Program-made: the position numbers and the translations under genes | Source of the DNA: Albidovulum inexpectatum | GTDB lineage: Bacteria > Pseudomonadota > Alphaproteobacteria > Rhodobacterales > Rhodobacteraceae | Assembly (NCBI RefSeq): GCF_002927635.1 | Contig: NZ_PRDS01000005.1 | Coordinates: 62,001 to 126,000, forward strand | Length of the DNA: 64,000 nt | Direction of reading: 5' to 3' | The notes under the pieces: model-generated | What the model was told of the DNA's origin: nothing | The model's input: only the letters and a program-made list of their open reading frames with translations | Databases searched by the model: none | Part shown: positions 1 through 64,000 of the stretch, in pieces | How the letters are laid out: each line of letters starts with the position of its first letter | Position numbering within the stretch: position 1 is the stretch's first letter

Positions 1-1073
1 TGCGCCGCGAGATCCCCAAGGATCTGCGAATCATGATCGGGTCGCAATGGTGGTGCCTGCGCCGGCGCACGATCGAATCGATTCTCGATTTCATCGACGC
101 GCGGCCGGACGTGATGCGCTTTTTCCGCACGACATGGATACCGGACGAAACCTTCTTCCAGACGCTGGTCAGCCATCTCGTGCCGCGGCGCGAGATCCGT
201 TCGCGCACGCTGACGTTCCTGATCTTCACCGATTACGGGATCCCGGTCACCTTCTACAACGATCACTATGACCTGCTTCTGGGGCAGGATTCGCTGTTTG
301 CGCGCAAGATCAGCCCCGAAGCGCACGAGCTGAAGCGGCGCCTTGGCGATCTCTATGCCGCGACGGGCGTCAACTTTCGCATCACCAACGAAGGACGGCG
401 GCTGTATTCCTATCTTGCCAGCAGGGGCCGGGTCGGCCGGCGCTTTGCGCCGCGTTTCTGGGAGGACGGGGGGTCCCTTGGGCGCGATCGCGAACTGCTG
501 ATCCTGACCTGCAAGAAATGGCATGTGGCCAAGCGCCTGGCCGCCCGCGCGACCGAGGTCACCGGCGTCCCGTCCGTCGAATACCTGTTCGACGAGGAAT
601 CCGCGGCGCTGCCGGACCTGGGCGGGATCGAGCAGAAGATGGAAAAGCGCACCCGGCACCGCAGGGCCCTGCTTCGAATGCTGTTCGAGCATTTCCAGTC
701 CGAGCGCCTGATCATCTGCATCGATCCGGCCCGTTTCGACCTGCTGCAGGACCTGTCGGGCGACAGGGCGCGCACCCGGATACTCGAGATCGAGTGCCTC
801 TTCTCGGACGAATACCTGCAGGGTCATGCGATGCGGATCGGCCTTGCCAGCGACCAGACCCCACCGGATGCGATGGAACGCCTGCTGCCCACGATCCGCC
901 AGGACATCCGCTATGAGAGCGAGCGCCTGCGGGATGCCGATTTCGCGCATTTCCATCGCATCCGCGAGACCGAGCCCGCCGAACGCAATGCCGCGCAGAT
1001 TGCGCAATTCCTTTCTATCGACGAATCCGCCGCGCTCGAGATCGCGCGGACCCACCACCTGTTCAGCGACTGA
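1..1073 (+). CDS. GT14 core-2/I-branching-type glycosyltransferase with DUF5928-like C-terminus (5' truncated)
   Basis: The reading frame is open from the left edge of the window, so the N-terminal part of the gene lies outside. The first visible residues include GSQWW, and PDETFFQTL follows about 40 residues later. Both match core-2/I-branching N-acetylglucosaminyltransferases (GT14), where GSQW and a PDExFF segment lie near the sugar-nucleotide site. The remaining ~250 residues look like the extra domain that Rhodobacteraceae GT14 proteins carry (DUF5928 by recollection). Probable role: transfer of GlcNAc or xylose onto an extracellular glycan; the acceptor is unknown. No signal or membrane segment is visible in this portion. 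The HIT gene starts 8 bases after the stop and may be cotranscribed. Confidence 0.7.
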   Translation, partial: RREIPKDLRIMIGSQWWCLRRRTIESILDFIDARPDVMRFFRTTWIPDETFFQTLVSHLVPRREIRSRTLTFLIFTDYGIPVTFYNDHYDLLLGQDSLFARKISPEAHELKRRLGDLYAATGVNFRITNEGRRLYSYLASRGRVGRRFAPRFWEDGGSLGRDRELLILTCKKWHVAKRLAARATEVTGVPSVEYLFDEESAALPDLGGIEQKMEKRTRHRRALLRMLFEHFQSERLIICIDPARFDLLQDLSGDRARTRILEIECLFSDEYLQGHAMRIGLASDQTPPDAMERLLPTIRQDIRYESERLRDADFAHFHRIRETEPAERNAAQIAQFLSIDESAALEIARTHHLFSD

Positions 1074-1081
1074 GGAGTGAC

Positions 1082-1465
1082 ATGGCCTATACCTATGACG
1101 ACACCAACGTCTTTGCCCGCATCCTGCGCGGCGAGATTCCCAACAAGACCGTCATCGAGACCGAACACACGCTGGCATTTCACGATATCAACCCGCAGGC
1201 GCCGGTCCACGTCCTGGTGATACCCAAGGGGCGCTATGTCAATTTCGACGATTTCGCGGCCAATGCCTCGGAGGCCGAGATCGTGGATTTCATGCGGACC
1301 GCGGCCCGGGTCTGCCGCATTATGGGCGTGTCCCCCGACGCGGCGGGTGCGGGGTATCGCACGATCTCGAATGCCGGGGCGAATGGCGTTCAGGAAGTGC
1401 CGCACTACCACGTACACATTCTTGGCGGCCGACCACTTGGACGCATGTTGCAGCGGGCGGACTGA
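1082..1465 (+). CDS. HIT family nucleotide hydrolase (HINT-like)
   Basis: This 127-residue protein has the size of a bacterial HINT protein. The histidine triad is at residues 108-112 (HYHVH, followed by ILGG), and the upstream HDINPQAPVHVLVIPK segment is typical of the branch. HIT/HINT proteins hydrolyse nucleoside phosphoramidates or AMP-linked substrates in the cytoplasm; the physiological substrate is usually unknown. The start is well placed behind a GAGGAG ribosome-binding sequence, and the gene follows the glycosyltransferase stop by 8 bases. The link to the glycosyltransferase is probably positional only. Confidence 0.9.
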   Translation: MAYTYDDTNVFARILRGEIPNKTVIETEHTLAFHDINPQAPVHVLVIPKGRYVNFDDFAANASEAEIVDFMRTAARVCRIMGVSPDAAGAGYRTISNAGANGVQEVPHYHVHILGGRPLGRMLQRAD

Positions 1466-1553
1466 AATACGCCTTTCTTGACATGGGCGGCCGGGTTGTC
1501 CATTCCGACCCGGCCGCTATCATGCCGCCAGCCCTGTCTGATGGAGCAAACAC

Positions 1554-1739
1554 ATGTCGATTCCCGCCCCCGAAACGAAGGTTGTCACCACCTGGAAAGT
1601 GGCCTGCGACGGCGGTGAAGGCGCGCTGGGCCACCCGCGCGTCTGGCTGACCATCCCGCGCGACAAGGGTTACGTCGAATGCGGCTATTGTGATCGCCGG
1701 TTCGAGATCGACCGCGAACACGCCCACGACGACCACTGA
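1554..1739 (+). CDS. Zinc-finger (zf-CHCC, NDUFS6-like) small protein
   Basis: This 61-residue protein has zinc ligands at Cys18, His27, Cys43 and Cys46 (GHP and CGYCDRRF), the CHCC pattern of mitochondrial complex I subunit NDUFS6 and its alphaproteobacterial relatives. The family is widespread as a single small gene in alphaproteobacteria, and a link to respiratory complex I assembly is inferred from the mitochondrial homologue. No strong ribosome-binding site is visible. A GC-rich hairpin follows the stop and separates the gene from polA. Confidence 0.85.
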
Positions 1740-1740
1740 C

Positions 1741-1766
1741 CCGGGCCGGCCAGGGCGCCGGTCCGG
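1741..1766 (+). terminator. GC-rich hairpin between the zinc-finger gene and polA
   Basis: CCGGGCCGGC and GCCGGTCCGG pair over 10 bases with one G-U pair around a 6-base loop, just after the zinc-finger gene's stop. No T-run follows, so this is either a weak terminator or an mRNA 3'-end stabiliser. Confidence 0.4.
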
Positions 1767-1790
1767 CATATCCAGAACGGGAGCGCGATC

Positions 1791-4625
1791 ATGACCTTTG
1801 GCAAGGGCAGTCACCTGCACCTGATCGACGGCTCGTCCTACATCTTCCGGGCCTATCACGCCCTGCCACCCCTGACGCGCAAGTCCGATGGCCTGCCGAT
1901 CGGCGCGGTCGCGGGCTTTTGCAACATGCTGTGGTCCGAGCTTCAGGCCGATCACGGCGACGATGCGCCGACCCATCTGGCCTGTGTGTTCGACTTCTCG
2001 TCGCAGACCTTCCGCAACGACCTTTACGCCGAATACAAGGCCAACCGGCCCGAAATGCCCGAGGACCTGCGCGTCCAGCTGCCGCTGGTGCGCGAGGCGA
2101 CGCGCGCCTTCAACGTCCCCAGCCTGGAGCTCGAGAATTACGAGGCCGATGACATCATCGCCACGCTGACGCGCCGCGCGGTGAAGGCCGGCGGACGGGT
2201 GACGATCATTTCGTCCGACAAGGACCTGATGCAGCTCGTCGGCAATGGAGTCGAAATGTTCGACGCCATGAAGAACCGTCGGATCGGTGTCGAAGACGTC
2301 ATCAAGAAATTCGGCGTCCCCCCCGAAAAGGTGGTGGATGTCCAGGCGCTGGCCGGCGATTCGGTTGACAATATCCCCGGCGCGCCGGGGATCGGGATCA
2401 AGACCGCCGCGCTTCTGATCAACGAATTCGGCGATCTGGAAAGCCTGCTGGCGCGGGCCGCGGAAATTCCTCAGCCCAAACGCCGCCAGACGCTGATCGA
2501 GCATGCCGACCAGATCCGCCTGTCGCGCCAGCTGGTGCTTCTGGACGATTCCGTCGATCTGCCCTGGACGCTGGACGAACTGGAGCTGCGCAGGCCCGAT
2601 CCCGACGTGCTGCTGGACTTCCTGACCCGGATGGAATTCCGCAGCCTGACGCGCCGCGTGGCGCAGGCGCTGGGCGTCGAGGCGCCGGTCACCCCCGAGA
2701 CGCCATCGAAGGCCGCGCCGCCCGAATCTGGCGCGCCGCAACCGCCCGCCGAACCCGACCAGCCAAAATTCGATCCCGGTTCCTATGAATGCGTTCGCGA
2801 CATGGAACGCCTGCAGGCCTGGATCGACGAAATCCGCGATCTGGGCCGAGTCGCGATCGATACCGAGACGACGAGCCTGGATGAAATGCGCGCCGAACTG
2901 GTCGGCCTGTCTCTGTGCACGGCGCCCGGACGGGCCTGCTATGTGCCGCTGTCGCATCGGGCGGGCGGGGACGATCTGTTTTCGGCCGACGAGCCCGTCG
3001 CGGGACAGCTTGACCGCGACACGGTGCTTCAGGCCCTGCGCCCCGTTCTGGAGGACGACGCGATCCTGAAGATCGGCCAGAACGTGAAATACGACTGGAA
3101 GATCCTGGCGCGCCACGGCATCCGCATGGCGCCGATCGATGACACGATGCTGTTGTCCTATGCCATGCATTCGGGCCTGCACGGGCATGGCATGGATACG
3201 CTGTCCGAACGCTATCTTGGCCACGCTCCGATCAAGATCAAGGAGCTGTTGGGCGGCGGCAAGTCGGTGATCACCTTCGATCGGGTGCCGATCGACAAGG
3301 CCACCCGCTATGCCGCCGAGGATGCCGATATCACCTGGCGCCTGTGGCAGCTGTTCAAGCCCCAGCTTCATGTCGCGCGCGTCACCACCGTCTATGAGAC
3401 GATGGAGCGTCCGCTGGTCCCCGTCCTGGCCGAGATGGAGATGACGGGCATCCGCGTCGATGCCAACGCGCTGTCGCGCCTGTCGAACATGTTTTCCCAG
3501 AAGATGGCCGCGCTCGAGGCCGAGATCCATGAAATCGCGGGCGGTCCGTTCAATGTCGGTTCGCCCAAGCAGCTGGGCGAGATCCTGTTCGACCGCATGG
3601 GGGTCGAGGGCGGCACGCGCGGCAAGACCGGCGCCTACGGGACAGGCGCGGACGTGCTCGAGGACATCGCCGCCAATCCCGAACTGGGGCCGGCGGCCGA
3701 ACTGGCGGCACGGGTTCTGGACTGGCGTCAGCTGTCGAAGCTGAAATCGACCTATACCGATGCCCTGCAAGCGCATATCGACCCGGATACGGGACGGGTC
3801 CATACCTCCTATGTCATCGCGGGTGCGAATACGGGGCGTCTGGCCTCGACCGATCCCAACCTGCAAAACATTCCCGTGCGCAGCGAAGAGGGCCGCCGGA
3901 TCCGCGAGGCCTTCGTGGCCGGCCCGGGCATGCGGCTTGTCAGCCTGGACTACAGCCAGATCGAGCTTCGGGTGCTGGCCCATGTCGCCGACATCCCGCA
4001 GCTGAAGCAGGCGTTCCGCGACGGGATCGACATTCATGCCATGACCGCCTCCGAGGTCTTCGGCGTGCCGATCGAAGGGATGGACCCGATGATCCGCCGC
4101 CAGGCAAAGGCGATCAATTTCGGCGTCATCTATGGCATCTCGGCCTTTGGTCTGGCGCGCAACCTGCGCATTCCGCGTGCCGAGGCACAGGCCTTCATCG
4201 ACCGCTATTTCGAGCGCTTTCCGGGCATCCGGGCCTATATGGACCAGACCGTCGAATTCGCAAGGAAGCATGGATATGTGCAGACGCTGTTCGGTCGCAA
4301 GATCCATACACCCGAGATCAATGCCAAGGGGCCGCGCGCGGGCTTTGCCCAGCGTGCCGCGATCAACGCGCCGATTCAGGGGGCTGCGGCAGACATCATT
4401 CGCCGCGCGATGATCCGGATGCCGGAGGCCATCGCCGATCTGCCCGCACGGATGCTGCTGCAGGTCCACGATGAATTGCTGTTCGAGGTCGAAGAGCGCG
4501 CGGTGGACGCCCTGATCGAGCGTGCCCGCAAGGTGATGGAGAATGCGCCCCTGCCGGCGGTCAAGCTGGACGTGCCGCTGGTCGTCGATGCCGGGCAGGG
4601 CGCGAACTGGGCCGAGGCCCACTGA
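1791..4625 (+). CDS. polA: DNA polymerase I
   Basis: This 944-residue protein has the full three-domain plan. The 5'-nuclease domain is at the N-terminus (IDGSSYIFRAYHAL near residue 12, NYEADDIIATL, SSDKDLMQL). A 3'-5' exonuclease domain has intact DTETTSLD with Asp357 and Glu359. The family A polymerase domain has motif A DYSQIELR (Asp720), motif B RRQAKAINFGVIYG near 770 and motif C VHDE (Asp894). Exonuclease acidic residues are retained, so proofreading is expected. A Pro/Ala-rich linker lies around residues 305-325. The protein acts in Okazaki-fragment processing and excision-repair gap filling. The hydantoinase gene on the other strand ends 7 bases downstream. Confidence 0.98.
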   Translation: MTFGKGSHLHLIDGSSYIFRAYHALPPLTRKSDGLPIGAVAGFCNMLWSELQADHGDDAPTHLACVFDFSSQTFRNDLYAEYKANRPEMPEDLRVQLPLVREATRAFNVPSLELENYEADDIIATLTRRAVKAGGRVTIISSDKDLMQLVGNGVEMFDAMKNRRIGVEDVIKKFGVPPEKVVDVQALAGDSVDNIPGAPGIGIKTAALLINEFGDLESLLARAAEIPQPKRRQTLIEHADQIRLSRQLVLLDDSVDLPWTLDELELRRPDPDVLLDFLTRMEFRSLTRRVAQALGVEAPVTPETPSKAAPPESGAPQPPAEPDQPKFDPGSYECVRDMERLQAWIDEIRDLGRVAIDTETTSLDEMRAELVGLSLCTAPGRACYVPLSHRAGGDDLFSADEPVAGQLDRDTVLQALRPVLEDDAILKIGQNVKYDWKILARHGIRMAPIDDTMLLSYAMHSGLHGHGMDTLSERYLGHAPIKIKELLGGGKSVITFDRVPIDKATRYAAEDADITWRLWQLFKPQLHVARVTTVYETMERPLVPVLAEMEMTGIRVDANALSRLSNMFSQKMAALEAEIHEIAGGPFNVGSPKQLGEILFDRMGVEGGTRGKTGAYGTGADVLEDIAANPELGPAAELAARVLDWRQLSKLKSTYTDALQAHIDPDTGRVHTSYVIAGANTGRLASTDPNLQNIPVRSEEGRRIREAFVAGPGMRLVSLDYSQIELRVLAHVADIPQLKQAFRDGIDIHAMTASEVFGVPIEGMDPMIRRQAKAINFGVIYGISAFGLARNLRIPRAEAQAFIDRYFERFPGIRAYMDQTVEFARKHGYVQTLFGRKIHTPEINAKGPRAGFAQRAAINAPIQGAAADIIRRAMIRMPEAIADLPARMLLQVHDELLFEVEERAVDALIERARKVMENAPLPAVKLDVPLVVDAGQGANWAEAH

Positions 4626-4632
4626 CGCGTCC

Positions 4633-6645
4633 CTATCCGGTCGCGATTCGTGGCCGGCCCGAAGCAGTCACGCGCAGCCGCGCCTCGATGAACATGGGCT
4701 GGCCCTCGACCTCGATCTGGCGGATGTCTCGGTCGATCTCCAGCCTTGCCTTCTCGACCCCGGCATGGCGCGCGCGGGCTTCGGCCTCGGCACACAGGGC
4801 TTGGGCAAGCGCTTGGACCGCCGTGTCCTGATCGCCGAAGATCGTGGGGCCGGATGGCAGATGCGCAACGAACTGGCCGGGGCCTGGGCTGGTGACGCTG
4901 CCTTCGGCATGGACCGCAACCTGGCCCACGACCGCGCCGATCGCATTCGCGACGCCCGCATGTTCGGGCAGGATCATGCGCGTGCCCAGCCGCTCGCCCA
5001 CGGCACCGTACCAGGACGGGGCCGAGGCCCCGAGCCCGATCACGGGGACACCCAGACAGGCGCTCAGCCGGATCGTCCCTGCATGACGATCCAGCGCCGC
5101 CTGCATCAGCTCGTGACGCGCCAAGGTCTCTGGCGCGGCGGCCCAGTCCCGGCTATCCTCGGCCAAGGCACATTCCAGCAGGAAATCCACCGTCTGGCGC
5201 GTCAATTGATCGACGATGGCGCGGGCCAGGGATTCGGGGTCCCGCGCGATCGGGTCGCCGCGTCCGTCGCGGCGGCGCGCAAACAGCATCAGCGCCTTGC
5301 GGGCTGCATCGGTGTCCCAGCTGTCCAGGCGCCCCAGGACATGGGCCGCATCCGAAGGCGTGATGCCCGACAGCATGACAAGTCCGCGCTGGACCAGGCG
5401 CATCAGCGCAGGCAATTCCAGACGGGTGCGCAGGCAATCCGACAGCCGCGCCGGACCTTGCGCCAGCCGCTGTGCGATCTCGGTTTCGCGCCGATCGAGG
5501 CCTTCGGGTGGGGTGGTGCCGGCCCACATCGCGATGGCAAAGCGGCCGTCCTGTTCGCCCACGGCAGATTGCGCCAGCCACGCGTCCAGCGCGCCATGGA
5601 CCAGTCCCGGATGGTTGCGCGCCAGCAGGGCGACCGGCACCAGTCGGCGCGGGCCAAGGCGCAGACCCGCGCGCAAGCCCTCGGTGAGGTGCACCTCGCT
5701 GTCGCCGCCTAGCCCCGTGGTGCGCATCGCGACGGCTTCGACCATCGTGCGAAAGCCGCCGACGCGCGCGCCGTCGGGATCGATCCTTGGCCGGCCCGCA
5801 CGCAGCAGACAGACATCGGTGGTCGTCCCACCGATATCCGAGACGATCGCATCCGCGGCGCCGCTCAGCCATCGGGCGCCCGCAACAGATGCCGCGGGAC
5901 CCGACAGGATCGTCTCGATCGGCCGTTCGCGCGCCAGTTCGGCGGAAACCAGGGCGCCGTCACCGCGTACCACCATCAGCGGCGCGTCGATCTCGCGCAG
6001 GGCCATGTGCGCATGGCATGCGGCGATCAGCCGGTCGATCATGCCGATCAGGCGTGCGTTCAGGAGCGCCGTCAGCGCCCGGCGCGGACCGTTCAGACCG
6101 GCCGACAATTCATGCGAACATGTGACCGGCAGTCCGGTATGCGCGCGGATCAGGTCACGCGCAGCCAGTTCATGTGCCGGATTGCGAGTGGCAAAGCGCC
6201 CGGCAACGGCGATTCCGGTAATGCCCGTGGGCAGCGCCTGCAGCCCGCGAGACAAGGCATTCAGGTCCAGAGGGGCGATTTCGGCGCCCGAATGACTGTG
6301 GCCGCCCGCAAGCGCGATCACGGGATCGCCGCGCAGCGCCTCGGCAAGGCCCTCGCGGTCAAGTTCGGCCGGATCGAAGCCGATGAAGACCAGCGCGACC
6401 CGCCCGCCGTGGCCCTCGACCAGGGCATTCGTGGCCAGCGTCGTGGACAGCGACACCATCGCGATCCGCCGTGGTTCGATTCCGGCCCGCGCGATCGCGG
6501 CATCGATCGCGGCGGCGATCCCCTGCGACAGGTCTGGGCGCGTCGTCAGCGCCTTGGCCGCAGCCACGACGCGGTCGGCCGCATCGTCCAGTATCACGGC
6601 ATCCGTATAGGTGCCGCCCGTGTCTATCCCCAGAAGAAGTGCCAC
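4633..6645 (-). CDS. Hydantoinase/oxoprolinase family protein, HyuA type
   Basis: This 670-residue protein has the usual length of HyuA subunits. It opens with the actin-fold phosphate loop GIDTGGTYTDAV and has the second loop SDIGGTTTDV near the middle. HyuA proteins are ATP-dependent ring-opening enzymes (N-methylhydantoin, 5-oxoproline) and usually work with HyuB. No HyuB gene is present here. The start is GTG directly after the TAG stop of the GMC gene, so translation is probably coupled. It is the last gene of the six-gene methylated-amine cluster. N-methylhydantoin hydrolysis leads toward sarcosine, which would fit the two dimethylglycine/sarcosine dehydrogenase-like genes upstream, but the substrate is inference. 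Confidence 0.85.
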   Translation of the reverse strand: MALLLGIDTGGTYTDAVILDDAADRVVAAAKALTTRPDLSQGIAAAIDAAIARAGIEPRRIAMVSLSTTLATNALVEGHGGRVALVFIGFDPAELDREGLAEALRGDPVIALAGGHSHSGAEIAPLDLNALSRGLQALPTGITGIAVAGRFATRNPAHELAARDLIRAHTGLPVTCSHELSAGLNGPRRALTALLNARLIGMIDRLIAACHAHMALREIDAPLMVVRGDGALVSAELARERPIETILSGPAASVAGARWLSGAADAIVSDIGGTTTDVCLLRAGRPRIDPDGARVGGFRTMVEAVAMRTTGLGGDSEVHLTEGLRAGLRLGPRRLVPVALLARNHPGLVHGALDAWLAQSAVGEQDGRFAIAMWAGTTPPEGLDRRETEIAQRLAQGPARLSDCLRTRLELPALMRLVQRGLVMLSGITPSDAAHVLGRLDSWDTDAARKALMLFARRRDGRGDPIARDPESLARAIVDQLTRQTVDFLLECALAEDSRDWAAAPETLARHELMQAALDRHAGTIRLSACLGVPVIGLGASAPSWYGAVGERLGTRMILPEHAGVANAIGAVVGQVAVHAEGSVTSPGPGQFVAHLPSGPTIFGDQDTAVQALAQALCAEAEARARHAGVEKARLEIDRDIRQIEVEGQPMFIEARLRVTASGRPRIATG

Positions 6646-8271
6646 CTAGGCCCCCGAATTCGCGTCACGCAGGATCCGTTCGGCGCCGATCCAGCCGACA
6701 AGGATACTGGGCGCATTGGTATTGCCTCCGATCAGCGTGGGAAAGACCGAAGCGTCACAGACGCGCAGCCCCGCGACGCCCCGCAGGCGCAGATCGGGAT
6801 CGACCGCCGAGGTCGCGGGATCGCGCCCCATCCGCAATGTGCAGGAGGGATGAAACACCGTGCCCGAACGCGCGCGGAAATCGGCGATCAGGTCGTCGTC
6901 GCTTGTCACCTCCGGCCCGGGGCGCAGCTCCTTCAGGATCAGCGGCCGGATCGGCTCTTGCGCGGCGATGCGGCGCAGGAATTTCACCGCGGCCAGCATC
7001 TCCTGCACGTCGTGATCGGTGGAAAAGGCATTCGCGACGATGCGCGGCGGGGCCAGCGGATCGGGGCAGGCCAGCGTGATTTCGCCGCGGCTGGTCGGGC
7101 GGCAGTTCGACAGACCGATCGACAGGCCCGAAAACGGGTCGGGCGTCAGCAGCGGACGCTCGCCCTCCCGCGGGATCAGGGTCGAGAAGGCCTGGAAGTA
7201 AAGCTGCATGTTCGGCCGCAGCTGGTCGGGCGAGGTGCGGAAGAAGCCGCCCGCATGGTTGATCGACTTGGCCAGCGGCCCGCGGCCGCCCAGAACGTAT
7301 TGCAGCCCCACCACCAGCTTGCCCCACCACGGTCGCAGGATGTCGTTGTAGGTCGGCACCTTCATCGACCAGGTGTAGTTGATGCCCTGGTGATCGCACA
7401 GGTTCTGCCCGACCCGGGGCGCATCGGCGACGATCTCGATGCCCATCTGGCGCAGATGCGCGGCCGGCCCAACGCCCGACAGCATCAGAACCTGCGGCGA
7501 ATTGATCGCGCCGCCCGACAGGATCACCTCGCGCGCGGCCATTGCCCGCTCGCGCCGGCCGTTGCGCAGGTATTCAACGCCGACCGCGCGCCGGCCCTCG
7601 AACAGGATGCGGGTCACATGGGCATGGGTCAGGACGCGCAGATTCGGCCGCCGCATCGCCGGGCGCAGGAAGGCACGCGCCGCCGAATTGCGCCGCGCCC
7701 CCCGGATCGTCATCTGGTAGATGCCGACCCCTTCCTGCTCGGCCCCGTTGAAATCGGGATTGCGCGCCAGCCCGGTCGCCTCGGCCGATCGCAGGAAGGT
7801 CTCGACCAGCGGATGCAGATCGCGCCGGTTGGCCGAGATGAAGAGCGGCCCGCCCGCACCGCGCCAGTCGTCCGCGCCGGCCTCGTTGTCCTCGATCGCG
7901 CGATAGGCGGCGCGCGCGGCCTCCCAGCCCCAGCCGGGGCCGGCCGCGGCCTCCCAGTCGTCATAGTCGCCGCGATGGCCGCGGATCCAGACCATGGCGT
8001 TGATCGCGCTCGACCCGCCAAGGATCCTGCCGCGCGGCCAGTAGTCGCGATTGCCCGCAAGCCCAGGATCGGGTTCGGTCCGGTAGCACCAATTGACCGC
8101 CGGATCGAAGAACAGCTTGCCGTAACCCAGCGGCAGGTTCACCCAGAACCGCCGGCCGCTGCCGCCCGCCTCCAGCACCAGCACCCGGTGGCGGCCGTTG
8201 GCCGTCAGCCGTTCGGCCAGAACGCAGCCGGCCGACCCGGCCCCGACGATGATGTAGTCATGGCTGTCCAT
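6646..8271 (-). CDS. GMC family oxidoreductase (choline dehydrogenase-like)
   Basis: This 541-residue flavoprotein has an N-terminal Rossmann motif VGAGSAGCVLAERL, the GMC signature around RGRILGGSSAINAMVWIRG, and C-terminal FHPSCTLRMG and GGNTNAPSIL elements that carry the active-site His and Asn of the choline dehydrogenase branch. Such enzymes oxidise primary alcohols with FAD, choline being the best known substrate. A strong AAAGGGGGAGG precedes the ATG. In this cluster it could oxidise choline or another amino alcohol. No betaine aldehyde dehydrogenase gene is present in the window, so a BetA assignment is not secure. Confidence 0.88.
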   Translation of the reverse strand: MDSHDYIIVGAGSAGCVLAERLTANGRHRVLVLEAGGSGRRFWVNLPLGYGKLFFDPAVNWCYRTEPDPGLAGNRDYWPRGRILGGSSAINAMVWIRGHRGDYDDWEAAAGPGWGWEAARAAYRAIEDNEAGADDWRGAGGPLFISANRRDLHPLVETFLRSAEATGLARNPDFNGAEQEGVGIYQMTIRGARRNSAARAFLRPAMRRPNLRVLTHAHVTRILFEGRRAVGVEYLRNGRRERAMAAREVILSGGAINSPQVLMLSGVGPAAHLRQMGIEIVADAPRVGQNLCDHQGINYTWSMKVPTYNDILRPWWGKLVVGLQYVLGGRGPLAKSINHAGGFFRTSPDQLRPNMQLYFQAFSTLIPREGERPLLTPDPFSGLSIGLSNCRPTSRGEITLACPDPLAPPRIVANAFSTDHDVQEMLAAVKFLRRIAAQEPIRPLILKELRPGPEVTSDDDLIADFRARSGTVFHPSCTLRMGRDPATSAVDPDLRLRGVAGLRVCDASVFPTLIGGNTNAPSILVGWIGAERILRDANSGA

Positions 8272-8327
8272 CCTGCCTCCCCCTTTATCTGATCTAGCGG
8301 GTGGGGCGGGGTGTCACTGGTCGATCC

Positions 8328-8344
8328 GCGACAGGCCCTGTCGC
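8328..8344 (-). other. Hairpin in the gap before the GMC gene
   Basis: GCGACAG and CTGTCGC form a perfect 7-base stem with a GCC loop, inside the 92-base gap between the beta-hydroxyacid dehydrogenase gene and the GMC gene. No T-run follows. It may cause partial termination or protect upstream mRNA within the operon. Confidence 0.35.
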
Positions 8345-8363
8345 TTTGCGACCCTGCGACGGG

Positions 8364-9263
8364 TCATTCCAGGCGATCGGGAAAGCCGGGTGCGCGCAGA
8401 TCGGTGCCCAGCATGTCCTCCAGAAGTTTGGCGATCATCGGCGACTGGGCCTGCCCGCCATAGGCGGCACGCGCGGCGACATAGGTCTGTTCGGTCAGCG
8501 CGGCCAGTTCCAGCGGCACGCCGAATTCGCGGCCGAAGCCAAGTGCAAAGCCAAGGTCCTTCAGGGCAAGGTCGATCGAGAAGCCGATATCGTAGGATCC
8601 ATTCAGGATCAGCGCGCCCTCGGTTTCGTGGACGAAGGAATTGCCCGAAGAGGCCCGGATCGCCTCCCATGCCTGCCCCAGATCCAGCCCCCCGCGCCGT
8701 GCCAGCATCAGGGCCTCGGACGTGGCCTTCAGATGGATGAAGGCCAGCATGTTGGTGATCACCTTGATGATTGCCGAGGATCCCAGCGGCCCCATGTGAA
8801 AGATTCGGTTGCCCATCGCTTTCATTGCGGGGCGGTGCAGCTCGACGAGGTCTGCGTCGCCCCCCGGCAACATGGTGATCTCGCCCCGGGCGGCCAGGTG
8901 GACGCCCCCCGTGACCGGCAGTTCGATCATGCGAACGCCCGCCTGCGATGCGACATCGGCAAGGCGCAGCACATCGTCCCGCCCCAGAGTCGACATCTCG
9001 ATCCAGGTCGCGCCGGGGCGCATCGCGGGCAGGATGCGGCGCAGGACGGCCTCTGACACTGCTGGCGAGGGCAGGCAGGTGATCACGTGATCCACCGATG
9101 CGGCAAGACTCTCGACATCCTCGGCCCAGCGTGCCCCGTCGTCGATCAAGGCGCCACCCGCATCGGGGTTGGCGTCATGGATGGTCAGTGCGAACCCGGC
9201 CTGCAACAGCCGCCCCGCGCATTTCGCGCCAAGGTTGCCAAGACCGACGTAACCGTAATGCAT
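8364..9263 (-). CDS. NAD(P)-dependent beta-hydroxyacid dehydrogenase (3-hydroxyisobutyrate dehydrogenase family)
   Basis: This 299-residue protein has the nucleotide-binding GLGNLG at residues 7-12 and the family substrate region LPVTGG near 116. The catalytic lysine is Lys167 with Asn171 four residues on (IIKVITN). Family members reduce or oxidise 3-hydroxy acids such as 3-hydroxyisobutyrate, tartronate semialdehyde or sulfolactaldehyde; the substrate here cannot be read from sequence. It lies 9 bases after the MttB-family gene with an AAGGGA ribosome-binding site in the gap, so it belongs to the same transcript. Its product may handle the carbon skeleton left after demethylation. Confidence 0.85.
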   Translation of the reverse strand: MHYGYVGLGNLGAKCAGRLLQAGFALTIHDANPDAGGALIDDGARWAEDVESLAASVDHVITCLPSPAVSEAVLRRILPAMRPGATWIEMSTLGRDDVLRLADVASQAGVRMIELPVTGGVHLAARGEITMLPGGDADLVELHRPAMKAMGNRIFHMGPLGSSAIIKVITNMLAFIHLKATSEALMLARRGGLDLGQAWEAIRASSGNSFVHETEGALILNGSYDIGFSIDLALKDLGFALGFGREFGVPLELAALTEQTYVAARAAYGGQAQSPMIAKLLEDMLGTDLRAPGFPDRLE

Positions 9264-9272
9264 ATGGATCCC

Positions 9273-10823
9273 TTAATGGAAATGGATGTTGAACCGCGCG
9301 CGGATCGCCGCGTCGACGGCCGGGTCGATCTGGATCTGCGCGCGCGCCAGGATGTCCTCTTTCCGCGCGCGGGCGCGGGCGATCAGCTGGGGCCGTTCGG
9401 CCTCGACCCATTCCTTCGGGCTCATCCGGTTGCCCAGGCTGGGATAGACATATTCGGTCTGCATCAACCGCAAGGTCTGGTCCGCGCCCAGATAGTGACC
9501 CGGCCCCCCAAGACAGACTTCCTTCATCACCTCCAGCGAGGTCGTTTCGGCATTCACCTCGATACCGCGGACACAGCGCAGGACCTGGCCCAGAATGTCG
9601 TCTCCCAGGATCAGGCTTTCCATGCAGAAGCCCAGCAGGGAGGCATGCATCCCGACCGTTTCATAGGCCATGTTCAGACCCGCAAGCCCGGCCAGGACAT
9701 TCGTGATGCCCTGTTCCCAACCCGCCTGCATGTCGGGCAGCTTGGAATCGGTGATGCCAGAGGCCGCGCCGCCGGGCAGTCCATAGAAGTGATGCATCTG
9801 CGCGCAGCCCGCCGTCAGCAGTGCCTGTTCGGCCGAACCGCCCGACATGGCGCCCGTGCGCAGGTCCGACACGAAGGGCCATGTGCCGAATACCGCCGGA
9901 TGGCCGGGTCGGATCGCGTTGACATAGACCACGCCGGCCAGGCATTCGGCGACGGCCTGAACGATGGCCAGCGCGATGGGCGCGGGCGCGGTCGCCCCGG
10001 CCTGGCCAGCCGAAAGCAGCAGGACCGGCATTCCGGCCCGGATGCAGTGCTCCATCGCGACGCAGCTTTCCTCGGCGAATTTCATCGGCGGCACGACGAA
10101 ACAGTTCGAGTTCGAGACGAACGGCCGCGCGCGCCAGGCTGCCTCGCCCCCGGCAATCTCGTGGATCAGATCCATGCAGGGGCCGACATTGGCCGGGTCC
10201 GAGAAGGACGTGCCCACATGCTTCAACGTCCCCGCGCAACTCGCATAGATCGTGTTCAGGTCCATCTCCAGCGGGTCGGCGATGTCGCGGGCGACCATGA
10301 CGCGCTGGAAGAAGTGCACATTGTCCAGATGCTGGACGATCCGGGCGGCATCAAACAGGTCCTGCGCCGTCGAGTCGCGATATTCCCCCGTGATCGCATC
10401 GACGACATGGACCGCCGCGCCCGCGGTGCCGAAATGGACCCGGGTGCCGCTCAGATGCAGGTCGTATTTCGGGTCGCGACCGTGCAGAGTGATGTCGCGC
10501 GCGGCCACGGCCAGCATGTCCTCGACCAGGGCGCGCGGAAAGCGGATGCGGCCGTCGTCTCCACGAACCGCGCCGGCGCCCGTCAGGATCTCGACGCCCG
10601 AGGCGGGCGCGTTGGCCAGCCCGATCTGCTCGAGCGCATCCAGCGCTGCGGCATGGATCCGCGCCATGTCCGCATCGCTCAGCGGTCGATATTGTCCGCC
10701 GGGCAGGCCGGGCCGGATCGGCCGGATCTCTTCGGCCAGGGGGGCCGCGCGGGCCGCACGGCGTGCCTCACGCCCGCCCGTGCGCGCCGCGCGTCTTGGT
10801 GCACATTCCCGTTCCTGTTCCAT
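9273..10823 (-). CDS. Trimethylamine methyltransferase (MttB) family protein, non-pyrrolysine type
   Basis: This 516-residue protein belongs to COG5598. An Arg/Ala-rich leader (RRAARTGGREARRAARAAPL) precedes RPIRPGLPGGQYRPLSDADM, typical of alphaproteobacterial members. Methanogen MttB reads an in-frame amber codon as pyrrolysine; this frame has no internal amber, so it is the glycine-betaine-type branch (compare MtgB of Desulfitobacterium). Characterised members move a methyl group from a quaternary amine to a corrinoid protein. No corrinoid protein or RamA-like reactivase gene is seen nearby. It sits between two dimethylglycine dehydrogenase-like genes and a dehydrogenase gene, pointing to stepwise demethylation of a betaine-like compound. 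Confidence 0.88.
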   Translation of the reverse strand: MEQERECAPRRAARTGGREARRAARAAPLAEEIRPIRPGLPGGQYRPLSDADMARIHAAALDALEQIGLANAPASGVEILTGAGAVRGDDGRIRFPRALVEDMLAVAARDITLHGRDPKYDLHLSGTRVHFGTAGAAVHVVDAITGEYRDSTAQDLFDAARIVQHLDNVHFFQRVMVARDIADPLEMDLNTIYASCAGTLKHVGTSFSDPANVGPCMDLIHEIAGGEAAWRARPFVSNSNCFVVPPMKFAEESCVAMEHCIRAGMPVLLLSAGQAGATAPAPIALAIVQAVAECLAGVVYVNAIRPGHPAVFGTWPFVSDLRTGAMSGGSAEQALLTAGCAQMHHFYGLPGGAASGITDSKLPDMQAGWEQGITNVLAGLAGLNMAYETVGMHASLLGFCMESLILGDDILGQVLRCVRGIEVNAETTSLEVMKEVCLGGPGHYLGADQTLRLMQTEYVYPSLGNRMSPKEWVEAERPQLIARARARKEDILARAQIQIDPAVDAAIRARFNIHFH

Positions 10824-10864
10824 GGCATCCTCGCTGCACAGAATTGGTGCCCCGGTTGGTGGGG

Positions 10865-13315
10865 CTACATGCGCATCCTTGCGCCCGTGGGGTCGTACAG
10901 AGGTTTCAGCGACGCCGTGGCTTCGACACGTCTTCCCGCGATCTCGATTTCATATCGCGACGCCAGAACGTCTGCCGCGCTCTCGTGCGGGCAGGGGACA
11001 TAGCCAAGCCCCACCGCGCCACCCAGATGGTGACCATAGGCGCCCGTGGTCAGGTGCCCGACGATTCTGCCGTCACGCAGGATCGGTTCGTTGTGGTAGA
11101 CCAGCGCCTGCGGGTCGCGCAGCAGGAACTGCACCAGCCGCCGCGAAAGACCCGTTTCCTTCTTGCGCAGCAACGCTTCGCGCCCGATGAAATCGGGCTT
11201 GTCCAGCGCCACGGCAAAGCCAAGCCCCGCCTCGAGAACGTGATCCTCGCAGGTGATGTCATGGCCGAAATGGCGAAAGCCTTTCTCGATACGGCACGAA
11301 TCCATCGCATGCAGTCCACAGGGCTTCAGTCCCAGCTCGGCGCCCGCCTGCCAGAGCGTGTCGAACACATGCGCCGCCATGTCGGTCGAAACGAAGATTT
11401 CCCAGCCCAGCTCGCCGACATAGGACATGCGATGGGCCCGGGCCATCCCCATGCCGATCTCGATCTCGCGCGCCCAGCCAAACGGGTGGCCGTCATTGGA
11501 AAAGTCGTTCGGGCTGACGCGCTGCATCAGCTCACGCGCGCGCGGCCCCATCACGGCAAGGACGCCTTCGGCGGCGGTGACATCGGTCAGCACGACGTTG
11601 AAATCGCCCATATGGCGGCGCATCCAGGCCTGATCAGCCGGTCGCGTCACCGCGGGCGTGACGACCAGATAGGCGGTTTCCGACAGGCGGGTGACGGTGA
11701 CATCGGCCTCGACCCCACCGCGCGCGTTCAGGAACTGGGTGTACACGATGCGGCCAACGGGCACGGCCATGTCGGCCCCGCAGATCCGGTTCAGAAAGGC
11801 CTCGGCATCCCGCCCCTCGACGCGGATCTTGCCGAAAGACGACATGTCGTAAAATCCCACGCCCTCGCGCATCGCGCGGTGTTCCTCGGCGGCATTGTCG
11901 AACCAGTTCTGCCGCCCCCAGGAATAACGGTATGCGCGTTCCTGGCCGGGGCGCGCGAACCAGTTGGCGCGCTCCCACCCACCGGCCTCGCCAAAGACCG
12001 CGCCCAGGGCGTCAAGCCGCGCATGGAAGGGCGTGCGCCGGATTCCCCGTGCGGTGGCCTTTTGCCGATAGGGGAAATGATCGGCATAGAGCAGGCCCAG
12101 GACCTCTTTCGCGCGTTCGAACAGATAGTGACGGTTGCCCTGGAAGGGTTGGTTGCGCGCCACATCGACATCGCCAAGGTCAAAGGGCTTCTCTCCGCTG
12201 TCCATCCATTCGGCCAGCGCCATGCCGGCGCCACCCGCAGACTGGATGCCGATCGAGTTGAAACCCGCGGCAACCCAGAAATTGTCGACCTCCAGCGACA
12301 GGCCCAGATTGTAGGCGTCGTCCGGCGTGAAGCTTTCCGGCCCGTTGAAGAAGGTGTGGATACCCGCATCGGACAGCATCGGCAGGCGGTGGACCGCGCG
12401 CTCGAGTATCGGTTCGAAATGGTCGAAATCCTCGGGCAGCTGGTCAAAGCAGAAATCCTCGGGGATGCCGTTCATGCCCCACGGCTTGGCGTTCGGCTCG
12501 AAGGCGCCCAGCAGCAGCTTGCCCGCATCCTCCTTGTAATAGGCGCATTCGTCGGGAACCCGCAGGACGGGCAACGGTTCGAGCCCGCGGATCGGTTCGG
12601 TCACGATGTAGAAGTGTTCGCAGGCATGAAGCGGCACGTTGACCCCGGCCATGCGCCCGACGTCGCGGGCCCACATGCCCGCGCAGTTCACGACATGCTC
12701 GACCTCGATCTCGCCCCGCTCGTCGCCTCTTTGCCAGCTGACCAAGCGCGCGCGCCTGCCTTCGACCTTCACGCCCGTCACCTTGACGCCTTCGGCGATC
12801 AGGGCGCCCCGGTTACGTGCCCCCCGGGCCAGCGCCAGCGCGATGTTGGCGGGGTCGCCCTGGCCGTCGGTCGGCAGCCAGACGCCCGCCGTCACGCCGT
12901 CGATGTTCAGATGCGGGTAGCGCGCCTTGACTTCGGCGGGCGAAAGCTCCTCGACCGGCACCCCGAAACCGCTCGCCATCGAGGCATTGCGGAACAGCTC
13001 TTCCTTTCTTTCTTGCGTCAGCGCGACCGAAATCGAGCCGACCGTGCGCATGCCCGTGGCCATGCCCGTCTCTTCCTCCAGGCCGCGGTAGAGATCGGCC
13101 GAATATTTTGCCAGCCGCGTCATGTTGGCCGAGGATCGCAGCTGCCCGATCAGGCCCGCCGCATGCCACGTCGTTCCGCAGGTCAGCTGCTTTCGCTCCA
13201 GCAGGACGACATCGGTCCAGCCCAGTTTCGTCAGATGATAGGCCACCGAGCAGCCCACGACCCCGCCACCGATGATGACGCACCGCGCCCGCCTTGGCAG
13301 CACCTGTTCAGACAT
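10865..13315 (-). CDS. Dimethylglycine/sarcosine dehydrogenase-like FAD protein with GcvT domain (copy 1)
   Basis: This 816-residue protein has an N-terminal DAO-type FAD domain (IIGGGVVG at 15-21), a central FAO region and a C-terminal GcvT aminomethyltransferase-like domain, the plan of dimethylglycine dehydrogenase. TTWHAAG holds His51, at the position where mammalian dimethylglycine dehydrogenase binds FAD covalently. The GcvT part ([35 protein letters not shown]) should bind tetrahydrofolate and capture the oxidised methyl as 5,10-methylene-THF. It is a divergent paralogue of the next gene; the junction [13 protein letters not shown] is nearly identical in both. It is the second gene of the operon, with a 33-base gap upstream. 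Confidence 0.9.
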
Positions 13316-13348
13316 GTCGTTCCTCGCTCTCTTCGGCCGTGTGACGGA

Positions 13349-15799
13349 TCATGCGCGCAGCCGGGTATTCTCGGGGTCCCAGAGCGGCCGGTCGCCATGC
13401 ACGACGGCGGGACGGCGCTCGCCATAGATCTCGACCTCGACTTCGGTGCCCGGGCCCACCAGATCGGACCGCAGCATCGCCAGTGCCACCGAGGCGTTCA
13501 CACGATAGCCCCAGGCGCCCGATGTCGTTTCGCCCACGATCTGCCCGTCCTGCCAGATCGTGGACATGTAGGGCGCGTCGGCCTCGCCCGCGTCCACGGT
13601 CAGGATGGCAAAGCGCTTGGCCGGACCGCGCTCGCGCTCGGCCAGAAGCGCCTGCTTGCCGGGAAAGTCCTGTGGCTTGTCGAACCGGATGAAGCGGTCC
13701 AGTCCGCATTGCAGCAGGCTGTAGTCGCTCGACAGGTCCTGCTTCCAGGCGCGATAGCCCTTCTCGATGCGCAGGCTGTTCAGCGCCCACATGCCGAAGG
13801 GCCGCGCGCCGGCCTTCAGCACGGCTTCGTAGATCGCGGGCATGTCGGCATTGGCGGCGTGGATTTCCCATCCCAGTTCCCCGGCAAAGGAGACGCGCGC
13901 CAGATGGCAGGGCCGCCCCGCGACGCGCGCGGGCTGGTGCGACAGCCAGGCCAGGGACAGATCGGCCTCGGTCCCGACGGTTTCGAACAGGCCACGTGCC
14001 TCGGGCCCGGTGACGATCAGCGTATCGAGATCGCGCGTCCGGTCAGTCAGCGTCACGCCCTCGGGCATGCCCGCGCGCTCCAGCAGTTCGCGGTCATGCC
14101 ATTGGGCCGCGGCGGCGGTGATCAGGGTGAACCGATCCTCGTCGTGGCGCATCAGCGTCATTTCGCTGAGCACGCGGCCGCGATGGTCCGGGAAATAGCC
14201 AAGATTCATGCGCCCCGCCCGGGGCAGCGCGCCCGCGATGCGCCCCAGCAGCCATTCGGCCGCGCCCGGGCCCGACAGCTCGAAGCGCGAGAAGCCGGGC
14301 AGGTCGAGAACGCCAACGCCGTCGCGCACGGCCAGTGCCTCTTCGCGGATGCGCGGCTCCCACGGGCCGGCACGCCCCCAGGTCAGCGTGGCTTCCTCGG
14401 ACGTGTCGTCGCCGGGCCGCGCGAACCAGTTGGCGCGTTCCCACCCGTTATAGGCGCCGAACTGCGCACCCAGTTCGGCGACCCGCTCATGCACGGGCGA
14501 CAGCTTCTTCGGCCGGCCGGCCGGCCATTCGTGCCACGGGAAATGCATGGCGTATTCGTGGCCATAGACCTCCATGCCCTTTGCCACGCAATAGTCGTGG
14601 TCGGCATGGTCGGTGAAGCGGCGCGGGTCGCACGACCACATGTCCCATTCCGTGGCGCCCTCGGTGATCCATTCGGCCAGGACCTTGCCTGCGCCACCGC
14701 CCTGGGCGATGCCGAAGGTGAATACGCAGGCCTCGAAGGCATTGGGCACGCCGGGCATCGGTCCGATCAGCGGGTTGCCATCAGGCGCATAGGGGATGGG
14801 GCCGTTGATGACCCGCGAAATCCCGGCCTTGCCCAGCAGGGGCACGCGGGCCATGGCATCCATCACGATGTCCTCGATCCGTTCAAGATCGTCGGACCAC
14901 AGCTGGAAGCTGAAATCGTCGGGCATCGGGTCGTCCGGTGTCGCCCAATGCGCGCGGCAGTTCGGCTCGTAGGGGCCAAGATTGAAGCCGTTCTTTTCCT
15001 GCCGCAGGTAATAGGACGTGTCCACGTCGCGCAGCAGGGGCAGCTTGCGCCCGTGTTCCCGGGACCATTCCTCGACTTCGGGGATTTCCTCGGACAAGAG
15101 ATATTGATGGCTCATCACCATCATGGGCACGCGCCGCCCGCCATGGGGGATGAACCATTCGCCCACGCGCTGGGCATAATAGCCCGCGGCATTGACGACA
15201 TATTCACAGGCGATGTCGCCCTTTTCGGTATGGACGATCCATTCGCCGTTGCGCCGGCTGACACCCGTTGCCGGCGTGAAACGCAGGATCCTCGCGCCCA
15301 TCTGCCGCGCGCCCTTGGCCAGCGCCTGGGTCAGCTGCGCGGGGTCAATATCGCCATCGGCCGGGTCATAGAGCGCGCCCTTGAGGTCGTGCAGCTCGAT
15401 GAAGGGATATCGATCGCGGATCTCCCCGGGCGTCAGGATTTCCAGATCCATCCCCTGATAGCGCCCCATGCCCTTTGCGCGCTCGAATTCCTGCATGCGT
15501 TCGCGCGAATGCGCCAGGCGGATCGAGCCGGTGACATGATAGTTCATGGGGTAATCGACCGCCTGGCCCAGACCGCGGTAGAGCTCGGTCGAATAGCGCT
15601 GCATGTTCATGATCGACCATGAGGTCGAAAAGGTCGGCACGTTGCCGGCCGCGTGCCAGGTCGATCCGGCGGTCAGTTCGTTCTTTTCCAGCAGAACGCA
15701 GTCGGTCCAGCCCGCGCGGGCCAGATGATAGAGCGATGAAACGCCGACCACACCGCCACCGATGATGACGACCCGCGCGGTCGTCGGGACCCCGGACAT
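13349..15799 (-). CDS. Dimethylglycine/sarcosine dehydrogenase-like FAD protein with GcvT domain (copy 2)
   Basis: First gene of the cluster, also 816 residues, with the same DAO-FAO-GcvT domain order as its neighbour but clearly diverged. The FAD motif is VIIGGGVVG near residue 11, and GSTWHAAG places the likely covalent-flavin histidine at His49. The GcvT part ends SLRIEKGYRAWKQDLSSDYS. Two tandem copies of equal length with different central regions suggest successive N-demethylation steps, such as dimethylglycine then sarcosine, or different substrates. The start lies 113 bases from the LysR gene on the other strand, and that gap holds a dyad operator. Confidence 0.9.
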   Translation of the reverse strand: MSGVPTTARVVIIGGGVVGVSSLYHLARAGWTDCVLLEKNELTAGSTWHAAGNVPTFSTSWSIMNMQRYSTELYRGLGQAVDYPMNYHVTGSIRLAHSRERMQEFERAKGMGRYQGMDLEILTPGEIRDRYPFIELHDLKGALYDPADGDIDPAQLTQALAKGARQMGARILRFTPATGVSRRNGEWIVHTEKGDIACEYVVNAAGYYAQRVGEWFIPHGGRRVPMMVMSHQYLLSEEIPEVEEWSREHGRKLPLLRDVDTSYYLRQEKNGFNLGPYEPNCRAHWATPDDPMPDDFSFQLWSDDLERIEDIVMDAMARVPLLGKAGISRVINGPIPYAPDGNPLIGPMPGVPNAFEACVFTFGIAQGGGAGKVLAEWITEGATEWDMWSCDPRRFTDHADHDYCVAKGMEVYGHEYAMHFPWHEWPAGRPKKLSPVHERVAELGAQFGAYNGWERANWFARPGDDTSEEATLTWGRAGPWEPRIREEALAVRDGVGVLDLPGFSRFELSGPGAAEWLLGRIAGALPRAGRMNLGYFPDHRGRVLSEMTLMRHDEDRFTLITAAAAQWHDRELLERAGMPEGVTLTDRTRDLDTLIVTGPEARGLFETVGTEADLSLAWLSHQPARVAGRPCHLARVSFAGELGWEIHAANADMPAIYEAVLKAGARPFGMWALNSLRIEKGYRAWKQDLSSDYSLLQCGLDRFIRFDKPQDFPGKQALLAERERGPAKRFAILTVDAGEADAPYMSTIWQDGQIVGETTSGAWGYRVNASVALAMLRSDLVGPGTEVEVEIYGERRPAVVHGDRPLWDPENTRLRA

Positions 15800-15880
15800 G
15801 AGCGCCTCCCTGCATCCTGTCGTTTTCCGCAGTATTCGTGGCCCGGATGGCTTTCTTCAATTCGCATTGTCAGTCATTAT

Positions 15881-15899
15881 TGATCGATGAATTCGATCA
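15881..15899. promoter_or_regulatory. LysR-type operator between the amine cluster and its regulator
   Basis: TGATCGATGAATTCGATCA is a perfect inverted repeat with 7-base arms and a 5-base spacer. It contains a T-N11-A LysR box (15884 to 15896). It lies in the divergent intergenic region, 13 bases before the preferred ATG of the LysR gene and about 80 bases upstream of the first cluster gene. This fits autorepression plus activation of the cluster. Confidence 0.65.
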
Positions 15900-15912
15900 G
15901 ACGGTGACCGCG

Positions 15913-16794
15913 ATGCAAATCGAGCTTGTCGAAACCTTTCTTGATCTGTTCGAAACGCGCAGTTTCAACCGCACGGCCGAACGCCTGGGTCTGCGCCAGT
16001 CGACCGTCTCGGCCCGCATTCGTTCGCTGGAGGCCGCCCTCGGCCATCGGCTGTTTCAAAGGTCCCGGGCAGGAACCGAGCCGACGACCGAAGGTCTGCG
16101 TTTTGCACCCCATGCGCGGCGCCTGCTGCACGACTGGACCGAGGCGCGCCGCGCGATCCGCGACATGGGAAGCGAACGCGCCACCCTGCGCGTCGGCATT
16201 CAGCACGACCTCGTCGGCGAGCATTTCAGCCGCCTGATCGCGGGCTTTCGCTCGGCCTTGCCCGAAGCCTCGTTCCAGTTCGAAGCCGATTACTCGGCCC
16301 AGATGTGCGCAGACCTGTTGTCGGGTTCGCAGGATATCGCGATCCTGTTCACGCCGCGCTATCACCCCGATCTGCAATTCGAGACCCTGGGCGAGATCAC
16401 CTATCTGATGGTTTCGACGGAAACCGACAGGCTGTCCGACGTTCGGCCCGATACCTATATCATGCCCCACTTTTCAGACGCGCTGCCGCAGGTTCATGCC
16501 CAGCTTCTGCCGCAACTGTCGGCCACCAGCCTGTCGATCGGTCAGAACGCGGCCATGGTGTCGCTGATCCGGACGATGGGCGGCACGGCCTATGTCCTGC
16601 GCGACTCGGCGCGCATTCTGGCCGAGGAAGGCATCGCCCGGCATGTGGCCGATGCTCCGCCCCTGTCGGTGCCGATCCATGCCGGGGTTCATCTGCGCAA
16701 CCGCCATCGCGGGCTGCACCGGCGTCTTTTGCAGATCCTGCGCAGGCATTTCGGCCCCGGCCCCCATCATGACGCGCGCCGGCGCGTTGGATAG
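15913..16794 (+). CDS. LysR-type transcriptional regulator
   Basis: From the ATG at 15913 this is a 293-residue LysR regulator. The N-terminal winged HTH reads FLDLFETRSFNRTAERLGLRQ, then STVSARIRSLE and LGHRLFQR, followed by an effector-binding domain. A longer frame opens at 15838, but that start would place the operator inside the coding sequence and add an atypical 25-residue leader, so I reject it. Divergence from the six-gene amine cluster and the dyad between them make it the likely cluster activator; the effector is probably the methylated substrate or a product. It ends 2 bases from the convergent phosphatidyltransferase gene. Confidence 0.92.
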   Translation: MQIELVETFLDLFETRSFNRTAERLGLRQSTVSARIRSLEAALGHRLFQRSRAGTEPTTEGLRFAPHARRLLHDWTEARRAIRDMGSERATLRVGIQHDLVGEHFSRLIAGFRSALPEASFQFEADYSAQMCADLLSGSQDIAILFTPRYHPDLQFETLGEITYLMVSTETDRLSDVRPDTYIMPHFSDALPQVHAQLLPQLSATSLSIGQNAAMVSLIRTMGGTAYVLRDSARILAEEGIARHVADAPPLSVPIHAGVHLRNRHRGLHRRLLQILRRHFGPGPHHDARRRVG

Positions 16795-16796
16795 GC

Positions 16797-17462
16797 TCAG
16801 CGCGCTTCGCGGACGCCCCCGGGCGCGTCATGGCCTGGCGCAACGGTCTCTGTCTGTGGCGTGAAGGCTGTCCAACCGTGATGCCAGCGCGTCAGCGTGG
16901 TGACCGCGCACAGCAAGGCAAAGCCATAGGCCAGAATGGGAAAGCCCTGCGGCCACAGACACATGGCAACGAACAGGGCGATCGTTTCGGCGCCTTCGGT
17001 CAGGCCGCCAAGGTAATAGATGCCCTTTGTCGGAAAGGCCAGGGATCGCATCCCCCGCCGTTCGGCAATCGTGGCGAAGGCCAGAAAGCTGGACCCCGTG
17101 CCCACGAAACTGGCAATCAGCACGCAGGCGGGCAATGCGTTTCGCGACGGATCGACGATCGCAAAGCCCAAAGGCACCAGCGCATAGAAAAGGAAGTCAA
17201 GCGCGATGTCCAGAAAGGCGCCGCGATCCGTGGGGGTCGTCAGGCGCGCGATCTCGCCATCCAGCGCATCGGCCAGGCGGTTCAGAAGGATCAGCGCAAG
17301 GCCCGCCCCATGGGCGCCAAGCGCCAGCGCGGCCGCGCCGCCGACCCCAAGCGCGAAGCCAAGGATGGACACCTGATCGGCGGATATGCCGGCACGCACC
17401 AGAATGCGCGCGACGGGACGCACCGCTTGCCGGACCAGGGGGACCAGGTGACGATCGATCAT
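16797..17462 (-). CDS. CDP-alcohol phosphatidyltransferase family membrane protein
   Basis: This 221-residue protein has several hydrophobic segments and the family motif: DG, then AR two residues on, G eight residues later, then two Asp separated by three residues (DALDGEIARL ... RGAFLDIALDF, about residues 66-88). Enzymes of this family exchange CMP on a CDP-linked lipid for an alcohol acceptor. The acceptor cannot be assigned. The start ATG follows directly on the TGA of the upstream reductase fusion gene, so the two are translationally coupled. Confidence 0.85.
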   Translation of the reverse strand: MIDRHLVPLVRQAVRPVARILVRAGISADQVSILGFALGVGGAAALALGAHGAGLALILLNRLADALDGEIARLTTPTDRGAFLDIALDFLFYALVPLGFAIVDPSRNALPACVLIASFVGTGSSFLAFATIAERRGMRSLAFPTKGIYYLGGLTEGAETIALFVAMCLWPQGFPILAYGFALLCAVTTLTRWHHGWTAFTPQTETVAPGHDAPGGVREAR

Positions 17463-19622
17463 TCAGCCTCTCTGCCAGTCGTGGAACCGCTGCAGCAGCG
17501 ACAGCGCGGTTTCGTTCACATGGGTGCGCCGCCATTGCCCTGCGGTATTCTTCGCGGCCTCCGACAGCGTGGGATAGATATGGACCGTGGACAGGATCCG
17601 GCCCAGCCCGTGGCCCTGTTTCATCGCATAGACGAATTCGGCCATGATGTCGCCGGCATGTTCTCCGACGATGGTCACGCCCAGGATTCGGTCCTTGCCC
17701 GGAGGCGTCAGGACCTTGACGAAGCCGCGGGCGGCGCCATCGGCGATTGCCCGGTCCAGATCGTCCAGCGGATAGCGCGTGACCTCGTACGCGATGCCCT
17801 TTTCCCGCGCTTCGGTCTCGTTCAGGCCGACCCGCGCGATCTCGGGATCCGTGAAGGTTGCCCAGGGCATGACGCGATAATTGACCTTGAAGCGCTTGAG
17901 CCCGCCGAACAGGGCGTTCACGGTGGCGAACCATGCCTGATGCGAAGCCGCGTGGGTGAACTGGAACGGCCCCGCGACATCGCCCGCGGCCAGGATGTTC
18001 GGGAAACGGGTCTGCAGAAATTCGTCGGTTTCGATCACGCGCCCGGTTTCGATCCCCAGACGCTCAAGGCCATAGCCTTCGAGCCGCGCCTGCCGGCCGA
18101 CCGCCACGATCACGTCGTCGAACCGGATGCGCCGTCGCGCGCCGTCGGCCTCGACTTCCACCCATTTGCCGCCATCATCCCGCCCGAAGGAGACGGCCCG
18201 ATGCCCGGTCAGCACCTCGACCCCGTCGGCAGACATGGCATCGCGCACCAGGTCGCTGACCTCGGGGTCCTCGCGCAGCAGCACGCGATCGGCCATCTCG
18301 ATCTGGATGACATGCGAGCCAAGCCGTGCGAAGGCCTGCGCCAGCTCGCAGCCGATCGGCCCGCCGCCCAGCACGGCCAGCCTGCGGGGCGCGTGGTCGC
18401 GTTCGCGCATCTCCTGCCACAGCGTGTCGGATGTCAGGTATCCGACCTCGTCCAGGCCGGGTATCGGCGGCACGAAGGGCCGTGCCCCGGTTGCCAGGAT
18501 GATCGACCGTGTCGTCAGTCGTTGCGTCTGGCCATCGGGGCCTGCGATCTCGACCGTCCAGGGGTCGATCAGCCGGGCATGGCCTTGCAGGACCTCGACG
18601 CCCAGCCCCTGATAGCGTTCGACGGAATCATGCGGCTCGATCGCCTTGATGACATCCTCGACGCGCCGGAAAACCTGGCGAAAGGGGATTTCGGGCGCGA
18701 CCGGCGTCAGACCATAGCGGTCGGCATGGCGCATCTGATGGGCAAGCTTCGCGCTGCGGATCAGCGCCTTGGACGGCACGCAGCCGGTATTCAGGCAATC
18801 ACCGCCCATCCGGTTGGCTTCGACCAGTGTCACGCGCGCGCGCACGGCGGCCGCGATATAGGCTGATACAAGGCCGGCCGAACCGCCGCCGATCACGATC
18901 AGGTTCCGGTCGAACCGCCTTGGCCTTTGCCAGCCGGAATAGACCTGCCGGCGACGCCACAGGCCCACCGCCGCGCGCGCGACCCAGGGGAACACCCCCA
19001 GCGCGACAAGCGACAGGATCACCGGAAGCGACAGGATGTCCGAGGGGTTCTCGATGGCCGACAATTGTGTGCCGGCATTCACGTAGATCGCCGTCGCGGG
19101 CAGCATCCCCAGCTGGCTGACAACGTAAAAGGTCAGGGTGCGGATCGGAGTCAGCCCCATCGCAAGGTTCAGCGCAAAGAAAGGCACCACCGGGATCAGC
19201 CGCAAGGTGAAGAGATAAAAGGCTCCGTCGCGCTTCATCCCCTCGTCGATCGATTTCAGCCGATCGCCCAGGCGCGCATGGACCCAATCCGACAACAGGT
19301 GGCGTGCGGCCAGGAAGGCAAGGGTTGCCCCGATGGTCGAGGCAAAGGACACAAGCAGCAGCCCGGGACCAAAGCCGAACAAGGCCCCTGCGCCCAGCGT
19401 CATCCAGACCGCCAGCGGCAATGACAGTGCCGCGACCGCGACATAGACCACGAAATAGCCCAGCCAGGTGGCGACCGGATGCTGCTGCATCAGGCGTTCC
19501 AGCCGCGACAGGGCGTCTTGCAGCATCTGCATGTCCGGTCCTGACCGGGCGATCGCCCATGCGGCCACAAGAACCAGAGCGACCAGCAAGGCGAACAGGA
19601 TGGGTTTGCGGCCAGACTTCAC
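17463..19622 (-). CDS. Fusion of a TVP38/TMEM64 (VTT) membrane domain and a flavin disulfide reductase
   Basis: This 719-residue protein has two parts. Residues 1-225 form a polytopic VTT/DedA-like membrane domain (segments near 8-26, 55-78, 82-105, 140-180, 195-220). From about 238 it is a pyridine nucleotide-disulfide oxidoreductase: FAD loop IGGGSAG (244-250), redox pair CLNTGC (Cys276, Cys281), second nucleotide motif LGGGPIGCELAQAF, and C-terminal HIYPTLSEA dimer-interface motif. It resembles mercuric or lipoamide reductases, but the C-terminal vicinal cysteines of MerA are absent and the active-site His is in HIYPT. GTG is the start, after a GAGG site. Probable role: membrane-tethered thiol redox chemistry linked to lipid transport; substrate unknown. 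Confidence 0.85.
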   Translation of the reverse strand: MKSGRKPILFALLVALVLVAAWAIARSGPDMQMLQDALSRLERLMQQHPVATWLGYFVVYVAVAALSLPLAVWMTLGAGALFGFGPGLLLVSFASTIGATLAFLAARHLLSDWVHARLGDRLKSIDEGMKRDGAFYLFTLRLIPVVPFFALNLAMGLTPIRTLTFYVVSQLGMLPATAIYVNAGTQLSAIENPSDILSLPVILSLVALGVFPWVARAAVGLWRRRQVYSGWQRPRRFDRNLIVIGGGSAGLVSAYIAAAVRARVTLVEANRMGGDCLNTGCVPSKALIRSAKLAHQMRHADRYGLTPVAPEIPFRQVFRRVEDVIKAIEPHDSVERYQGLGVEVLQGHARLIDPWTVEIAGPDGQTQRLTTRSIILATGARPFVPPIPGLDEVGYLTSDTLWQEMRERDHAPRRLAVLGGGPIGCELAQAFARLGSHVIQIEMADRVLLREDPEVSDLVRDAMSADGVEVLTGHRAVSFGRDDGGKWVEVEADGARRRIRFDDVIVAVGRQARLEGYGLERLGIETGRVIETDEFLQTRFPNILAAGDVAGPFQFTHAASHQAWFATVNALFGGLKRFKVNYRVMPWATFTDPEIARVGLNETEAREKGIAYEVTRYPLDDLDRAIADGAARGFVKVLTPPGKDRILGVTIVGEHAGDIMAEFVYAMKQGHGLGRILSTVHIYPTLSEAAKNTAGQWRRTHVNETALSLLQRFHDWQRG

Positions 19623-19716
19623 GGAGAACCTCGTTCATGTGTTTCGGTCACCCGTTCTACCCCGGATGAACACGGCGCCAAGCCACGTTTCAAGCCGGTC
19701 CCGATGACGTGAAGCC

Positions 19717-19744
19717 CCGTGATGATCCAGCCGTGATGATCCAG
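19717..19744. repeat. Perfect 14-base tandem duplication
   Basis: CCGTGATGATCCAG occurs twice head to tail in the 260-base divergent region between the reductase fusion gene and the D-amino-acid dehydrogenase-like gene. A partial third copy (CGGTGATG) follows. It may be replication slippage or a duplicated binding site. Confidence 0.7.
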
Positions 19745-19882
19745 CGGTGATGCCCAAGCCATGAAGCCCGGCCCGTGCAGCGCGGCGCCGGATGGACCGT
19801 CGGTGCCGGATGCTGGCATGCCACTTGCCATTTTCGCCGGATCGCGCCCTAGATCGGGTGCGGTTTGGCGCAAGAGGACAGG

Positions 19883-21136
19883 ATGGACGCAAGGCAAGAG
19901 ATCGAACTTCTGGTGATCGGGGCAGGTGTCATCGGCATGTCTGCCGCGGTCGAGGCCGCAGCCCGAGGGCTGTCGGTGACGGTGATCGACCGTGAGGGGC
20001 CCGCCGCGGGGGCCTCGGCCGGCAATGCCGGCGGCTTTGCCTTTCCCGAGATCGACCCTCTGGCCTCGCCCGGCAAGCTTCTGGCGGCGCCGCGCTGGCT
20101 GTTCGACCCTCTGGGACCGCTGTCGATCCCGCCGCGCCATGCGGTGCATGTCCTGCCCTGGATGCTGCGCTTTGCACGCGAATGCCTGCCCGCCCGGGTT
20201 CGCGCCGCGCGGCGTGCGCAGGGCGCCCTGATGCTGCATGCAAGACGGACGCTGGAACCCTTCATGCAGCGCGCCGGAAGCCTGCACATGCTGCGCAAGC
20301 GCGGCCAGATCCGGGTCTATGAATCCGTGCGCGCCTTCGAGGCCGCCCGGCAGTCCTACGAGAGCGCCGAATCCGAGGGCTGGCGCTTCCAGTGGCTGAC
20401 CTCGCCTGATGAGATCGCCGGCATCCAGCCCGGCCTGTCGCCGCGGTTCCAGCGCGGCATCTTCACGCAGGACTGGTGGGCGATTTCGGACCCGCGCGAC
20501 TATGTTCTGGCGCTGGCGGAGGCGTTGCGCGCCGCCGGGGGGCGGATTGTTCGCGCCGAGGCGCGCGCCGTGCTGCCTGAGGACGGTTCAGTCGCGGTGC
20601 AGACCACCGACGGGGATATGCGGGCGTCGCATGTCGTGATCGCGGCGGGCATCTATTCCAACCGGCTGACGCGCAGCATCGGTCAGGATTTCCCGCTCGA
20701 GGCCGAAAGGGGTTACAACACGACGCTGCCGCCCGGCGCCTTCGATCTGCGCTGCCATGTCACCTTCGATGAGCACGGCTTCGTCGCCGCGCCCCTGTCT
20801 GGCGGCATACGTATCGGCGGCGCGGTCGAGCTGGGCGGGACGGAATTGCCGCCCAATTTCGCGCGTGCCCGGGCGATGCTGCGCAAGGCGCAGGACTTCA
20901 TGCCGGGACTGCGGGCCGAGGGTGGCACCGAATGGATGGGCATGCGCCCGTCGCTGCCCGACACGCTGCCGGTGATCGGACGCGCGCGCCGGTCGCCGCG
21001 CGTTCTGTTTGCCTTCGGGCATGGTCACCTGGGATTGACGCAATCCTCGGCAACCGCGGACATCGTCGCCGATCTTGTGCAAGGCCGCGCGCCGGCCGTG
21101 GATCTTGCGCCCTTCTCGCCCGATCGCTTTGGCTGA
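19883..21136 (+). CDS. FAD-dependent D-amino-acid dehydrogenase-like protein (DadA family)
   Basis: This 417-residue flavoprotein of the DAO family has an N-terminal FAD motif VIGAGVIGMSAAVEAAARG followed by DREGPAAGASAGNAGG, and a C-terminal GHGHLGLTQS motif typical of DadA-like enzymes. Expected activity is oxidative deamination of a D-amino acid or cyclic secondary amine with electron transfer to the respiratory chain. I place the start at ATG 19883 behind AGAGGACAGG; a TTG six codons earlier is less likely. It is a single gene with trmB 42 bases downstream on the same strand. Substrate not assigned. Confidence 0.85.
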   Translation: MDARQEIELLVIGAGVIGMSAAVEAAARGLSVTVIDREGPAAGASAGNAGGFAFPEIDPLASPGKLLAAPRWLFDPLGPLSIPPRHAVHVLPWMLRFARECLPARVRAARRAQGALMLHARRTLEPFMQRAGSLHMLRKRGQIRVYESVRAFEAARQSYESAESEGWRFQWLTSPDEIAGIQPGLSPRFQRGIFTQDWWAISDPRDYVLALAEALRAAGGRIVRAEARAVLPEDGSVAVQTTDGDMRASHVVIAAGIYSNRLTRSIGQDFPLEAERGYNTTLPPGAFDLRCHVTFDEHGFVAAPLSGGIRIGGAVELGGTELPPNFARARAMLRKAQDFMPGLRAEGGTEWMGMRPSLPDTLPVIGRARRSPRVLFAFGHGHLGLTQSSATADIVADLVQGRAPAVDLAPFSPDRFG

Positions 21137-21178
21137 GCGGGCTTGCCCCGCGCGGTCTGTGCGGCTATGTCGCGCCCC

Positions 21179-21871
21179 ATGACCGAGGCCAAAAGACCAT
21201 TTCGCAACTTCCACGGGCGCACGCATGGCAAGTCCCTGCGGCCAAGCCAGAAGACCTATCTGGAGGAAGATCTCGATCGCCTGCGTCCGCGCGGCGTGAC
21301 ATGGGACGAGAACCCCGAGCGTCACCCGATCGACCTGACGGCCCTGTTCCCGCAAAAGCGCGACGTCTGGCTGGAAGTCGGCTTTGGCGGGGGTGAACAT
21401 CTGGTCCACATGGCGGCCAACAATCCGGATGTGGGAATCATCGGCTGCGAACCGTTCATCAACGGCGTCGCGATGCTTCTGGGCAAGTTGCGCCAGACCG
21501 GGTTGACGAATGTTGCCGTGCACCCGGGCGATGCGCGTGACCTGATGGACGTCCTGCCGGAAGGCTCGATCGGCCGGGCCTTTCTGCTGTATCCCGACCC
21601 ATGGCCCAAGAAGCGTCACCACAAGCGCCGCTTTGTCACGCCCGAGCACCTGATCCCGCTGGCGCGCGCGATGCGCACGGGCGGCGAGTTCCGCGTGGCG
21701 ACCGATATTCCCGATTACGTGCGCCAGACGCTCGAGGAAGTACCGCAAGCCGGGTTCGATCTGGTCGATCAGGGCAGCGCCCCCTGGGCGGACTGGATCT
21801 CGACCCGTTATGAGCAGAAGGCCCTGCGCGAAGGACGCGCGCCGCATTACCTGACCTTTCGCCGCCGCTGA
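21179..21871 (+). CDS. trmB: tRNA (guanine-N7-)-methyltransferase
   Basis: The protein is 230 residues from ATG 21179. The SAM-binding motif is LEVGFGGGEHLVHMA, the TrmB signature FLLYPDPWPKKRHHKRRF is intact, and ATDIPDYVRQ follows. It methylates G46 in the variable loop of tRNA. The ATG at 21167 is four codons upstream and in frame; I prefer 21179 because family members begin close to RPPRNFxGR. No clear ribosome-binding site precedes either. Confidence 0.95.
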   Translation: MTEAKRPFRNFHGRTHGKSLRPSQKTYLEEDLDRLRPRGVTWDENPERHPIDLTALFPQKRDVWLEVGFGGGEHLVHMAANNPDVGIIGCEPFINGVAMLLGKLRQTGLTNVAVHPGDARDLMDVLPEGSIGRAFLLYPDPWPKKRHHKRRFVTPEHLIPLARAMRTGGEFRVATDIPDYVRQTLEEVPQAGFDLVDQGSAPWADWISTRYEQKALREGRAPHYLTFRRR

Positions 21872-21943
21872 CCCCGATCCGGGGCATGGACCGCCCCGCG
21901 CGGTTGCGCTATCAGCGCGGACAAACACGCGAGGGAGATGCGC

Positions 21944-23293
21944 ATGTCCGCCCATGGTAAGCCCGTTCCGATGACCGCCCGCCGCGCGGGGCCCCTGCGG
22001 GGCTCGGCCGAAGTACCGGGAGACAAGTCGATCTCGCACCGCGCGCTGATCCTGGGCGCGATGGCGGTGGGCGAGACGCGCATCACGGGCCTGCTGGAGG
22101 GGCAGGACGTGCTGGATACGGCGGCGGCGATGCGCGCCTTCGGCGCCGAGGTCACGCAGCACGGCCCCGGCGAATGGTCGGTTCATGGCGTGGGCGTGGG
22201 TGGTTTCCGCGAACCCGATCAGGTGATCGATTGCGGCAATTCCGGCACGGGCGTTCGCCTGATCATGGGGTCGATGGCCACGACGCCCATCACCGCGACC
22301 TTCACCGGCGATGCCAGCCTGCGCAAGCGCCCGATGGGGCGCGTGACCGATCCGCTGTCGCTGTTCGGCGCGCGCGCATACGGCCGTCAGGGCGGGCGGC
22401 TGCCGATGACCGTGGTCGGTGCGGCCGATCCGGTGCCGGTGCGCTATGAAGTCCCGGTGCCATCGGCGCAGGTGAAGTCGGCGGTCCTGCTGGCGGGACT
22501 GAACACGCCCGGTCAGACCGTGGTGATCGAACGCGAGGCCACGCGCGACCATTCCGAACGGATGCTGCGCGGCTTTGGCGCCCGGATCGAGGTCGAGACG
22601 ACGCCCCAGGGCAATGTCATCACGCTGACCGGCCAGCCCGAGCTGAAGCCCCAGCAGGTCGCGGTGCCGCGCGACCCGTCCTCGGCTGCCTTTCCGGTCT
22701 GCGCCGCGCTGATCGTCGAAGGGTCGGATATCCTTGTTCCGGGCGTCAGCCAGAATCCCACGCGTAATGGCCTTTACGTGACGCTGTGCGAAATGGGCGC
22801 GCAGATCGATTTCATGAACCCGCGCGAGGAAGGGGGCGAGCCGGTCGCCGATCTGCGGGTGCGTTTCTCGACCCTGAAAGGGATTGAGGTGCCGCCCGAG
22901 CGCGCGGCCAGCATGATCGACGAATATCCCGTCCTGTCGGCAATCGCCGCCTTTGCCGAAGGCCCGACGGTGATGCGGGGCGTATCGGAGCTGCGCGTGA
23001 AGGAAAGCGACCGCATCGATGCCATGGCGCGCGGTCTGGAAGCTTGCGGCGTGCGCGTCGAGGAAGAGCCCGACGGGATGATCGTGCACGGGATGGGGCC
23101 GGCAGGCGTTCCGGGTGGCGCCGTCGTGCAAAGCCATCTGGATCACCGCATCGCGATGTCCTTCCTGGTGTTTGGCCTTGCCGCGCGCAACCCGGTCGGC
23201 GTGGATGATGGCGGGCCGATCGCCACGTCCTTCCCGGTCTTCGAGGACCTGATGCGTGGCCTTGGCGCCGATATCCGCCGCGAAGCGGAGTAG
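21944..23293 (+). CDS. aroA: 3-phosphoshikimate 1-carboxyvinyltransferase (EPSP synthase)
   Basis: Class II-like EPSP synthase, 449 residues. It shows [45 protein letters not shown] and VKESDRI. The PEP-binding segment is [12 protein letters not shown]; the glycine equivalent to the position altered to Ala in the glyphosate-tolerant CP4 enzyme is still Gly. It condenses shikimate-3-phosphate with PEP in chorismate synthesis. I use ATG 21944, seven bases after GAGGGAG; ATG 21938 is too close to that site. cmk follows 4 bases after the stop, an arrangement common in alphaproteobacteria. Confidence 0.96.
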
Positions 23294-23297
23294 TGGC

Positions 23298-23903
23298 ATG
23301 AAATTCACCGTGGCCATCGACGGCCCCGCGGCGGCGGGCAAGGGCACGATCAGCCGCGCGATCGCGCGCCATTTCGGTTTCGCGCATCTGGACACGGGGC
23401 TGCTTTATCGTGCGGTGGGCATGAAGGGCGGCGATCCGGTCGAGGCCGCCCGCAGCCTGACCGATGCCGACCTGCGGCGCGACGACCTGCGCAGCCTGGA
23501 AGCCGGGCAGGCCGCCAGCCGGGTCGCCACGATCCCCGAGGTGCGCGCGGCGCTTGCCGATTTCCAGCGCCGCTTTGCCCGCCGCGAGGGCGGCGCGGTG
23601 CTGGACGGGCGCGATATCGGCACGGTGATCTGCCCGCAGGCCGAGGTGAAGCTGTATGTGACCGCCAGCCCGGAAATGCGCGCCCGTCGCAGATGGCTGG
23701 AGCTGGGCGGAGAGGCTGCGCCCCGCAGCCTGGATCAGGTCCTGGCCGAGGTGCGCGAACGCGATGCGCGGGACATGAACCGGGCCGAGGCGCCGCTGCG
23801 GCCCGCGCCCGATGCGGTCATTCTGGACACCTCGGATCTGAGTGTCGATCAGGCCGTGGCGCGCGCGATCGAGATCGTGCAGTCGCGCCTGAACGCGCAG
23901 TGA
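23298..23903 (+). CDS. cmk: Cytidylate kinase
   Basis: This 201-residue protein has the P-loop GPAAAGKGT (residues 9-17) and family motifs [10 protein letters not shown] and [10 protein letters not shown]. It phosphorylates CMP/dCMP. Codons upstream of ATG 23298 are open but overlap the end of aroA; the family N-terminus (short strand then GPAAAGKG) supports this start. aroA-cmk probably form one transcript; rpsA downstream has its own promoter. Confidence 0.96.
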
Positions 23904-23922
23904 CGGCGAATTCATTGCGCTC

Positions 23923-23951
23923 TTGCCGCATGGGGGCAAAGCAATTATAGA
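23923..23951 (+). promoter_or_regulatory. Sigma-70-type promoter for rpsA
   Basis: TTGCCG (23923-23928) and TATAGA (23946-23951) are separated by exactly 17 bases, in the 213-base gap between cmk and rpsA. This leaves a long 5' leader of roughly 160 bases before rpsA, where S1 autoregulation of translation could act. Confidence 0.6.
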
Positions 23952-24116
23952 GGCGGGCGTCGAGCAGGCCGCCAGAGCCGGTGCGGATCAAACGGGGCAG
24001 GGTCGGGTTTCACCGGCCCTTGTCGTTTTTCGTGCTTTCTGCGGCAGACCAACTGAAAGACCGGCGGAGCCAACCGCATGGCCAGTCAAACACGACGAAA
24101 AGGATAATTGAACCGC

Positions 24117-25799
24117 ATGTGCGCTAAAGCCACGATGGAGGAATTCGAAGCCCTCCTGAACGAAAGCTTCGAACTGGACACGCCTCAGGAAGGCAGCGTC
24201 GTCAAGGGCAAGGTCATCGCCATCGAGGCGGGCCAGGCCATCATCGACGTGGGCTTCAAGATGGAAGGCCGCGTCGATCTGAAGGAATTCGCCAATCCGG
24301 GCGAGGCGCCCGACATCAAGGTCGGCGACGAGGTCGAGGTCTATCTGGAGCGCGTCGAGAACGCGCGCGGCGAGGCCGTGCTGAGCCGCGAGAAGGCCCG
24401 CCGCGAGGCCGCCTGGGATCGGCTTGAAAAGGCCTATGCCAATGACGAGCGCGTCGAAGGCGCGATCTTCGGCCGCGTCAAGGGCGGCTTCACCGTCGAT
24501 CTGGGCGGTGCCGTGGCCTTCCTGCCGGGCAGCCAGGTCGATGTGCGTCCCGTGCGCGATGCCGGCCCGCTGATGGGTCTGAAGCAACCCTTCCAGATCC
24601 TGAAGATGGACCGCCGCCGCGGCAACATCGTGGTTTCGCGCCGCGCGATCCTGGAAGAAAGCCGCGCCGAACAGCGCGCCGAGGTCATTGCCAACCTGTC
24701 CGAGGGTCAGGTCGTGGAAGGCGTGGTCAAGAACATCACCGAATATGGCGCCTTCGTCGATCTGGGCGGTGTTGACGGCCTGCTGCATGTCACCGACATG
24801 GCGTGGCGCCGCGTGAACCACCCGTCGGAGATCCTGTCGATCGGCGAGACGGTGAAGGTTCAGGTCATCAAGATCAACAAGGACACGCACCGCATCAGCC
24901 TGGGCATGAAGCAGCTGCAGTCCGATCCCTGGGATCAGGTCGAGCAGAAATATGCCGTTGGCTCGGTGCATCGCGGCCGGGTGACCAACATCACCGATTA
25001 CGGCGCCTTCGTCGAGCTGGAGCCGGGCGTCGAGGGTCTGGTCCATGTCAGCGAGATGAGCTGGACCAAGAAGAACGTCCATCCGGGCAAGATCGTCTCG
25101 ACCAGCCAGGAAGTCGACGTCATGGTGCTGGAAATCGACAGCGCCAAGCGTCGCGTCAGCCTGGGCCTGAAGCAGACCCAGCGCAATCCGTGGGAAGTCT
25201 TCGCCGAGACCCATCCGGTCGGCACCGTCATCGAAGGCGAGGTCAAGAACATCACCGAATTCGGTCTGTTCGTCGGCCTGGACAACGATATCGACGGCAT
25301 GGTGCACCTGTCCGACCTGTCCTGGGATCAGCGCGGCGAGGAAGCCATCCAGAACTACCGCAAGGGCGACATCGTCAAGGCGGTCGTCACCGAGGTCGAT
25401 GTCGAGAAGGAACGTGTCTCGCTGTCGATCAAGGCGCTGGATGACACCTTCTCGGAAGCGATCGACGGCATCAAGCGGGGTTCGGTCATCACCGTCACCG
25501 TGACCGCGATCGAGGAAGGCGGCATCGAGGTCGAATACAACGGCATGAAGTCCTTCATCCGCCGTTCGGACCTGTCGCGCGACCGTTCCGAGCAGCGCCC
25601 CGAGCGCTTCCAGGTCGGCGACAAGGTCGATGTCCGGGTCACCAATGTCGATCCGAAGACGCGCAAGCTGTCGCTGTCGATCAAGGCGCGCGAGATCGCC
25701 GAAGAGAAGGAAGCCGTGCAGCAGTATGGCTCGTCCGACTCGGGTGCCTCGCTGGGCGAGATCCTTGGCGCCGCGCTCAAGGGGTCGAACGACAAGTAA
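24117..25799 (+). CDS. rpsA: 30S ribosomal protein S1
   Basis: This 560-residue protein has six S1/OB repeats, recognisable by recurring NITEYGAFVDL, NITDYGAFVEL and NITEFGLFVGL strands. The first two repeats are diverged, as in other S1 proteins that bind the ribosome through them. It recruits mRNA to the 30S subunit. ATG 24117 is preferred; a TTG at 24108 is in frame. AAAAGGA upstream is slightly badly spaced for both. A strong intrinsic terminator follows the stop. Confidence 0.97.
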   Translation: MCAKATMEEFEALLNESFELDTPQEGSVVKGKVIAIEAGQAIIDVGFKMEGRVDLKEFANPGEAPDIKVGDEVEVYLERVENARGEAVLSREKARREAAWDRLEKAYANDERVEGAIFGRVKGGFTVDLGGAVAFLPGSQVDVRPVRDAGPLMGLKQPFQILKMDRRRGNIVVSRRAILEESRAEQRAEVIANLSEGQVVEGVVKNITEYGAFVDLGGVDGLLHVTDMAWRRVNHPSEILSIGETVKVQVIKINKDTHRISLGMKQLQSDPWDQVEQKYAVGSVHRGRVTNITDYGAFVELEPGVEGLVHVSEMSWTKKNVHPGKIVSTSQEVDVMVLEIDSAKRRVSLGLKQTQRNPWEVFAETHPVGTVIEGEVKNITEFGLFVGLDNDIDGMVHLSDLSWDQRGEEAIQNYRKGDIVKAVVTEVDVEKERVSLSIKALDDTFSEAIDGIKRGSVITVTVTAIEEGGIEVEYNGMKSFIRRSDLSRDRSEQRPERFQVGDKVDVRVTNVDPKTRKLSLSIKAREIAEEKEAVQQYGSSDSGASLGEILGAALKGSNDK

Positions 25800-25822
25800 T
25801 CCTGCCAAGACCGGCAGATCGG

Positions 25823-25852
25823 TGGCCCCGCCCGAAAGGCGGGGCCATTTTC
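25823..25852 (+). terminator. Intrinsic terminator after rpsA
   Basis: TGGCCCCGCC and GGCGGGGCCA form a perfect 10-base stem (25823-25847) around CGAAA, followed by TTTTC. It begins 24 bases after the rpsA stop. Confidence 0.9.
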
Positions 25853-26020
25853 GTTGTGCGATGCCCCGCGAATCGGTCCGGGCGGGGTGCGCGTCGCGAG
25901 GGCGGGCACCGCCGCGATGCTGCGCTGCAGTGACGCGGAAACGCCCCGCCGATGACCCGAAGACGGGCCAGATGCCCCAGCTTTGTGGGCGAAATTCCCG
26001 TGTTTCCAATGGCTTTCTGT

Positions 26021-26048
26021 TTGTTCGGGGCGCGTTTGGCCCTATAGT
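26021..26048 (+). promoter_or_regulatory. Likely promoter for ihfB
   Basis: TTGTTC (26021-26026) and TATAGT (26043-26048) are separated by 16 bases, about 50 bases before the ihfB start and behind the rpsA terminator. Confidence 0.55.
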
Positions 26049-26097
26049 CGGCCGGTATCGTGAAGGCTGCCCGAGAGATGCCGACAAGGGGGGATAG

Positions 26098-26379
26098 ATG
26101 ATCCGATCGGAGCTGATCCAGAAGATCGCAGAGGAAAACCCGCACCTGTATCAGCGGGATGTCGAAAGGATCGTGAACACGATCTTCGAGGAAATCATCG
26201 AAGCTCTGGCCCGCGGCGACCGGGTCGAGCTGCGCGGTTTCGGCGCCTTTTCGGTCAAGAAGCGTGACGCGCGGACAGGGCGCAACCCGCGCACCGGCGA
26301 GACGGTCCATGTCGAGGAAAAGCATGTTCCGTTCTTCAAGACCGGAAAGCTCTTGCGGGACCGGCTGAACGGGGGGTAA
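26098..26379 (+). CDS. ihfB: Integration host factor subunit beta
   Basis: The protein is 93 residues, the family length. It shows the HU/IHF fold with [20 protein letters not shown] and the [13 protein letters not shown]-intercalating arm containing the conserved Pro. IHF bends DNA for recombination, replication and transcription. AAGGGGGGA sits just upstream of the ATG. The cmk-rpsA-ihfB order is conserved in alphaproteobacteria. The gene is followed after 9 bases by a lapA-domain gene and probably shares its transcript through trpF. Confidence 0.97.
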
Positions 26380-26388
26380 GCACGCAAC

Positions 26389-26751
26389 ATGCTTCGTCTG
26401 TTCCGCATCCTCTTTCTGACGCTGTTGGCTATCTGCCTGATCGCCGTCGCCTCGGCCAATCGCCAGATGATAACCCTGCGCGCCCTGCCGCAAGAGATGG
26501 ACCAGTTCCTGGGCCTGTCCTGGTCGGTCGAGGTGCCGCTGTTCATCGCCATCTTTGCCGGCATCGTTGCGGGGCTGGGTATCGGCCTTGTCTGGGAATG
26601 GTTCCGCGAGGCCAAGCATCGCGCCGCCGCCGCCGAGAACCGTCGCAAGGCGCGCCAGCTGGAGCGTGAGGTCGAACGCCTGAAGACCGACAAGAACACG
26701 CCCGAGGACGAGATCCTGGCCATTCTGGATGGCAAGAAAGCCGGGGCATGA
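26389..26751 (+). CDS. LapA domain-containing membrane protein
   Basis: The protein has 120 residues with two membrane segments (about 5-22 and 48-70) and a C-terminal Arg/Lys/Glu-rich coiled coil (about 75-105), matching the LapA/YciS family associated with lipopolysaccharide assembly in E. coli. The cytoplasmic coil is the likely interaction surface. It overlaps the trpF start by ATGA, so the two are coupled. Confidence 0.85.
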
Positions 26752-27404
26752 AACCAGCCGACGGATCGGTACGGGTCAAGATCTGCGGCCTGCGTGACAT
26801 GGATGCGCTGCAGGCGGCCGTCGAGGCCGGCGCGGCCTATCTGGGCTTTGTGTTCTATCCCCGCTCTCCGCGCCATGTCGAGGTCGAGCAGGCGGCAAGA
26901 CTGGCCCTGGATGTGCCCGTCGGCGTGGCCAAGGTGGCGCTGACCGTCGATGCCTCGGATGACGAGCTTGACGCGATCCTGTCTTCTGTTCCGATCGATC
27001 TGCTGCAGCTTCACGGGCGCGAAAGCCCTGAACGCGTCGCCCGGATACGCGAAAGATTCGGATTGCCGGTCATGAAGGCCGTGGGTGTGGCGGGGCCCGA
27101 GGATCTGCCGGCGATCGACTCTTATGGCCGCGTTGCCGACCAGTTGCTGATCGACGCCAAGGCACCGAAGGGCGCCGCTCTTCCCGGCGGCAACGGTGTG
27201 GCCTTCGACTGGAAACTTGTCGTGCGCAAATACTGGCCCTGTCCGTGGATGCTGGCCGGTGGCCTGACGCCGGAAAACGTGGCCGAGGCCGTGCGCCAGA
27301 CGGGTGCCCGTCAGGTTGATGTCTCCTCCGGGGTCGAGCGTGCGCCGGGCGTCAAGGATCCCGACCTGATCCGGGCCTTCATCACAGCCGCCAAAGGGGG
27401 CTGA
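26748..27404 (+). CDS. trpF: Phosphoribosylanthranilate isomerase
   Basis: A single-domain TIM-barrel TrpF of 218 residues. KICGLRD near residue 11 carries the catalytic Cys, LLQLHGRE and the C-terminal [10 protein letters not shown] and VDVSSGVE (phosphate grip) are intact. It catalyses the third step of tryptophan synthesis. It overlaps the LapA gene by 4 bases and lies 101 bases upstream of trpB. Confidence 0.96.
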
Positions 27405-27505
27405 AACCCGCACTGGTCGCAATGGTTTGACCCCTGCGGCCAGCGCGCACCTTTACGCGCCCCGCGCCCCGCGCTAATCCGACAGCAACAGCGGAGGACT
27501 GCACC

Positions 27506-28732
27506 ATGGGCATCGAGAAGACCAACAGTTTCACGAACGGACCGGACGAACGCGGGCGGTTCGGCATATTCGGCGGCCGCTTCGTCAGCGAAACGCTGAT
27601 GCCGCTGATCCTCGAGCTGGAAGCGGAATATGAGAAGGCCAAGACCGACGACAGCTTCTGGGCCGAGATGGATTTCCTCTGGAAGCATTATGTCGGCCGT
27701 CCCTCGCCTTTGTACTTCGCCGAACGCCTGACCGAGCATCTGGGCGGCGCCAAGGTCTATATGAAGCGTGACGAGCTGAACCACACGGGTGCGCACAAGA
27801 TCAACAACGTGCTGGGTCAGATCATCCTTGCCCGCCGCATGGGCAAGACCCGGATCATTGCCGAGACGGGCGCGGGCCAGCACGGCGTGGCCACGGCGAC
27901 GGTCTGCGCGAAGTTCGGGCTGAAATGCGTGGTCTACATGGGTGCCCATGATGTCGAGCGACAAAAGCCCAACGTCTTTCGCATGAAGCTGCTGGGGGCC
28001 GAGGTGGTTCCCGTCACCTCGGGCCGTGGGACGCTGAAGGATGCCATGAATGATGCCCTGCGCGACTGGGTGACCAATGTGCGCGATACCTTCTATTGCA
28101 TCGGCACGGTTGCCGGGCCGCATCCCTATCCGGCGATGGTGCGGGACTTCCAGTCGATCATCGGCAAGGAAGTGCGCAGCCAGATGATGGAGGCCGAAGG
28201 GCGCCTGCCCGATACGCTGGTCGCGGCGATCGGGGGCGGCTCGAACGCGATGGGTCTGTTCTATCCGTTCCTCGATGAAAGCTCGGTCCGGATCATTGGC
28301 GTCGAGGCTGGCGGCAGGGGCGTGGACGAGAAGATGGAACATTGCGCCAGTCTGACCGGCGGTCGGCCCGGCGTGCTGCATGGCAATCGCACCTATCTGT
28401 TGCAGAACGAAGATGGCCAGATCCTGGAAGGGCATTCGATCTCGGCGGGTCTCGACTATCCCGGGATCGGTCCCGAACATGCCTGGCTGCACGAAACCGG
28501 CCGGGCGGAATATGTCGCCATCACGGATGAAGAGGCGCTGGAAGCGTTCCAGCTGTGCTGCCGCATGGAGGGTATCATCCCCGCGCTGGAGCCCAGCCAT
28601 GCGCTTGCCCATGTCATGAAGATCGCACCCGATCTGCCGCGCGACCATATCATCTGCATGAACATGTGTGGGCGCGGAGACAAGGATATCTTCACGGTGG
28701 CAAAGCATCTGGGCGCTGAAATGGGCTTCTGA
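27506..28732 (+). CDS. trpB: Tryptophan synthase beta chain
   Basis: This 408-residue PLP enzyme has the Schiff-base lysine at Lys98 ([10 protein letters not shown]), the phosphate-binding GGGSNAMG, and [13 protein letters not shown]. It condenses indole with serine. No trpA is visible within the window downstream, where a perfect palindrome ends the unit; trpA must lie elsewhere. GGAGGA precedes the start. Confidence 0.98.
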
Positions 28733-28758
28733 GGCGCCTAAACCATGGTTTAGGCGCC
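28733..28758 (+). terminator. 26-base perfect palindrome directly after trpB
   Basis: GGCGCCTAAACC, AT, GGTTTAGGCGCC begins at the first base after the trpB TGA. Twelve-base arms would form a very stable hairpin, but the downstream sequence CTTGCCCC has no T-run. It is probably a 3'-end stabilising or Rho-assisted terminator structure. Confidence 0.6.
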
Positions 28759-28899
28759 CTTGCCCCGGGTTTATGGGGGCGAATCTAAACTTCGGCTCAA
28801 TGGCCTGTCCGCATCCCGGCTGGTTTCCTGCATGCATCGCGACCGGTTCGATGGTTTGCCGGCATCGCGGAGGAGAAAAATGTGTCAGGAGGAAAGACA

Positions 28900-29418
28900 A
28901 TGATGATGCGGAAACTTGCAATCGCGACCGCGACGCTGATGTTCTCAAGCGGCCTCGCCATGGCCGAGGTTTCGACCGAGGCGCTCGTCTCGGACCTGCA
29001 GTCGCAGGGCTTTGACTGGATCGAGGTGAAGCGCGGCCCGACCCAGATCAAGGTCGAGGCCGTCAGGGATGGCGTGAAATACGAGGTCGTCTATGACCGC
29101 GAGACCGGCGCGGTAATCAAGAGCGAGACCGAGTCTGCCGGCGACGATGCCGGGCGCAGCGGTGTCGAGGTGCGCGACCGCGACCGCGATTTCGTCAAGG
29201 AAGGGTCGGCCAGTTCGGACGACGACGATTCCGACGGCAAGGGCCGTGGCCGTGGCCGCGGTCGGGGCGGCGATGACGACGACGATGACGATCGTGACGG
29301 CGGCCGTGGCCATGACGATGACGACGACCATGACGATGACGATCGCGACGATGATCGTGGCGGTGATCGGGACGACGATCACGATGACGACCGGGATGAC
29401 GACCGGGACGACGATTGA
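28900..29418 (+). CDS. Exported PepSY-like protein with Arg-Gly linker and Asp-rich tail (paralogue 1)
   Basis: This 172-residue protein has a Sec signal peptide (about residues 1-22, ending GLAMA). A PepSY-like domain of some 60 residues follows (LVSDLQSQGFDWIEVKRG, YEVVYDRETGAVIKSE). The last ~70 residues are low complexity: GRGRGRGRGG, then runs of Asp broken by His, Arg and Gly. Such a tail could bind divalent cations. ATG 28900 is chosen because AGGAGGAAAG sits just upstream; a GTG 18 bases earlier would put it out of place. It is the first of three same-strand genes, with a paralogue and a membrane-bound LuxR regulator. Confidence 0.75.
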   Translation: MMMRKLAIATATLMFSSGLAMAEVSTEALVSDLQSQGFDWIEVKRGPTQIKVEAVRDGVKYEVVYDRETGAVIKSETESAGDDAGRSGVEVRDRDRDFVKEGSASSDDDDSDGKGRGRGRGRGGDDDDDDDRDGGRGHDDDDDHDDDDRDDDRGGDRDDDHDDDRDDDRDDD

Positions 29419-29503
29419 TCCGCAGCATCCGCCGCGTCCCGGACTTGTCAGCCGGGACGCGCGCGGGGCATGATCTGTCAGAACGATATGGTGCGGGGGG
29501 CGC

Positions 29504-29911
29504 ATGAAGCGCAGGACATTCCTGATCGGGTTGTCGGGGGCGCTGGTGGCCCCCCGCATCGCGTTGGCGCGCGACTTCGTTGCCGAAATCGTCGCGCAGC
29601 TGGGCGCGGCCGGTTACGAGATCGACAGGATCAGCCGCACCTGGCTGGGCCGCATCCGTATCCGTGCTCACAACGCGCGTGGTGAGCGCGAGATCGTGAT
29701 CAATCCGGTAACGGGGGAAATCCTGCGCGATCTCTGGGTTTCGGGGCGCTTGCCGGGTGGCCTGTTCGGTGGCACGTCGGGAAGCGATGAAGGCGCGGGC
29801 GGTTCGGCTGGGGACGATGGCGGCGGTCGGGGGCGGGGCCGTGGCCGTGGCCGCGGGCGTGGCGGCGACGACGATGACGATCGCGATGACGACGACCACG
29901 ATGACGACTGA
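29504..29911 (+). CDS. Exported PepSY-like protein with Arg-Gly linker and Asp-rich tail (paralogue 2)
   Basis: This 135-residue protein has the same architecture as the preceding gene: export signal, a PepSY-like domain of ~55 residues (GYEIDRISRTWLG, REIVINPVTGEILRDLW), a Gly/Ser-rich linker, GRGRGRGRGRGRGG and a short Asp/His/Arg tail. The N-terminus begins MKRRTFLIG with a twin arginine before a hydrophobic stretch and a cleavage region near IALA, which fits a Tat signal, whereas paralogue 1 has a Sec-type signal. It lies 85 bases after paralogue 1 and 27 before the LuxR gene. Function unknown; PepSY domains often occur in protease-inhibitory or sensory proteins. Confidence 0.75.
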   Translation: MKRRTFLIGLSGALVAPRIALARDFVAEIVAQLGAAGYEIDRISRTWLGRIRIRAHNARGEREIVINPVTGEILRDLWVSGRLPGGLFGGTSGSDEGAGGSAGDDGGGRGRGRGRGRGRGGDDDDDRDDDDHDDD

Positions 29912-29938
29912 CCCGGACAGCACGGAAGGCCGCCGGCG

Positions 29939-30478
29939 ATGCGAGGCGTAGCCACCATTCTTGCAGTCTTCCTGGTACAGTTCATCTGTGCCCTGTTTTT
30001 TGTCGGCGATATCGTCGCATCCGTTCTTGGCCTGCCGATCGGGCCCATGCCGTGGGAATACCGCGAGCTTCTCGAGGTCGGCGCGGCATTCGGATTGTTG
30101 ATCGGGCTGATCTTGGGCGGGGTCCTGCTGCGCCGCGCGCTGGCCGATCGGCGCAGGGCCGAGGAAAGACTTCGCCGAGCTTCCAGCGCCTTTGGTGAAC
30201 TGCTGATGGAGCGGTTCGACGAATGGGGCCTGACAGCGGCCGAACGCGACGTGGCCCTGTTCGCGATCAAGGGATTGTCCACGGCCGAAATCGCGGCAAT
30301 CCGTGGCACGTCCGAAGGCACGATCAAGGCCCAGACCAACGCGATCTATCGCAAGGCCGGGGTCAGCGGGCGGCCACAGCTGATAAGCCTGTTTCTCGAG
30401 GATCTGGTCCACGACCTGAAACCGGACATGGAAACGGACCCGTCCCGGCCCGCTGCCACGCCCGGTGCCGCAGACTAG
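29939..30478 (+). CDS. Membrane-anchored LuxR-type HTH regulator
   Basis: This 179-residue protein has two N-terminal membrane segments (about residues 5-27 and 44-68) joined by a short loop, then a basic coiled region and a C-terminal LuxR/GerE HTH (LTAAERDVALFAIKGLSTAEIA, then GTSEGTIKAQTNAIYRKAGVSGR, about 95-140). No receiver or autoinducer domain is present. A one-component membrane regulator is the simplest reading, perhaps sensing a signal relayed by the two exported PepSY proteins encoded upstream. The TAG stop lies inside a CTAG that also borders the insertion sequence, so the 3' end of the transcript is altered. Confidence 0.8.
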   Translation: MRGVATILAVFLVQFICALFFVGDIVASVLGLPIGPMPWEYRELLEVGAAFGLLIGLILGGVLLRRALADRRRAEERLRRASSAFGELLMERFDEWGLTAAERDVALFAIKGLSTAEIAAIRGTSEGTIKAQTNAIYRKAGVSGRPQLISLFLEDLVHDLKPDMETDPSRPAATPGAAD

Positions 30479-31282
30479 GACACCGAATCATAAACGCGCA
30501 ACCGGATGCGTGTTGCGGCGAGTTTGATGAGGGCGAGGAAATTGGCGTCGTGTTTTTCGTATCGGGTTGCGATGGCCCGGTAGTGCTTGAGCTTCGAGAA
30601 AAATCGCTCGATCCGGTTGCGCCGCTTGCAGGCTTCGCGGTCCAGCGGCGGCGGGTCGGACCGGCGCGGGATCGGGCGGATGACGGCGCTTGCACCGACC
30701 TTTGCGAGGTGATCGCGCAGGCGATTGCTGTCGTAGGCGGCGTCCGCCAGCAGGGTCTGGCCCGGGCCGACGGTGCCCAGCATGTCGCCGGCGGAGCGGC
30801 CATCATGGGCCTGTCCGGCGGTCAGTTTCAGTGTGATCGGCAGACCGCGCGCATCGGTGACGGCGTGGATCTTGGTCGTCAGACCGCCCCGCGAGCGCCC
30901 CATGCAGAGGGCTCGAAGGTCAGCCACACCGGCGGCACCGGCGGGCGCCTGGCCCCCTGTTTGCGTTCGCCCCGTGCTGGTGAACGCGGATGGAAGACCT
31001 GTCCACCGACTGTTCCGACCCCTCATAAGCTGCGGATACCGCCTCGAATATCCGATCCCAGACTCCCAGCTTCGTCCATCGCACAAATCGATTGTAGCAG
31101 GTCGTATAGGGGCCGTAGCGCTCGGGAATATCGGCCCAGGGCGATCCGGTCCGCAGTCGCCAGTAGATGCCATTCAGGACACGACGGTCATCGACCCGCG
31201 GCACCCCGCGCGGCTTGTTCGGCAGAAGCGGCTCGATGATCGACCATTCGAAGTCGGTCAGCTCGTAGCGACGATGAGACAT
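30475..31282 (-). CDS. IS5-family transposase, two frames joined by a frameshift
   Basis: The upstream frame (31282 down to 30920, 120 residues) has the DUF4096-type start YELTDFEWSIIEPLLP and the first catalytic Asp in SVDRSSIRVHQH. The downstream frame (to 30475) carries GRSRGGLTTKIHAVTD, the second Asp in LLADAAYDSNRLRDH and the catalytic Glu in RNRIERFFSKLKHYRAIATRYEK, so the DDE triad is complete. The frames join near a run of five G on the coding strand (30953-30957); the downstream frame is +1 to the upstream one. Many members of this group produce transposase by programmed frameshifting. A GAAAGAGGAGAG site precedes the ATG. Confidence 0.85.
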
Positions 31283-31333
31283 GCTGCTCTCCTCTTTCCC
31301 AGAAGTGAATCAGCATTTCTCAAACGCCGCTAG
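30475..31333 (-). mobile_element. IS5-family insertion sequence (IS427-like), about 0.85 kb
   Basis: A single transposase in two overlapping frames fills the element. CTAG occurs at both edges (30475-30478 and 31330-31333), which suits the short YTAR target duplications of IS5-family elements. Terminal repeats are poor: GGACACCGAATCA on the left compares with GAAATGCTGATTCA (complement, ending near 31316) on the right, about 9 matches of 14 with one gap. The right boundary could therefore be near 31316 rather than 31329. No second copy is in the window. Confidence 0.75.
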
Positions 31334-31734
31334 CAATTCATGAGTGTGTGACCGAATCGAGCGTGGAGAAAGAAAAGTTCGTGGCAGATCACGCCAAGTG
31401 GCGCGGTCTTTGTGCTGAACGAGGGGCAGCCGTCCTGGCTTTGCCGAGACTGGTTCGCACTCGCCTGGCAGTACCGTCAGACTTAGCGGCAATTTGCCGA
31501 TTTCGGGCGGCGATGCGGCACGTTCTATGATGTGGTCATGCCGGATGGCGGGCGGGTCTGTCACGCATCATACAAGGCGGCCGAGGGCGCGGCCAACGCT
31601 CGGTCCGTGGACGAAGGGGTATTTGCAAACCCGCATGGTCAAAGAACGGCTTTGCATCGCCGAAATTCGAATGAATGTCGGCTGGGCGGTTCCGGTTCGA
31701 CCGTTGTGGGGGCGTTGTGCCACATCTACCATAC
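31334..31734. other. Gene-poor stretch beside the insertion sequence
   Basis: About 400 bases with lower GC than the surroundings. Short open frames occur on both strands, but none shows family motifs, a good ribosome-binding site or the third-position GC bias of neighbouring genes. It may be remnant DNA left by earlier rearrangement. The ROK gene ends at its right border. Confidence 0.5.
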
Positions 31735-32946
31735 TTAGCGCAGCGCAAAGGCGGCGTTCGTGTCCAGCAGGTATTGGCGAAGCACCGGGTTCGACGCAGC
31801 GCCGATTCCGCGGGCGTTTTCGCCGACGGCGCCGGCCTCGACCCTGGGTGGGATCAGGCCGCGCATGTCCTGATGCACCAGATACCGGCGTACCCTCGCG
31901 ACAAGCTCATCACGCACGCTGGGTGGAAAGGCGCCATCAATCAGCACTGCCTCGAAGTCGATGACCGAACAGACAGACAACGCGGCCTTGGCAAGCTCCT
32001 GTGCGGTCTGACCGATCCACGCCTCGACATGGCGTTCGATCCCGCTCCAGTCCTGCGGTTTTTGCCAAAGAACGGCCGCATCGATACCGGCCTCGACGAG
32101 GCGTCGTTCGAGAAGATGCAGCGAGGCCACGTCGATAAGTTGCTGGCTTTCGCCCTGGGGGCCTGTTGTTCGCAATGCGCCAAGGGCCCCGGCATTGCCA
32201 CGATTGCCTTCATACACAGATCCGTTCAGTACGACACCGCCACCGATGAAAGAGCCGATGAAGAAATAGGCGTAGTCGCGGAATTCCTTCCCGCGTCCAA
32301 AGAGATGCTCGGCATGACAGGCGGCGGTTGCATCATTGACCATGAACACCGGAAGGTCGGCGAATGCTCGTACCTCGGCGGCGAAGTCGATGTCTTTCCA
32401 GGACCGGAACTCGCGCGCAGCTTCGCCTGAAAGGTCGGCCCAGCGCCACATTTCGAAGGGGATGCCAACCCCGATGCCTGCCAGCCTCTCTTGTCCCGCC
32501 GGCGGCAAGGCGTCGTGGGCCGCGGCAAGGCCTTCTTCCAGGAAACGGAATATCCGCTGGGGCGTCGCGATTGGGTAAGTGGCCTGCCGCTGCCAGCGAA
32601 TGCTGCCCGTTAGGTCAAGCAGCAGAAGGTCGGCCGAGCGCCGCCCGATCCTGAGTCCCAAAGACAGCACACCGTCCGGATCGAGACGCATCGGGATCGA
32701 GGGCTTGCCGACCTTGCCTCGTATTGGCTCGCCGCGTGCCAGGATCCGGTCGCGTTCGAGTTCCCGCAGAATGATCGACACCGTCTGCGGACTAAGCCCG
32801 GTATGCCGCGCGATATCGCTGCCAGGCATCGGTCCGTTGCGCAACAGAAGCGACAGGATCAAGCGTTCATTGTGGTCGCGAACGCGGCTTTGGTTCACGC
32901 CACCGGCCAGTGTCCTGATCTCATTGCCATCCATGGATCGCACCAT
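31735..32946 (-). CDS. ROK-family transcriptional repressor (FrcR-like)
   Basis: This 403-residue protein has an N-terminal MarR-like winged HTH (MPGSDIARHTGLSPQTVSIILRELE) and a C-terminal ROK sugar-kinase-like domain (LAGIGVGIPFE, VFMVNDATAACHAEHLFGRG, GGGVVLNGSVYEGNRGNAGALG). The Cys-rich zinc motif typical of NagC/Mlc-type ROK proteins is not seen. The start ATG 32946 follows GGGAGG; 11 codons upstream are open but lack a site. It diverges from frcBCA, the arrangement of FrcR with the fructose transporter in rhizobia, so regulation of that operon is the likely role. Fructose or a phosphorylated derivative would be the inducer. Confidence 0.85.
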   Translation of the reverse strand: MVRSMDGNEIRTLAGGVNQSRVRDHNERLILSLLLRNGPMPGSDIARHTGLSPQTVSIILRELERDRILARGEPIRGKVGKPSIPMRLDPDGVLSLGLRIGRRSADLLLLDLTGSIRWQRQATYPIATPQRIFRFLEEGLAAAHDALPPAGQERLAGIGVGIPFEMWRWADLSGEAAREFRSWKDIDFAAEVRAFADLPVFMVNDATAACHAEHLFGRGKEFRDYAYFFIGSFIGGGVVLNGSVYEGNRGNAGALGALRTTGPQGESQQLIDVASLHLLERRLVEAGIDAAVLWQKPQDWSGIERHVEAWIGQTAQELAKAALSVCSVIDFEAVLIDGAFPPSVRDELVARVRRYLVHQDMRGLIPPRVEAGAVGENARGIGAASNPVLRQYLLDTNAAFALR

Positions 32947-32989
32947 AGGCGCCTCCCGTGCGCCCTGCAAACATGACACGCCAGATTAG

Positions 32990-33002
32990 TAAATCAAGTT
33001 TA
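32990..33002. promoter_or_regulatory. AT-rich dyad in the ROK/frcB divergent region
   Basis: TAAATCAAGTTTA has 4-base outer arms and lies at the start of an AT-rich run (32985-33016) that stands out from the GC-rich surroundings, between the divergent ROK gene and frcB. It is a plausible repressor site and promoter region; no clean -35/-10 pair could be fixed. Confidence 0.4.
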
Positions 33003-33123
33003 TTTATATATTGACAGGCCGCAGTGAATCCGCTTCCCTTGCCTCTGGAAGCCGGGGGAGACCCGGGCGGCCGGGATCGGTGGGGGCCGGTCCATGATTG
33101 AAAGCCAATCCTGGGAGGAACAA

Positions 33124-34137
33124 ATGAGAACGCTTCTGACGTCTTCGGTGCTGGCGCTTGCCGCGATGGCGGGCGCGGCCCATGCCGAGATCAGCGCCTG
33201 CCTGATCACGAAGACCGACACAAACCCCTTTTTCGTCAAGATGAAGGAGGGCGCCACAGCTGCGGCGCAAGAGAACGGCATCGAGCTGATGACCTTTGCC
33301 GGCAAGATCGACGGTGACGTGGAAAGCCAGATCGCCGCGGTCGAATCCTGCATCGCCAGCGGGGTCAAGGGCATCCTGATCACGCCGTCCGACAGCCGGG
33401 CGCTGGCGCCGGTCGTCACGCAGGCGCGCGATGCCGGAATCCTTGTCATCGCGCTGGACACGCCTTTCGAGCCCGCCGATGTGGCCGACGCCACCTTTGC
33501 CACCGACAATTTTAAGGCCGGCGAACTGATCGGACAATGGGCGCGCGCGAAACTGGGCGATGACGCTGCCAACGCCCGCATTGCGCTGCTGGACCTGAAC
33601 GCCTCGGAAGTGTCGGTGGACTATCTCCGCGATGGCGGTTTCCTGCAGGGCTTCGGCATCGACATCAAGGATCCGACCGATATCGGCGACGAGGACGATC
33701 CCCGTATCGTCGGCCATGACGTGACCAATGGCAACGAGGAGGGTGGCCGCAAGGCGATGGAAAACCTCCTGCAGATCGATCCGAACATCAACGTCGTCTA
33801 CACGATCAATGAGCCGGCCGCAGCCGGCGCCTGGGAGGCGCTGAAGGCCGCGGGCAAGAGCGCCGATGACGTCATCATCGTCTCGGTCGATGGCGGCTGC
33901 CCGGGCGTGCAGAACGTCGCCGAAGGCATTATCGATGCCACCTCGCAGCAATATCCGCTGCTGATGGCCTCCAAGGGTATCGAGGCGATCAAGGCCTGGG
34001 CCGAAACGGGCGCCAAGCCCGAAAACACGCCGGGGCTCGACTTCTTTGACACGGGCGTCAAGCTGATCACCGACGATCCGCAAGAGGGCGTGCCGTCGAT
34101 TTCGTCGAAAGAGGGGCTGGAGCTCTGCTGGGGCTGA
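33124..34137 (+). CDS. frcB: Fructose ABC transporter substrate-binding protein
   Basis: This 337-residue periplasmic protein has a signal peptide ending AGAAHA near residue 21. The mature part follows Frc[69 protein letters not shown] and [16 protein letters not shown]. It belongs to the type I periplasmic binding (ribose-binding) fold. GGGAGGAACAA precedes ATG 33124; an ATG 10 codons earlier is not preferred. A strong hairpin follows the stop, common after binding-protein genes that need higher expression. Confidence 0.9.
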
Positions 34138-34150
34138 GGCTGACAGCAGG

Positions 34151-34176
34151 CGCGGCGGGGTCATTGCCCCGCCGCG
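34151..34176 (+). other. Hairpin between frcB and frcC
   Basis: CGCGGCGGGG and CCCCGCCGCG pair perfectly over 10 bases around TCATTG, beginning 13 bases after the frcB stop. No T-run follows. It is placed to protect frcB mRNA or reduce read-through so that the binding protein exceeds the membrane components. Confidence 0.7.
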
Positions 34177-34240
34177 TCGCGTGACCCACGCTGACCGGGG
34201 CGGAAAGTGCCCCGTTCAGATCGGACGCAGGGAGTAGGAC

Positions 34241-35320
34241 ATGACGAATGCAGGCGGATCTGCCCCGGGGGGGCAGGATTTCGAGCAGGTGCTTGACCAC
34301 AGCGACGCGCGCGTCGCCCAGTTCCAGCGGCGCCGGACGGCGCTCGACCGCGTGCAGCATTTGCTGCACAACAATCCCACGCTGGTTGCCGTCTTCGTGC
34401 TGCTGCTCAGCCTTGTGGCCTTTGGCATCGTGGCCGGGGAGCGGTTCTTTTCGGCCTTCAATCTCAGCCTGATCCTGCAGCAGGTGTCGATCATCGGGAT
34501 GCTGGCCGCAGCCCAGAGCCTGATCATCATCACCGCCGGGATCGACCTGTCCGTTGCCGCGATCATGGTCCTGATGTCGGTCATCATGGGCAATCTTGCC
34601 GTGAACATGGGCGTTCCCACGCCGCTTGCGATCCTTGTCGGCTTTGCCGGAGGCGCTGCCGCGGGGGCGATGAACGGATTGCTGATCACCAAGGTGAAGT
34701 TGCCGCCATTCATCACCACCTTGGGTACTTGGTCGATCTTCTTCGCGCTGAACCTGTGGCTGTCGGGCGCCCAGTCCATCCGCAGTCAGGATATCGACGC
34801 CAACGCGCCGCTGCTGAAGTTCTTTGGACGCTCGGTGAACGTCGCGGGCGCCCAGATCACCTATGGCGTCGTGCTGATGATCGCACTCTTCGTGCTGCTG
34901 TGGTACATGCTGAACTACACGGCCTGGGGGCGACACGTCTATGCGATCGGAGACGACAAGGAGGCCGCTGAAATGGCGGGCATCCGTACCGACCGCACGC
35001 TGGTTTCAGTCTATGCCCTGGCCGGGCTTGTCTGCGCCATCGCGGGCTGGGCTTCGATCGGGCGGGTCGGCTCGATCTCGCCCCAATCGTTCTACGAAGG
35101 CAATCTGCAATCCATCACCGCCGTCGTGATCGGGGGCATCTCGCTGTTCGGAGGGCGCGGTTCGATCCTTGGCGCGCTGTTTGGCGCGCTGATCGTCGGC
35201 GTCTTTCAATCCGGCCTGCGCATCGCGGGCGTGGATGTTCTGTGGCAGGTCTTCGCGATCGGCTGGCTGATCATCATCGCGGTCGCCATCGACCAATGGA
35301 TCCGGAGGGTTTCGGCATGA
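34241..35320 (+). CDS. frcC: Fructose ABC transporter permease
   Basis: This 359-residue integral membrane protein is of the ribose-type (RbsC/BPD_transp_2) permease family. A ~45-residue hydrophilic N-terminus precedes eight to ten hydrophobic segments. Family signature stretches are ITAGIDLSVAA, and the cytoplasmic loop around AIGDDKEAAEMAGI (EAA-like) that contacts the ATPase. It overlaps frcA by ATGA. Confidence 0.9.
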   Translation: MTNAGGSAPGGQDFEQVLDHSDARVAQFQRRRTALDRVQHLLHNNPTLVAVFVLLLSLVAFGIVAGERFFSAFNLSLILQQVSIIGMLAAAQSLIIITAGIDLSVAAIMVLMSVIMGNLAVNMGVPTPLAILVGFAGGAAAGAMNGLLITKVKLPPFITTLGTWSIFFALNLWLSGAQSIRSQDIDANAPLLKFFGRSVNVAGAQITYGVVLMIALFVLLWYMLNYTAWGRHVYAIGDDKEAAEMAGIRTDRTLVSVYALAGLVCAIAGWASIGRVGSISPQSFYEGNLQSITAVVIGGISLFGGRGSILGALFGALIVGVFQSGLRIAGVDVLWQVFAIGWLIIIAVAIDQWIRRVSA

Positions 35321-36105
35321 CCGACAGGAACGTTCCGCTGGTGCAGGCACGGGGCATCGTCAAGCGCTATGGCCATGTCACCGCCATCGACCATTCCGAC
35401 TTCGAGCTGCGCCATGGCGAGATCCTCGCCGTGATCGGCGACAACGGGGCGGGCAAGTCCTCGATCGTCAAGGCGATCTGCGGCGCGATCCAGCCCGATG
35501 AGGGCGAGATCCTGATCGAGGGGAAACCGGTGCGCTTCTCCTCGCCCATCGAGGCGCGCGAGATGGGGATCGAGATTGTCTATCAGACGCTGGCCCTGTC
35601 GCCGGCGCTGTCGATCGCCGACAACATGTTCACCGGCCGCGAGATCCGCAAGCCCGGTATCCTGGGCAAGTGGTTCCGGATGCTCGACAAGCCCGCCATG
35701 GAGCGTTTCGCGCGCGAAAAGCTGAACGAGCTGGGCCTGATGACGGTGCAATCGATCAAGCAACCGGTCGAGACCCTCTCGGGCGGTCAGCGCCAGGGGG
35801 TGGCCGTGGCCCGCGCCGCCGCCTTTGCCACCAAGTTCATCATCATGGACGAACCCACGGCGGCGCTTGGCGTCAAGGAAAGTCGTCGCGTGCTGGAACT
35901 GATCAAGGAGGTCCGCGCGCGCGGGATCGCCATCATCCTGATCAGCCACAACATGCCGCATGTCTTCGAAGTGGCAGACCGCATCCATATCCACCGTCTT
36001 GGCCGCCGCCTGTGCACGATCGACCCGCGTGACTACACGATGTCCGACGCCGTTGCCTTCATGACCGGGGCAAAGGTCCCCGAGGAGGCGGCCGCCACGG
36101 TCTGA
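35317..36105 (+). CDS. frcA: Fructose ABC transporter ATP-binding protein
   Basis: The protein is 262 residues from ATG 35317, overlapping the frcC stop as ATGA. It has a single ABC domain: Walker A GDNGAGKSS (41-49), signature LSGGQ (154-158), Walker B IIMDEP with Glu179, and switch His in ISHN. RbsA-type relatives carry two fused domains, but FrcA has one, so the length fits. No FrcK-like kinase gene follows. ATP hydrolysis drives sugar import through FrcC. Confidence 0.9.
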   Translation: MTDRNVPLVQARGIVKRYGHVTAIDHSDFELRHGEILAVIGDNGAGKSSIVKAICGAIQPDEGEILIEGKPVRFSSPIEAREMGIEIVYQTLALSPALSIADNMFTGREIRKPGILGKWFRMLDKPAMERFAREKLNELGLMTVQSIKQPVETLSGGQRQGVAVARAAAFATKFIIMDEPTAALGVKESRRVLELIKEVRARGIAIILISHNMPHVFEVADRIHIHRLGRRLCTIDPRDYTMSDAVAFMTGAKVPEEAAATV

Positions 36106-36195
36106 AGCGAGAGGGACAGGCTTTCCTGGGGGCTGAACAGAGCGGAGTGGCCTGTATTTCCTTGTCGTCCCGGCTGCTGCCCCTAGATTTGCCAC

Positions 36196-38595
36196 ATGAT
36201 GACCCTTCCGCCCAAGTTCCAGAAGTGGTTCGCCGCGCGTGGCTGGCGGATCCATCCGCATCAGCAAGAGCTTCTGGACTGCAGCTCGGCCCCGGCGACC
36301 CTGCTCATCGCGCCGACCGGCGGCGGCAAGACGCTGGCGGGATTCCTGCCCAGCCTTGTCGAGTTGGCCGATGGCAAGCATGGCGGTCTGCACACATTGT
36401 ACATCTCGCCGCTCAAGGCGCTGGCGGCCGATATCAGGCGCAATCTGGCGCGGCCGATCGCCGAAATGGGGCTGCCGGTCAGGGTCGAGGACCGCACGGG
36501 CGACACGCCACAGAGCCGCCGCCGCCGCCAGCGTGCCGATCCGCCGCATATCCTGCTGACCACGCCCGAAAGTCTGGCGCTTCTTGTCAGTTATCCAGAC
36601 GCTTCGCGGATCTTTGCCGGATTGTCGCGCGTGATCGTCGACGAGATCCACGCGCTGGCCGAATCCAAGCGCGGGGATCAGCTGATGCTTGCGCTGGCCC
36701 GGCTTGGATCATTGGCCCCTGGCATGCGGCGCGTTGGCCTGTCGGCCACGGTGGACGACCCGCAGGCGATCGCGGCCTTTCTGGCGCGGCATCCGCAGTC
36801 TTGCCGCATCGTGCGGGCGGATCCGGGGCCAAGGCCCGACATCGCGATGCTGACGACAGCCGCTCCTCCGCCCTGGGCCGGTGGTGGGGGACGGCACGCG
36901 ATACCGGAGGTGCTGCAGGCCATCCGGGCGCATCGCACGACGCTGATCTTTCACAATACCCGGGCGCAGGCCGAACTGTTCTTTCGTGACCTGTGGCTTG
37001 CGAACGAGGATGGCCTGCCGATCGCGATCCATCACGGGTCGCTGTCGCGGGAAGCGCGCGAGCGCGTCGAGGCCGCCATGGCCGAAGGAAAGCTGCGGGC
37101 CGTCGTCTGTACCGGGTCGCTCGACCTTGGCATCGACTGGGGGGACGTGGATCTGGTAATCCAGATCGGTGCCCCGAAGAACATCAAGCGTCTTGTCCAG
37201 CGTATCGGGCGGGCGGGCCACCGGTACAACGCGCCCTCGCGCGCGCTGCTGGTTCCGGCCAACCAATGGGAAGTCATCGAATGCCAGGCGGCGCTGCAGG
37301 CGGTATTGGAAAACGACCTTGATGGCGAAGAACGTGGCCCCGGCGGGCTCGATGTCCTGTGCCAGCACATCCTGATCACGGCTTGCGCAGGGCCGTTCGA
37401 TGCCGATCACCTGTACGCCGAGATACGCACGGCCGGCCCCTATGCAAATCTTGCGCGGGCCGACTTCGATGCCTGTCTGGAATTTTGCGCGACCGGCGGC
37501 TACGCGCTGCGCGCCTATGACCGCTGGCAACGTCTGATCCGGCGCGACGGCCTGTGGCAGCTGCGTGATCCGCGCGCGGCCCGCGACATCCGCATGAATA
37601 TCGGCACCATAACCGAGTCCGAAATGGTGCGCGTGCGCTGGCAAAACCGCCTTGGTGGCCAGCCATTGGGGGAAATCGAGGAATCCTTTGCGGCCACTCT
37701 GGCCCCGGGGGACACGTTCCTGATCGGTGGGCAGATCGTGCGCCATGTCGGCCTGCGCGAAATGGTGCTGGAGGTGGCCCCCGCGCCCGGTCGCGAACCC
37801 AGGATCGCCGTCTATTCGGGTACAAAGTTCGCGACATCGACCCAGCTTTCCGACCGTATCCTGCGGTTGCTGAACGATTGCCCCGAAACCCTGCCCGAAC
37901 ACGCCGCAAGATGGGTCGCATTGCAGGCACGCCGGTCGCGCCTTCCCAGGCCGGGCAGATTGCTGGTCGAAACCTTTCCCGTCGAAGGCCGCCCCCATGT
38001 CTGCGTCTACGGGTTCATGGGACGCAATGCCCAGCAGACGCTGGGGCTGCTTCTGACCAAGCGCATGGAGGAACTGGGGCTTGATCCGCTGGGCTTCGTC
38101 GCGGCCGATCACGCAACGCTGATCTGGGGGCTGAACGAGGTTTCAGATCCGGCGCAGCTGTTCGATCCCGACGCCCTGCGCGATGGTCTGGAAGGCTGGC
38201 TGATCGGCAATGCCGTGATGAAGCGCACGTTCCGCTCCGTCGCCCTTGTCGCGGGGCTGATCGCCCGCAACCATGCCGGCGCGCGCAAGTCCGGGCGTCA
38301 GGCGACGTTTTCCTCGGATATTCTCTATGACACGCTGTGCCGCTACGATCCCGATCACCTGTTGCTGCGCATCACCCGCGACGAGGCCATGCGGGGCCTT
38401 GTCGACTTTGCGCGCATCGAGACCCGGCTGGCCGCGATCGGCAATCGTATCGACCATGTGGCACTGGACCGGGTATCGCCCTTCGCGGCTCCGCTCTTGC
38501 TGGAACACGGGCGGGTCCCCGTCCATGGCGCGGGGCGCGAGCGCGTGCTGGCGGAAACTGCCGCGCGGCTGATGGCGCAGGCCGGGCTGGACTGA
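36196..38595 (+). CDS. Ligase-associated-type DEXH-box helicase (Lhr-like)
   Basis: This 799-residue superfamily 2 helicase has Walker A APTGGGKT (39-46), DEIH at 149-152, LSATVDD motif III, and motif VI QRIGRAGHR. The C-terminal ~400 residues match the Lhr core extension (DUF/winged-helix region). In many bacteria this helicase is clustered with an exonuclease, an ATP-dependent DNA ligase and a PdeM phosphoesterase; here only PdeM is adjacent, 42 bases downstream. Role: DNA damage response, mechanism not well defined. Confidence 0.88.
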   Translation: MMTLPPKFQKWFAARGWRIHPHQQELLDCSSAPATLLIAPTGGGKTLAGFLPSLVELADGKHGGLHTLYISPLKALAADIRRNLARPIAEMGLPVRVEDRTGDTPQSRRRRQRADPPHILLTTPESLALLVSYPDASRIFAGLSRVIVDEIHALAESKRGDQLMLALARLGSLAPGMRRVGLSATVDDPQAIAAFLARHPQSCRIVRADPGPRPDIAMLTTAAPPPWAGGGGRHAIPEVLQAIRAHRTTLIFHNTRAQAELFFRDLWLANEDGLPIAIHHGSLSREARERVEAAMAEGKLRAVVCTGSLDLGIDWGDVDLVIQIGAPKNIKRLVQRIGRAGHRYNAPSRALLVPANQWEVIECQAALQAVLENDLDGEERGPGGLDVLCQHILITACAGPFDADHLYAEIRTAGPYANLARADFDACLEFCATGGYALRAYDRWQRLIRRDGLWQLRDPRAARDIRMNIGTITESEMVRVRWQNRLGGQPLGEIEESFAATLAPGDTFLIGGQIVRHVGLREMVLEVAPAPGREPRIAVYSGTKFATSTQLSDRILRLLNDCPETLPEHAARWVALQARRSRLPRPGRLLVETFPVEGRPHVCVYGFMGRNAQQTLGLLLTKRMEELGLDPLGFVAADHATLIWGLNEVSDPAQLFDPDALRDGLEGWLIGNAVMKRTFRSVALVAGLIARNHAGARKSGRQATFSSDILYDTLCRYDPDHLLLRITRDEAMRGLVDFARIETRLAAIGNRIDHVALDRVSPFAAPLLLEHGRVPVHGAGRERVLAETAARLMAQAGLD

Positions 38596-38637
38596 CGGGG
38601 CATTGCCTTTTGCGCGGTGCAGAGGCACCAAGACCGC

Positions 38638-39315
38638 ATGAACGGATACGGCTTCACCTTTTGCGCGGCGCGACTGGTTGCACTGCCTTCGGGCGCCCTG
38701 TACTGGCCCGAATTCGGCTGCCTTGTCGTGTCCGATCTGCATCTGGGAAGATCGGAACGCTACGCCCGCCGGGGCGGCGTACTTTTGCCCCCTTATGAAA
38801 CTGCCGAGACCCTGGCGCGGTTGCGGCGCGACGTTCAGCAGACGGATCCTGGGGTCATGGTCTGCCTGGGTGACAGTTTCGACGATACCGAAGCCGTCCC
38901 GGATGCATCCGGGTTGCGGGCGATCATCGGGGATCTTGCGACGAACCGAAGGTGGATCTGGATCAAGGGCAATCACGATCCCCGGCCGCCGATCTCGATC
39001 GGAGAAAGTGCGCGTGAATGGCATCTGGGCCCGCTGGTTTTCCGGCATGAGGCCCGCAAAGGGGATGATGCGTCCGGCGAAGTTTCGGGGCATTTCCATC
39101 CAAAGATGCGTCTGGCTGGGCAATGGCGCTCCTGCTTTCTGGTCGATGAAAGGCGCATCATCATGCCCGCCTATGGCCGGTACACGGGGGGTATGGCATG
39201 TGACCGCCCCCCGCTGCGCGATCTGGTGCAACCCGACGCGATCGCCGTTCTGACCGGACCACGGGCCTATCCCGTCCCCCTGCTGCGCGCCGTGCCGGCG
39301 CGTCGTCCGAGCTGA
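38638..39315 (+). CDS. pdeM: Ligase-associated DNA damage response metallophosphoesterase
   Basis: This 225-residue calcineurin-fold protein has metal-binding motifs SDLHLG (Asp33, His35), GDSFDD, GNHDP and GHFHP. These match the PdeM family that accompanies ligase-associated helicases. It should be an endonuclease or phosphodiesterase using two metal ions. ATG 38638 is preferred over an in-frame ATG seven codons upstream that would overlap the intergenic hairpin-free gap without a site. Confidence 0.85.
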   Translation: MNGYGFTFCAARLVALPSGALYWPEFGCLVVSDLHLGRSERYARRGGVLLPPYETAETLARLRRDVQQTDPGVMVCLGDSFDDTEAVPDASGLRAIIGDLATNRRWIWIKGNHDPRPPISIGESAREWHLGPLVFRHEARKGDDASGEVSGHFHPKMRLAGQWRSCFLVDERRIIMPAYGRYTGGMACDRPPLRDLVQPDAIAVLTGPRAYPVPLLRAVPARRPS

Positions 39316-39358
39316 GCCGGCCTCGATGCGCCATTGGTGACGGGCGTCCGAGGCCGGC
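39316..39358. terminator. Inverted repeat between convergent pdeM and sulP
   Basis: GCCGGCCTCG (39316-39325) and CGAGGCCGGC (39349-39358) are perfect inverted repeats with a 23-base loop, starting immediately after the pdeM stop and 39 bases before the end of the SulP gene. It could act as a bidirectional terminator. Confidence 0.5.
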
Positions 39359-39397
39359 GAACAAGCCGTTCTCGCGTCGATTGCGCGAAAACCTGCG

Positions 39398-41101
39398 TCA
39401 GGCCGCCTGTCTGGGCTTGCGCAGCGCCGCCAGAGCGCTGTCGACGTCGCCGGCAAAACGAACGGTGTGGCGGTCCAGGCCAATCGCCAGAAGCCCGCGC
39501 CGGACATCCCGGCGTGCCCCGGAGATGAAAACCTGAACATCGCGCTTGCGTGCCTTTCGGACAAGGCTTTCGATCATGCTGGCCCCGGTCGAGTCGAGGA
39601 AGGGCACCCCCGATAGGTCCAGAATCAGGGCGCGGTGATTGTCCTGGATGCGGTCCAGGACCGAACCGATCGAGGCCGCGGCGCCAAAGAACAATGCCCC
39701 GGTGACCCGATACACGATGATGTCGGGGTCGGCGGCTTCCTCGTGATACTCCTCGCGCGGATGTGCATCGTCGGGTTCGTCGCGTGGCACGATCGGCGTC
39801 TGGGCCGTGACCTCTGTCGTCCGGCTCATGCGGTGGATGAACAGGATTGCCCCCAGCGCAACGCCGGTCACGATCGCATCGGTCAGATCGCGGAAGACGG
39901 TCAGCAGGAAGGTCGCGGCCAGGACCGCGAATTCGCCCCATCCGGTGCGGGCCAGCGCGGCGATCGCGTGACGCTCGATCATGTTCCAGGCGACGACCGC
40001 CAGCACGCCGGCCAACGCAGCCAGCGGAATGAACGATGCCAGAGGCGCAGCCACCAGCATGAACAGCAGCAGAAACACCGCATGCAGCATTCCGGCCACT
40101 GGTCCGTGCGCGCCCGCGCGCACATTCGTGGCGGTCCGCGCGATGGTTCCCGTCACGCAGATCCCGCCAAACAGCGCCGAGCCCACATTCGCGATGCCCT
40201 GGGCCACAAGCTCGCAGTTTGACCGGTGTCGCCGACCTGTCATGCCGTCCGCCACGACTGCGGACAGAAGCGATTCGATTGCCCCCAGCAAGGTGAAGGA
40301 CACCGCGTTGGGCAGGACTTCCGCCACGCGGGCGGGAGACAGGTCGGGCAGTTGGGGCGCGGGCAGGGTGGATGGGATCCCGCCGAACTTGCTGCCAATG
40401 GTTGCGATCGGCAGGCCCAGCAGGGCCGTTGCTGCGGCTGCAAGTGCGACGGCAATCAGCATTCCCGGCCAGCCGGGGCGATAGCGCCTGAGCGCGAGGA
40501 TGACCGCCACGGTGCCGGCCGAGACGGCGACGGCTGCCGGTGTCAGCGTATGGCGCGCCTCCCACAGGGCGGGCAGCTTCTCCAGCAGTTCCGCGGGCTC
40601 GTGGTCCAGCTTCAGGCCGAACAATTCGCGGATCTGGCTGGCAAAGATGATGACGGCAATCCCGGCGGTGAAGCCCACCGTCACGGGAAAGGGAATGAAC
40701 TTCACGAAGGTGCCCAGCCGCAGCAGACCCACGGCGCTGAGCATCAGGCCCGACAGGAAGGTCGCAAGGATCAGGCCATCCATCCCGTGTTGCGCGACAG
40801 TTGCGGCGACCAGGACGATGAATGCGCCCGCCGGCCCGCCGATCTGGAAGCGCGACCCCCCAAGTGCCGAAACCAGGAATCCCCCGACGATCGCCGTATA
40901 CAGGCCCTGCGCGGGGGTCGCGCCCGAGGCGATGGCGATTGCCATCGACAGGGGCAGGGCGACGATGGCCACGGTCAGGCCCGCGATCGCATCCGCGCGC
41001 AGCTGGGTCAAGCCATAGCCTTCGCGCAGGACCGTGATCAGCTTCGGGGTGAAAAGCTCGGCAAAGCTTGCCTCGGCTTCCGTGCTTGTTGTTCGTGCCA
41101 T
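39398..41101 (-). CDS. SulP family inorganic anion transporter with STAS domain
   Basis: The protein is 567 residues from ATG 41101. It has 10-12 membrane segments of the SLC26/SulP fold, with GLTVAIVALPLSMAIAIASG near the start as the SulP signature, and a C-terminal STAS domain (about 450-560) with DLSGVPFLDSTGASMIESL. It probably transports sulfate, bicarbonate or another anion; the substrate cannot be read. An in-frame GTG at 41146 overlaps the regulator's stop, but the only good site (GGAGGA) is flush against it, so I use ATG 41101. The XRE regulator gene lies just upstream. Confidence 0.88.
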   Translation of the reverse strand: MARTTSTEAEASFAELFTPKLITVLREGYGLTQLRADAIAGLTVAIVALPLSMAIAIASGATPAQGLYTAIVGGFLVSALGGSRFQIGGPAGAFIVLVAATVAQHGMDGLILATFLSGLMLSAVGLLRLGTFVKFIPFPVTVGFTAGIAVIIFASQIRELFGLKLDHEPAELLEKLPALWEARHTLTPAAVAVSAGTVAVILALRRYRPGWPGMLIAVALAAAATALLGLPIATIGSKFGGIPSTLPAPQLPDLSPARVAEVLPNAVSFTLLGAIESLLSAVVADGMTGRRHRSNCELVAQGIANVGSALFGGICVTGTIARTATNVRAGAHGPVAGMLHAVFLLLFMLVAAPLASFIPLAALAGVLAVVAWNMIERHAIAALARTGWGEFAVLAATFLLTVFRDLTDAIVTGVALGAILFIHRMSRTTEVTAQTPIVPRDEPDDAHPREEYHEEAADPDIIVYRVTGALFFGAAASIGSVLDRIQDNHRALILDLSGVPFLDSTGASMIESLVRKARKRDVQVFISGARRDVRRGLLAIGLDRHTVRFAGDVDSALAALRKPRQAA

Positions 41102-41142
41102 TTTCGCAATCCGTCGGTTGGTATCGAGGGTCGGTTTTCGGG

Positions 41143-41430
41143 TCACTCCTCCGTCTTGTCGGGCGGGGATGTCGCAAAACCGGCAGGCGCGCGCAGCCGC
41201 ACGCCGCGACCGCCCGTCGGGCTGGCCGTGCCTTCGGCGATCAGCTCTACCCCCGCGGCCTCGAACGCCTCGACGACGCGGGTCAGGCTGTCGATCATGC
41301 CGCGCACCGTACCGGGACAGGCTTCCATCCGGCGGATCGTCGGAACCGAAAGCCCCGTCATTTCAGCCAGCTGGCGCTGGTCGATACCCAGAAGTGCCCG
41401 CGCCGCGCGCATCTGCGGTCCGGTGATCAT
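41143..41430 (-). CDS. XRE-family HTH regulator
   Basis: A short DNA-binding protein of 95 residues. The Cro/C1-type HTH spans about residues 5-60 (MRAARALLGIDQRQLAEMTGLSV, then PTIRRME). The remainder is a Pro/Gly-rich tail with no known domain. It precedes the SulP gene in the same direction, so it likely controls it. A perfect dyad lies 40 bases upstream. Confidence 0.85.
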   Translation of the reverse strand: MITGPQMRAARALLGIDQRQLAEMTGLSVPTIRRMEACPGTVRGMIDSLTRVVEAFEAAGVELIAEGTASPTGGRGVRLRAPAGFATSPPDKTEE

Positions 41431-41470
41431 GCGAATCTCCGATCACTTTCGATGTCCAAGTCATAATAAC

Positions 41471-41487
41471 TGATACATGAGGTATCA
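41471..41487. promoter_or_regulatory. Dyad operator upstream of the XRE regulator
   Basis: TGATAC, ATGAG, GTATCA is a perfect inverted repeat in an AT-rich patch between the XRE gene and the divergent MoxR gene. On the minus strand TTGATA overlaps it (41483-41488), so a bound regulator would block a promoter there. This suits autoregulation. Confidence 0.55.
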
Positions 41488-41593
41488 ATACTGATCATCC
41501 ATCTGCAATTCTCCTCCTGCGCCCGCAGGCCAGCTCGCACTGGACTTTGCCCGCATCCGCTCCATACTCGACCCGCAAGGGAGAGGAGCCACG

Positions 41594-42505
41594 ATGAAGC
41601 CGAACATCGCCGGGATCGACGACGTCCAGGCCCTGCTGGCCGGGCAGGACTATGTCTGCGACAGGGCATTGGCCACGGTGACATTCCTTGCGCTCAGACT
41701 GGGCCGGCCGCTGTTTCTGGAAGGGGAGGCCGGCGTCGGAAAGACCGAGATCGCCAAGGCATTGTCCGCCGCGCTGGGGCGCCGGTTGATCCGGCTGCAA
41801 TGCTATGAAGGGCTGGACGCGGCTTCGGCGGTCTATGACTGGAACTTTGCCGCGCAGATGATCGCGATCCGCACGGCCGAGGCGTCGGGCGTCGTCGATC
41901 GCGACGTCCTGCGCGCTGAACTGTTCACCGAGGAATACCTGATCGAACGTCCCCTTCTGGCGGCGATGCGACCGCAGCCGGGCGGCGCGCCGGTGCTTCT
42001 GATCGACGAACTCGACCGTACGGACGAGCCTTTCGAGGCATTCCTGCTCGAGGCGCTGTCCGATTTCCAGGTCACGATCCCCGAGCTGGGAACGATCCGC
42101 GCGCCAGAGCCGCCGATCGTCGTGATCACCTCGAACCGCACGCGCGAGGTGCATGACGCGCTGAAGCGGCGATGCCTGTATCACTGGGTCGATTACCCGG
42201 ATTTCGACCGCGAGATGGCGATCGTCCGCGCCCGCGTTCCCGATGCCGCCGAATCGCTCAGCCGCGAGGTCGTCGCCTTCGTGCAGAAGCTGCGGACCGA
42301 GGACCTGTTCAAGAAGCCCGGCGTGGCCGAAACCATCGATTGGGCCAAGTGTCTTCTGGCGCTGGATGTGGTGACGCTGAGCCCCGAGGTCATCGCCGAC
42401 ACGCTGGGCGCGATCCTGAAATACCAGGACGACATCCAGCGCATCGCGGGTGATCCCGCCCGGCGCATCCTGGACGAGATCCGCGCCGAACTGGCCCCGG
42501 GCTAA
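41594..42505 (+). CDS. MoxR-family AAA+ ATPase (CoxD-like)
   Basis: This 303-residue AAA+ protein has Walker A GEAGVGKT (44-51), Walker B LLIDELDRTD and sensor ITSNRTREVHDALKRRC. The sequence matches the MoxR branch found with VWA proteins in CO dehydrogenase (CoxD) and xanthine dehydrogenase loci. In Oligotropha, CoxD and CoxE are needed for insertion of sulfur and copper into the Mo site of CO dehydrogenase. The gene is followed after 12 bases by the VWA gene and then xdhC. Confidence 0.88.
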   Translation: MKPNIAGIDDVQALLAGQDYVCDRALATVTFLALRLGRPLFLEGEAGVGKTEIAKALSAALGRRLIRLQCYEGLDAASAVYDWNFAAQMIAIRTAEASGVVDRDVLRAELFTEEYLIERPLLAAMRPQPGGAPVLLIDELDRTDEPFEAFLLEALSDFQVTIPELGTIRAPEPPIVVITSNRTREVHDALKRRCLYHWVDYPDFDREMAIVRARVPDAAESLSREVVAFVQKLRTEDLFKKPGVAETIDWAKCLLALDVVTLSPEVIADTLGAILKYQDDIQRIAGDPARRILDEIRAELAPG

Positions 42506-42517
42506 GCCGAGGTCCCG

Positions 42518-43780
42518 ATGCCCGAAGCCGTCTTCGATATCCCCGCCGATGGCAAGCTGGTGGCCAATATCGTGCATTTCGCGCGCGCATTGCGACGTGC
42601 CGGCCTGCGGGTTGGTCCGGGCCCTGTCCTGCGGGCCATCCGCGCGGTCGAGGCCGCAGGGTTCTCGGATCGGCGCGACTTCTACTGGGTGCTGCATGCC
42701 TGCTTTGTCTCGCGTCCCGAGGAACGCGTGATCTTCTCGCAGATCTTCCGTCTCTACTGGCGCGATCCGCGCTACCTGGAACACATGATGAGCATGATGC
42801 TGCCTGCCCTGCGCGGCGTGCAGCAGGAACGCCCCGCCGAGGCCGCGGAGCGTCGCGCGGCCGAGGCTCTGTTGGACGGGCAGGCGCCCGATATGCCCGC
42901 CGCCGAGGATCAGGGCCCGGACGAAACCGAGATCGAGATTGATGCCAGCGCCACCGCTTCCGAGGTCGAGCGTCTGCGCAATCTGGACTTCGAGCTGATG
43001 TCGGTCGAGGAACAGGCCGCGGCGCGACGGATGATCGCGAAACTCGACCTCCCGGTGCGTCCACTGGCCTCGCGCCGCACGGTGGCGGCGAAATCCGGCA
43101 GATTGGCCGACTGGCGCCGCACCATGCGCGCGGCCATCCGCAGCGGGGGCGAATTCCGCACGATGGCCATGCGCCGGCGGCGCGAGCGTTGGCCGAATCT
43201 TGTCGTCCTGTGCGATATCTCGGGATCGATGTCGCAATACAGCCGGATGGTGCTGCATTTCGTTCACGCGGTCGCCAATCGCCGCGACGGCACATGGGCA
43301 CGGGTTCACGCATTCACCTTCGGGACGCGGCTGACCAATGTCACCCGGCACCTGCGCCAGCGCGATGTCGATCAGGCCCTGGCGGCAGTCGGCGCGCAGG
43401 CGCAGGATTGGCAGGGCGGAACGCGGATCGGTGCCTGCCTGCACGAATTCAATCGCGACTGGTCGCGCCGCGTGATGGGGCAGGGAGCTGTCGTGCTACT
43501 GATCACCGACGGGCTGGACCGCGATACGGGTTCGGACCTTTCGCGCGAGATGGAACGGTTGCGCCTGTCCGCGCGTCGGGTCATCTGGGTCAATCCGTTG
43601 CTGCGCTGGGAGGGCTTTGCCCCCCGCGCCCGCGGCATCGCCGCGATGCTGCCGCATGTCGATTCGTTCCGTGCCGGCCATTCCGTCGCCTCGCTCGAGG
43701 CGCTGGCACGCGCGATATCGGTCCCATCGGACCGGGGCGACCGCGACCGCCTGCTGGCCCTGATGCAAAAAGGAAGTTGA
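42518..43780 (+). CDS. VWA domain-containing protein (CoxE-like)
   Basis: This 420-residue protein has an N-terminal helical region of CoxE type, a Glu-rich middle and a C-terminal von Willebrand A domain with an intact MIDAS DISGSMS (Asp233, Ser235, Ser237). The Thr and Asp of the other MIDAS loops lie in QGGTRIG and ITDGLD. CoxE-type VWA proteins work with the MoxR ATPase as a metal-insertion or remodelling pair. It forms an operon with the MoxR and XdhC genes. Confidence 0.88.
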   Translation: MPEAVFDIPADGKLVANIVHFARALRRAGLRVGPGPVLRAIRAVEAAGFSDRRDFYWVLHACFVSRPEERVIFSQIFRLYWRDPRYLEHMMSMMLPALRGVQQERPAEAAERRAAEALLDGQAPDMPAAEDQGPDETEIEIDASATASEVERLRNLDFELMSVEEQAAARRMIAKLDLPVRPLASRRTVAAKSGRLADWRRTMRAAIRSGGEFRTMAMRRRRERWPNLVVLCDISGSMSQYSRMVLHFVHAVANRRDGTWARVHAFTFGTRLTNVTRHLRQRDVDQALAAVGAQAQDWQGGTRIGACLHEFNRDWSRRVMGQGAVVLLITDGLDRDTGSDLSREMERLRLSARRVIWVNPLLRWEGFAPRARGIAAMLPHVDSFRAGHSVASLEALARAISVPSDRGDRDRLLALMQKGS

Positions 43781-43810
43781 GTGTAGCCCGAGGACAGGCA
43801 AGGCAAGCCC

Positions 43811-44785
43811 ATGGACAGGCCCGATCACGACAGGATTCCCGAAATCGCGCTGGACTGGCATCGCGCCGGGCGGGGGGCCGTTCTGGCCACCGTGGTCGAG
43901 ACATGGGGTTCGGCGCCCCGCCCCGTCGGCAGCCAGATGGTCGTCGCGGGGGACGGGGCCATGATGGGCAGTGTTTCGGGGGGCTGCGTCGAGGGCGCGG
44001 TGGTCGAGGAATCACTGGCCGCGCTGAAGGACGGTCAGCCCCGGCTTCTGACCTTCGGGGTGGCCGATGACGATGCCTTTGCCGTGGGGCTGGCCTGCGG
44101 CGGCACGATCCGCATCCTGGTCGAGCCGGTGGGACCGGCGCTGCCGGTTGGGCTGCTGTCCGATCTGGTCGCGGCACGTGCCGCCCGCCGACCGGTGGCC
44201 TATGTCGTCGATCTGGACAGCTGGCAGCGCAATCTGGCGCCGCCGAACCCGGACCTTTCCGACCGGTTCCGCGCCGATCGTTCCGGGATCGAAGGCCGCC
44301 GCTTCATCGCCATTCACAACCCGCCCCTGCGCATGGTCGTGGTCGGCGCCGTTCATATTGCGCAGGCGCTTTTGCCGATGGCGCGGGCCTGCGGCCACGA
44401 TCCGGTCCTGATCGACCCGCGTGAGGCGTTCGGGTCACAGTCCCGCTTTCCCGGCGAGACGATCCGCCACGACTGGCCCGACGAGGCAATGGCCGAGATC
44501 GGTCTGGACAGCCGCACCTCGGTGGTCACCCTGACCCATGATCCGAAGATCGACGATCCCGCGATCCGCTCGGCCCTGGATTCGGAGGTTTTCTATCTGG
44601 GCTGTCTGGGCTCGACCCGGACCCATGCCAAGCGGGTCGAGCGATTGCGGCAGGCGGGGTTCGATGAAGGCCAGATCGCGCGCATTCATGCCCCCGTCGG
44701 CCTGAATATCGGCGCGAAATCGCCGGCCGAGATCGCCGTGTCCATCATGGCCCAGATCACGCAGGTCTTGCGAGGACCAAGATGA
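43811..44785 (+). CDS. xdhC: XdhC/CoxI family molybdenum cofactor maturation protein
   Basis: This 324-residue protein shows the family pattern LATVVETWGSAPRPVGSQMVV and GSVSGGCVEGAVV, ACGGTIRILVEP, then a C-terminal Rossmann domain (VVVGAVHIAQAL) and LGCLGSTRTHAKR ... IHAPVGLNIGAKSPAEIAVSI. XdhC binds molybdenum cofactor, protects it during sulfuration and delivers it to xanthine dehydrogenase. It overlaps the next gene by ATGA. No xdhA/xdhB or coxMSL gene is in the window. Confidence 0.92.
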   Translation: MDRPDHDRIPEIALDWHRAGRGAVLATVVETWGSAPRPVGSQMVVAGDGAMMGSVSGGCVEGAVVEESLAALKDGQPRLLTFGVADDDAFAVGLACGGTIRILVEPVGPALPVGLLSDLVAARAARRPVAYVVDLDSWQRNLAPPNPDLSDRFRADRSGIEGRRFIAIHNPPLRMVVVGAVHIAQALLPMARACGHDPVLIDPREAFGSQSRFPGETIRHDWPDEAMAEIGLDSRTSVVTLTHDPKIDDPAIRSALDSEVFYLGCLGSTRTHAKRVERLRQAGFDEGQIARIHAPVGLNIGAKSPAEIAVSIMAQITQVLRGPR

Positions 44786-45810
44786 GGTTCGGACCCGTTC
44801 CCGTCGATCAGGCGCAGGGCGCGATCCTTGCCCATTCTCTGACCCTGCGCGGACGAAAGCTGCCCAAGGGTGTCACCTTGACGGCAGATCACCTTGCCGC
44901 CTTGCGGCAGGCGGGTATGGCCGTGGTGACGGTTGCGCGGCTTGATCCCGGCGACGTGGCTGAAAACGACGCGGCCATGCGTCTTGCCGCCGCGCTGGTG
45001 TCGCAGCCGGGGGCTGCGGGGATTGCCCTGTCCAAACCCCATGCGGGCCGCGTGAACCTGAACGCGACGCGGCCGGGCCTGGTCGAATTCGCGCCCGAGC
45101 TGATCCATGCGCTCAATCTGGCCAATCCGGCGTTGACGGTCGCCACGCTGCCGCCCCTGTATCGGGTCGCGCCCGGAATGCTGGTGGCGACGGTCAAGGT
45201 CATAACCTACGCGGTTGCGGGCAATGTCCTTGATCGAGCCATCTGCAACCTGACCGCCGAAAGCGGCGTGATCCGCATTCGGCCCGTCATCCGCCACAGT
45301 GCCGGCCTGATCCTGACGACGCTGGACGGATCACCCGACAAGCTGACCAACAAGGCGCGCGCGGCCGTTCAGGCGCGGCTTGACGCGCTGGGCATGGGGC
45401 TTGCCGAATGCCGGATCGTCGCACATGACGAATCCGCCATCGCGACGGCCCTGCGCGATCTGCCGGGCGAGATCGCGCTGATTCTGACCGCGGCCGCGAC
45501 CTCGGACCCCGAGGACACCGCCCCACGCGCCCTGCGCATGGCTGGGGGCACATTGCGCCGCTTCGGCATGCCGGTCGATCCGGGGAATCTGCTGTTCTGG
45601 GGCATGCAGGCGGAGCGTCCGGTCATTGGTCTGCCGGGCTGCGCGCGTTCCCCTGCGCTGAACGGCGCGGACTGGGTGCTGGAGCGCCTGGCCTGCGGGC
45701 TGGAGCCGTCCGACGCGGATATTGCGCGCATGGGTGTCGGCGGGCTTCTGAAGGAGATTCCCCAACGTCCGCAGCCGCGTGAAACGGGTCAAAGGCCGAA
45801 TGAACCATAG
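44782..45810 (+). CDS. Molybdopterin-binding protein (MoCF-biosynthesis fold)
   Basis: The 342-residue protein has a C-terminal MogA/MoeA-like molybdopterin-binding region (RIVAHDESAIATALRDLPGE, LILTAAATSDPEDTAPRALRMAGG, PVIGLPGCARSPALNGADW). The N-terminal ~150 residues are less clear. It resembles stand-alone Mo-cofactor-binding proteins that accompany XdhC. Overlap with xdhC by ATGA suggests joint action in cofactor handling. Its last 22 bases overlap the convergent moeA gene. Confidence 0.75.
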   Translation: MRFGPVPVDQAQGAILAHSLTLRGRKLPKGVTLTADHLAALRQAGMAVVTVARLDPGDVAENDAAMRLAAALVSQPGAAGIALSKPHAGRVNLNATRPGLVEFAPELIHALNLANPALTVATLPPLYRVAPGMLVATVKVITYAVAGNVLDRAICNLTAESGVIRIRPVIRHSAGLILTTLDGSPDKLTNKARAAVQARLDALGMGLAECRIVAHDESAIATALRDLPGEIALILTAAATSDPEDTAPRALRMAGGTLRRFGMPVDPGNLLFWGMQAERPVIGLPGCARSPALNGADWVLERLACGLEPSDADIARMGVGGLLKEIPQRPQPRETGQRPNEP

Positions 45811-47060
45811 GGCAGGAACAGGACGGGATCGCCCGGGCGGATGCTGATCGCCTGGTCTGGAAGTTCCACAAGCCCGGTCGCCCACGACAGGCCACTGATG
45901 CGCCCCGAACCCTCGGATGCGAAAACCTCGGCTTGGCCATCAGTGCCGATGCGTGCCCGAAGGAATTCGCGCCGTCCCGCCTTCTTGGTCTTTTCGAAAC
46001 CTGCCGGAACAAGGAAGCCGCGCCGCTCGGGCCAGTCGGCCCCGGCCATGCGAAGGATCGCCGGGCGCGCAAAGACCAGGGCGCAGACAAGGGCCGCGAC
46101 CGGGTTGCCCGGCAAGCCAAGGACGGGAACGCCACGCCATTCCGCGATGGCCAGCGGGCGTCCAGGTTTCAGCGCGATGCGCCAGCTGCTCAGCCGGCCT
46201 TCGGTCCGCAGCAGCGCCGAGACGTGATCCTCGTCACCCGCCGAAGCACCGCCCGAGGTCAGGATCACGTCGGCCTGCTCCGCCCCGCGATCCAGAACGG
46301 CCCGGATTGCCGCGGGATCGTCGCGCACATGGCCCAGATCGATCGCCTTGGCCCCCCATCGGGTCACGAGTTCCAGCAGCATGGGGCGATTTGCGTCGGG
46401 GATCTGGTGGGGACCTGCCGGCTGGCCGGGCCAGGGAACGATCTCGTCCCCGGTCGAAAGGACGGCGACGCGCAGGGGGCGAAAGACCTCGACCTCGCGG
46501 ATCGCAAGGGCGGCCAGCAGGGCAAGGTCCGGGGCGCGCAGGACATGCCCCGCGGGCAGGGCGGTTGCGCCCCGGGCGACATCCTCGCCGGCCTTGCGGG
46601 TGTTTGCGCCGCGGCGCACCGGACCGTCGAAGGCGACGATCCGGCCATCCGTCGCGCAGTCTTCCTCCAGCACCACGGTATCGACGCCTTCGGGCAGGAT
46701 GGCGCCGGTCAGTATGCGGATCGCGTGGCCCATGGGAACGGCATGGGGCCATGGCTGACCCGCCGCCGCACGCCCCTGAACCAATGGCAGCCGCTGAATG
46801 CCCGATCCCGTCGCCGCATGGGCAAAGCCATAGCCATCGACCGCGGAATTGGCCGCCGGCGGATTCGAGCGTCGTGCAATCGCAGGGCGCGCGAGAACCC
46901 GACCGCCCGCCTGCGGAAGCGGGACGGTCTCGGTCTGTGCGACCGGGGTTATGCCGTCCCGCAGCCGGGTCAATGCCTGATCCACCGGAATCCATGACAC
47001 GCCCTGCGGCATGGCCATGCAATCGTCGCGCAGGCGTGGCGGGATCAGCGGCGTGTTCAT
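45789..47060 (-). CDS. moeA: Molybdopterin molybdenumtransferase
   Basis: A 423-residue MoeA. It has N-terminal GGRVLARP and SAVDGYGFA, the MoeA domain III motif STGDEIV, TSGGASAGDEDH, KPGRPLAIAEW and LPGNPVAALVC near residue 320, and a small C-terminal barrel domain. It inserts molybdate or tungstate into adenylated molybdopterin. The start overlaps the mobB stop by ATGA. It is the last gene of the fdhD-mobA-mobB-moeA operon and its 3' end overlaps the convergent MPT-binding gene. Confidence 0.95.
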   Translation of the reverse strand: MNTPLIPPRLRDDCMAMPQGVSWIPVDQALTRLRDGITPVAQTETVPLPQAGGRVLARPAIARRSNPPAANSAVDGYGFAHAATGSGIQRLPLVQGRAAAGQPWPHAVPMGHAIRILTGAILPEGVDTVVLEEDCATDGRIVAFDGPVRRGANTRKAGEDVARGATALPAGHVLRAPDLALLAALAIREVEVFRPLRVAVLSTGDEIVPWPGQPAGPHQIPDANRPMLLELVTRWGAKAIDLGHVRDDPAAIRAVLDRGAEQADVILTSGGASAGDEDHVSALLRTEGRLSSWRIALKPGRPLAIAEWRGVPVLGLPGNPVAALVCALVFARPAILRMAGADWPERRGFLVPAGFEKTKKAGRREFLRARIGTDGQAEVFASEGSGRISGLSWATGLVELPDQAISIRPGDPVLFLPYGSFGL

Positions 47061-47563
47061 GGCTCAATCTCGTGCAGGATGAAGTCCGCGACGGCGCTGG
47101 TGTCGTTCAGCTCCAGCACGGGCAGGGACAGGTTGACGATCGCCGGATCGGCCGGGCTGTCCGTCGCCACCGCGCGCACGGTCGGGTTCGAAGCCGCGAT
47201 CGGGGCGCGCGACGATGGCCCGCGCCAGACCTCGATCTTGCCGTGGGGGGCGGTCTTGAAGCCCTCGACCAGAACCAGATCGACCGGCAAGAGGCGTACC
47301 AACAGGTCTTCCAGCGACGGCTCTGGCGCACTGCGCAATTCGTGCACCAATGCCCATCGTTCGGGCGTGGCCAGAATGGTTTCCTGCGCCCCGGCCCGGA
47401 CGTGGCGCCAGCTATCCGTTCCGGGCTGGTCGATCCGGGCCACGTGATGGGCATGCTTGATCGTCGAGACGGCAATGCCGCGCGCCCTGAATTCGCGGAT
47501 CAGACGTTCCATCAGATGGGTCTTGCCCGCGTTCTTCCAGCCGGTGATGCCAAAGACCTTCAT
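47057..47563 (-). CDS. mobB: Molybdopterin-guanine dinucleotide biosynthesis adapter MobB
   Basis: A P-loop protein of 168 residues, with GWKNAGKTHLMERL near residue 8 and the family stretches STIKHAHHVARIDQPGTDSWRH and LVLVEGFKT. MobB binds GTP and assists MobA in forming the guanine dinucleotide cofactor. Frames upstream of ATG 47563 are open but belong to the overlapping mobA region; the ATGA overlap with mobA fixes the start. Confidence 0.93.
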   Translation of the reverse strand: MKVFGITGWKNAGKTHLMERLIREFRARGIAVSTIKHAHHVARIDQPGTDSWRHVRAGAQETILATPERWALVHELRSAPEPSLEDLLVRLLPVDLVLVEGFKTAPHGKIEVWRGPSSRAPIAASNPTVRAVATDSPADPAIVNLSLPVLELNDTSAVADFILHEIEP

Positions 47564-48174
47564 GCGATCAATTCCTCGGCGCGCGCGATGTCTTCGGGGG
47601 TGTTTATGTTGAAAAACGGGTCGAAGGGCACCGAATCGAATTCGGCCAGGCCGGCGCCGTGACGCTCGGTCCAGGCAACGATCTTGCGCAGCCCGCCCTG
47701 AAGACTGGTGCGCAGATCCTCGCGCAGGGCGACGGGCCACAGGCCAAAGGTCGGGTGACGCCACAGGCGGCCGTGTTCGTCCCGGCTGGCGGCCAGCGCA
47801 AGACCGGACGCAGCTGCCGCCCGTTTCAGCCGTGCCGCAAGATCGCGCGGGAAGAAGGGCGTATCGGCCGCCACCGTCACGATGGCCCGCGCGCCAAGAC
47901 CTGCCGCCCAGTCCAGCCCGACCAGAACGCCTGCCAGCGGCCCGGGGTGATCCGGCAGACTGTCGGCAAGGACCGGCAAATCGAATTCGGCCCATCGGGA
48001 AGGGTCGCCATTGGCATTGATCGCGATCGGCGCGCATTGCGGGGCAAGCCTGTCGATCACCATGTCGATCAGGCGCTTTCCCGCGACGCGGCGCAGGCAC
48101 TTGTCGCCGCCCCCCATCCGCGTGGCCTGTCCTCCGGCCAGGATCACGCCCGGCAATCGGTCATGCCTGCTCAT
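47560..48174 (-). CDS. mobA: Molybdenum cofactor guanylyltransferase MobA
   Basis: The protein has 204 residues from ATG 48174, with the nucleotidyltransferase motif GVILAGGQATRMGGGDKCL and later VTVAADTPFFP and FDPFFNINTPEDIARAE. It attaches GMP to molybdopterin, giving the bis-MGD cofactor of DMSO-reductase-family enzymes such as formate dehydrogenase. An in-frame start 20 codons upstream would overlap fdhD further and is not preferred. It overlaps fdhD by 14 bases and mobB by ATGA. Confidence 0.93.
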   Translation of the reverse strand: MSRHDRLPGVILAGGQATRMGGGDKCLRRVAGKRLIDMVIDRLAPQCAPIAINANGDPSRWAEFDLPVLADSLPDHPGPLAGVLVGLDWAAGLGARAIVTVAADTPFFPRDLAARLKRAAAASGLALAASRDEHGRLWRHPTFGLWPVALREDLRTSLQGGLRKIVAWTERHGAGLAEFDSVPFDPFFNINTPEDIARAEELIA

Positions 48175-49105
48175 CTTTCGCCCCCTTGCGACGATGCCGG
48201 GGATCCTCGGCCGGGACCGAGGCGGGGTCGGCATCGCGGATCAGGCGCTCTTCGCCGGACAGACAGACAAAGCGGTGCCCGCGCAGCCGGCCGATCAGGG
48301 TCAGCCCGACCTGTCGCGCGATCTCGACCCCCCATGCGGTAAAGCCCGAGCGCGACGCCAGAACGGGTATCCCCATCTGCGCGCATTTGATGACCATTTC
48401 CGAGGTGAGGCGCCCGGTCGTGTAAAGGATCTTGTCCGAGCCCGGCACGCCGTGACGGAACATGAAGCCCGCGATCTTGTCCACCGCGTTGTGGCGGCCG
48501 ACATCCTCCATGTAGACCAGAACCTTGTCGCGCTGGCACAGGACCGTGCCGTGGATCGCGCCTGCGGTCAGGTACAGCGATGGCGTCGTGTTGATCTGGC
48601 GCGCCAGGGAATACAGCCAGCTTGTGCGCAGCTTTGCGGGCGGCAGCCGCAGACCCTCGAGCCCCTCCATCATGTCGCCAAAGACCGTGCCAACGGCGCA
48701 GCCCGAGGTCCGGGTCTTCTTCCTGACCTTCTCTTCGTAGGACGTCTGTCGAAGGGTGCGTACCACGATCGTGTCGATCTCTTCATCGTGGTCGATGGCG
48801 GTCACGACGTCATCGTCCCGCAGCATCCGTTGATTGCGCAAAAAACCGAGGGCCAGATAGTCGGGGTAGTCTCCGATCGTCATCGCGGTGACGATCTCCT
48901 GCGCGTTCAGAAAGATCGTCAGCGGTCGCTCCTCGACGACGTCGATCTCGATCTCGGCGCCGGACTGGTCGGTGCCCCGCACGGCCCGCGTCAGGCGGCG
49001 CGCCTGCGGGTCGGGCAGTATCGGCAGGGATGGCATCGGTGGCATGGACGGGCTTTGCCTTTCGGTCTGCGCGGGCATCTTGTATTCCATCCCGGTGTCT
49101 TGCAA
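48161..49105 (-). CDS. fdhD: Formate dehydrogenase accessory sulfurtransferase FdhD
   Basis: The protein has 314 residues; FdhD transfers sulfur from IscS to the bis-MGD cofactor for formate dehydrogenase activity. Family stretches IGDYPDYLALGFLR, VYMEDVGRHNAVDKIAG, KILYTTGRLTSEMVIKCAQMG are clear. The E. coli CxxC pair is reduced here to one Cys (SGCAVGT, Cys136), with Gly three residues on. The N-terminus (about 40 residues) is Pro/Met-rich and its start is uncertain; Met10 is an alternative. It is the first gene of the cofactor operon and diverges from tupB. Confidence 0.9.
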   Translation of the reverse strand: MQDTGMEYKMPAQTERQSPSMPPMPSLPILPDPQARRLTRAVRGTDQSGAEIEIDVVEERPLTIFLNAQEIVTAMTIGDYPDYLALGFLRNQRMLRDDDVVTAIDHDEEIDTIVVRTLRQTSYEEKVRKKTRTSGCAVGTVFGDMMEGLEGLRLPPAKLRTSWLYSLARQINTTPSLYLTAGAIHGTVLCQRDKVLVYMEDVGRHNAVDKIAGFMFRHGVPGSDKILYTTGRLTSEMVIKCAQMGIPVLASRSGFTAWGVEIARQVGLTLIGRLRGHRFVCLSGEERLIRDADPASVPAEDPRHRRKGAKDEQA

Positions 49106-49308
49106 GGGCTGGCGCCGGGGGCCGTGGTCGGCTCTGGCAAAGCCGGTGTCACGCGGCCTGCGACCGTGGCCCTGGGCGGTATGGCCGGGTCGCGTTCTGC
49201 CGCGGACCGGTCGTGTGTGGGGATGACCCGATTGGAAAAAGCCGTGACATCCTGTCTGTCGACGAGCGTGTCAGGGATCGACCCCGATACGGGAAGGGTG
49301 GCAGCGCG

Positions 49309-50013
49309 ATGAACGATATCGTCAGTGGGCTGACGCAGGCGGTCAGGCTGATCGCGACGCTTGATGCCAATCTGGTCGAGATCAGCCTGCGGTCGCTGCA
49401 GGTGACGCTGTCCGCGACGGTCATCGCTTCGGCACTGGGACTGCCTCTGGGAGCGTGGCTGGCGGTGAGCCGGTTCCGTTTGCGGCGGGTCGTGATTGCC
49501 ACGCTGAACGCGCTGATGGGGCTGCCGCCCGTCGTGGTCGGGCTGATCGTCTATGTCATGCTGTCGCGCTCGGGTCCGCTGGGCGTGCTGGGCTTGCTGT
49601 TCACGCCAACGGCCATGATCATCGCTCAGGTCATCATCATCACCCCGATCATTGCATCGATCGCGCATCAGGCCATTCGGGAATTGTGGGCCGACTACCA
49701 TGACCTGTTGATCTCTCTGCACACGACGCGGGCGCAGAGGGTCGCCACGCTGTTGTGGGATTCGCGCCGGGCGCTGCTGACGGCTTCGCTGGCCGGTTTT
49801 GGACGCGCCATAGGCGAGGTGGGCGCAATCATGATCGTGGGCGGAAATATCGACCATGCGACGCGGGTTCTGACGACGGCAATCGCGCTCGAGACCGCGA
49901 AGGGCGATTTCGCCATGGCGCTGGCGCTGGGCTTTGTCCTGATCGGTCTGGCGCTGGCGATCAATCTGGCGCTGCATGTCCTTTCTGGCACGGAAAGGGG
50001 CAGCCGATGGTGA
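49309..50013 (+). CDS. tupB: Tungstate ABC transporter permease
   Basis: A permease of 234 residues with about five membrane segments and the ABC-permease EAA-like loop (GFGRAIGEVGAIMIVGG). The match is to TupB-type permeases rather than ModB. GGAAGGG precedes ATG 49309; longer upstream codons overlap the divergent fdhD leader. It heads tupBCA and overlaps tupC by 7 bases. Confidence 0.85.
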   Translation: MNDIVSGLTQAVRLIATLDANLVEISLRSLQVTLSATVIASALGLPLGAWLAVSRFRLRRVVIATLNALMGLPPVVVGLIVYVMLSRSGPLGVLGLLFTPTAMIIAQVIIITPIIASIAHQAIRELWADYHDLLISLHTTRAQRVATLLWDSRRALLTASLAGFGRAIGEVGAIMIVGGNIDHATRVLTTAIALETAKGDFAMALALGFVLIGLALAINLALHVLSGTERGSRW

Positions 50014-50726
50014 CGAATCTTCTGCCCCTTCGCATCACCGACCTCGAGCTGCGGCGCGCCGGGCGGCGGATCCTGGGCCCCATCTCGCTGACGCTCGAGG
50101 GGCGTGGGATCACCGTGGTCCTGGGGCCGAACGGGTCGGGCAAGACATCGCTGTTGCGCGCGATGCATGGCCTGGAGCGGCTCAGCGCCGGGCGGATCGA
50201 CTGGGCCTGTGGCGAGGCCGTCGCCCGGGCGCGTCAGGCTTTCGTCTTCCAGACGCCGATCCTGATGCGACGGTCGGTTCTGGATTGCATTGCCTATCCC
50301 CTGGTCCTTGATGGCGTGGGCCGCCGTGCCGCGCGCGCTGCGGCAAGGGCAATGGCCGATTCCGTCGGGCTGACAGGTGTTGCGCTGGATGCCCCGGCCT
50401 CGGTTCTGTCCGGGGGCGAGCGTCAGAAGATGGCGTTGGCGCGTGCGCTGATCCGGCAGCCCCAGATCCTGTTCCTGGACGAGCCTTGCGCCAATCTCGA
50501 CAATGCCTCGACCCGCGAGATCGAGACTGTTCTGTTGCGCGAATCCGCGCGTGGCGTCCGTATCGTCATGTCCACGCACAATGTCGGGCAGGCACGCCGA
50601 CTGGCCGACGAGATCGTTTTCCTGTTTGCCGGACGATTGCATGAAGCCGCCCCGGCCCGGGAATTCTTTGCCGGCCCCGCCACGCCCGAGGCCCGCGCCC
50701 ATATTGCCGGAGATCTGCCCACATGA
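50007..50726 (+). CDS. tupC: Tungstate ABC transporter ATP-binding protein
   Basis: A single ABC ATPase domain of 239 residues. Walker A is GPNGSGKTS (40-48), the signature LSGGERQKMALARAL and Walker B ILFLDEPCANLD are intact, with switch His in STHN. It energises tungstate uptake with TupB and TupA. It overlaps tupB by 7 bases and tupA by ATGA. Confidence 0.85.
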   Translation: MVTNLLPLRITDLELRRAGRRILGPISLTLEGRGITVVLGPNGSGKTSLLRAMHGLERLSAGRIDWACGEAVARARQAFVFQTPILMRRSVLDCIAYPLVLDGVGRRAARAAARAMADSVGLTGVALDAPASVLSGGERQKMALARALIRQPQILFLDEPCANLDNASTREIETVLLRESARGVRIVMSTHNVGQARRLADEIVFLFAGRLHEAAPAREFFAGPATPEARAHIAGDLPT

Positions 50727-51535
50727 TTGCGCGTCTGATTTCGAGTCTGCTTCTGGTGCTCTTGCTGGCGACGCCGCTACGCGCCGAGATGTTGCGCATG
50801 GCGGTCACGACGTCCTTTGCCAATTCCGGGCTGGCCGATATCCTGCTGCCCGAGATCGCGCGCGACACGGGGATCGAGCTTCAGCTGCTGATCGTCGGCA
50901 CCGGGCAGGCGCTGCGGCTGGGGGCGGCGGGTGATGTCGATGCGGTCCTTGTCCATTCGCGCGAGGCCGAAGAGGCGTTCATCGCGCAGGGCCATGCGAC
51001 CCACCGGCGCGAGATCATGTACAACGATTTCATCATCGTTGGCCCGCGGCACGATCCCGCGCATGTCGCCGGCGCCGGAAGCGCGGCCGAGGCTTTCGCG
51101 CGCATCGCGCGTGCGGGCGCGCCCTTCGTCAGTCGTGGCGATGACAGCGGCACCCATCGGGCCGAGCTGTCGATCTGGTCGCGCGCCGGGGTCACACCGT
51201 CCGGCGCATGGTACCGCGCCACGGGGCAGGGAATGGGGGCCGCGCTGAATACCGCCTCGGGAATGGGGGCCTATATCCTGACCGACCGCGCGAGCTGGCT
51301 GAACTTTTCAAACCGCGCCGATCTGGTTCTTTTGGTTCAAGGCGATCCGGCGCTGTTCAATCAATATGCCTTCCTGCCCGTCAATCCGGCGCGCCACCCC
51401 CATGTGCGCGCGCAAGAAGCGGCATTGGTCGAGGCCTGGCTGACGGGGCCGCGCGCGCGGGAACTGATCGATGGCTACCGTCTGCACGGGCAGCAATTGT
51501 TTCATTTCAACGCGACGCCGATGGTCACGAAATGA
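50723..51535 (+). CDS. tupA: Tungstate-binding periplasmic protein
   Basis: The protein is 270 residues with a signal peptide ending TPLRA near residue 21. The mature N-terminus [14 protein letters not shown] carries the TTS-type anion-binding start of TupA rather than the ModA pattern, and [12 protein letters not shown] is typical of the family. Domain: PBP-like. Tungstate specificity is inferred from these motifs. Its last 11 bases overlap the 3' end of the convergent adenine deaminase gene. Confidence 0.85.
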
Positions 51536-53219
51536 TCTCGAACCGGGTGACATCGACCATGCCGCGATCGGTGATCTTGAGCGCGGGAATCACCGGCAGG
51601 GCAAGGAAGGCAAGCTGCAGAAACGGTTCGTGCAGCCGCACGCCCAGGGATCGGGCGGCCGCCCGCAGGTCGATCAGGCGGTCGCGTACGGTTTCAAAAG
51701 GTTCGAGACTCATCAGCCCCGCGACCGGCAATGCAAGCTCGGCCAGAACCTGTCCGTCGCGCACGACCACGAAGCCGCCCTGGATCTCGGCCAGGCGGTT
51801 CGCGGCCAGCGCCATGTCCGCATAATCGATGCCGACCACCGCGATGTTGTGATGGTCATGGCAGACCGTCGAGGCAATCGCGCCGCATGTCAGCCCGAAG
51901 CCGCGGACAAAGCCCGTGGCGATGTTGCCGTTCTTGCCGTGCCTTTCCACGATCGCGATGCGGGCAAGGTCGCGCGCGGGGTCCGGGCGCTTGTCGCCAT
52001 CCTCGATCTCGATCTCTTCGTGCAGATGTTCGGTGATGATCCGGCCCTCGACGATGCCGATCACGTCGGTTGCGGCGCGATTGGCCGGGCAGCGGAAATC
52101 GGATGGCTTCAAATGGGGCGCGCGCACCGAGTTCAGCCCGACAGGGGGCAGCAGCATGCGCCGGGCAAAGGCAGCATCGTCCACGATCTGCCCGCCACAG
52201 ATCACCCGCCGGACATCGCAGGTTCCAAGATCGCTCAGGGCGACGATATCCGCCCTCAGTCCCGGCGCGATCTGGCCGCGATCGCGCAACCCGAAGGCCT
52301 GCGCCGCGGAAAGCGACGCGGCGCGATAGGCCGCCAGGGGCGTCGCGCCCCGTTCGATCAGGCGCCGGATCATGTAATCCAGATGCCCCTGTTCGGCGAT
52401 GTCCAGCGGATTGCGGTCATCCGTGCACAGGCAGACATAGGCCGACACGGCGTCGGTCAGGATGGGCGCAAGGGCTTCGAGATCCTTCGACACCGACCCT
52501 TCGCGGATCAGGACGCGCATGCCCTTGCGCAGCTTCTCGCGCGCCTCGGCCTCGGTCGTGGCCTCGTGCTCGGTGCGGATACCGGCGGCGATATAGGCGT
52601 TCAGGTCGCGGCCGGAAAGCTGGGGGCAATGGCCATCGATATGGCCACCCTGAAACAGCCGCAGCTTGGCCATCGCGGATGGGTCGCGGTGGATGACACC
52701 GGGATAGTTCATGAATTCCGCCAGCCCGATGCCGCCTGGATGGCCCATCAGCGGACGCAGATCCTCGGCCTCGATCCGTGCGCCGGCGGTTTCCATCTGG
52801 GTCGACGGCACGCAGGATGACAGCTGAACGCGCAGGTCCATGATCGTGTGGCGGCTGGCTTCCTGGAACCACCGGATGCCTTCGACGCCGATGACATTGG
52901 CGATCTCGTGCGGGTCGCAGATCGCGGTCGTGATACCGCGCGGGGTCACGCAGCGGTCGAATTCGAATGGCGTGACAAGCGAACTTTCGACATGCAGATG
53001 CGTGTCGATGAAGCCGGGCACCAGCGTCAGGCCGTCAAGGTCAAGGATCTGCACCCCGTCATACGGATCGCCAAGACCCGCAATGCGATCGCCGACGATG
53101 GCCACGTCGCCCTCGATCGTCTCGCCCGTGACCACGTCGAAGACGCGCGCGCCGCGCAGGACAAGGTCGGCGGGCATCTCGCCGCGCGCGACCGCGATCA
53201 ATCGTTCCAGATCATCCAT
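51525..53219 (-). CDS. ade: Adenine deaminase
   Basis: A metallo-amidohydrolase of 564 residues. It opens with the composite beta domain, [11 protein letters not shown] as the metal-ligand motif, [20 protein letters not shown] and [11 protein letters not shown], then the C-terminal adenine-deaminase-specific region ([20 protein letters not shown]). It converts adenine to hypoxanthine, upstream of a molybdenum xanthine dehydrogenase; this fits the neighbouring xdhC and cofactor genes functionally, though it is transcribed separately. Confidence 0.93.
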
Positions 53220-53285
53220 GGGTGACGTCTCCTGACCGTGCTGACACGATCAGGCTTAACCACACCGGCGCAAAGGTCCAGAGTC

Positions 53286-54317
53286 TCAGACGCCTTGGCG
53301 CACCGTCTCGATCATCAGGCGCACGTTTTCGGGATCGGCGTCCGGGGTGATCCCGTGGCCAAGGTTGAAGATGTGCGGACCGCCCGAAAAGGCGCGCACG
53401 ATCCTGCGGGTTTCCTCGACCAGCCGTTCGCCCCCCGTGACCAGCAGCGAAGGGTCCAGATTGCCCTGCACGCAGCCGTCGCGCTGGACATGCCGGGCCG
53501 CCCAGTCGGCGTCGACGGATTGATCCAGTGCGACGCAATCGGCCCCGGTCGCGCGCGCAAAGCCGACATAGCGATCACCCGCCCCGCGCGGGAAGGCGAT
53601 GATCGGCAGGCCCGGATGGCGTTGTTTCAGCTCGGCAATGATACGCCTTGCAGGCTGCAGGGCGAATTCGTCGAAATCCGGGCCGGCAAGCGATCCCGCC
53701 CAGCTGTCGAACAGCTTGACGACTTCGGCGCCGGCCTCGACCTGAGCGGAAAGATATTCGATGGTTGCGTCGGTGATCCGGTCGATCAGGCTGGAAAAGG
53801 TCGCGCGGTCCTCGCGCATCAGGCGGTGCGCGGGACCCTGATCTGGCGTTCCGCGCCCGGCGACCATGTAGGTTGCCACGGTCCATGGGGCCCCGGCGAA
53901 CCCGATCAGGGTGACCTCGGGGGGCAGTTCGCGCGCCAGGATCCGCACGGTTTCATAGACCGGGGCCAGGTGTTCGTGGATGTCCTGTGGGCGCTTCAGC
54001 CGTGCCAGCTCGGCCGCTGTCGTGATCGTCGACAGGCGCGGCCCCTCGCCGGTCTCGAACCACAGATCCGCACCCAGCGCCTGCGGCACCAGAAGAATGT
54101 CGGCAAACAGGATCGCCGCATCGAAACCATAGCGGCGGATCGGCTGCAGCGTGACCTCGGCCGCAAGTTCGGGCGAATAGCACAGCGACAGAAAGTCGCC
54201 GGCCTGCGCGCGGGTCGCACGGTATTCGGGCAGGTAGCGCCCCGCCTGCCGCATCATCCAGATTGGCGGGACGGCCTGTTTCTCGCCGGCCAGGGCGCGC
54301 AGGATCTTCTTGGTCAT
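53286..54317 (-). CDS. hemE: Uroporphyrinogen decarboxylase
   Basis: The protein is 343 residues from ATG 54317, behind CGGAGGCACC. Diagnostic motifs: [17 protein letters not shown] near the start, and [13 protein letters not shown]. It decarboxylates uroporphyrinogen III to coproporphyrinogen III, needed for haem and, in photosynthetic relatives, bacteriochlorophyll. It diverges from hemC over a 104-base gap. Confidence 0.97.
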
Positions 54318-54385
54318 GGTGCCTCCGTTGTGCCCTTTCATTCATCCGCGTCGGGCCGTGTCAAGACGTGCGCCGTCTTGCCGCC

Positions 54386-54399
54386 ATTGCAAGGGCAAT
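54386..54399. promoter_or_regulatory. Short dyad in the hemE/hemC divergent region
   Basis: ATTGC, AAGG, GCAAT is a perfect 5-base-arm dyad in the 104-base region between hemE and hemC. TTGCAA (54388-54393) with TATGCC 17 bases on forms a weak promoter match for hemC, so the dyad would overlap its -35. No FnrL-type TTGAT-N4-ATCAA site is seen. This is tentative. Confidence 0.3.
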
Positions 54400-54421
54400 C
54401 TGTCGCGGCTATGCCGAGCAC

Positions 54422-55360
54422 ATGAGAAAGCCCGACGCACACAACCCGCTGAAGATCGGAACGCGTGGCTCGCCGCTTGCGCTGGCACAGGCGTTCGAAA
54501 CGCGCAACCGCCTGATCGAGGCGCATGGCCTTGACGAGGATTCCTGCGAAATCGTCATCATCAAGACGACCGGCGACAAGATCCAGGATCGGCCGTTGAA
54601 GGAAATCGGCGGCAAGGGCCTGTTCACCAAGGAAATCGAGGAAGCCTTGCTGGACGGGCGCATCGATATCGCGGTCCATTCCATGAAGGACATGCCGGTA
54701 CAGCAGCCGGCGGGTCTGATGCTGGATTGCTATCTGCCGCGCGAGGACGTGCGCGACGCCTTCGTCTCGACCACGCATGGCCGGATCGCGGACCTGCCCG
54801 AAGGCGCGGTCGTGGGAACCTCGTCGCTGCGGCGGCGGGCGCAACTGCAAAATCGCCGCCCCGACCTGCAGGTCGTCGAGTTCCGCGGCAATGTCCAGAC
54901 CCGCCTGCGCAAGCTCGAGGACGGAGTCGCCCAGGCCACCTTTCTGGCCATGGCCGGGTTGAACCGTCTTGGCATGGCCGCAATCGCCAAGGGGGCGATC
55001 GAGCCCGAGGAGATGCTGCCCGCGGTCGCGCAAGGCGCCATCGGGATCGAACGACGTGCCGATTGCTTGCGCTCGGCCGAGCTGCTGGCCGCGATCCACG
55101 ACGGCCCCACGGGCGAACGCCTGGCCGCCGAGCGCGCCTTTCTGGCCACGCTGGACGGGTCCTGCCAGACACCGATCGCGGGGCTTGCCGTGCATGACGA
55201 CAATGGTCTTTGGCTGCGCGGCGAGATCCTTCGGCCCGACGGTTCCGAGGTCATCACCGGCGAGCGCCGTTGCGCCGTCAGCGATGCAATCGAGGCGGGA
55301 CAGGATCTGGCCCGGGAAATGCTGGCCCAGGCTCCGCGCGGCTTCTTTGACTGGCGATAG
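54422..55360 (+). CDS. hemC: Porphobilinogen deaminase (hydroxymethylbilane synthase)
   Basis: The protein is 312 residues from ATG 54422. KIGTRGSPLALAQA, IGGKGLFTKEIEEALLDGRID, HSMKDMP and GTSSLRRRAQL are present, and the dipyrromethane-cofactor cysteine is Cys248 in LDGSCQTPIAG. It polymerises four porphobilinogens. It is convergent with moaE, 27 bases away. Confidence 0.97.
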   Translation: MRKPDAHNPLKIGTRGSPLALAQAFETRNRLIEAHGLDEDSCEIVIIKTTGDKIQDRPLKEIGGKGLFTKEIEEALLDGRIDIAVHSMKDMPVQQPAGLMLDCYLPREDVRDAFVSTTHGRIADLPEGAVVGTSSLRRRAQLQNRRPDLQVVEFRGNVQTRLRKLEDGVAQATFLAMAGLNRLGMAAIAKGAIEPEEMLPAVAQGAIGIERRADCLRSAELLAAIHDGPTGERLAAERAFLATLDGSCQTPIAGLAVHDDNGLWLRGEILRPDGSEVITGERRCAVSDAIEAGQDLAREMLAQAPRGFFDWR

Positions 55361-55387
55361 TCTGGGCCCTGCGCCGGACCGAATGCC

Positions 55388-55828
55388 CTACCAGCGCGAC
55401 AGGGCGTCTTCGTCTTCGTCCTTCGCGGCCACCCATTGGGCGCCGTCTGCCCCGTATTCCTTCTTCCAGAACGGGGCGCGGGATTTCAGATAGTCCATCA
55501 GGTATTCCGCGGCCTCGAAAGCGGCCTTGCGGTGGCGCGCGGCGGTTGCGACCATCATGATCGCCTCTCCCGGACGCATTCTGCCGTGCCGGTGGATCAC
55601 CTTCACGTCGGCCAGCGCCCAGCGATCACGGGCCTGCTGCGCGATCTTCGCGATCGCGCGTTCGGTCATGCCGGGATAGTGCTCGATCTCCATCTCGGTC
55701 AGCGCGCCGGAATCGTCGCGCACGACGCCCATGAATGTGACGACCGCGCCGACATCGCGCCTTCCCTGGCCGAAATTCGCGCATTCGGCGCCGAAATCGA
55801 AAGGCTCTGCCTGAACGCGAATGTCCAT
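55388..55828 (-). CDS. moaE: Molybdopterin synthase catalytic subunit
   Basis: The protein is 146 residues from ATG 55828, one base after the moaD stop. Family elements: GAVVTFMGVVRDDSG, MEIEHYPGMTE, IHRHGRMRPGE and the active-site lysine region YLKSRAPFWKKE. Together with MoaD it inserts dithiolene sulfurs into precursor Z (cPMP). It is the distal gene of pgsA-moaD-moaE; this supplies cofactor for the Mo/W island upstream in the window. Confidence 0.95.
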   Translation of the reverse strand: MDIRVQAEPFDFGAECANFGQGRRDVGAVVTFMGVVRDDSGALTEMEIEHYPGMTERAIAKIAQQARDRWALADVKVIHRHGRMRPGEAIMMVATAARHRKAAFEAAEYLMDYLKSRAPFWKKEYGADGAQWVAAKDEDEDALSRW

Positions 55829-55829
55829 C

Positions 55830-56078
55830 CTAGCCACCGGTCATGGGCGGGAAGAATGCCACCTCGCGCGCGCCCACGATCGGAGCCGAGAAATCCGTCA
55901 GCTCCTGGTCGACGGCGACGCGCACGGCCGACAGGTCCGAGAATGCAACGGCATAGCGTTCTTCGCGCGATTTCAGTTCCTCGACCAGTTCTGCCACGGT
56001 TTGCGCCCTGGTCTCGACCCGCTCGCGCGGCTGACCGATGCGTTCGCGTAGCCAGGCGAAATACAGAACTTCGATCAT
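55830..56078 (-). CDS. moaD: Molybdopterin synthase sulfur carrier subunit
   Basis: A ubiquitin-like protein of 82 residues ending in the required Gly-Gly (FPPMTGG), which is thiocarboxylated to carry sulfur to MoaE. YFAWLRERIG near the start is typical. The start overlaps the pgsA stop by ATGA. Confidence 0.95.
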   Translation of the reverse strand: MIEVLYFAWLRERIGQPRERVETRAQTVAELVEELKSREERYAVAFSDLSAVRVAVDQELTDFSAPIVGAREVAFFPPMTGG

Positions 56079-56740
56079 GTGTCATCCTTCAGGAAAGGCA
56101 GAGCCTTGCGGAAATAGTCCCAGCCCGTGACGAAGGTCAGTATGGCCGCGATCCAGATCAACACAAGCCCCGCCAATGTCGCATAGGACGAACAGCCGCG
56201 AAGGCCGCATGACCGCAAGGGATCGGCAAGACCCTGAGAGACGAGGTCGGCATATTGGTCAGGCGTCAGTCCGCGCCGGGCGATACCCTCCATATGCTCC
56301 AGCCCTGTGCCAAGGAACAGGATGGCGATTGCCAGCATCTGCGCCGTGGTCTTCCATTTGGCCAGTTTCGTGACCTTCAGAAGCCCCGCGCTGGCGCCCA
56401 GGAACTCGCGCAGGCCCGACACGAAGACCTCGCGAAACAGGATGATGGTCGCCGGCAGGATCAGCCAGGGGTTCATCCCCGAATAGCCCGTCAGCACCAT
56501 GATCGCGATCACCACCATGGCCTTGTCGGCAATCGGGTCCAGCATGGCGCCGAATTTCGATTCCTGCCGCCACAGCCGGGCCAGGTAGCCATCGAAGAAG
56601 TCGGTCACAGCGGCCGTCACGAACAGGGTCAGTGCAAACCAGTCCGCCCAGGGGCGGTGAAAGTACAGAAACATCACCGCAACACCGGGCGCGGCCAGCA
56701 GGCGAATGACGGTCAGGATATTCGGGATCGTCCAGGTCAT
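56075..56740 (-). CDS. pgsA: CDP-diacylglycerol-glycerol-3-phosphate 3-phosphatidyltransferase
   Basis: The protein is 221 residues from ATG 56740 and starts MTWTIPNILTVIRL, typical of PgsA. The CDP-alcohol motif is intact: DFFDGYLARLWRQESKFGAMLDPIAD. Several membrane segments follow. An insert with three Cys lies between residues ~175 and 190 (SCGLRGCSSY). It makes phosphatidylglycerol phosphate in the inner membrane. It is the first gene of pgsA-moaD-moaE, 122 bases after the convergently oriented end of uvrC's neighbour region on the same strand. Confidence 0.93.
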   Translation of the reverse strand: MTWTIPNILTVIRLLAAPGVAVMFLYFHRPWADWFALTLFVTAAVTDFFDGYLARLWRQESKFGAMLDPIADKAMVVIAIMVLTGYSGMNPWLILPATIILFREVFVSGLREFLGASAGLLKVTKLAKWKTTAQMLAIAILFLGTGLEHMEGIARRGLTPDQYADLVSQGLADPLRSCGLRGCSSYATLAGLVLIWIAAILTFVTGWDYFRKALPFLKDDT

Positions 56741-56862
56741 GGGCAATGAGTAGCCGAAGCCAATAAAGGGTGGAAGAGGCAGAATTCGTGGCGTCAGGCG
56801 TTGAACGGGTGGCGCAGGGTTTTCCGTCGCCCAGCCGCGAATGCGCCGGTCAGCGCGCCTGC

Positions 56863-58728
56863 CTAACCGCCCGAGTGAAAGAAGTCATAGATGCGCTGGG
56901 CCATGGCCGCGGAAATTCCCTCGACGGCCTTGAGATCCTCCAGCCCCGCGCGGCTGACCGCCTTGGCCGATCCGAAATGGGTCAGAAGCGCCCGTTTGCG
57001 CGCCGCACCGATGCCCGGGATCTCGTCCAGCGGTGTCGCGCCGATGGCTTTTGCCCGTTTCGCCCGATGCGCCCCGATCGCCCAGCGATGGGCTTCATCC
57101 CGCAGGCGCTGGATGAAGTACAGCACCGGCGAATTTCGCGGCAGGGCAAATGGCGGCCGGCCCGGGCGGTGGAATTCCTCCTTGCCCGCATCGCGGTCGA
57201 TCCCCTTGGCCACGCCGATGACCGGGATGTCCTCGATTCCCAGGTCTTCCAGTGTCTCGACCACGGCCGCGACCTGGCCCGCGCCGCCATCGATCAGCAG
57301 AAGATCGGGCCAGGTCTCGCCGCTGCGGTCCGGATCTTCCTTCAGCAGCCGCTGGAATCGCCGGGTCAGCACCTCGCGCATCATGCCGAAATCGTCGCCG
57401 GGGCTCAGATCCGCATTGCGGATGTTGAACTTGCGGTACTGGCTTTTCACGAAGCCTTCGGGCCCGGTCACGATCATCCCGCCGACGGCATGCGCGCCCT
57501 GGATGTGCGAGTTGTCGTAGACCTCGATGCGCCTTGGCACGCGGTCGAGCCCGAAGGCTTCGGCCAGGGCCTCGAGCAAGCGGGCCTGCGCCGCGTCTTC
57601 GCTCAGCCGCCGAGCAAGCGACTCGCGCGCATTGCGCGCGGCATTGGCGACAAGCTCGGCCTTCTCGCCGCGCAGGGGCACGGCGATCTCGACCTTTCGG
57701 CCAGCCCGTTCCGACAGCAATTCGGTCATGAGGTCGGCATTCTCGATCGCATGCGACAGGAGGATCAGCCGGGGGGGTGTCTTGTCGGCATAGAACTGAC
57801 CCAGGAAGGCCTCGAGAACCTCGGGCTCCTCGGCGCCCGACCCGGTGCGCGGATAGAAATCGCGGTTGCCCCAGCTCTGGTTCGCGCGGATGAAGAAGAC
57901 CTGCACGCATGCCTGGCCGCCTTCGATATGGACGGCGATCACGTCTGCCTCGGCCACGCCGCGCGGGTTGATCGATTGTGACGATTGAACGGCGGTCAGC
58001 GCGCGGATCCGGTCGCGCAGGGCGGCTGCGCGTTCGAATTCCAGCGCCTCGGCCGCGGCCTCCATCTCTTGCGCAAGGCGCGCCTGGATCTGGGTCGAGC
58101 GGCCCTGCAGGAAACGCTCGGCGTCCTCGACCAGGGCGGCATAGTCCGTCTGGCTGATCCGGCCGACACAGGGGGCGCTGCAGCGCTTGATCTGGTACAA
58201 CAGGCAGGGCCGGGTTCGGCTGGAAAACACCGAATCGGTGCAGCTGCGCAGCAGGAAGACCCGCTGCAGATGGTTCAGCGTGCGGTTCACCGCGCTCGCG
58301 CTGGCAAACGGGCCGTAATAGTTGCCCTTTTCCCGCTTCGCCCCGCGATGCTTGCGGATCTGCGGATAGGGGTGATCCTTGGTGACAAGGATGTTGGGAA
58401 AGGACTTGTCGTCGCGCAGCAATACGTTGAAATGCGGCTTCAGCTGCTTGATCAGGTTCTGTTCCAGAAGCAGCGCCTCGGTCTCGGTGCGCGTGGTCAG
58501 GAACATCATCGAATGGGTGGCCTGGATCATGCGGGCGATCCGGGCCGAGTGTCCGGTGGGCCGGGCATAGTTCGCGACGCGCGCGCGCAGGTTCCGCGCC
58601 TTGCCGACATAAAGGACGCGGCCGGCTTCATCCAGCATCCGATACACGCCGGGCTGGGTGGTCAAGGTCTTCAGATAGGATTGGATCAGGGCGTGCCCGG
58701 TCAGCTTGCCCTGCGTCACGTCTGCCAT
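56863..58728 (-). CDS. uvrC: Excinuclease ABC subunit C
   Basis: The protein is 621 residues from ATG 58728. Domain order: GIY-YIG nuclease ([27 protein letters not shown]), Cys-rich patch [18 protein letters not shown] motif ([12 protein letters not shown]), RNase H-like endonuclease ([26 protein letters not shown]), and C-terminal helix-hairpin-helix ([25 protein letters not shown]). It makes both incisions in nucleotide excision repair. Another 28 codons are open upstream to a GTG at 58812, but family N-termini favour 58728. A consensus DnaA box lies about 90 bases upstream. Confidence 0.96.
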
Positions 58729-58818
58729 GATCTTGCCACGATCTTCCTGCTCGTCGATTCTCTCAAGCAGCTGCGCCTGATGGCCGCGAATTTCAAGGCC
58801 AAAGCTTTCCACGGAATC

Positions 58819-58827
58819 TGTGGATAA
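58819..58827. promoter_or_regulatory. Consensus DnaA box upstream of uvrC
   Basis: TGTGGATAA is the exact complement of the TTATCCACA consensus. It sits in the 288-base divergent-type, AT-rich gap between uvrC and the SDR gene. Nearby GTCTGTAGA and TCTTAGAC form an imperfect dyad (58828-58848). A single box is not an origin; DnaA-dependent control is possible. Confidence 0.6.
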
Positions 58828-59016
58828 GTCTGTAGAGAAGTCTTAGACAAACGCGATTTTTCCTTGAATCTCGCAGATTTCGTTGGTTTGCCCAAAATAT
58901 AGGCAATAAGCTAAGCATCTGAATTATATGCATAAAAAACAGTGCGGCCGCCAAGGGCTTGAAAACTGCGTCAATTTCGCGCGTGAAGTTGCGCGCAACC
59001 ATATCCGGTGGACAAG

Positions 59017-59832
59017 TCAGCCCTTGGCGTTCCAGTTTTCGGTCTCGAACGCGCCGTCGGGGCCCGTGATGTCCGGTGTCTTCCAGCCCAGATGCTGGCC
59101 CCCGTCGACGCAGATCAGCTGTCCCGTGACGGCGGGCGCATCCAGGAAATATCCAAGCGCTGCACAGATATCGTCGGGGTTGGCGCCGCGTTTCAGGATC
59201 GAGCCTCGGCGCTGGGCGTGGAACTGGGCCTCGCTTTGCCGGTCGCCGCGCAGGGTCGTGCCCGGGCCGATCGCGTTGACCCGGATGTCGGGCGCAAGCG
59301 CGCGCGCGGCAGTCTGGGTAAAGGCCCAAAGCCCCATCTTGGCAATCGTGTAGGTCATGAATTCCGGCGTCAGCTTGCGCACCCGCTGGTCGACCATGTT
59401 GACGACAAGCGCATGGGCGCGGGCTTCGCCGTCTTCCCAGCTGGCGCGCGGTGCCTGTTCTGAAAAACGCTGGGTCAGCACGAAGGGCGCGCGCAGGTTC
59501 GATTCCAGGTGCCGATCCCAGCTTTCGCGCGTGGCGGTGCGGATCGTGTCGTATTCGAAGATCGACGCATTGTTGACCAGGACGGTCAGGGGGCCGCCCA
59601 AGGCCTCGGCGGCGCGCCCGACCAGCGTGGCGGTCTGGGATTCGTCCAAGAGATCGGCCTGCAGGGCAATCGCCTGAACGCCCATCGAACGGGCCTCTGC
59701 CGCAGTCCTTTCAGCCTCTTCGGCAGAGGACGAATAGTGGATCGCCACATCGTGGCCGCGCCTGGCCAGATACAGCGCCATCGCGCGCCCCAGTCGCCGC
59801 GCCGCGCCCGTCACCAATGCTCGTGGTTTCAT
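59017..59832 (-). CDS. SDR family oxidoreductase, pteridine-reductase-like
   Basis: This 271-residue SDR has the cofactor motif TGAARRLGRA (8-17) with the Arg pattern of NADPH-dependent pteridine reductases, NNAS at 87-90 and the catalytic Tyr161/Lys165 (YTIAK). NMVDQRVRKLTP upstream of the Tyr is typical of the alphaproteobacterial group related to FolM/PTR1. Expected role: reduction of dihydropteridines in folate or monapterin metabolism. ATG 59832 overlaps the stop of a small zinc-ribbon gene as ATGA. No folB is nearby. Confidence 0.85.
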   Translation of the reverse strand: MKPRALVTGAARRLGRAMALYLARRGHDVAIHYSSSAEEAERTAAEARSMGVQAIALQADLLDESQTATLVGRAAEALGGPLTVLVNNASIFEYDTIRTATRESWDRHLESNLRAPFVLTQRFSEQAPRASWEDGEARAHALVVNMVDQRVRKLTPEFMTYTIAKMGLWAFTQTAARALAPDIRVNAIGPGTTLRGDRQSEAQFHAQRRGSILKRGANPDDICAALGYFLDAPAVTGQLICVDGGQHLGWKTPDITGPDGAFETENWNAKG

Positions 59833-59999
59833 GCCTTGCCTCCACATTCACAGCGCGCGCGTCCGATCAAGGGTCGCCCGCATTTGTCGCAGCGGCGCAC
59901 GGACTTGCGGCGCGGCAACCGGAAACCCGGCATCCGCAGTCTGCCCAGAAGCGCGAGGATCGCGATGAAAACCAGAAAGAGCGTGATGACCTTGACCAT
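59829..59999 (-). CDS. Small membrane zinc-ribbon protein (56 residues)
   Basis: I translated this gene by hand. It begins MVKVITLFLVFIAILALLG, one membrane helix of about 17 residues, then a basic stretch (RLPRRKSVRR) and a four-cysteine ribbon: CDKCGRPLIGRARCECGG, giving CxxC then CxC. Its stop overlaps the SDR start as ATGA, and its ATG lies 3 bases after the sppA stop, so it is tightly embedded in the sppA-SDR operon. The helix-plus-ribbon layout suggests a membrane-anchored accessory protein for one of its neighbours. Family not recognised. Confidence 0.75.
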   Translation of the reverse strand: MVKVITLFLVFIAILALLGRLRMPGFRLPRRKSVRRCDKCGRPLIGRARCECGGKA

Positions 60000-60002
60000 G
60001 AT

Positions 60003-60806
60003 CTACAGGCCCAGACGCGCCCAAAGCGCGCGTTCTTCTATCTGGTCCATCACCTCGGCCACGGCCCGCCCGGTCAGCCGCTGCAGCAGCGGACGCTTCA
60101 CGCCATGGGGAACGATGCGCACCTTGTCGCCGTACATCTCCTTGAGCTTGGGGACCAGATGCCCGATCCCGTCCGCCAGTCCCTTTTCAACGGCTGCGCG
60201 GCCCACCCAGACCTCTCCGGTGAAAAGGTCCTCGCCTGCTTGCAGGCGGCTGCCGCGCCGGGCTGATACCTGTGCCTTGAAAGCCTCGTGAATGGGTTCA
60301 AGGATCGCGTGCAGCCGACGCACATCCTCGGGCGTTTCGGGACGGAAGGGGTCGAGAAAGCTCTTGGCCTTGCCCGCCGTATGCACGCGCCGTTCGATCC
60401 CGTGGCGCGACAGGAATTCGGGAAAGCCGAATGTGGCCGAGATGACCCCGATCGATCCGACAAGCGAGCTTTCGTCCACCCAGATGTCGTCGGCCGCCGT
60501 CGCCAGCCAGTAACCGCCCGAGGCCGCGACATCCTCGACGAATGCATGGACCGGCAGCTTCTTCTCGGCAGCCAGACGACGGATACGGGCTGCGATCAGC
60601 GCCGACTGCACCGGTGAGCCGCCGGGCGAGTTGATCGAAAATGCGATCGCGCTGGGCCGTCCGCGGGCAAAGGCGCGTTCGATCACCGGGGCCAGCGAGG
60701 CATCGTTCAGCCCGCCGCCCATGCGGCCGCCGGCCGAGATCATGCCCTGCAGGCGGATGACCGCGACCCGGGGACGGCGTTTCAGGAAGGGAAAAGCGTG
60801 TTTCAT
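60003..60806 (-). CDS. S49 family serine peptidase (SppA/SohB-like)
   Basis: The protein is 267 residues from ATG 60806. The S49 core is present: INSPGGSPVQS, VEDVAASGGYWLA with nucleophile Ser96, VGSIGVI, and a Lys in GKAKSFLDPFRP (Lys148 the likely general base). It lacks a clear N-terminal signal or membrane segment, unlike E. coli SppA, so a cytosolic or peripheral signal-peptide-fragment peptidase is likely. It heads the operon with the small zinc-ribbon gene and the SDR gene. Confidence 0.88.
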   Translation of the reverse strand: MKHAFPFLKRRPRVAVIRLQGMISAGGRMGGGLNDASLAPVIERAFARGRPSAIAFSINSPGGSPVQSALIAARIRRLAAEKKLPVHAFVEDVAASGGYWLATAADDIWVDESSLVGSIGVISATFGFPEFLSRHGIERRVHTAGKAKSFLDPFRPETPEDVRRLHAILEPIHEAFKAQVSARRGSRLQAGEDLFTGEVWVGRAAVEKGLADGIGHLVPKLKEMYGDKVRIVPHGVKRPLLQRLTGRAVAEVMDQIEERALWARLGL

Positions 60807-60855
60807 GGAACCCGATGTAACGGCCGCAGGCGGGGCGGACAATAGAAAGCCCCTC

Positions 60856-61986
60856 TCATACGGCCGCGTGCAGGATCCGGATCAGCTCCTGCGTGCTCAG
60901 CGCGACGGGATTTGCCTTCATCGAGGACGACGCGACAGCGGCTTCGGCGATGGCGGGAATGTCCGTGGTGGCAAGTCCCATCTCGCCAAGCCGTGGCAGG
61001 CCGGACTCGCGGGACCAGCGCTCCAGCGCCCCGATCCCGTCCTGCGCGCCAAGCGCCTCGGACAGCCACCGGCGGACGTCCTGCATTCGCGCGGCGATCG
61101 GCGAGCCGGGTTCAAGCCGTTCCGCATTGGCCCGCAGGACATGCGGCAAGAGGGTTCCGCAGACCGCGCCGTGCGGGGCGTCGCACAGCCCGCCGATCGG
61201 GCCGGCAAGCCCATGCACCGCGCCCAGTCCCGCATTCGCCAGCGCCAGCCCGCCAGACAGGCTGACCCACGCCATCGAATCGCGCGCCTCGGCGTCCTCT
61301 GCGTCCATCAGCCGGCGCAGCGCCTTCAGCCCCATCGGGATCGCGTCGCGGCAAAGCGCGTCGGTAAAGGGATTTGCCCGTGTGCACAGGTAGGGTTCGA
61401 TCACCTGCGTTATTGCATCCAGGCCCGAGGCCAGGGTCACCGCAGGCGGGCAGCCATCGGTCAGGGACGGATCGACAATGGCCAGCCGCGCGATCATGCG
61501 TTCGTCACGCAACGAGACCTTGCGGCGATGGTCCGGCACCCCGATCACGGCATTGCGCGTCGCCTCGGCGCCCGTGCCCGAGGTCGTGGGGATCGCCACG
61601 AATGGCAGCGGATCAATCCCAAGGGGCAGGCCGCGTCCAACGACCTCCAGATGATCCATCGGATCCGCATTGCCGGGGATCAGGGCGGCCGCGGCCTTGG
61701 CCAGGTCCAGCGCGGCGCCGCCGCCAAGGCCGATCACGAAATCGGCCTCCTGCCCGGCGCGGATGGCCTCTTGCAGCATGGGCAGGGTCGGCTCGGCCGG
61801 GCAGGGATGGGGCAGGACCGTCATGCCCAGGGCGCGCAGGCCCTGCACCGCCCATTCGACGCGGGCGGGGTCGCGCCCGTGAACCAGAAGGGCCACGCGC
61901 CCGAAGGCGGCAATCTCGGGCAGGGCGGCCCGCGCCTCGCCCCGGCCAAACCGGATCTTGCGCGGCATTGCCAGAGCGAAGGCCAT
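60856..61986 (-). CDS. Iron-containing alcohol dehydrogenase family protein with altered metal site
   Basis: The protein is 376 residues from ATG 61986, overlapping the glpK stop by one base. The NAD-binding loop is GGGAALDLAK (88-97), and PTTSGTGAEATRNAVIG is conserved. Typical metal ligands are Asp, His, His, His; here they appear as Asp190, Gln194 (GLDAITQVIE instead of xDALTH), His258 and His272. A Gln subgroup exists among alphaproteobacterial members. Reaction: reversible alcohol or polyol oxidation. The position after glpD-glpK suggests glycerol or a related C3 alcohol as substrate, but this is inference. Confidence 0.82.
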   Translation of the reverse strand: MAFALAMPRKIRFGRGEARAALPEIAAFGRVALLVHGRDPARVEWAVQGLRALGMTVLPHPCPAEPTLPMLQEAIRAGQEADFVIGLGGGAALDLAKAAAALIPGNADPMDHLEVVGRGLPLGIDPLPFVAIPTTSGTGAEATRNAVIGVPDHRRKVSLRDERMIARLAIVDPSLTDGCPPAVTLASGLDAITQVIEPYLCTRANPFTDALCRDAIPMGLKALRRLMDAEDAEARDSMAWVSLSGGLALANAGLGAVHGLAGPIGGLCDAPHGAVCGTLLPHVLRANAERLEPGSPIAARMQDVRRWLSEALGAQDGIGALERWSRESGLPRLGEMGLATTDIPAIAEAAVASSSMKANPVALSTQELIRILHAAV

Positions 61987-63476
61987 CAGACGCTCATGGT
62001 GGCGGCGACCGCGCGTTTCCAGCGTTCGTAGCGAGCCGTGCGCTCGCTGGCTTCCATCGCCGGTTCGAACCGGCGCTGCAAGGCCCAGGCCTTGGCAAAG
62101 CCCTCGGCGTCGGGATAGATCCCGGCGCGCGATCCGGCCAGCCACGCCGCCCCCATCGCCGTGGTTTCCAGCACCTCGGGCCGATCGACCGGCGCACCAA
62201 TGATGTCGGACAGGAACTGCATCGCCCAGTCCGAGGCCGTCATGCCGCCATCGACGCGCAGGACGCCCCCCTGATCTTCCATGCCGGGCCAGTCGGCCCG
62301 CATTGCCTCCATCAGATCACGGGTCTGATAACCCACGCTTTCCAGCGCCGAGCGGGCAAGCTCTGCCGGGCCGGAATTGCGCGTCAGGCCAAAGATCGCA
62401 CCGCGGCATTCGGCATTCCAGTAGGGCGCGCCAAGGCCCACGAAGGCCGGCACCAGAATGACCTGCTGCGTCGGATCTGCCTGTTCGGCCAAGGGCTGGG
62501 TCTCGGCGGCATTGCGGATGATCTTCAGCCCGTCGCGCAGCCACTGGACGACCGCGCCCGCGATGAAGATCGACCCTTCCAGCGCGTAGGTTGGCTTGCC
62601 GTCGAACTGATAGGCGATCGTGGTCAGCAGGCGGTTTTGCGACAGGACCGGTGTTTCGCCCGTGTTCAGCAGCGCAAAACAGCCGGTTCCATAGGTCGAT
62701 TTCATCATGCCCGGTCGGAAACAGGCCTGCCCGATGGTTGCGGCCTGCTGGTCGCCCGCCACGCCCATGATCGGGATCTCGCGGCCGAACAGATCGGCCC
62801 GGGTGGTGCCGAAATCGGCCGCGCAGTCACGCACCTCGGGCAGCATCGACATCGGGATACCCAGCAGGGCGCAGATGTCTTCGTCCCAGCGACCCGCGCG
62901 AATGTTGTAGATCAGCGTTCGCGCGGCATTCGTGGCATCGGTGGCGTGGACGCGCCCCCCCGTCAGCTTCCATATCAGATAGGTGTCAACCGTGCCGAAC
63001 AGCAGATCGCCCGCCTCGGCGCGGGCCCTTGCACCTTCGACGTTCTCGAGGATCCACGCGATCTTGGTGCCCGAGAAATAGGGATCCAGCAGCAGGCCGG
63101 TGCGCTGCGTGACCATGGGTTCGTGCCCTTCGGCGCGCAGGCGTTCGCAAAGCGGCGCCGTGCGCCGGTCCTGCCAGACGATCGCCCGATGGACCGGTTC
63201 GCCGGTCTTGCGGTCCCAGACCAGCGTCGTCTCGCGCTGGTTGGTGATGCCGATCGCGGCGATCTCGGCCGCGTCGATCCCGGCGCGTTCGATCGCCTCG
63301 CGCGAGGTCGCCGCGACCGAGGACCACAGATCGGACGGGTCGTGCTCGACCCAGCCCGATTGCGGGAAGTGCTGCGGGAATTCCTGCTGTGCGATGGCCT
63401 TGATCCGAAGATTGGCGTCAAACAGGATGGCGCGGCTGGATGTCGTGCCTTGGTCGATTGCCAGAATGTGGCTCAT
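61986..63476 (-). CDS. glpK: Glycerol kinase
   Basis: This 496-residue FGGY kinase starts [20 protein letters not shown], and has [45 protein letters not shown] and [17 protein letters not shown]. It forms sn-glycerol-3-phosphate from glycerol and ATP. ATG 63476 overlaps the glpD stop by ATGA. Confidence 0.97.
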
Positions 63477-64000
63477 GCGTTCCTCCCCCGTTGCATCCAC
63501 GCGTCAAGCTCGGCGATCTGCTCGGCATTCATCCTCAGCCCCAGCTTGGTGCGGCGCCAGACGACATCCTCGGCCGTCTGGGCGTATTCGCGCGCCATCA
63601 GCCAGCGGATCTCGGCCTCGAACAGGCCGGCACCGAAATGGCGGCCCAGATCCTCGGCCGAGCCGGCATCGCCCAGGACCTGCCGTGCCTCGGTGCCGTA
63701 GCAACGCGCCAGACGCCGGATCGTGTATCCGTCCAGGAACGGATAGGCCCGGGCCAGATCGTCGCGCAAGGCGGCCACGCCGTCCACCGGGAAATCGCCG
63801 CCGGGCAGGGGGGCGGTCGCCGTCCAGGGGCCGGCGGGGACGTCCAGAACGCTGGCGATCTTGTCCAGAGCTGCCTCGGCCAGCTTGCGATAGGTCGTGA
63901 TCTTGCCCCCAAAGACGTTGAGGATCGGTGGGCCGTCGCTGTCGAGGGTCAGCACATAGTCGCGGGTTGCCGCCGAGGCCGACTTCGCGCCGTCGTCGTA
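63473..64000 (-). CDS. glpD: Glycerol-3-phosphate dehydrogenase, C-terminal part (5' end outside window)
   Basis: The frame is open to the right edge and reads through TRDYVLTLD and then [20 protein letters not shown], the GlpD hallmark, followed by the C-terminal cap domain ([27 protein letters not shown]). It is the membrane-associated FAD enzyme that oxidises glycerol-3-phosphate to dihydroxyacetone phosphate. It precedes glpK with an ATGA overlap; together with the iron-ADH gene they form a glycerol operon. Confidence 0.95.

Follow-up and report, generated by a model that had tools for sequence, protein, structure and literature searches.

A PepSY–LuxR gene set of Rhodobacteraceae with a predicted operator and a candidate one-component membrane regulator

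Small PepSY proteins encoded beside regulators are reported to be common, and the only PepSY mechanism that we found in print, that of DbfQ, works on a histidine kinase (PMC12714742, cited here and below as far as its accessible text goes). In Vibrio cholerae, DbfQ binds the sensory domain of DbfS, which leads to phosphatase activity, and outer-membrane damage activates the DbfQ–DbfR–DbfS pathway (PMC12714742). The same source describes PA2659–PA2658–BqsRS of Pseudomonas aeruginosa, where two consecutive PepSY proteins are encoded upstream of the regulator and only the nearer one is predicted to contact the sensor (PMC12714742). PepSY domains can also bind metals, as reported for UipA in the accessible text of a second paper (PMC8963506). 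A literature search by title and abstract, with most subscription journals outside its reach, gave no paper among those listed on the gene set considered here, which consists of two PepSY genes (P1 and P2) and a LuxR-type regulator gene (R). A preliminary description of this DNA had known of no characterised system of this form; the statement stands for the gene set, but control of an adjacent regulator by a periplasmic PepSY protein is already published for DbfQ/DbfS (PMC12714742). The module is real, conserved and apparently undescribed, and what would be new in it is PepSY-controlled regulation with a one-component membrane regulator.

The window, a stretch of 64,000 nucleotides from Albidovulum inexpectatum, carries P1 (28900–29418), P2 (29504–29911) and R (29939–30478) in this order on the plus strand, which confirms the three-gene arrangement first proposed. 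They stand alone between trpB (27506–28732), which lies upstream of P1, and an IS4/5-family transposase gene on the minus strand directly downstream of R. As in DbfQ–DbfR–DbfS, a small exported single-PepSY protein is encoded directly upstream of a membrane regulator and the module recurs across genomes; there, DbfQ acts on that adjacent regulator (PMC12714742). The two differ in that DbfS, a histidine kinase, has a sensory domain and is paired with the response regulator DbfR, whereas here the hairpin and the DNA-binding domain both belong to R, no histidine kinase or response regulator gene adjoins R in the span from trpB to the transposase, and the PepSY proteins bear acidic tails. PA2659–PA2658–BqsRS shares the two consecutive PepSY proteins upstream of a regulator; unlike R, BqsRS is a two-component system, and acidic tails go unmentioned for PA2659 and PA2658 in the accessible text (PMC12714742). 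The Microbacterium protein of the metal-binding study likewise has PepSY domains, there with a negatively charged metal-binding face; unlike the proteins here it is a single-pass membrane protein with tandem PepSY domains, and the accessible text mentions no linked LuxR regulator (PMC8963506).

The C-terminal helix-turn-helix (HTH) of R (residues 98–151, about 30230–30391, plus strand) belongs to the LuxR/GerE type: R matches GerE (PF00196) at 32.3 bits against a cut-off of 23.5, and its structural matches, the best at E 0.016, include the C-terminal domains of VraR, GerE, NarL and DosR. Hydrophobic stretches span about residues 1–37 and 43–69, and under a similar rule at least two such stretches occur in 162 of 166 R homologue records, duplicates counted. 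The AlphaFold model (mean pLDDT 89) has a helix at residues 2–30, an 8-residue turn, and a continuous helix at 39–95 that runs from the second membrane helix (TM2) into the HTH domain. The GerE match and the non-helical turn of the model thus bear out the original reading of R as a LuxR HTH attached to two membrane helices with a short outer loop. A Pfam scan detected neither an autoinducer-binding domain in R, which sets it apart from quorum-sensing LuxR proteins since its N-terminal half is made up of membrane helices, nor the receiver domain of a response regulator. The LIC13292 family (NF047608) has a similar length and matches the C-terminal part of R over residues 71–157, but the N-terminal half lies outside the matched stretch and the score, 63.2 bits, is far below the family cut-off of 200. 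ToxR, TcpP and CadC are, as R is predicted to be, one-component transcription factors anchored in the inner membrane and often paired with a periplasmic protein; they have an N-terminal winged helix, a single membrane helix and a large periplasmic domain, whereas R has a C-terminal GerE domain and a two-helix hairpin. R would sit in the inner membrane with its DNA-binding domain in the cytoplasm, an orientation suggested by the arginines after TM2. Almost nothing of it lies outside the membrane, so that signals would have to reach R via the hairpin. The hairpin part encoded at 29978–30106 (plus strand) is conserved: among 22 diverse sequences, Q14, L53 and G56 are invariant and C17, E46 and A49 are found in at least 90%, and this part is our candidate PepSY contact site.

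Both upstream proteins carry export signals that would take them to the periplasm. P1 has a Sec-type signal, read by eye, at about residues 1–22, an Asp-rich tail from about 29218, and a match to PepSY_2 (PF13670) of 27.3 bits against the Pfam cut-off of 24.3. Its start was taken as the ATG at 28900; a GTG upstream at 28882 is possible. A seven-codon ORF with a good Shine–Dalgarno sequence (28880–28903) overlaps this start, and it was dropped as a conserved element because no more than 11 of 64 loci have a loose counterpart. P2 combines a twin-arginine-type start (MKRRTFL) and a PepSY-like core with a Gly/Arg linker and an Asp-rich end. As a single sequence it scores about 16–18 bits, below the PepSY_2 and PepSY cut-offs of 24; PepSY_2 is matched at an E value no higher than 0.01 by 10 of the 31 aligned P2 sequences, and hhalign of the P2 family (31 sequences) against the P1 family (27 sequences) gave 98.6% probability and E 9.8e-16. 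By profile homology, P2 is therefore a member of the PepSY superfamily, and the claim of two exported PepSY paralogues holds, for P1 through its own score and for P2 through the match to the P1 family. The core motif of P2, RT(L/W/F)LGRxR...RE...TG...(L)RD, is conserved. Because its LGRx(R/Q) part is nearly confined to the PepSY proteins proximal to R (95 of 107, versus 1 of 64 distal ones), P1 and P2 are, as judged by motif, distinct groups. The twin-arginine start is present in P2 by pattern, as had been noted, but it is not constant in the family: just 62 of the 107 proximal proteins show RRx(F/L/I/V/M), as do 2 of the 64 distal ones, and because of the proximal count we rejected Tat versus Sec export as a general functional contrast.

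The model of P2 (mean pLDDT 83; 95–97, in blocks of ten, over residues 31–80) consists of one core helix and four strands. In Foldseek, UipA and YpeB appear among weak rows at E of about 0.5–0.6, and a profile search of solved structures with P2 returned no PepSY match. PepSY is named, in its Pfam description, after peptidase propeptides and YpeB, and the P2 model aligns with YpeB (Z 5.3) and a vibriolysin chain (Z 5.2), weakly and tied with unrelated rows. One could accordingly see the PepSY proteins as protease inhibitors or propeptide-like chaperones that R induces on envelope proteolysis stress; we consider this quite improbable, as no protease was recognised among the recurrent neighbour clusters of the listed loci and the recurrent neighbour in the sister module described below is a cytochrome b561.

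The preliminary description had made co-occurrence of R with PepSY genes in relatives the test of its reading. We examined 112 loci, drawn from the best 80 of 174 confirmed R relatives in named genomes, mostly Rhodobacteraceae/Paracoccaceae, and from a 61-genome sample of the family. A PepSY gene lies upstream on the same strand in 107 of these 112 listed loci, usually within 100 bp, and in 79 of the 80 named ones (the best 80 of 174; the exception is L098); 64 of the 112 have a second upstream PepSY gene within about 1 kb. The family sample holds R homologues in 38 of 61 genomes, at 60 places, 53 of which were examined (the other seven are two each in G011 and G021 and one each in G014, G002 and G057). 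PepSY was found upstream at 41 of the 53 and was not detected at 12, one of which (L021) has no upstream sequence. The 3.0-Mb genome itself has four PF13670 places: P1 and the PepSY protein of a second regulator run are above the cut-off, P2 is below it at 16.8 bits, and the fourth is weak at 11.5 bits. All three credible matches lie inside two gene runs that end in an R-type regulator. Since the co-location recurs in the family sample, the named loci and the genome itself, it is not due to chance; the co-occurrence test was passed, which makes the label of an envelope-sensing module reasonable. Taken as a whole, the observations of the preliminary description were confirmed and its interpretation was supported in part only.

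Some places in these samples are duplicates (L002/L004/L124, L001/L003/L114, L016/L106, L129/L145 in part, and probably L006/L102). Duplicates were reduced in the 99 upstream regions, the 110-locus site count (by two loci) and the 82-site consensus given below; they were kept in the 112-locus linkage, the tail composition and charge, the relaxed site scan, the helix–site counts and the 166-record helix count. Beyond these loci, R matches were found in at least 10 of 190 genomes of the class at E 1e-12, at least 20 of 385 at E 1e-20, and at least 22 of 299 genomes of the phylum at E 1e-12, own family included each time; on these homology searches, R is patchy outside the family.

The second R homologue of the genome (C3, locus L002) stands in a different layout, in the order PepSY–cytochrome b561–R. 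The same order was found in other families of the class (L115, L116, L118, L119, L222, L224) and within the family (L031, L120, L183, L185, L189, L190, L192–L195, L199, L028). The neighbour of further R homologues is cytochrome b561 alone or a DUF347 membrane protein, and some have no recognised partner.

The preliminary description had overlooked an operator candidate directly upstream of P1, and the feature is accordingly widened here to 28733–30478. Directly after the trpB stop codon lies a 26-bp perfect palindrome (28733–28758), in which GGCGCC and TAAAC are mirrored by GTTTA and GGCGCC around a central CATG. The predicted operator O1 (28739–28752; TAAACCATGGTTTA) is its inner part, TAAAC-N4-GTTTA. 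It is followed by a second element, GTTTA-N12-TAAAC (28769–28790), with half-sites at +30 and +47 from O1, and by a conserved CAAT on the plus strand (28798–28801), a candidate promoter part. When the sequence before the first PepSY gene (up to 260 nt, 99 regions after deduplication) was searched, TAAAC-N4-GTTTA turned up in 54 regions, against 4 for the best word in any of ten shuffled sets. Within 2.5 kb upstream of R it was found in 81 of 110 listed loci, namely 55 of the 64 that have P1 and 26 of the 46 that lack it; the exact site is absent in 29 of the 110, in some because the upstream sequence is short. Over 82 deduplicated sites the consensus is cATAAACY-NN-RGTTTATg, a palindrome of 7-2-7 layout, which we take to be that of NarL-type sites. 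Among the same 82 sites, the TAAAC of the second element falls at +47 in 40 and at +46 to +48 in 55, its GTTTA at +30 in 30, and the commonest base of the CAAT positions (+59 to +62) is present in 55–67%. The second element was matched once in the window and never in 100 shuffles.

At genome scale the exact site has a single copy in the 3.0-Mb genome, at 28739–28752, and with up to one mismatch it has three places, O1 included, versus 20 for a reversed-pattern control. The 61 family genomes (about 233 Mb) contain 54 exact places, compared with 186 for the reversed pattern, and 17 of the 54 precede an R homologue by no more than 2 kb. As the pattern is not enriched genome-wide, the case for an operator rests on position: the exact site lies within 2 kb upstream in 16 of the 23 best family R matches, where the 37 other sites in about 233 Mb would lead one to expect about 0.007. 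Four loci with a second R gene have a second copy of the site (L043, L050, L054, L056), and L071 and L072 have two sites each with one R match. Eight off-locus exact sites in relatives, inspected for their ORFs, seem sporadic except L155, where the site precedes an exported Gly/Ser-rich ORF in another genome, and possibly L166. A wider R regulon through degenerate sites could exist.

The position after trpB, together with good folding of the window palindrome as RNA (z -2.1), might instead point to a trpB transcription terminator or RNA hairpin that is no operator at all. We find this reading hardly credible. At 85 distinct sites the flanks pair little more, if at all, than shuffled sequence, the slight surplus being at positions one and two (the arm letters, being set by site selection, are uninformative for pairing), and TTTT follows within 20 nt at only 5 of 89 sites; on these two grounds a terminator was rejected as the main role of the palindrome. 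Moreover, six loci whose upstream sequence extends to about 5 kb have the site but no trpB (L043, L047, L051, L055, L059, L072), and TAAGC versions of the site stand beside R homologues elsewhere.

These versions bear on which protein binds the site. Instead of the TAAAC form, TAAGC-N4-GCTTA or GCTTA-N12-TAAGC accompanies some R homologues that do not belong to the main group. In a relaxed scan, TAAGC was found in 1 of 121 loci of plain PepSY–LuxR layout and 5 of 47 loci of other layouts, and TAAAC in 87 of 121 and 1 of 47, respectively. The recognition helix differs along with the site, being TVKAQT at TAAAC loci and mostly TVRAQL at the GC-type ones: with duplicate places included, K130 occurs in 88 of 88 and T133 in 84 of 88 TAAAC loci, whereas TAAGC or GCTTA-N12-TAAGC loci have R at position 130 in 9 of 9 and L at 133 in 7 of 9. 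A second set with pattern-read helices (L115–L148 and L222–L232, L124 left out), which partly overlaps the first, gave the GC form in 7 of 10 R-helix loci and 0 of 22 K-helix loci, and the AT form in 0 of 10 and 3 of 22. Five of those seven GC-form loci had been counted before and two (L121, L222) are new; L222, fetched after the helix–site rule was noticed, fits it. The remaining three R-helix loci (L137, L139, L140) have no site. At L125 the site is mixed and the helix unread. Sites are also missing from most K-helix loci that do not belong to the acidic-tail group, and none was recognised in several cytochrome b561 modules with TVKAHL-type helices. No site was found at cytochrome b561-linked regulators with TVKxHL or TVKTQL-type helices, the second R of this genome included, and no shared palindrome of comparable strength emerged from 26 upstream regions of mixed loci without acidic tails, cytochrome b561 modules among them. 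Among K-helix PepSY loci outside the motif discovery (L127–L132), the exact site was present in 3 of 6 (L128, L130, L131) with up to 1.5 kb searched. TAAGC sites also stand directly before R homologues with no detected PepSY gene (L121 and L138, of one genus, and L186). In 14 chosen genomes, TAAGC sites number 18, of which 11 are off-locus. Because the site changes with the recognition helix and also precedes PepSY-less homologues, R itself is the likely binder of the predicted operator; helix and operator types follow lineages, so that shared ancestry explains part of the covariation.

Palindromes of 5-4-5 symmetry are typical of CRP/FNR proteins. A protein of this kind, rather than R, could on that symmetry occupy the site, with R regulating other genes; we rate this as improbable, given that the site occurs at R loci far above chance, varies with the helix of R and precedes homologues without PepSY.

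Linkage of R with PepSY genes and the predicted operator are, at the level of sequence, well supported; PepSY control of R is our inference by analogy. With some reserve we favour a self-contained one-component membrane circuit in which the PepSY partners act on R and the main target is their own operon. P1 and/or P2 would act on the hairpin or short outer turn of R, as DbfQ does on DbfS; with the outer turn being so short, contact could only involve the hairpin. R would bind the NarL-like ATAAACY-NN-RGTTTAT and the second element upstream of P1, as conservation and helix covariation suggest, and would set the expression of its own operon. Since the genome has one exact site, what R directly controls would mainly be the PepSY proteins themselves, and the circuit would be a homeostat with these proteins as both sensor and product. 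Because the nearer PepSY protein is the one predicted to bind the sensor in the BqsRS case, P2, which adjoins R, would by analogy be the better contact candidate, and P1 may serve in cation buffering or competition.

The hairpin may also be read differently. P1 and P2 could be effectors only, as periplasmic buffers of cations or cationic peptides. Without binding them, R would regulate both, its hairpin acting as a direct sensor of the membrane (redox at C17, lipid state or voltage). The near or full invariance of Q14, C17, E46 and G56 and the tiny outer turn would suit such a sensor, the cytochrome b561 between PepSY and R in sister modules suggests redox, and the site directly precedes some PepSY-less homologues (L138, L186). 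We regard this as unlikely, though deserving of attention: no neighbour is more common than PepSY in either the named or the family sample, the sister modules retain it, and DbfQ is a precedent for direct contact.

If PepSY proteins do act on R, their tails might tune this action through cations, cationic molecules or electrostatic repulsion, and might even be cation gauges. The Asp-rich tails noted at the outset proved to be a family property: 63 of 64 distal tails and 86 of 107 proximal ones carry a net charge of at most -10; Asp averages 44% in the 64 distal tails and 31.5%, with Gly and Ser, in the 107 proximal ones, which include some from tail-less modules. The Gly-Arg linker that had also been described is present in P2 but not general, the relatives shown having mostly Gly, Ser and Asp. 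Tandem repeats in the tails of the window are imperfect and P1 mixes 27 GAC with 16 GAT codons after residue 75, so that acidity looks to be maintained at the protein level. Some P2 orthologues have no acidic tail (e.g. L012, L025, L086), and the tail is thus not essential for the module; nor is it what defines the link to the regulator, as the PepSY proteins shown from sister modules (L002, L028, L116, L118, L119, L120) have short tails or none. The earlier suggestion that the tails sense metals, cations or cationic peptides is a guess.

More broadly, we put forward tentatively, doubting it slightly more than we believe it, that these regulators form a widespread, undescribed one-component transmembrane class in Alphaproteobacteria, in which a GerE-fused two-helix hairpin reads the state of periplasmic PepSY proteins and mainly controls its own operon via TAARC-N4-GYTTA. 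The partners would be an acidic-tail PepSY pair in Rhodobacteraceae and PepSY plus cytochrome b561 elsewhere, and the fourth base of the operator arm would follow the recognition-helix residue, K or R. A partner of the DbfQ kind here accompanies a transmembrane transcription factor of very small size; no fewer than two gene layouts show the pairing, and the operator is predicted to the base. By what route a periplasmic signal passes through so short a hairpin to DNA, and whether the acidic tails gauge cations in the envelope, are now questions that can be tested in cultured Rhodobacteraceae.

Around the module, 65 of 112 listed loci have trpB upstream of R and on its strand, and 78 have a downstream DUF2237 gene that runs the other way; other genes recur less, a beta-lactamase-fold hydrolase on the opposite strand being found in 14 of the 112. 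DUF2237 is probably not in the operon of R, because it is convergent with R. In the window, the IS element occupies the place expected for DUF2237.

Downstream of the regulator gene, a DUF2237 gene lies convergent to it in 78 of the 112 loci counted for neighbours, as exemplified by the copy at 5978–6403 of locus L058. The window carries no DUF2237 gene at the 3' side of its regulator gene, and the place is occupied by an IS4/5-family element (about 30475–31282, minus strand) that directly adjoins the regulator gene and contains two overlapping transposase frames with DUF4096 and DDE domains. On the opposite side of the module, a seven-codon ORF (28880–28903) with a strong Shine-Dalgarno sequence precedes the gene of the exported PepSY_2 protein P1, and its stop codon overlaps the P1 start codon; the ORF lacks general conservation among the relatives’ loci.

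An exact copy of the predicted operator, TAAAC-N4-GTTTA, was located in another genome of the family (locus L155, position 1275), approximately 120 bp upstream of an ORF whose product is exported, rich in Gly and Ser, and begins with a twin-arginine-like sequence; a Pfam search returned no match for it. This ORF is a possible second target of the regulator.

The genome of the window also harbours a paralogous second module (C3, approximately 227.2–228.6 kb, locus L002), which comprises a small exported PepSY protein without a tail, a cytochrome b561 and a LuxR regulator with two membrane helices, and is followed by a gene for an SLT-domain lytic transglycosylase. Among relatives, L129/L145, loci that are partly the same place, carry two regulator genes tail to tail, approximately 50 bp apart and each with a PepSY gene upstream; no Asp-rich stretch was seen in the inspected N-terminal portion of the second PepSY protein. 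At loci L121 and L139, where no PepSY gene was detected, the two-helix LuxR gene is divergent from an adjoining gene that encodes a DUF347 membrane protein, and a TAAGC-type site, the operator variant of some relatives, lies near the start of the L121 gene.
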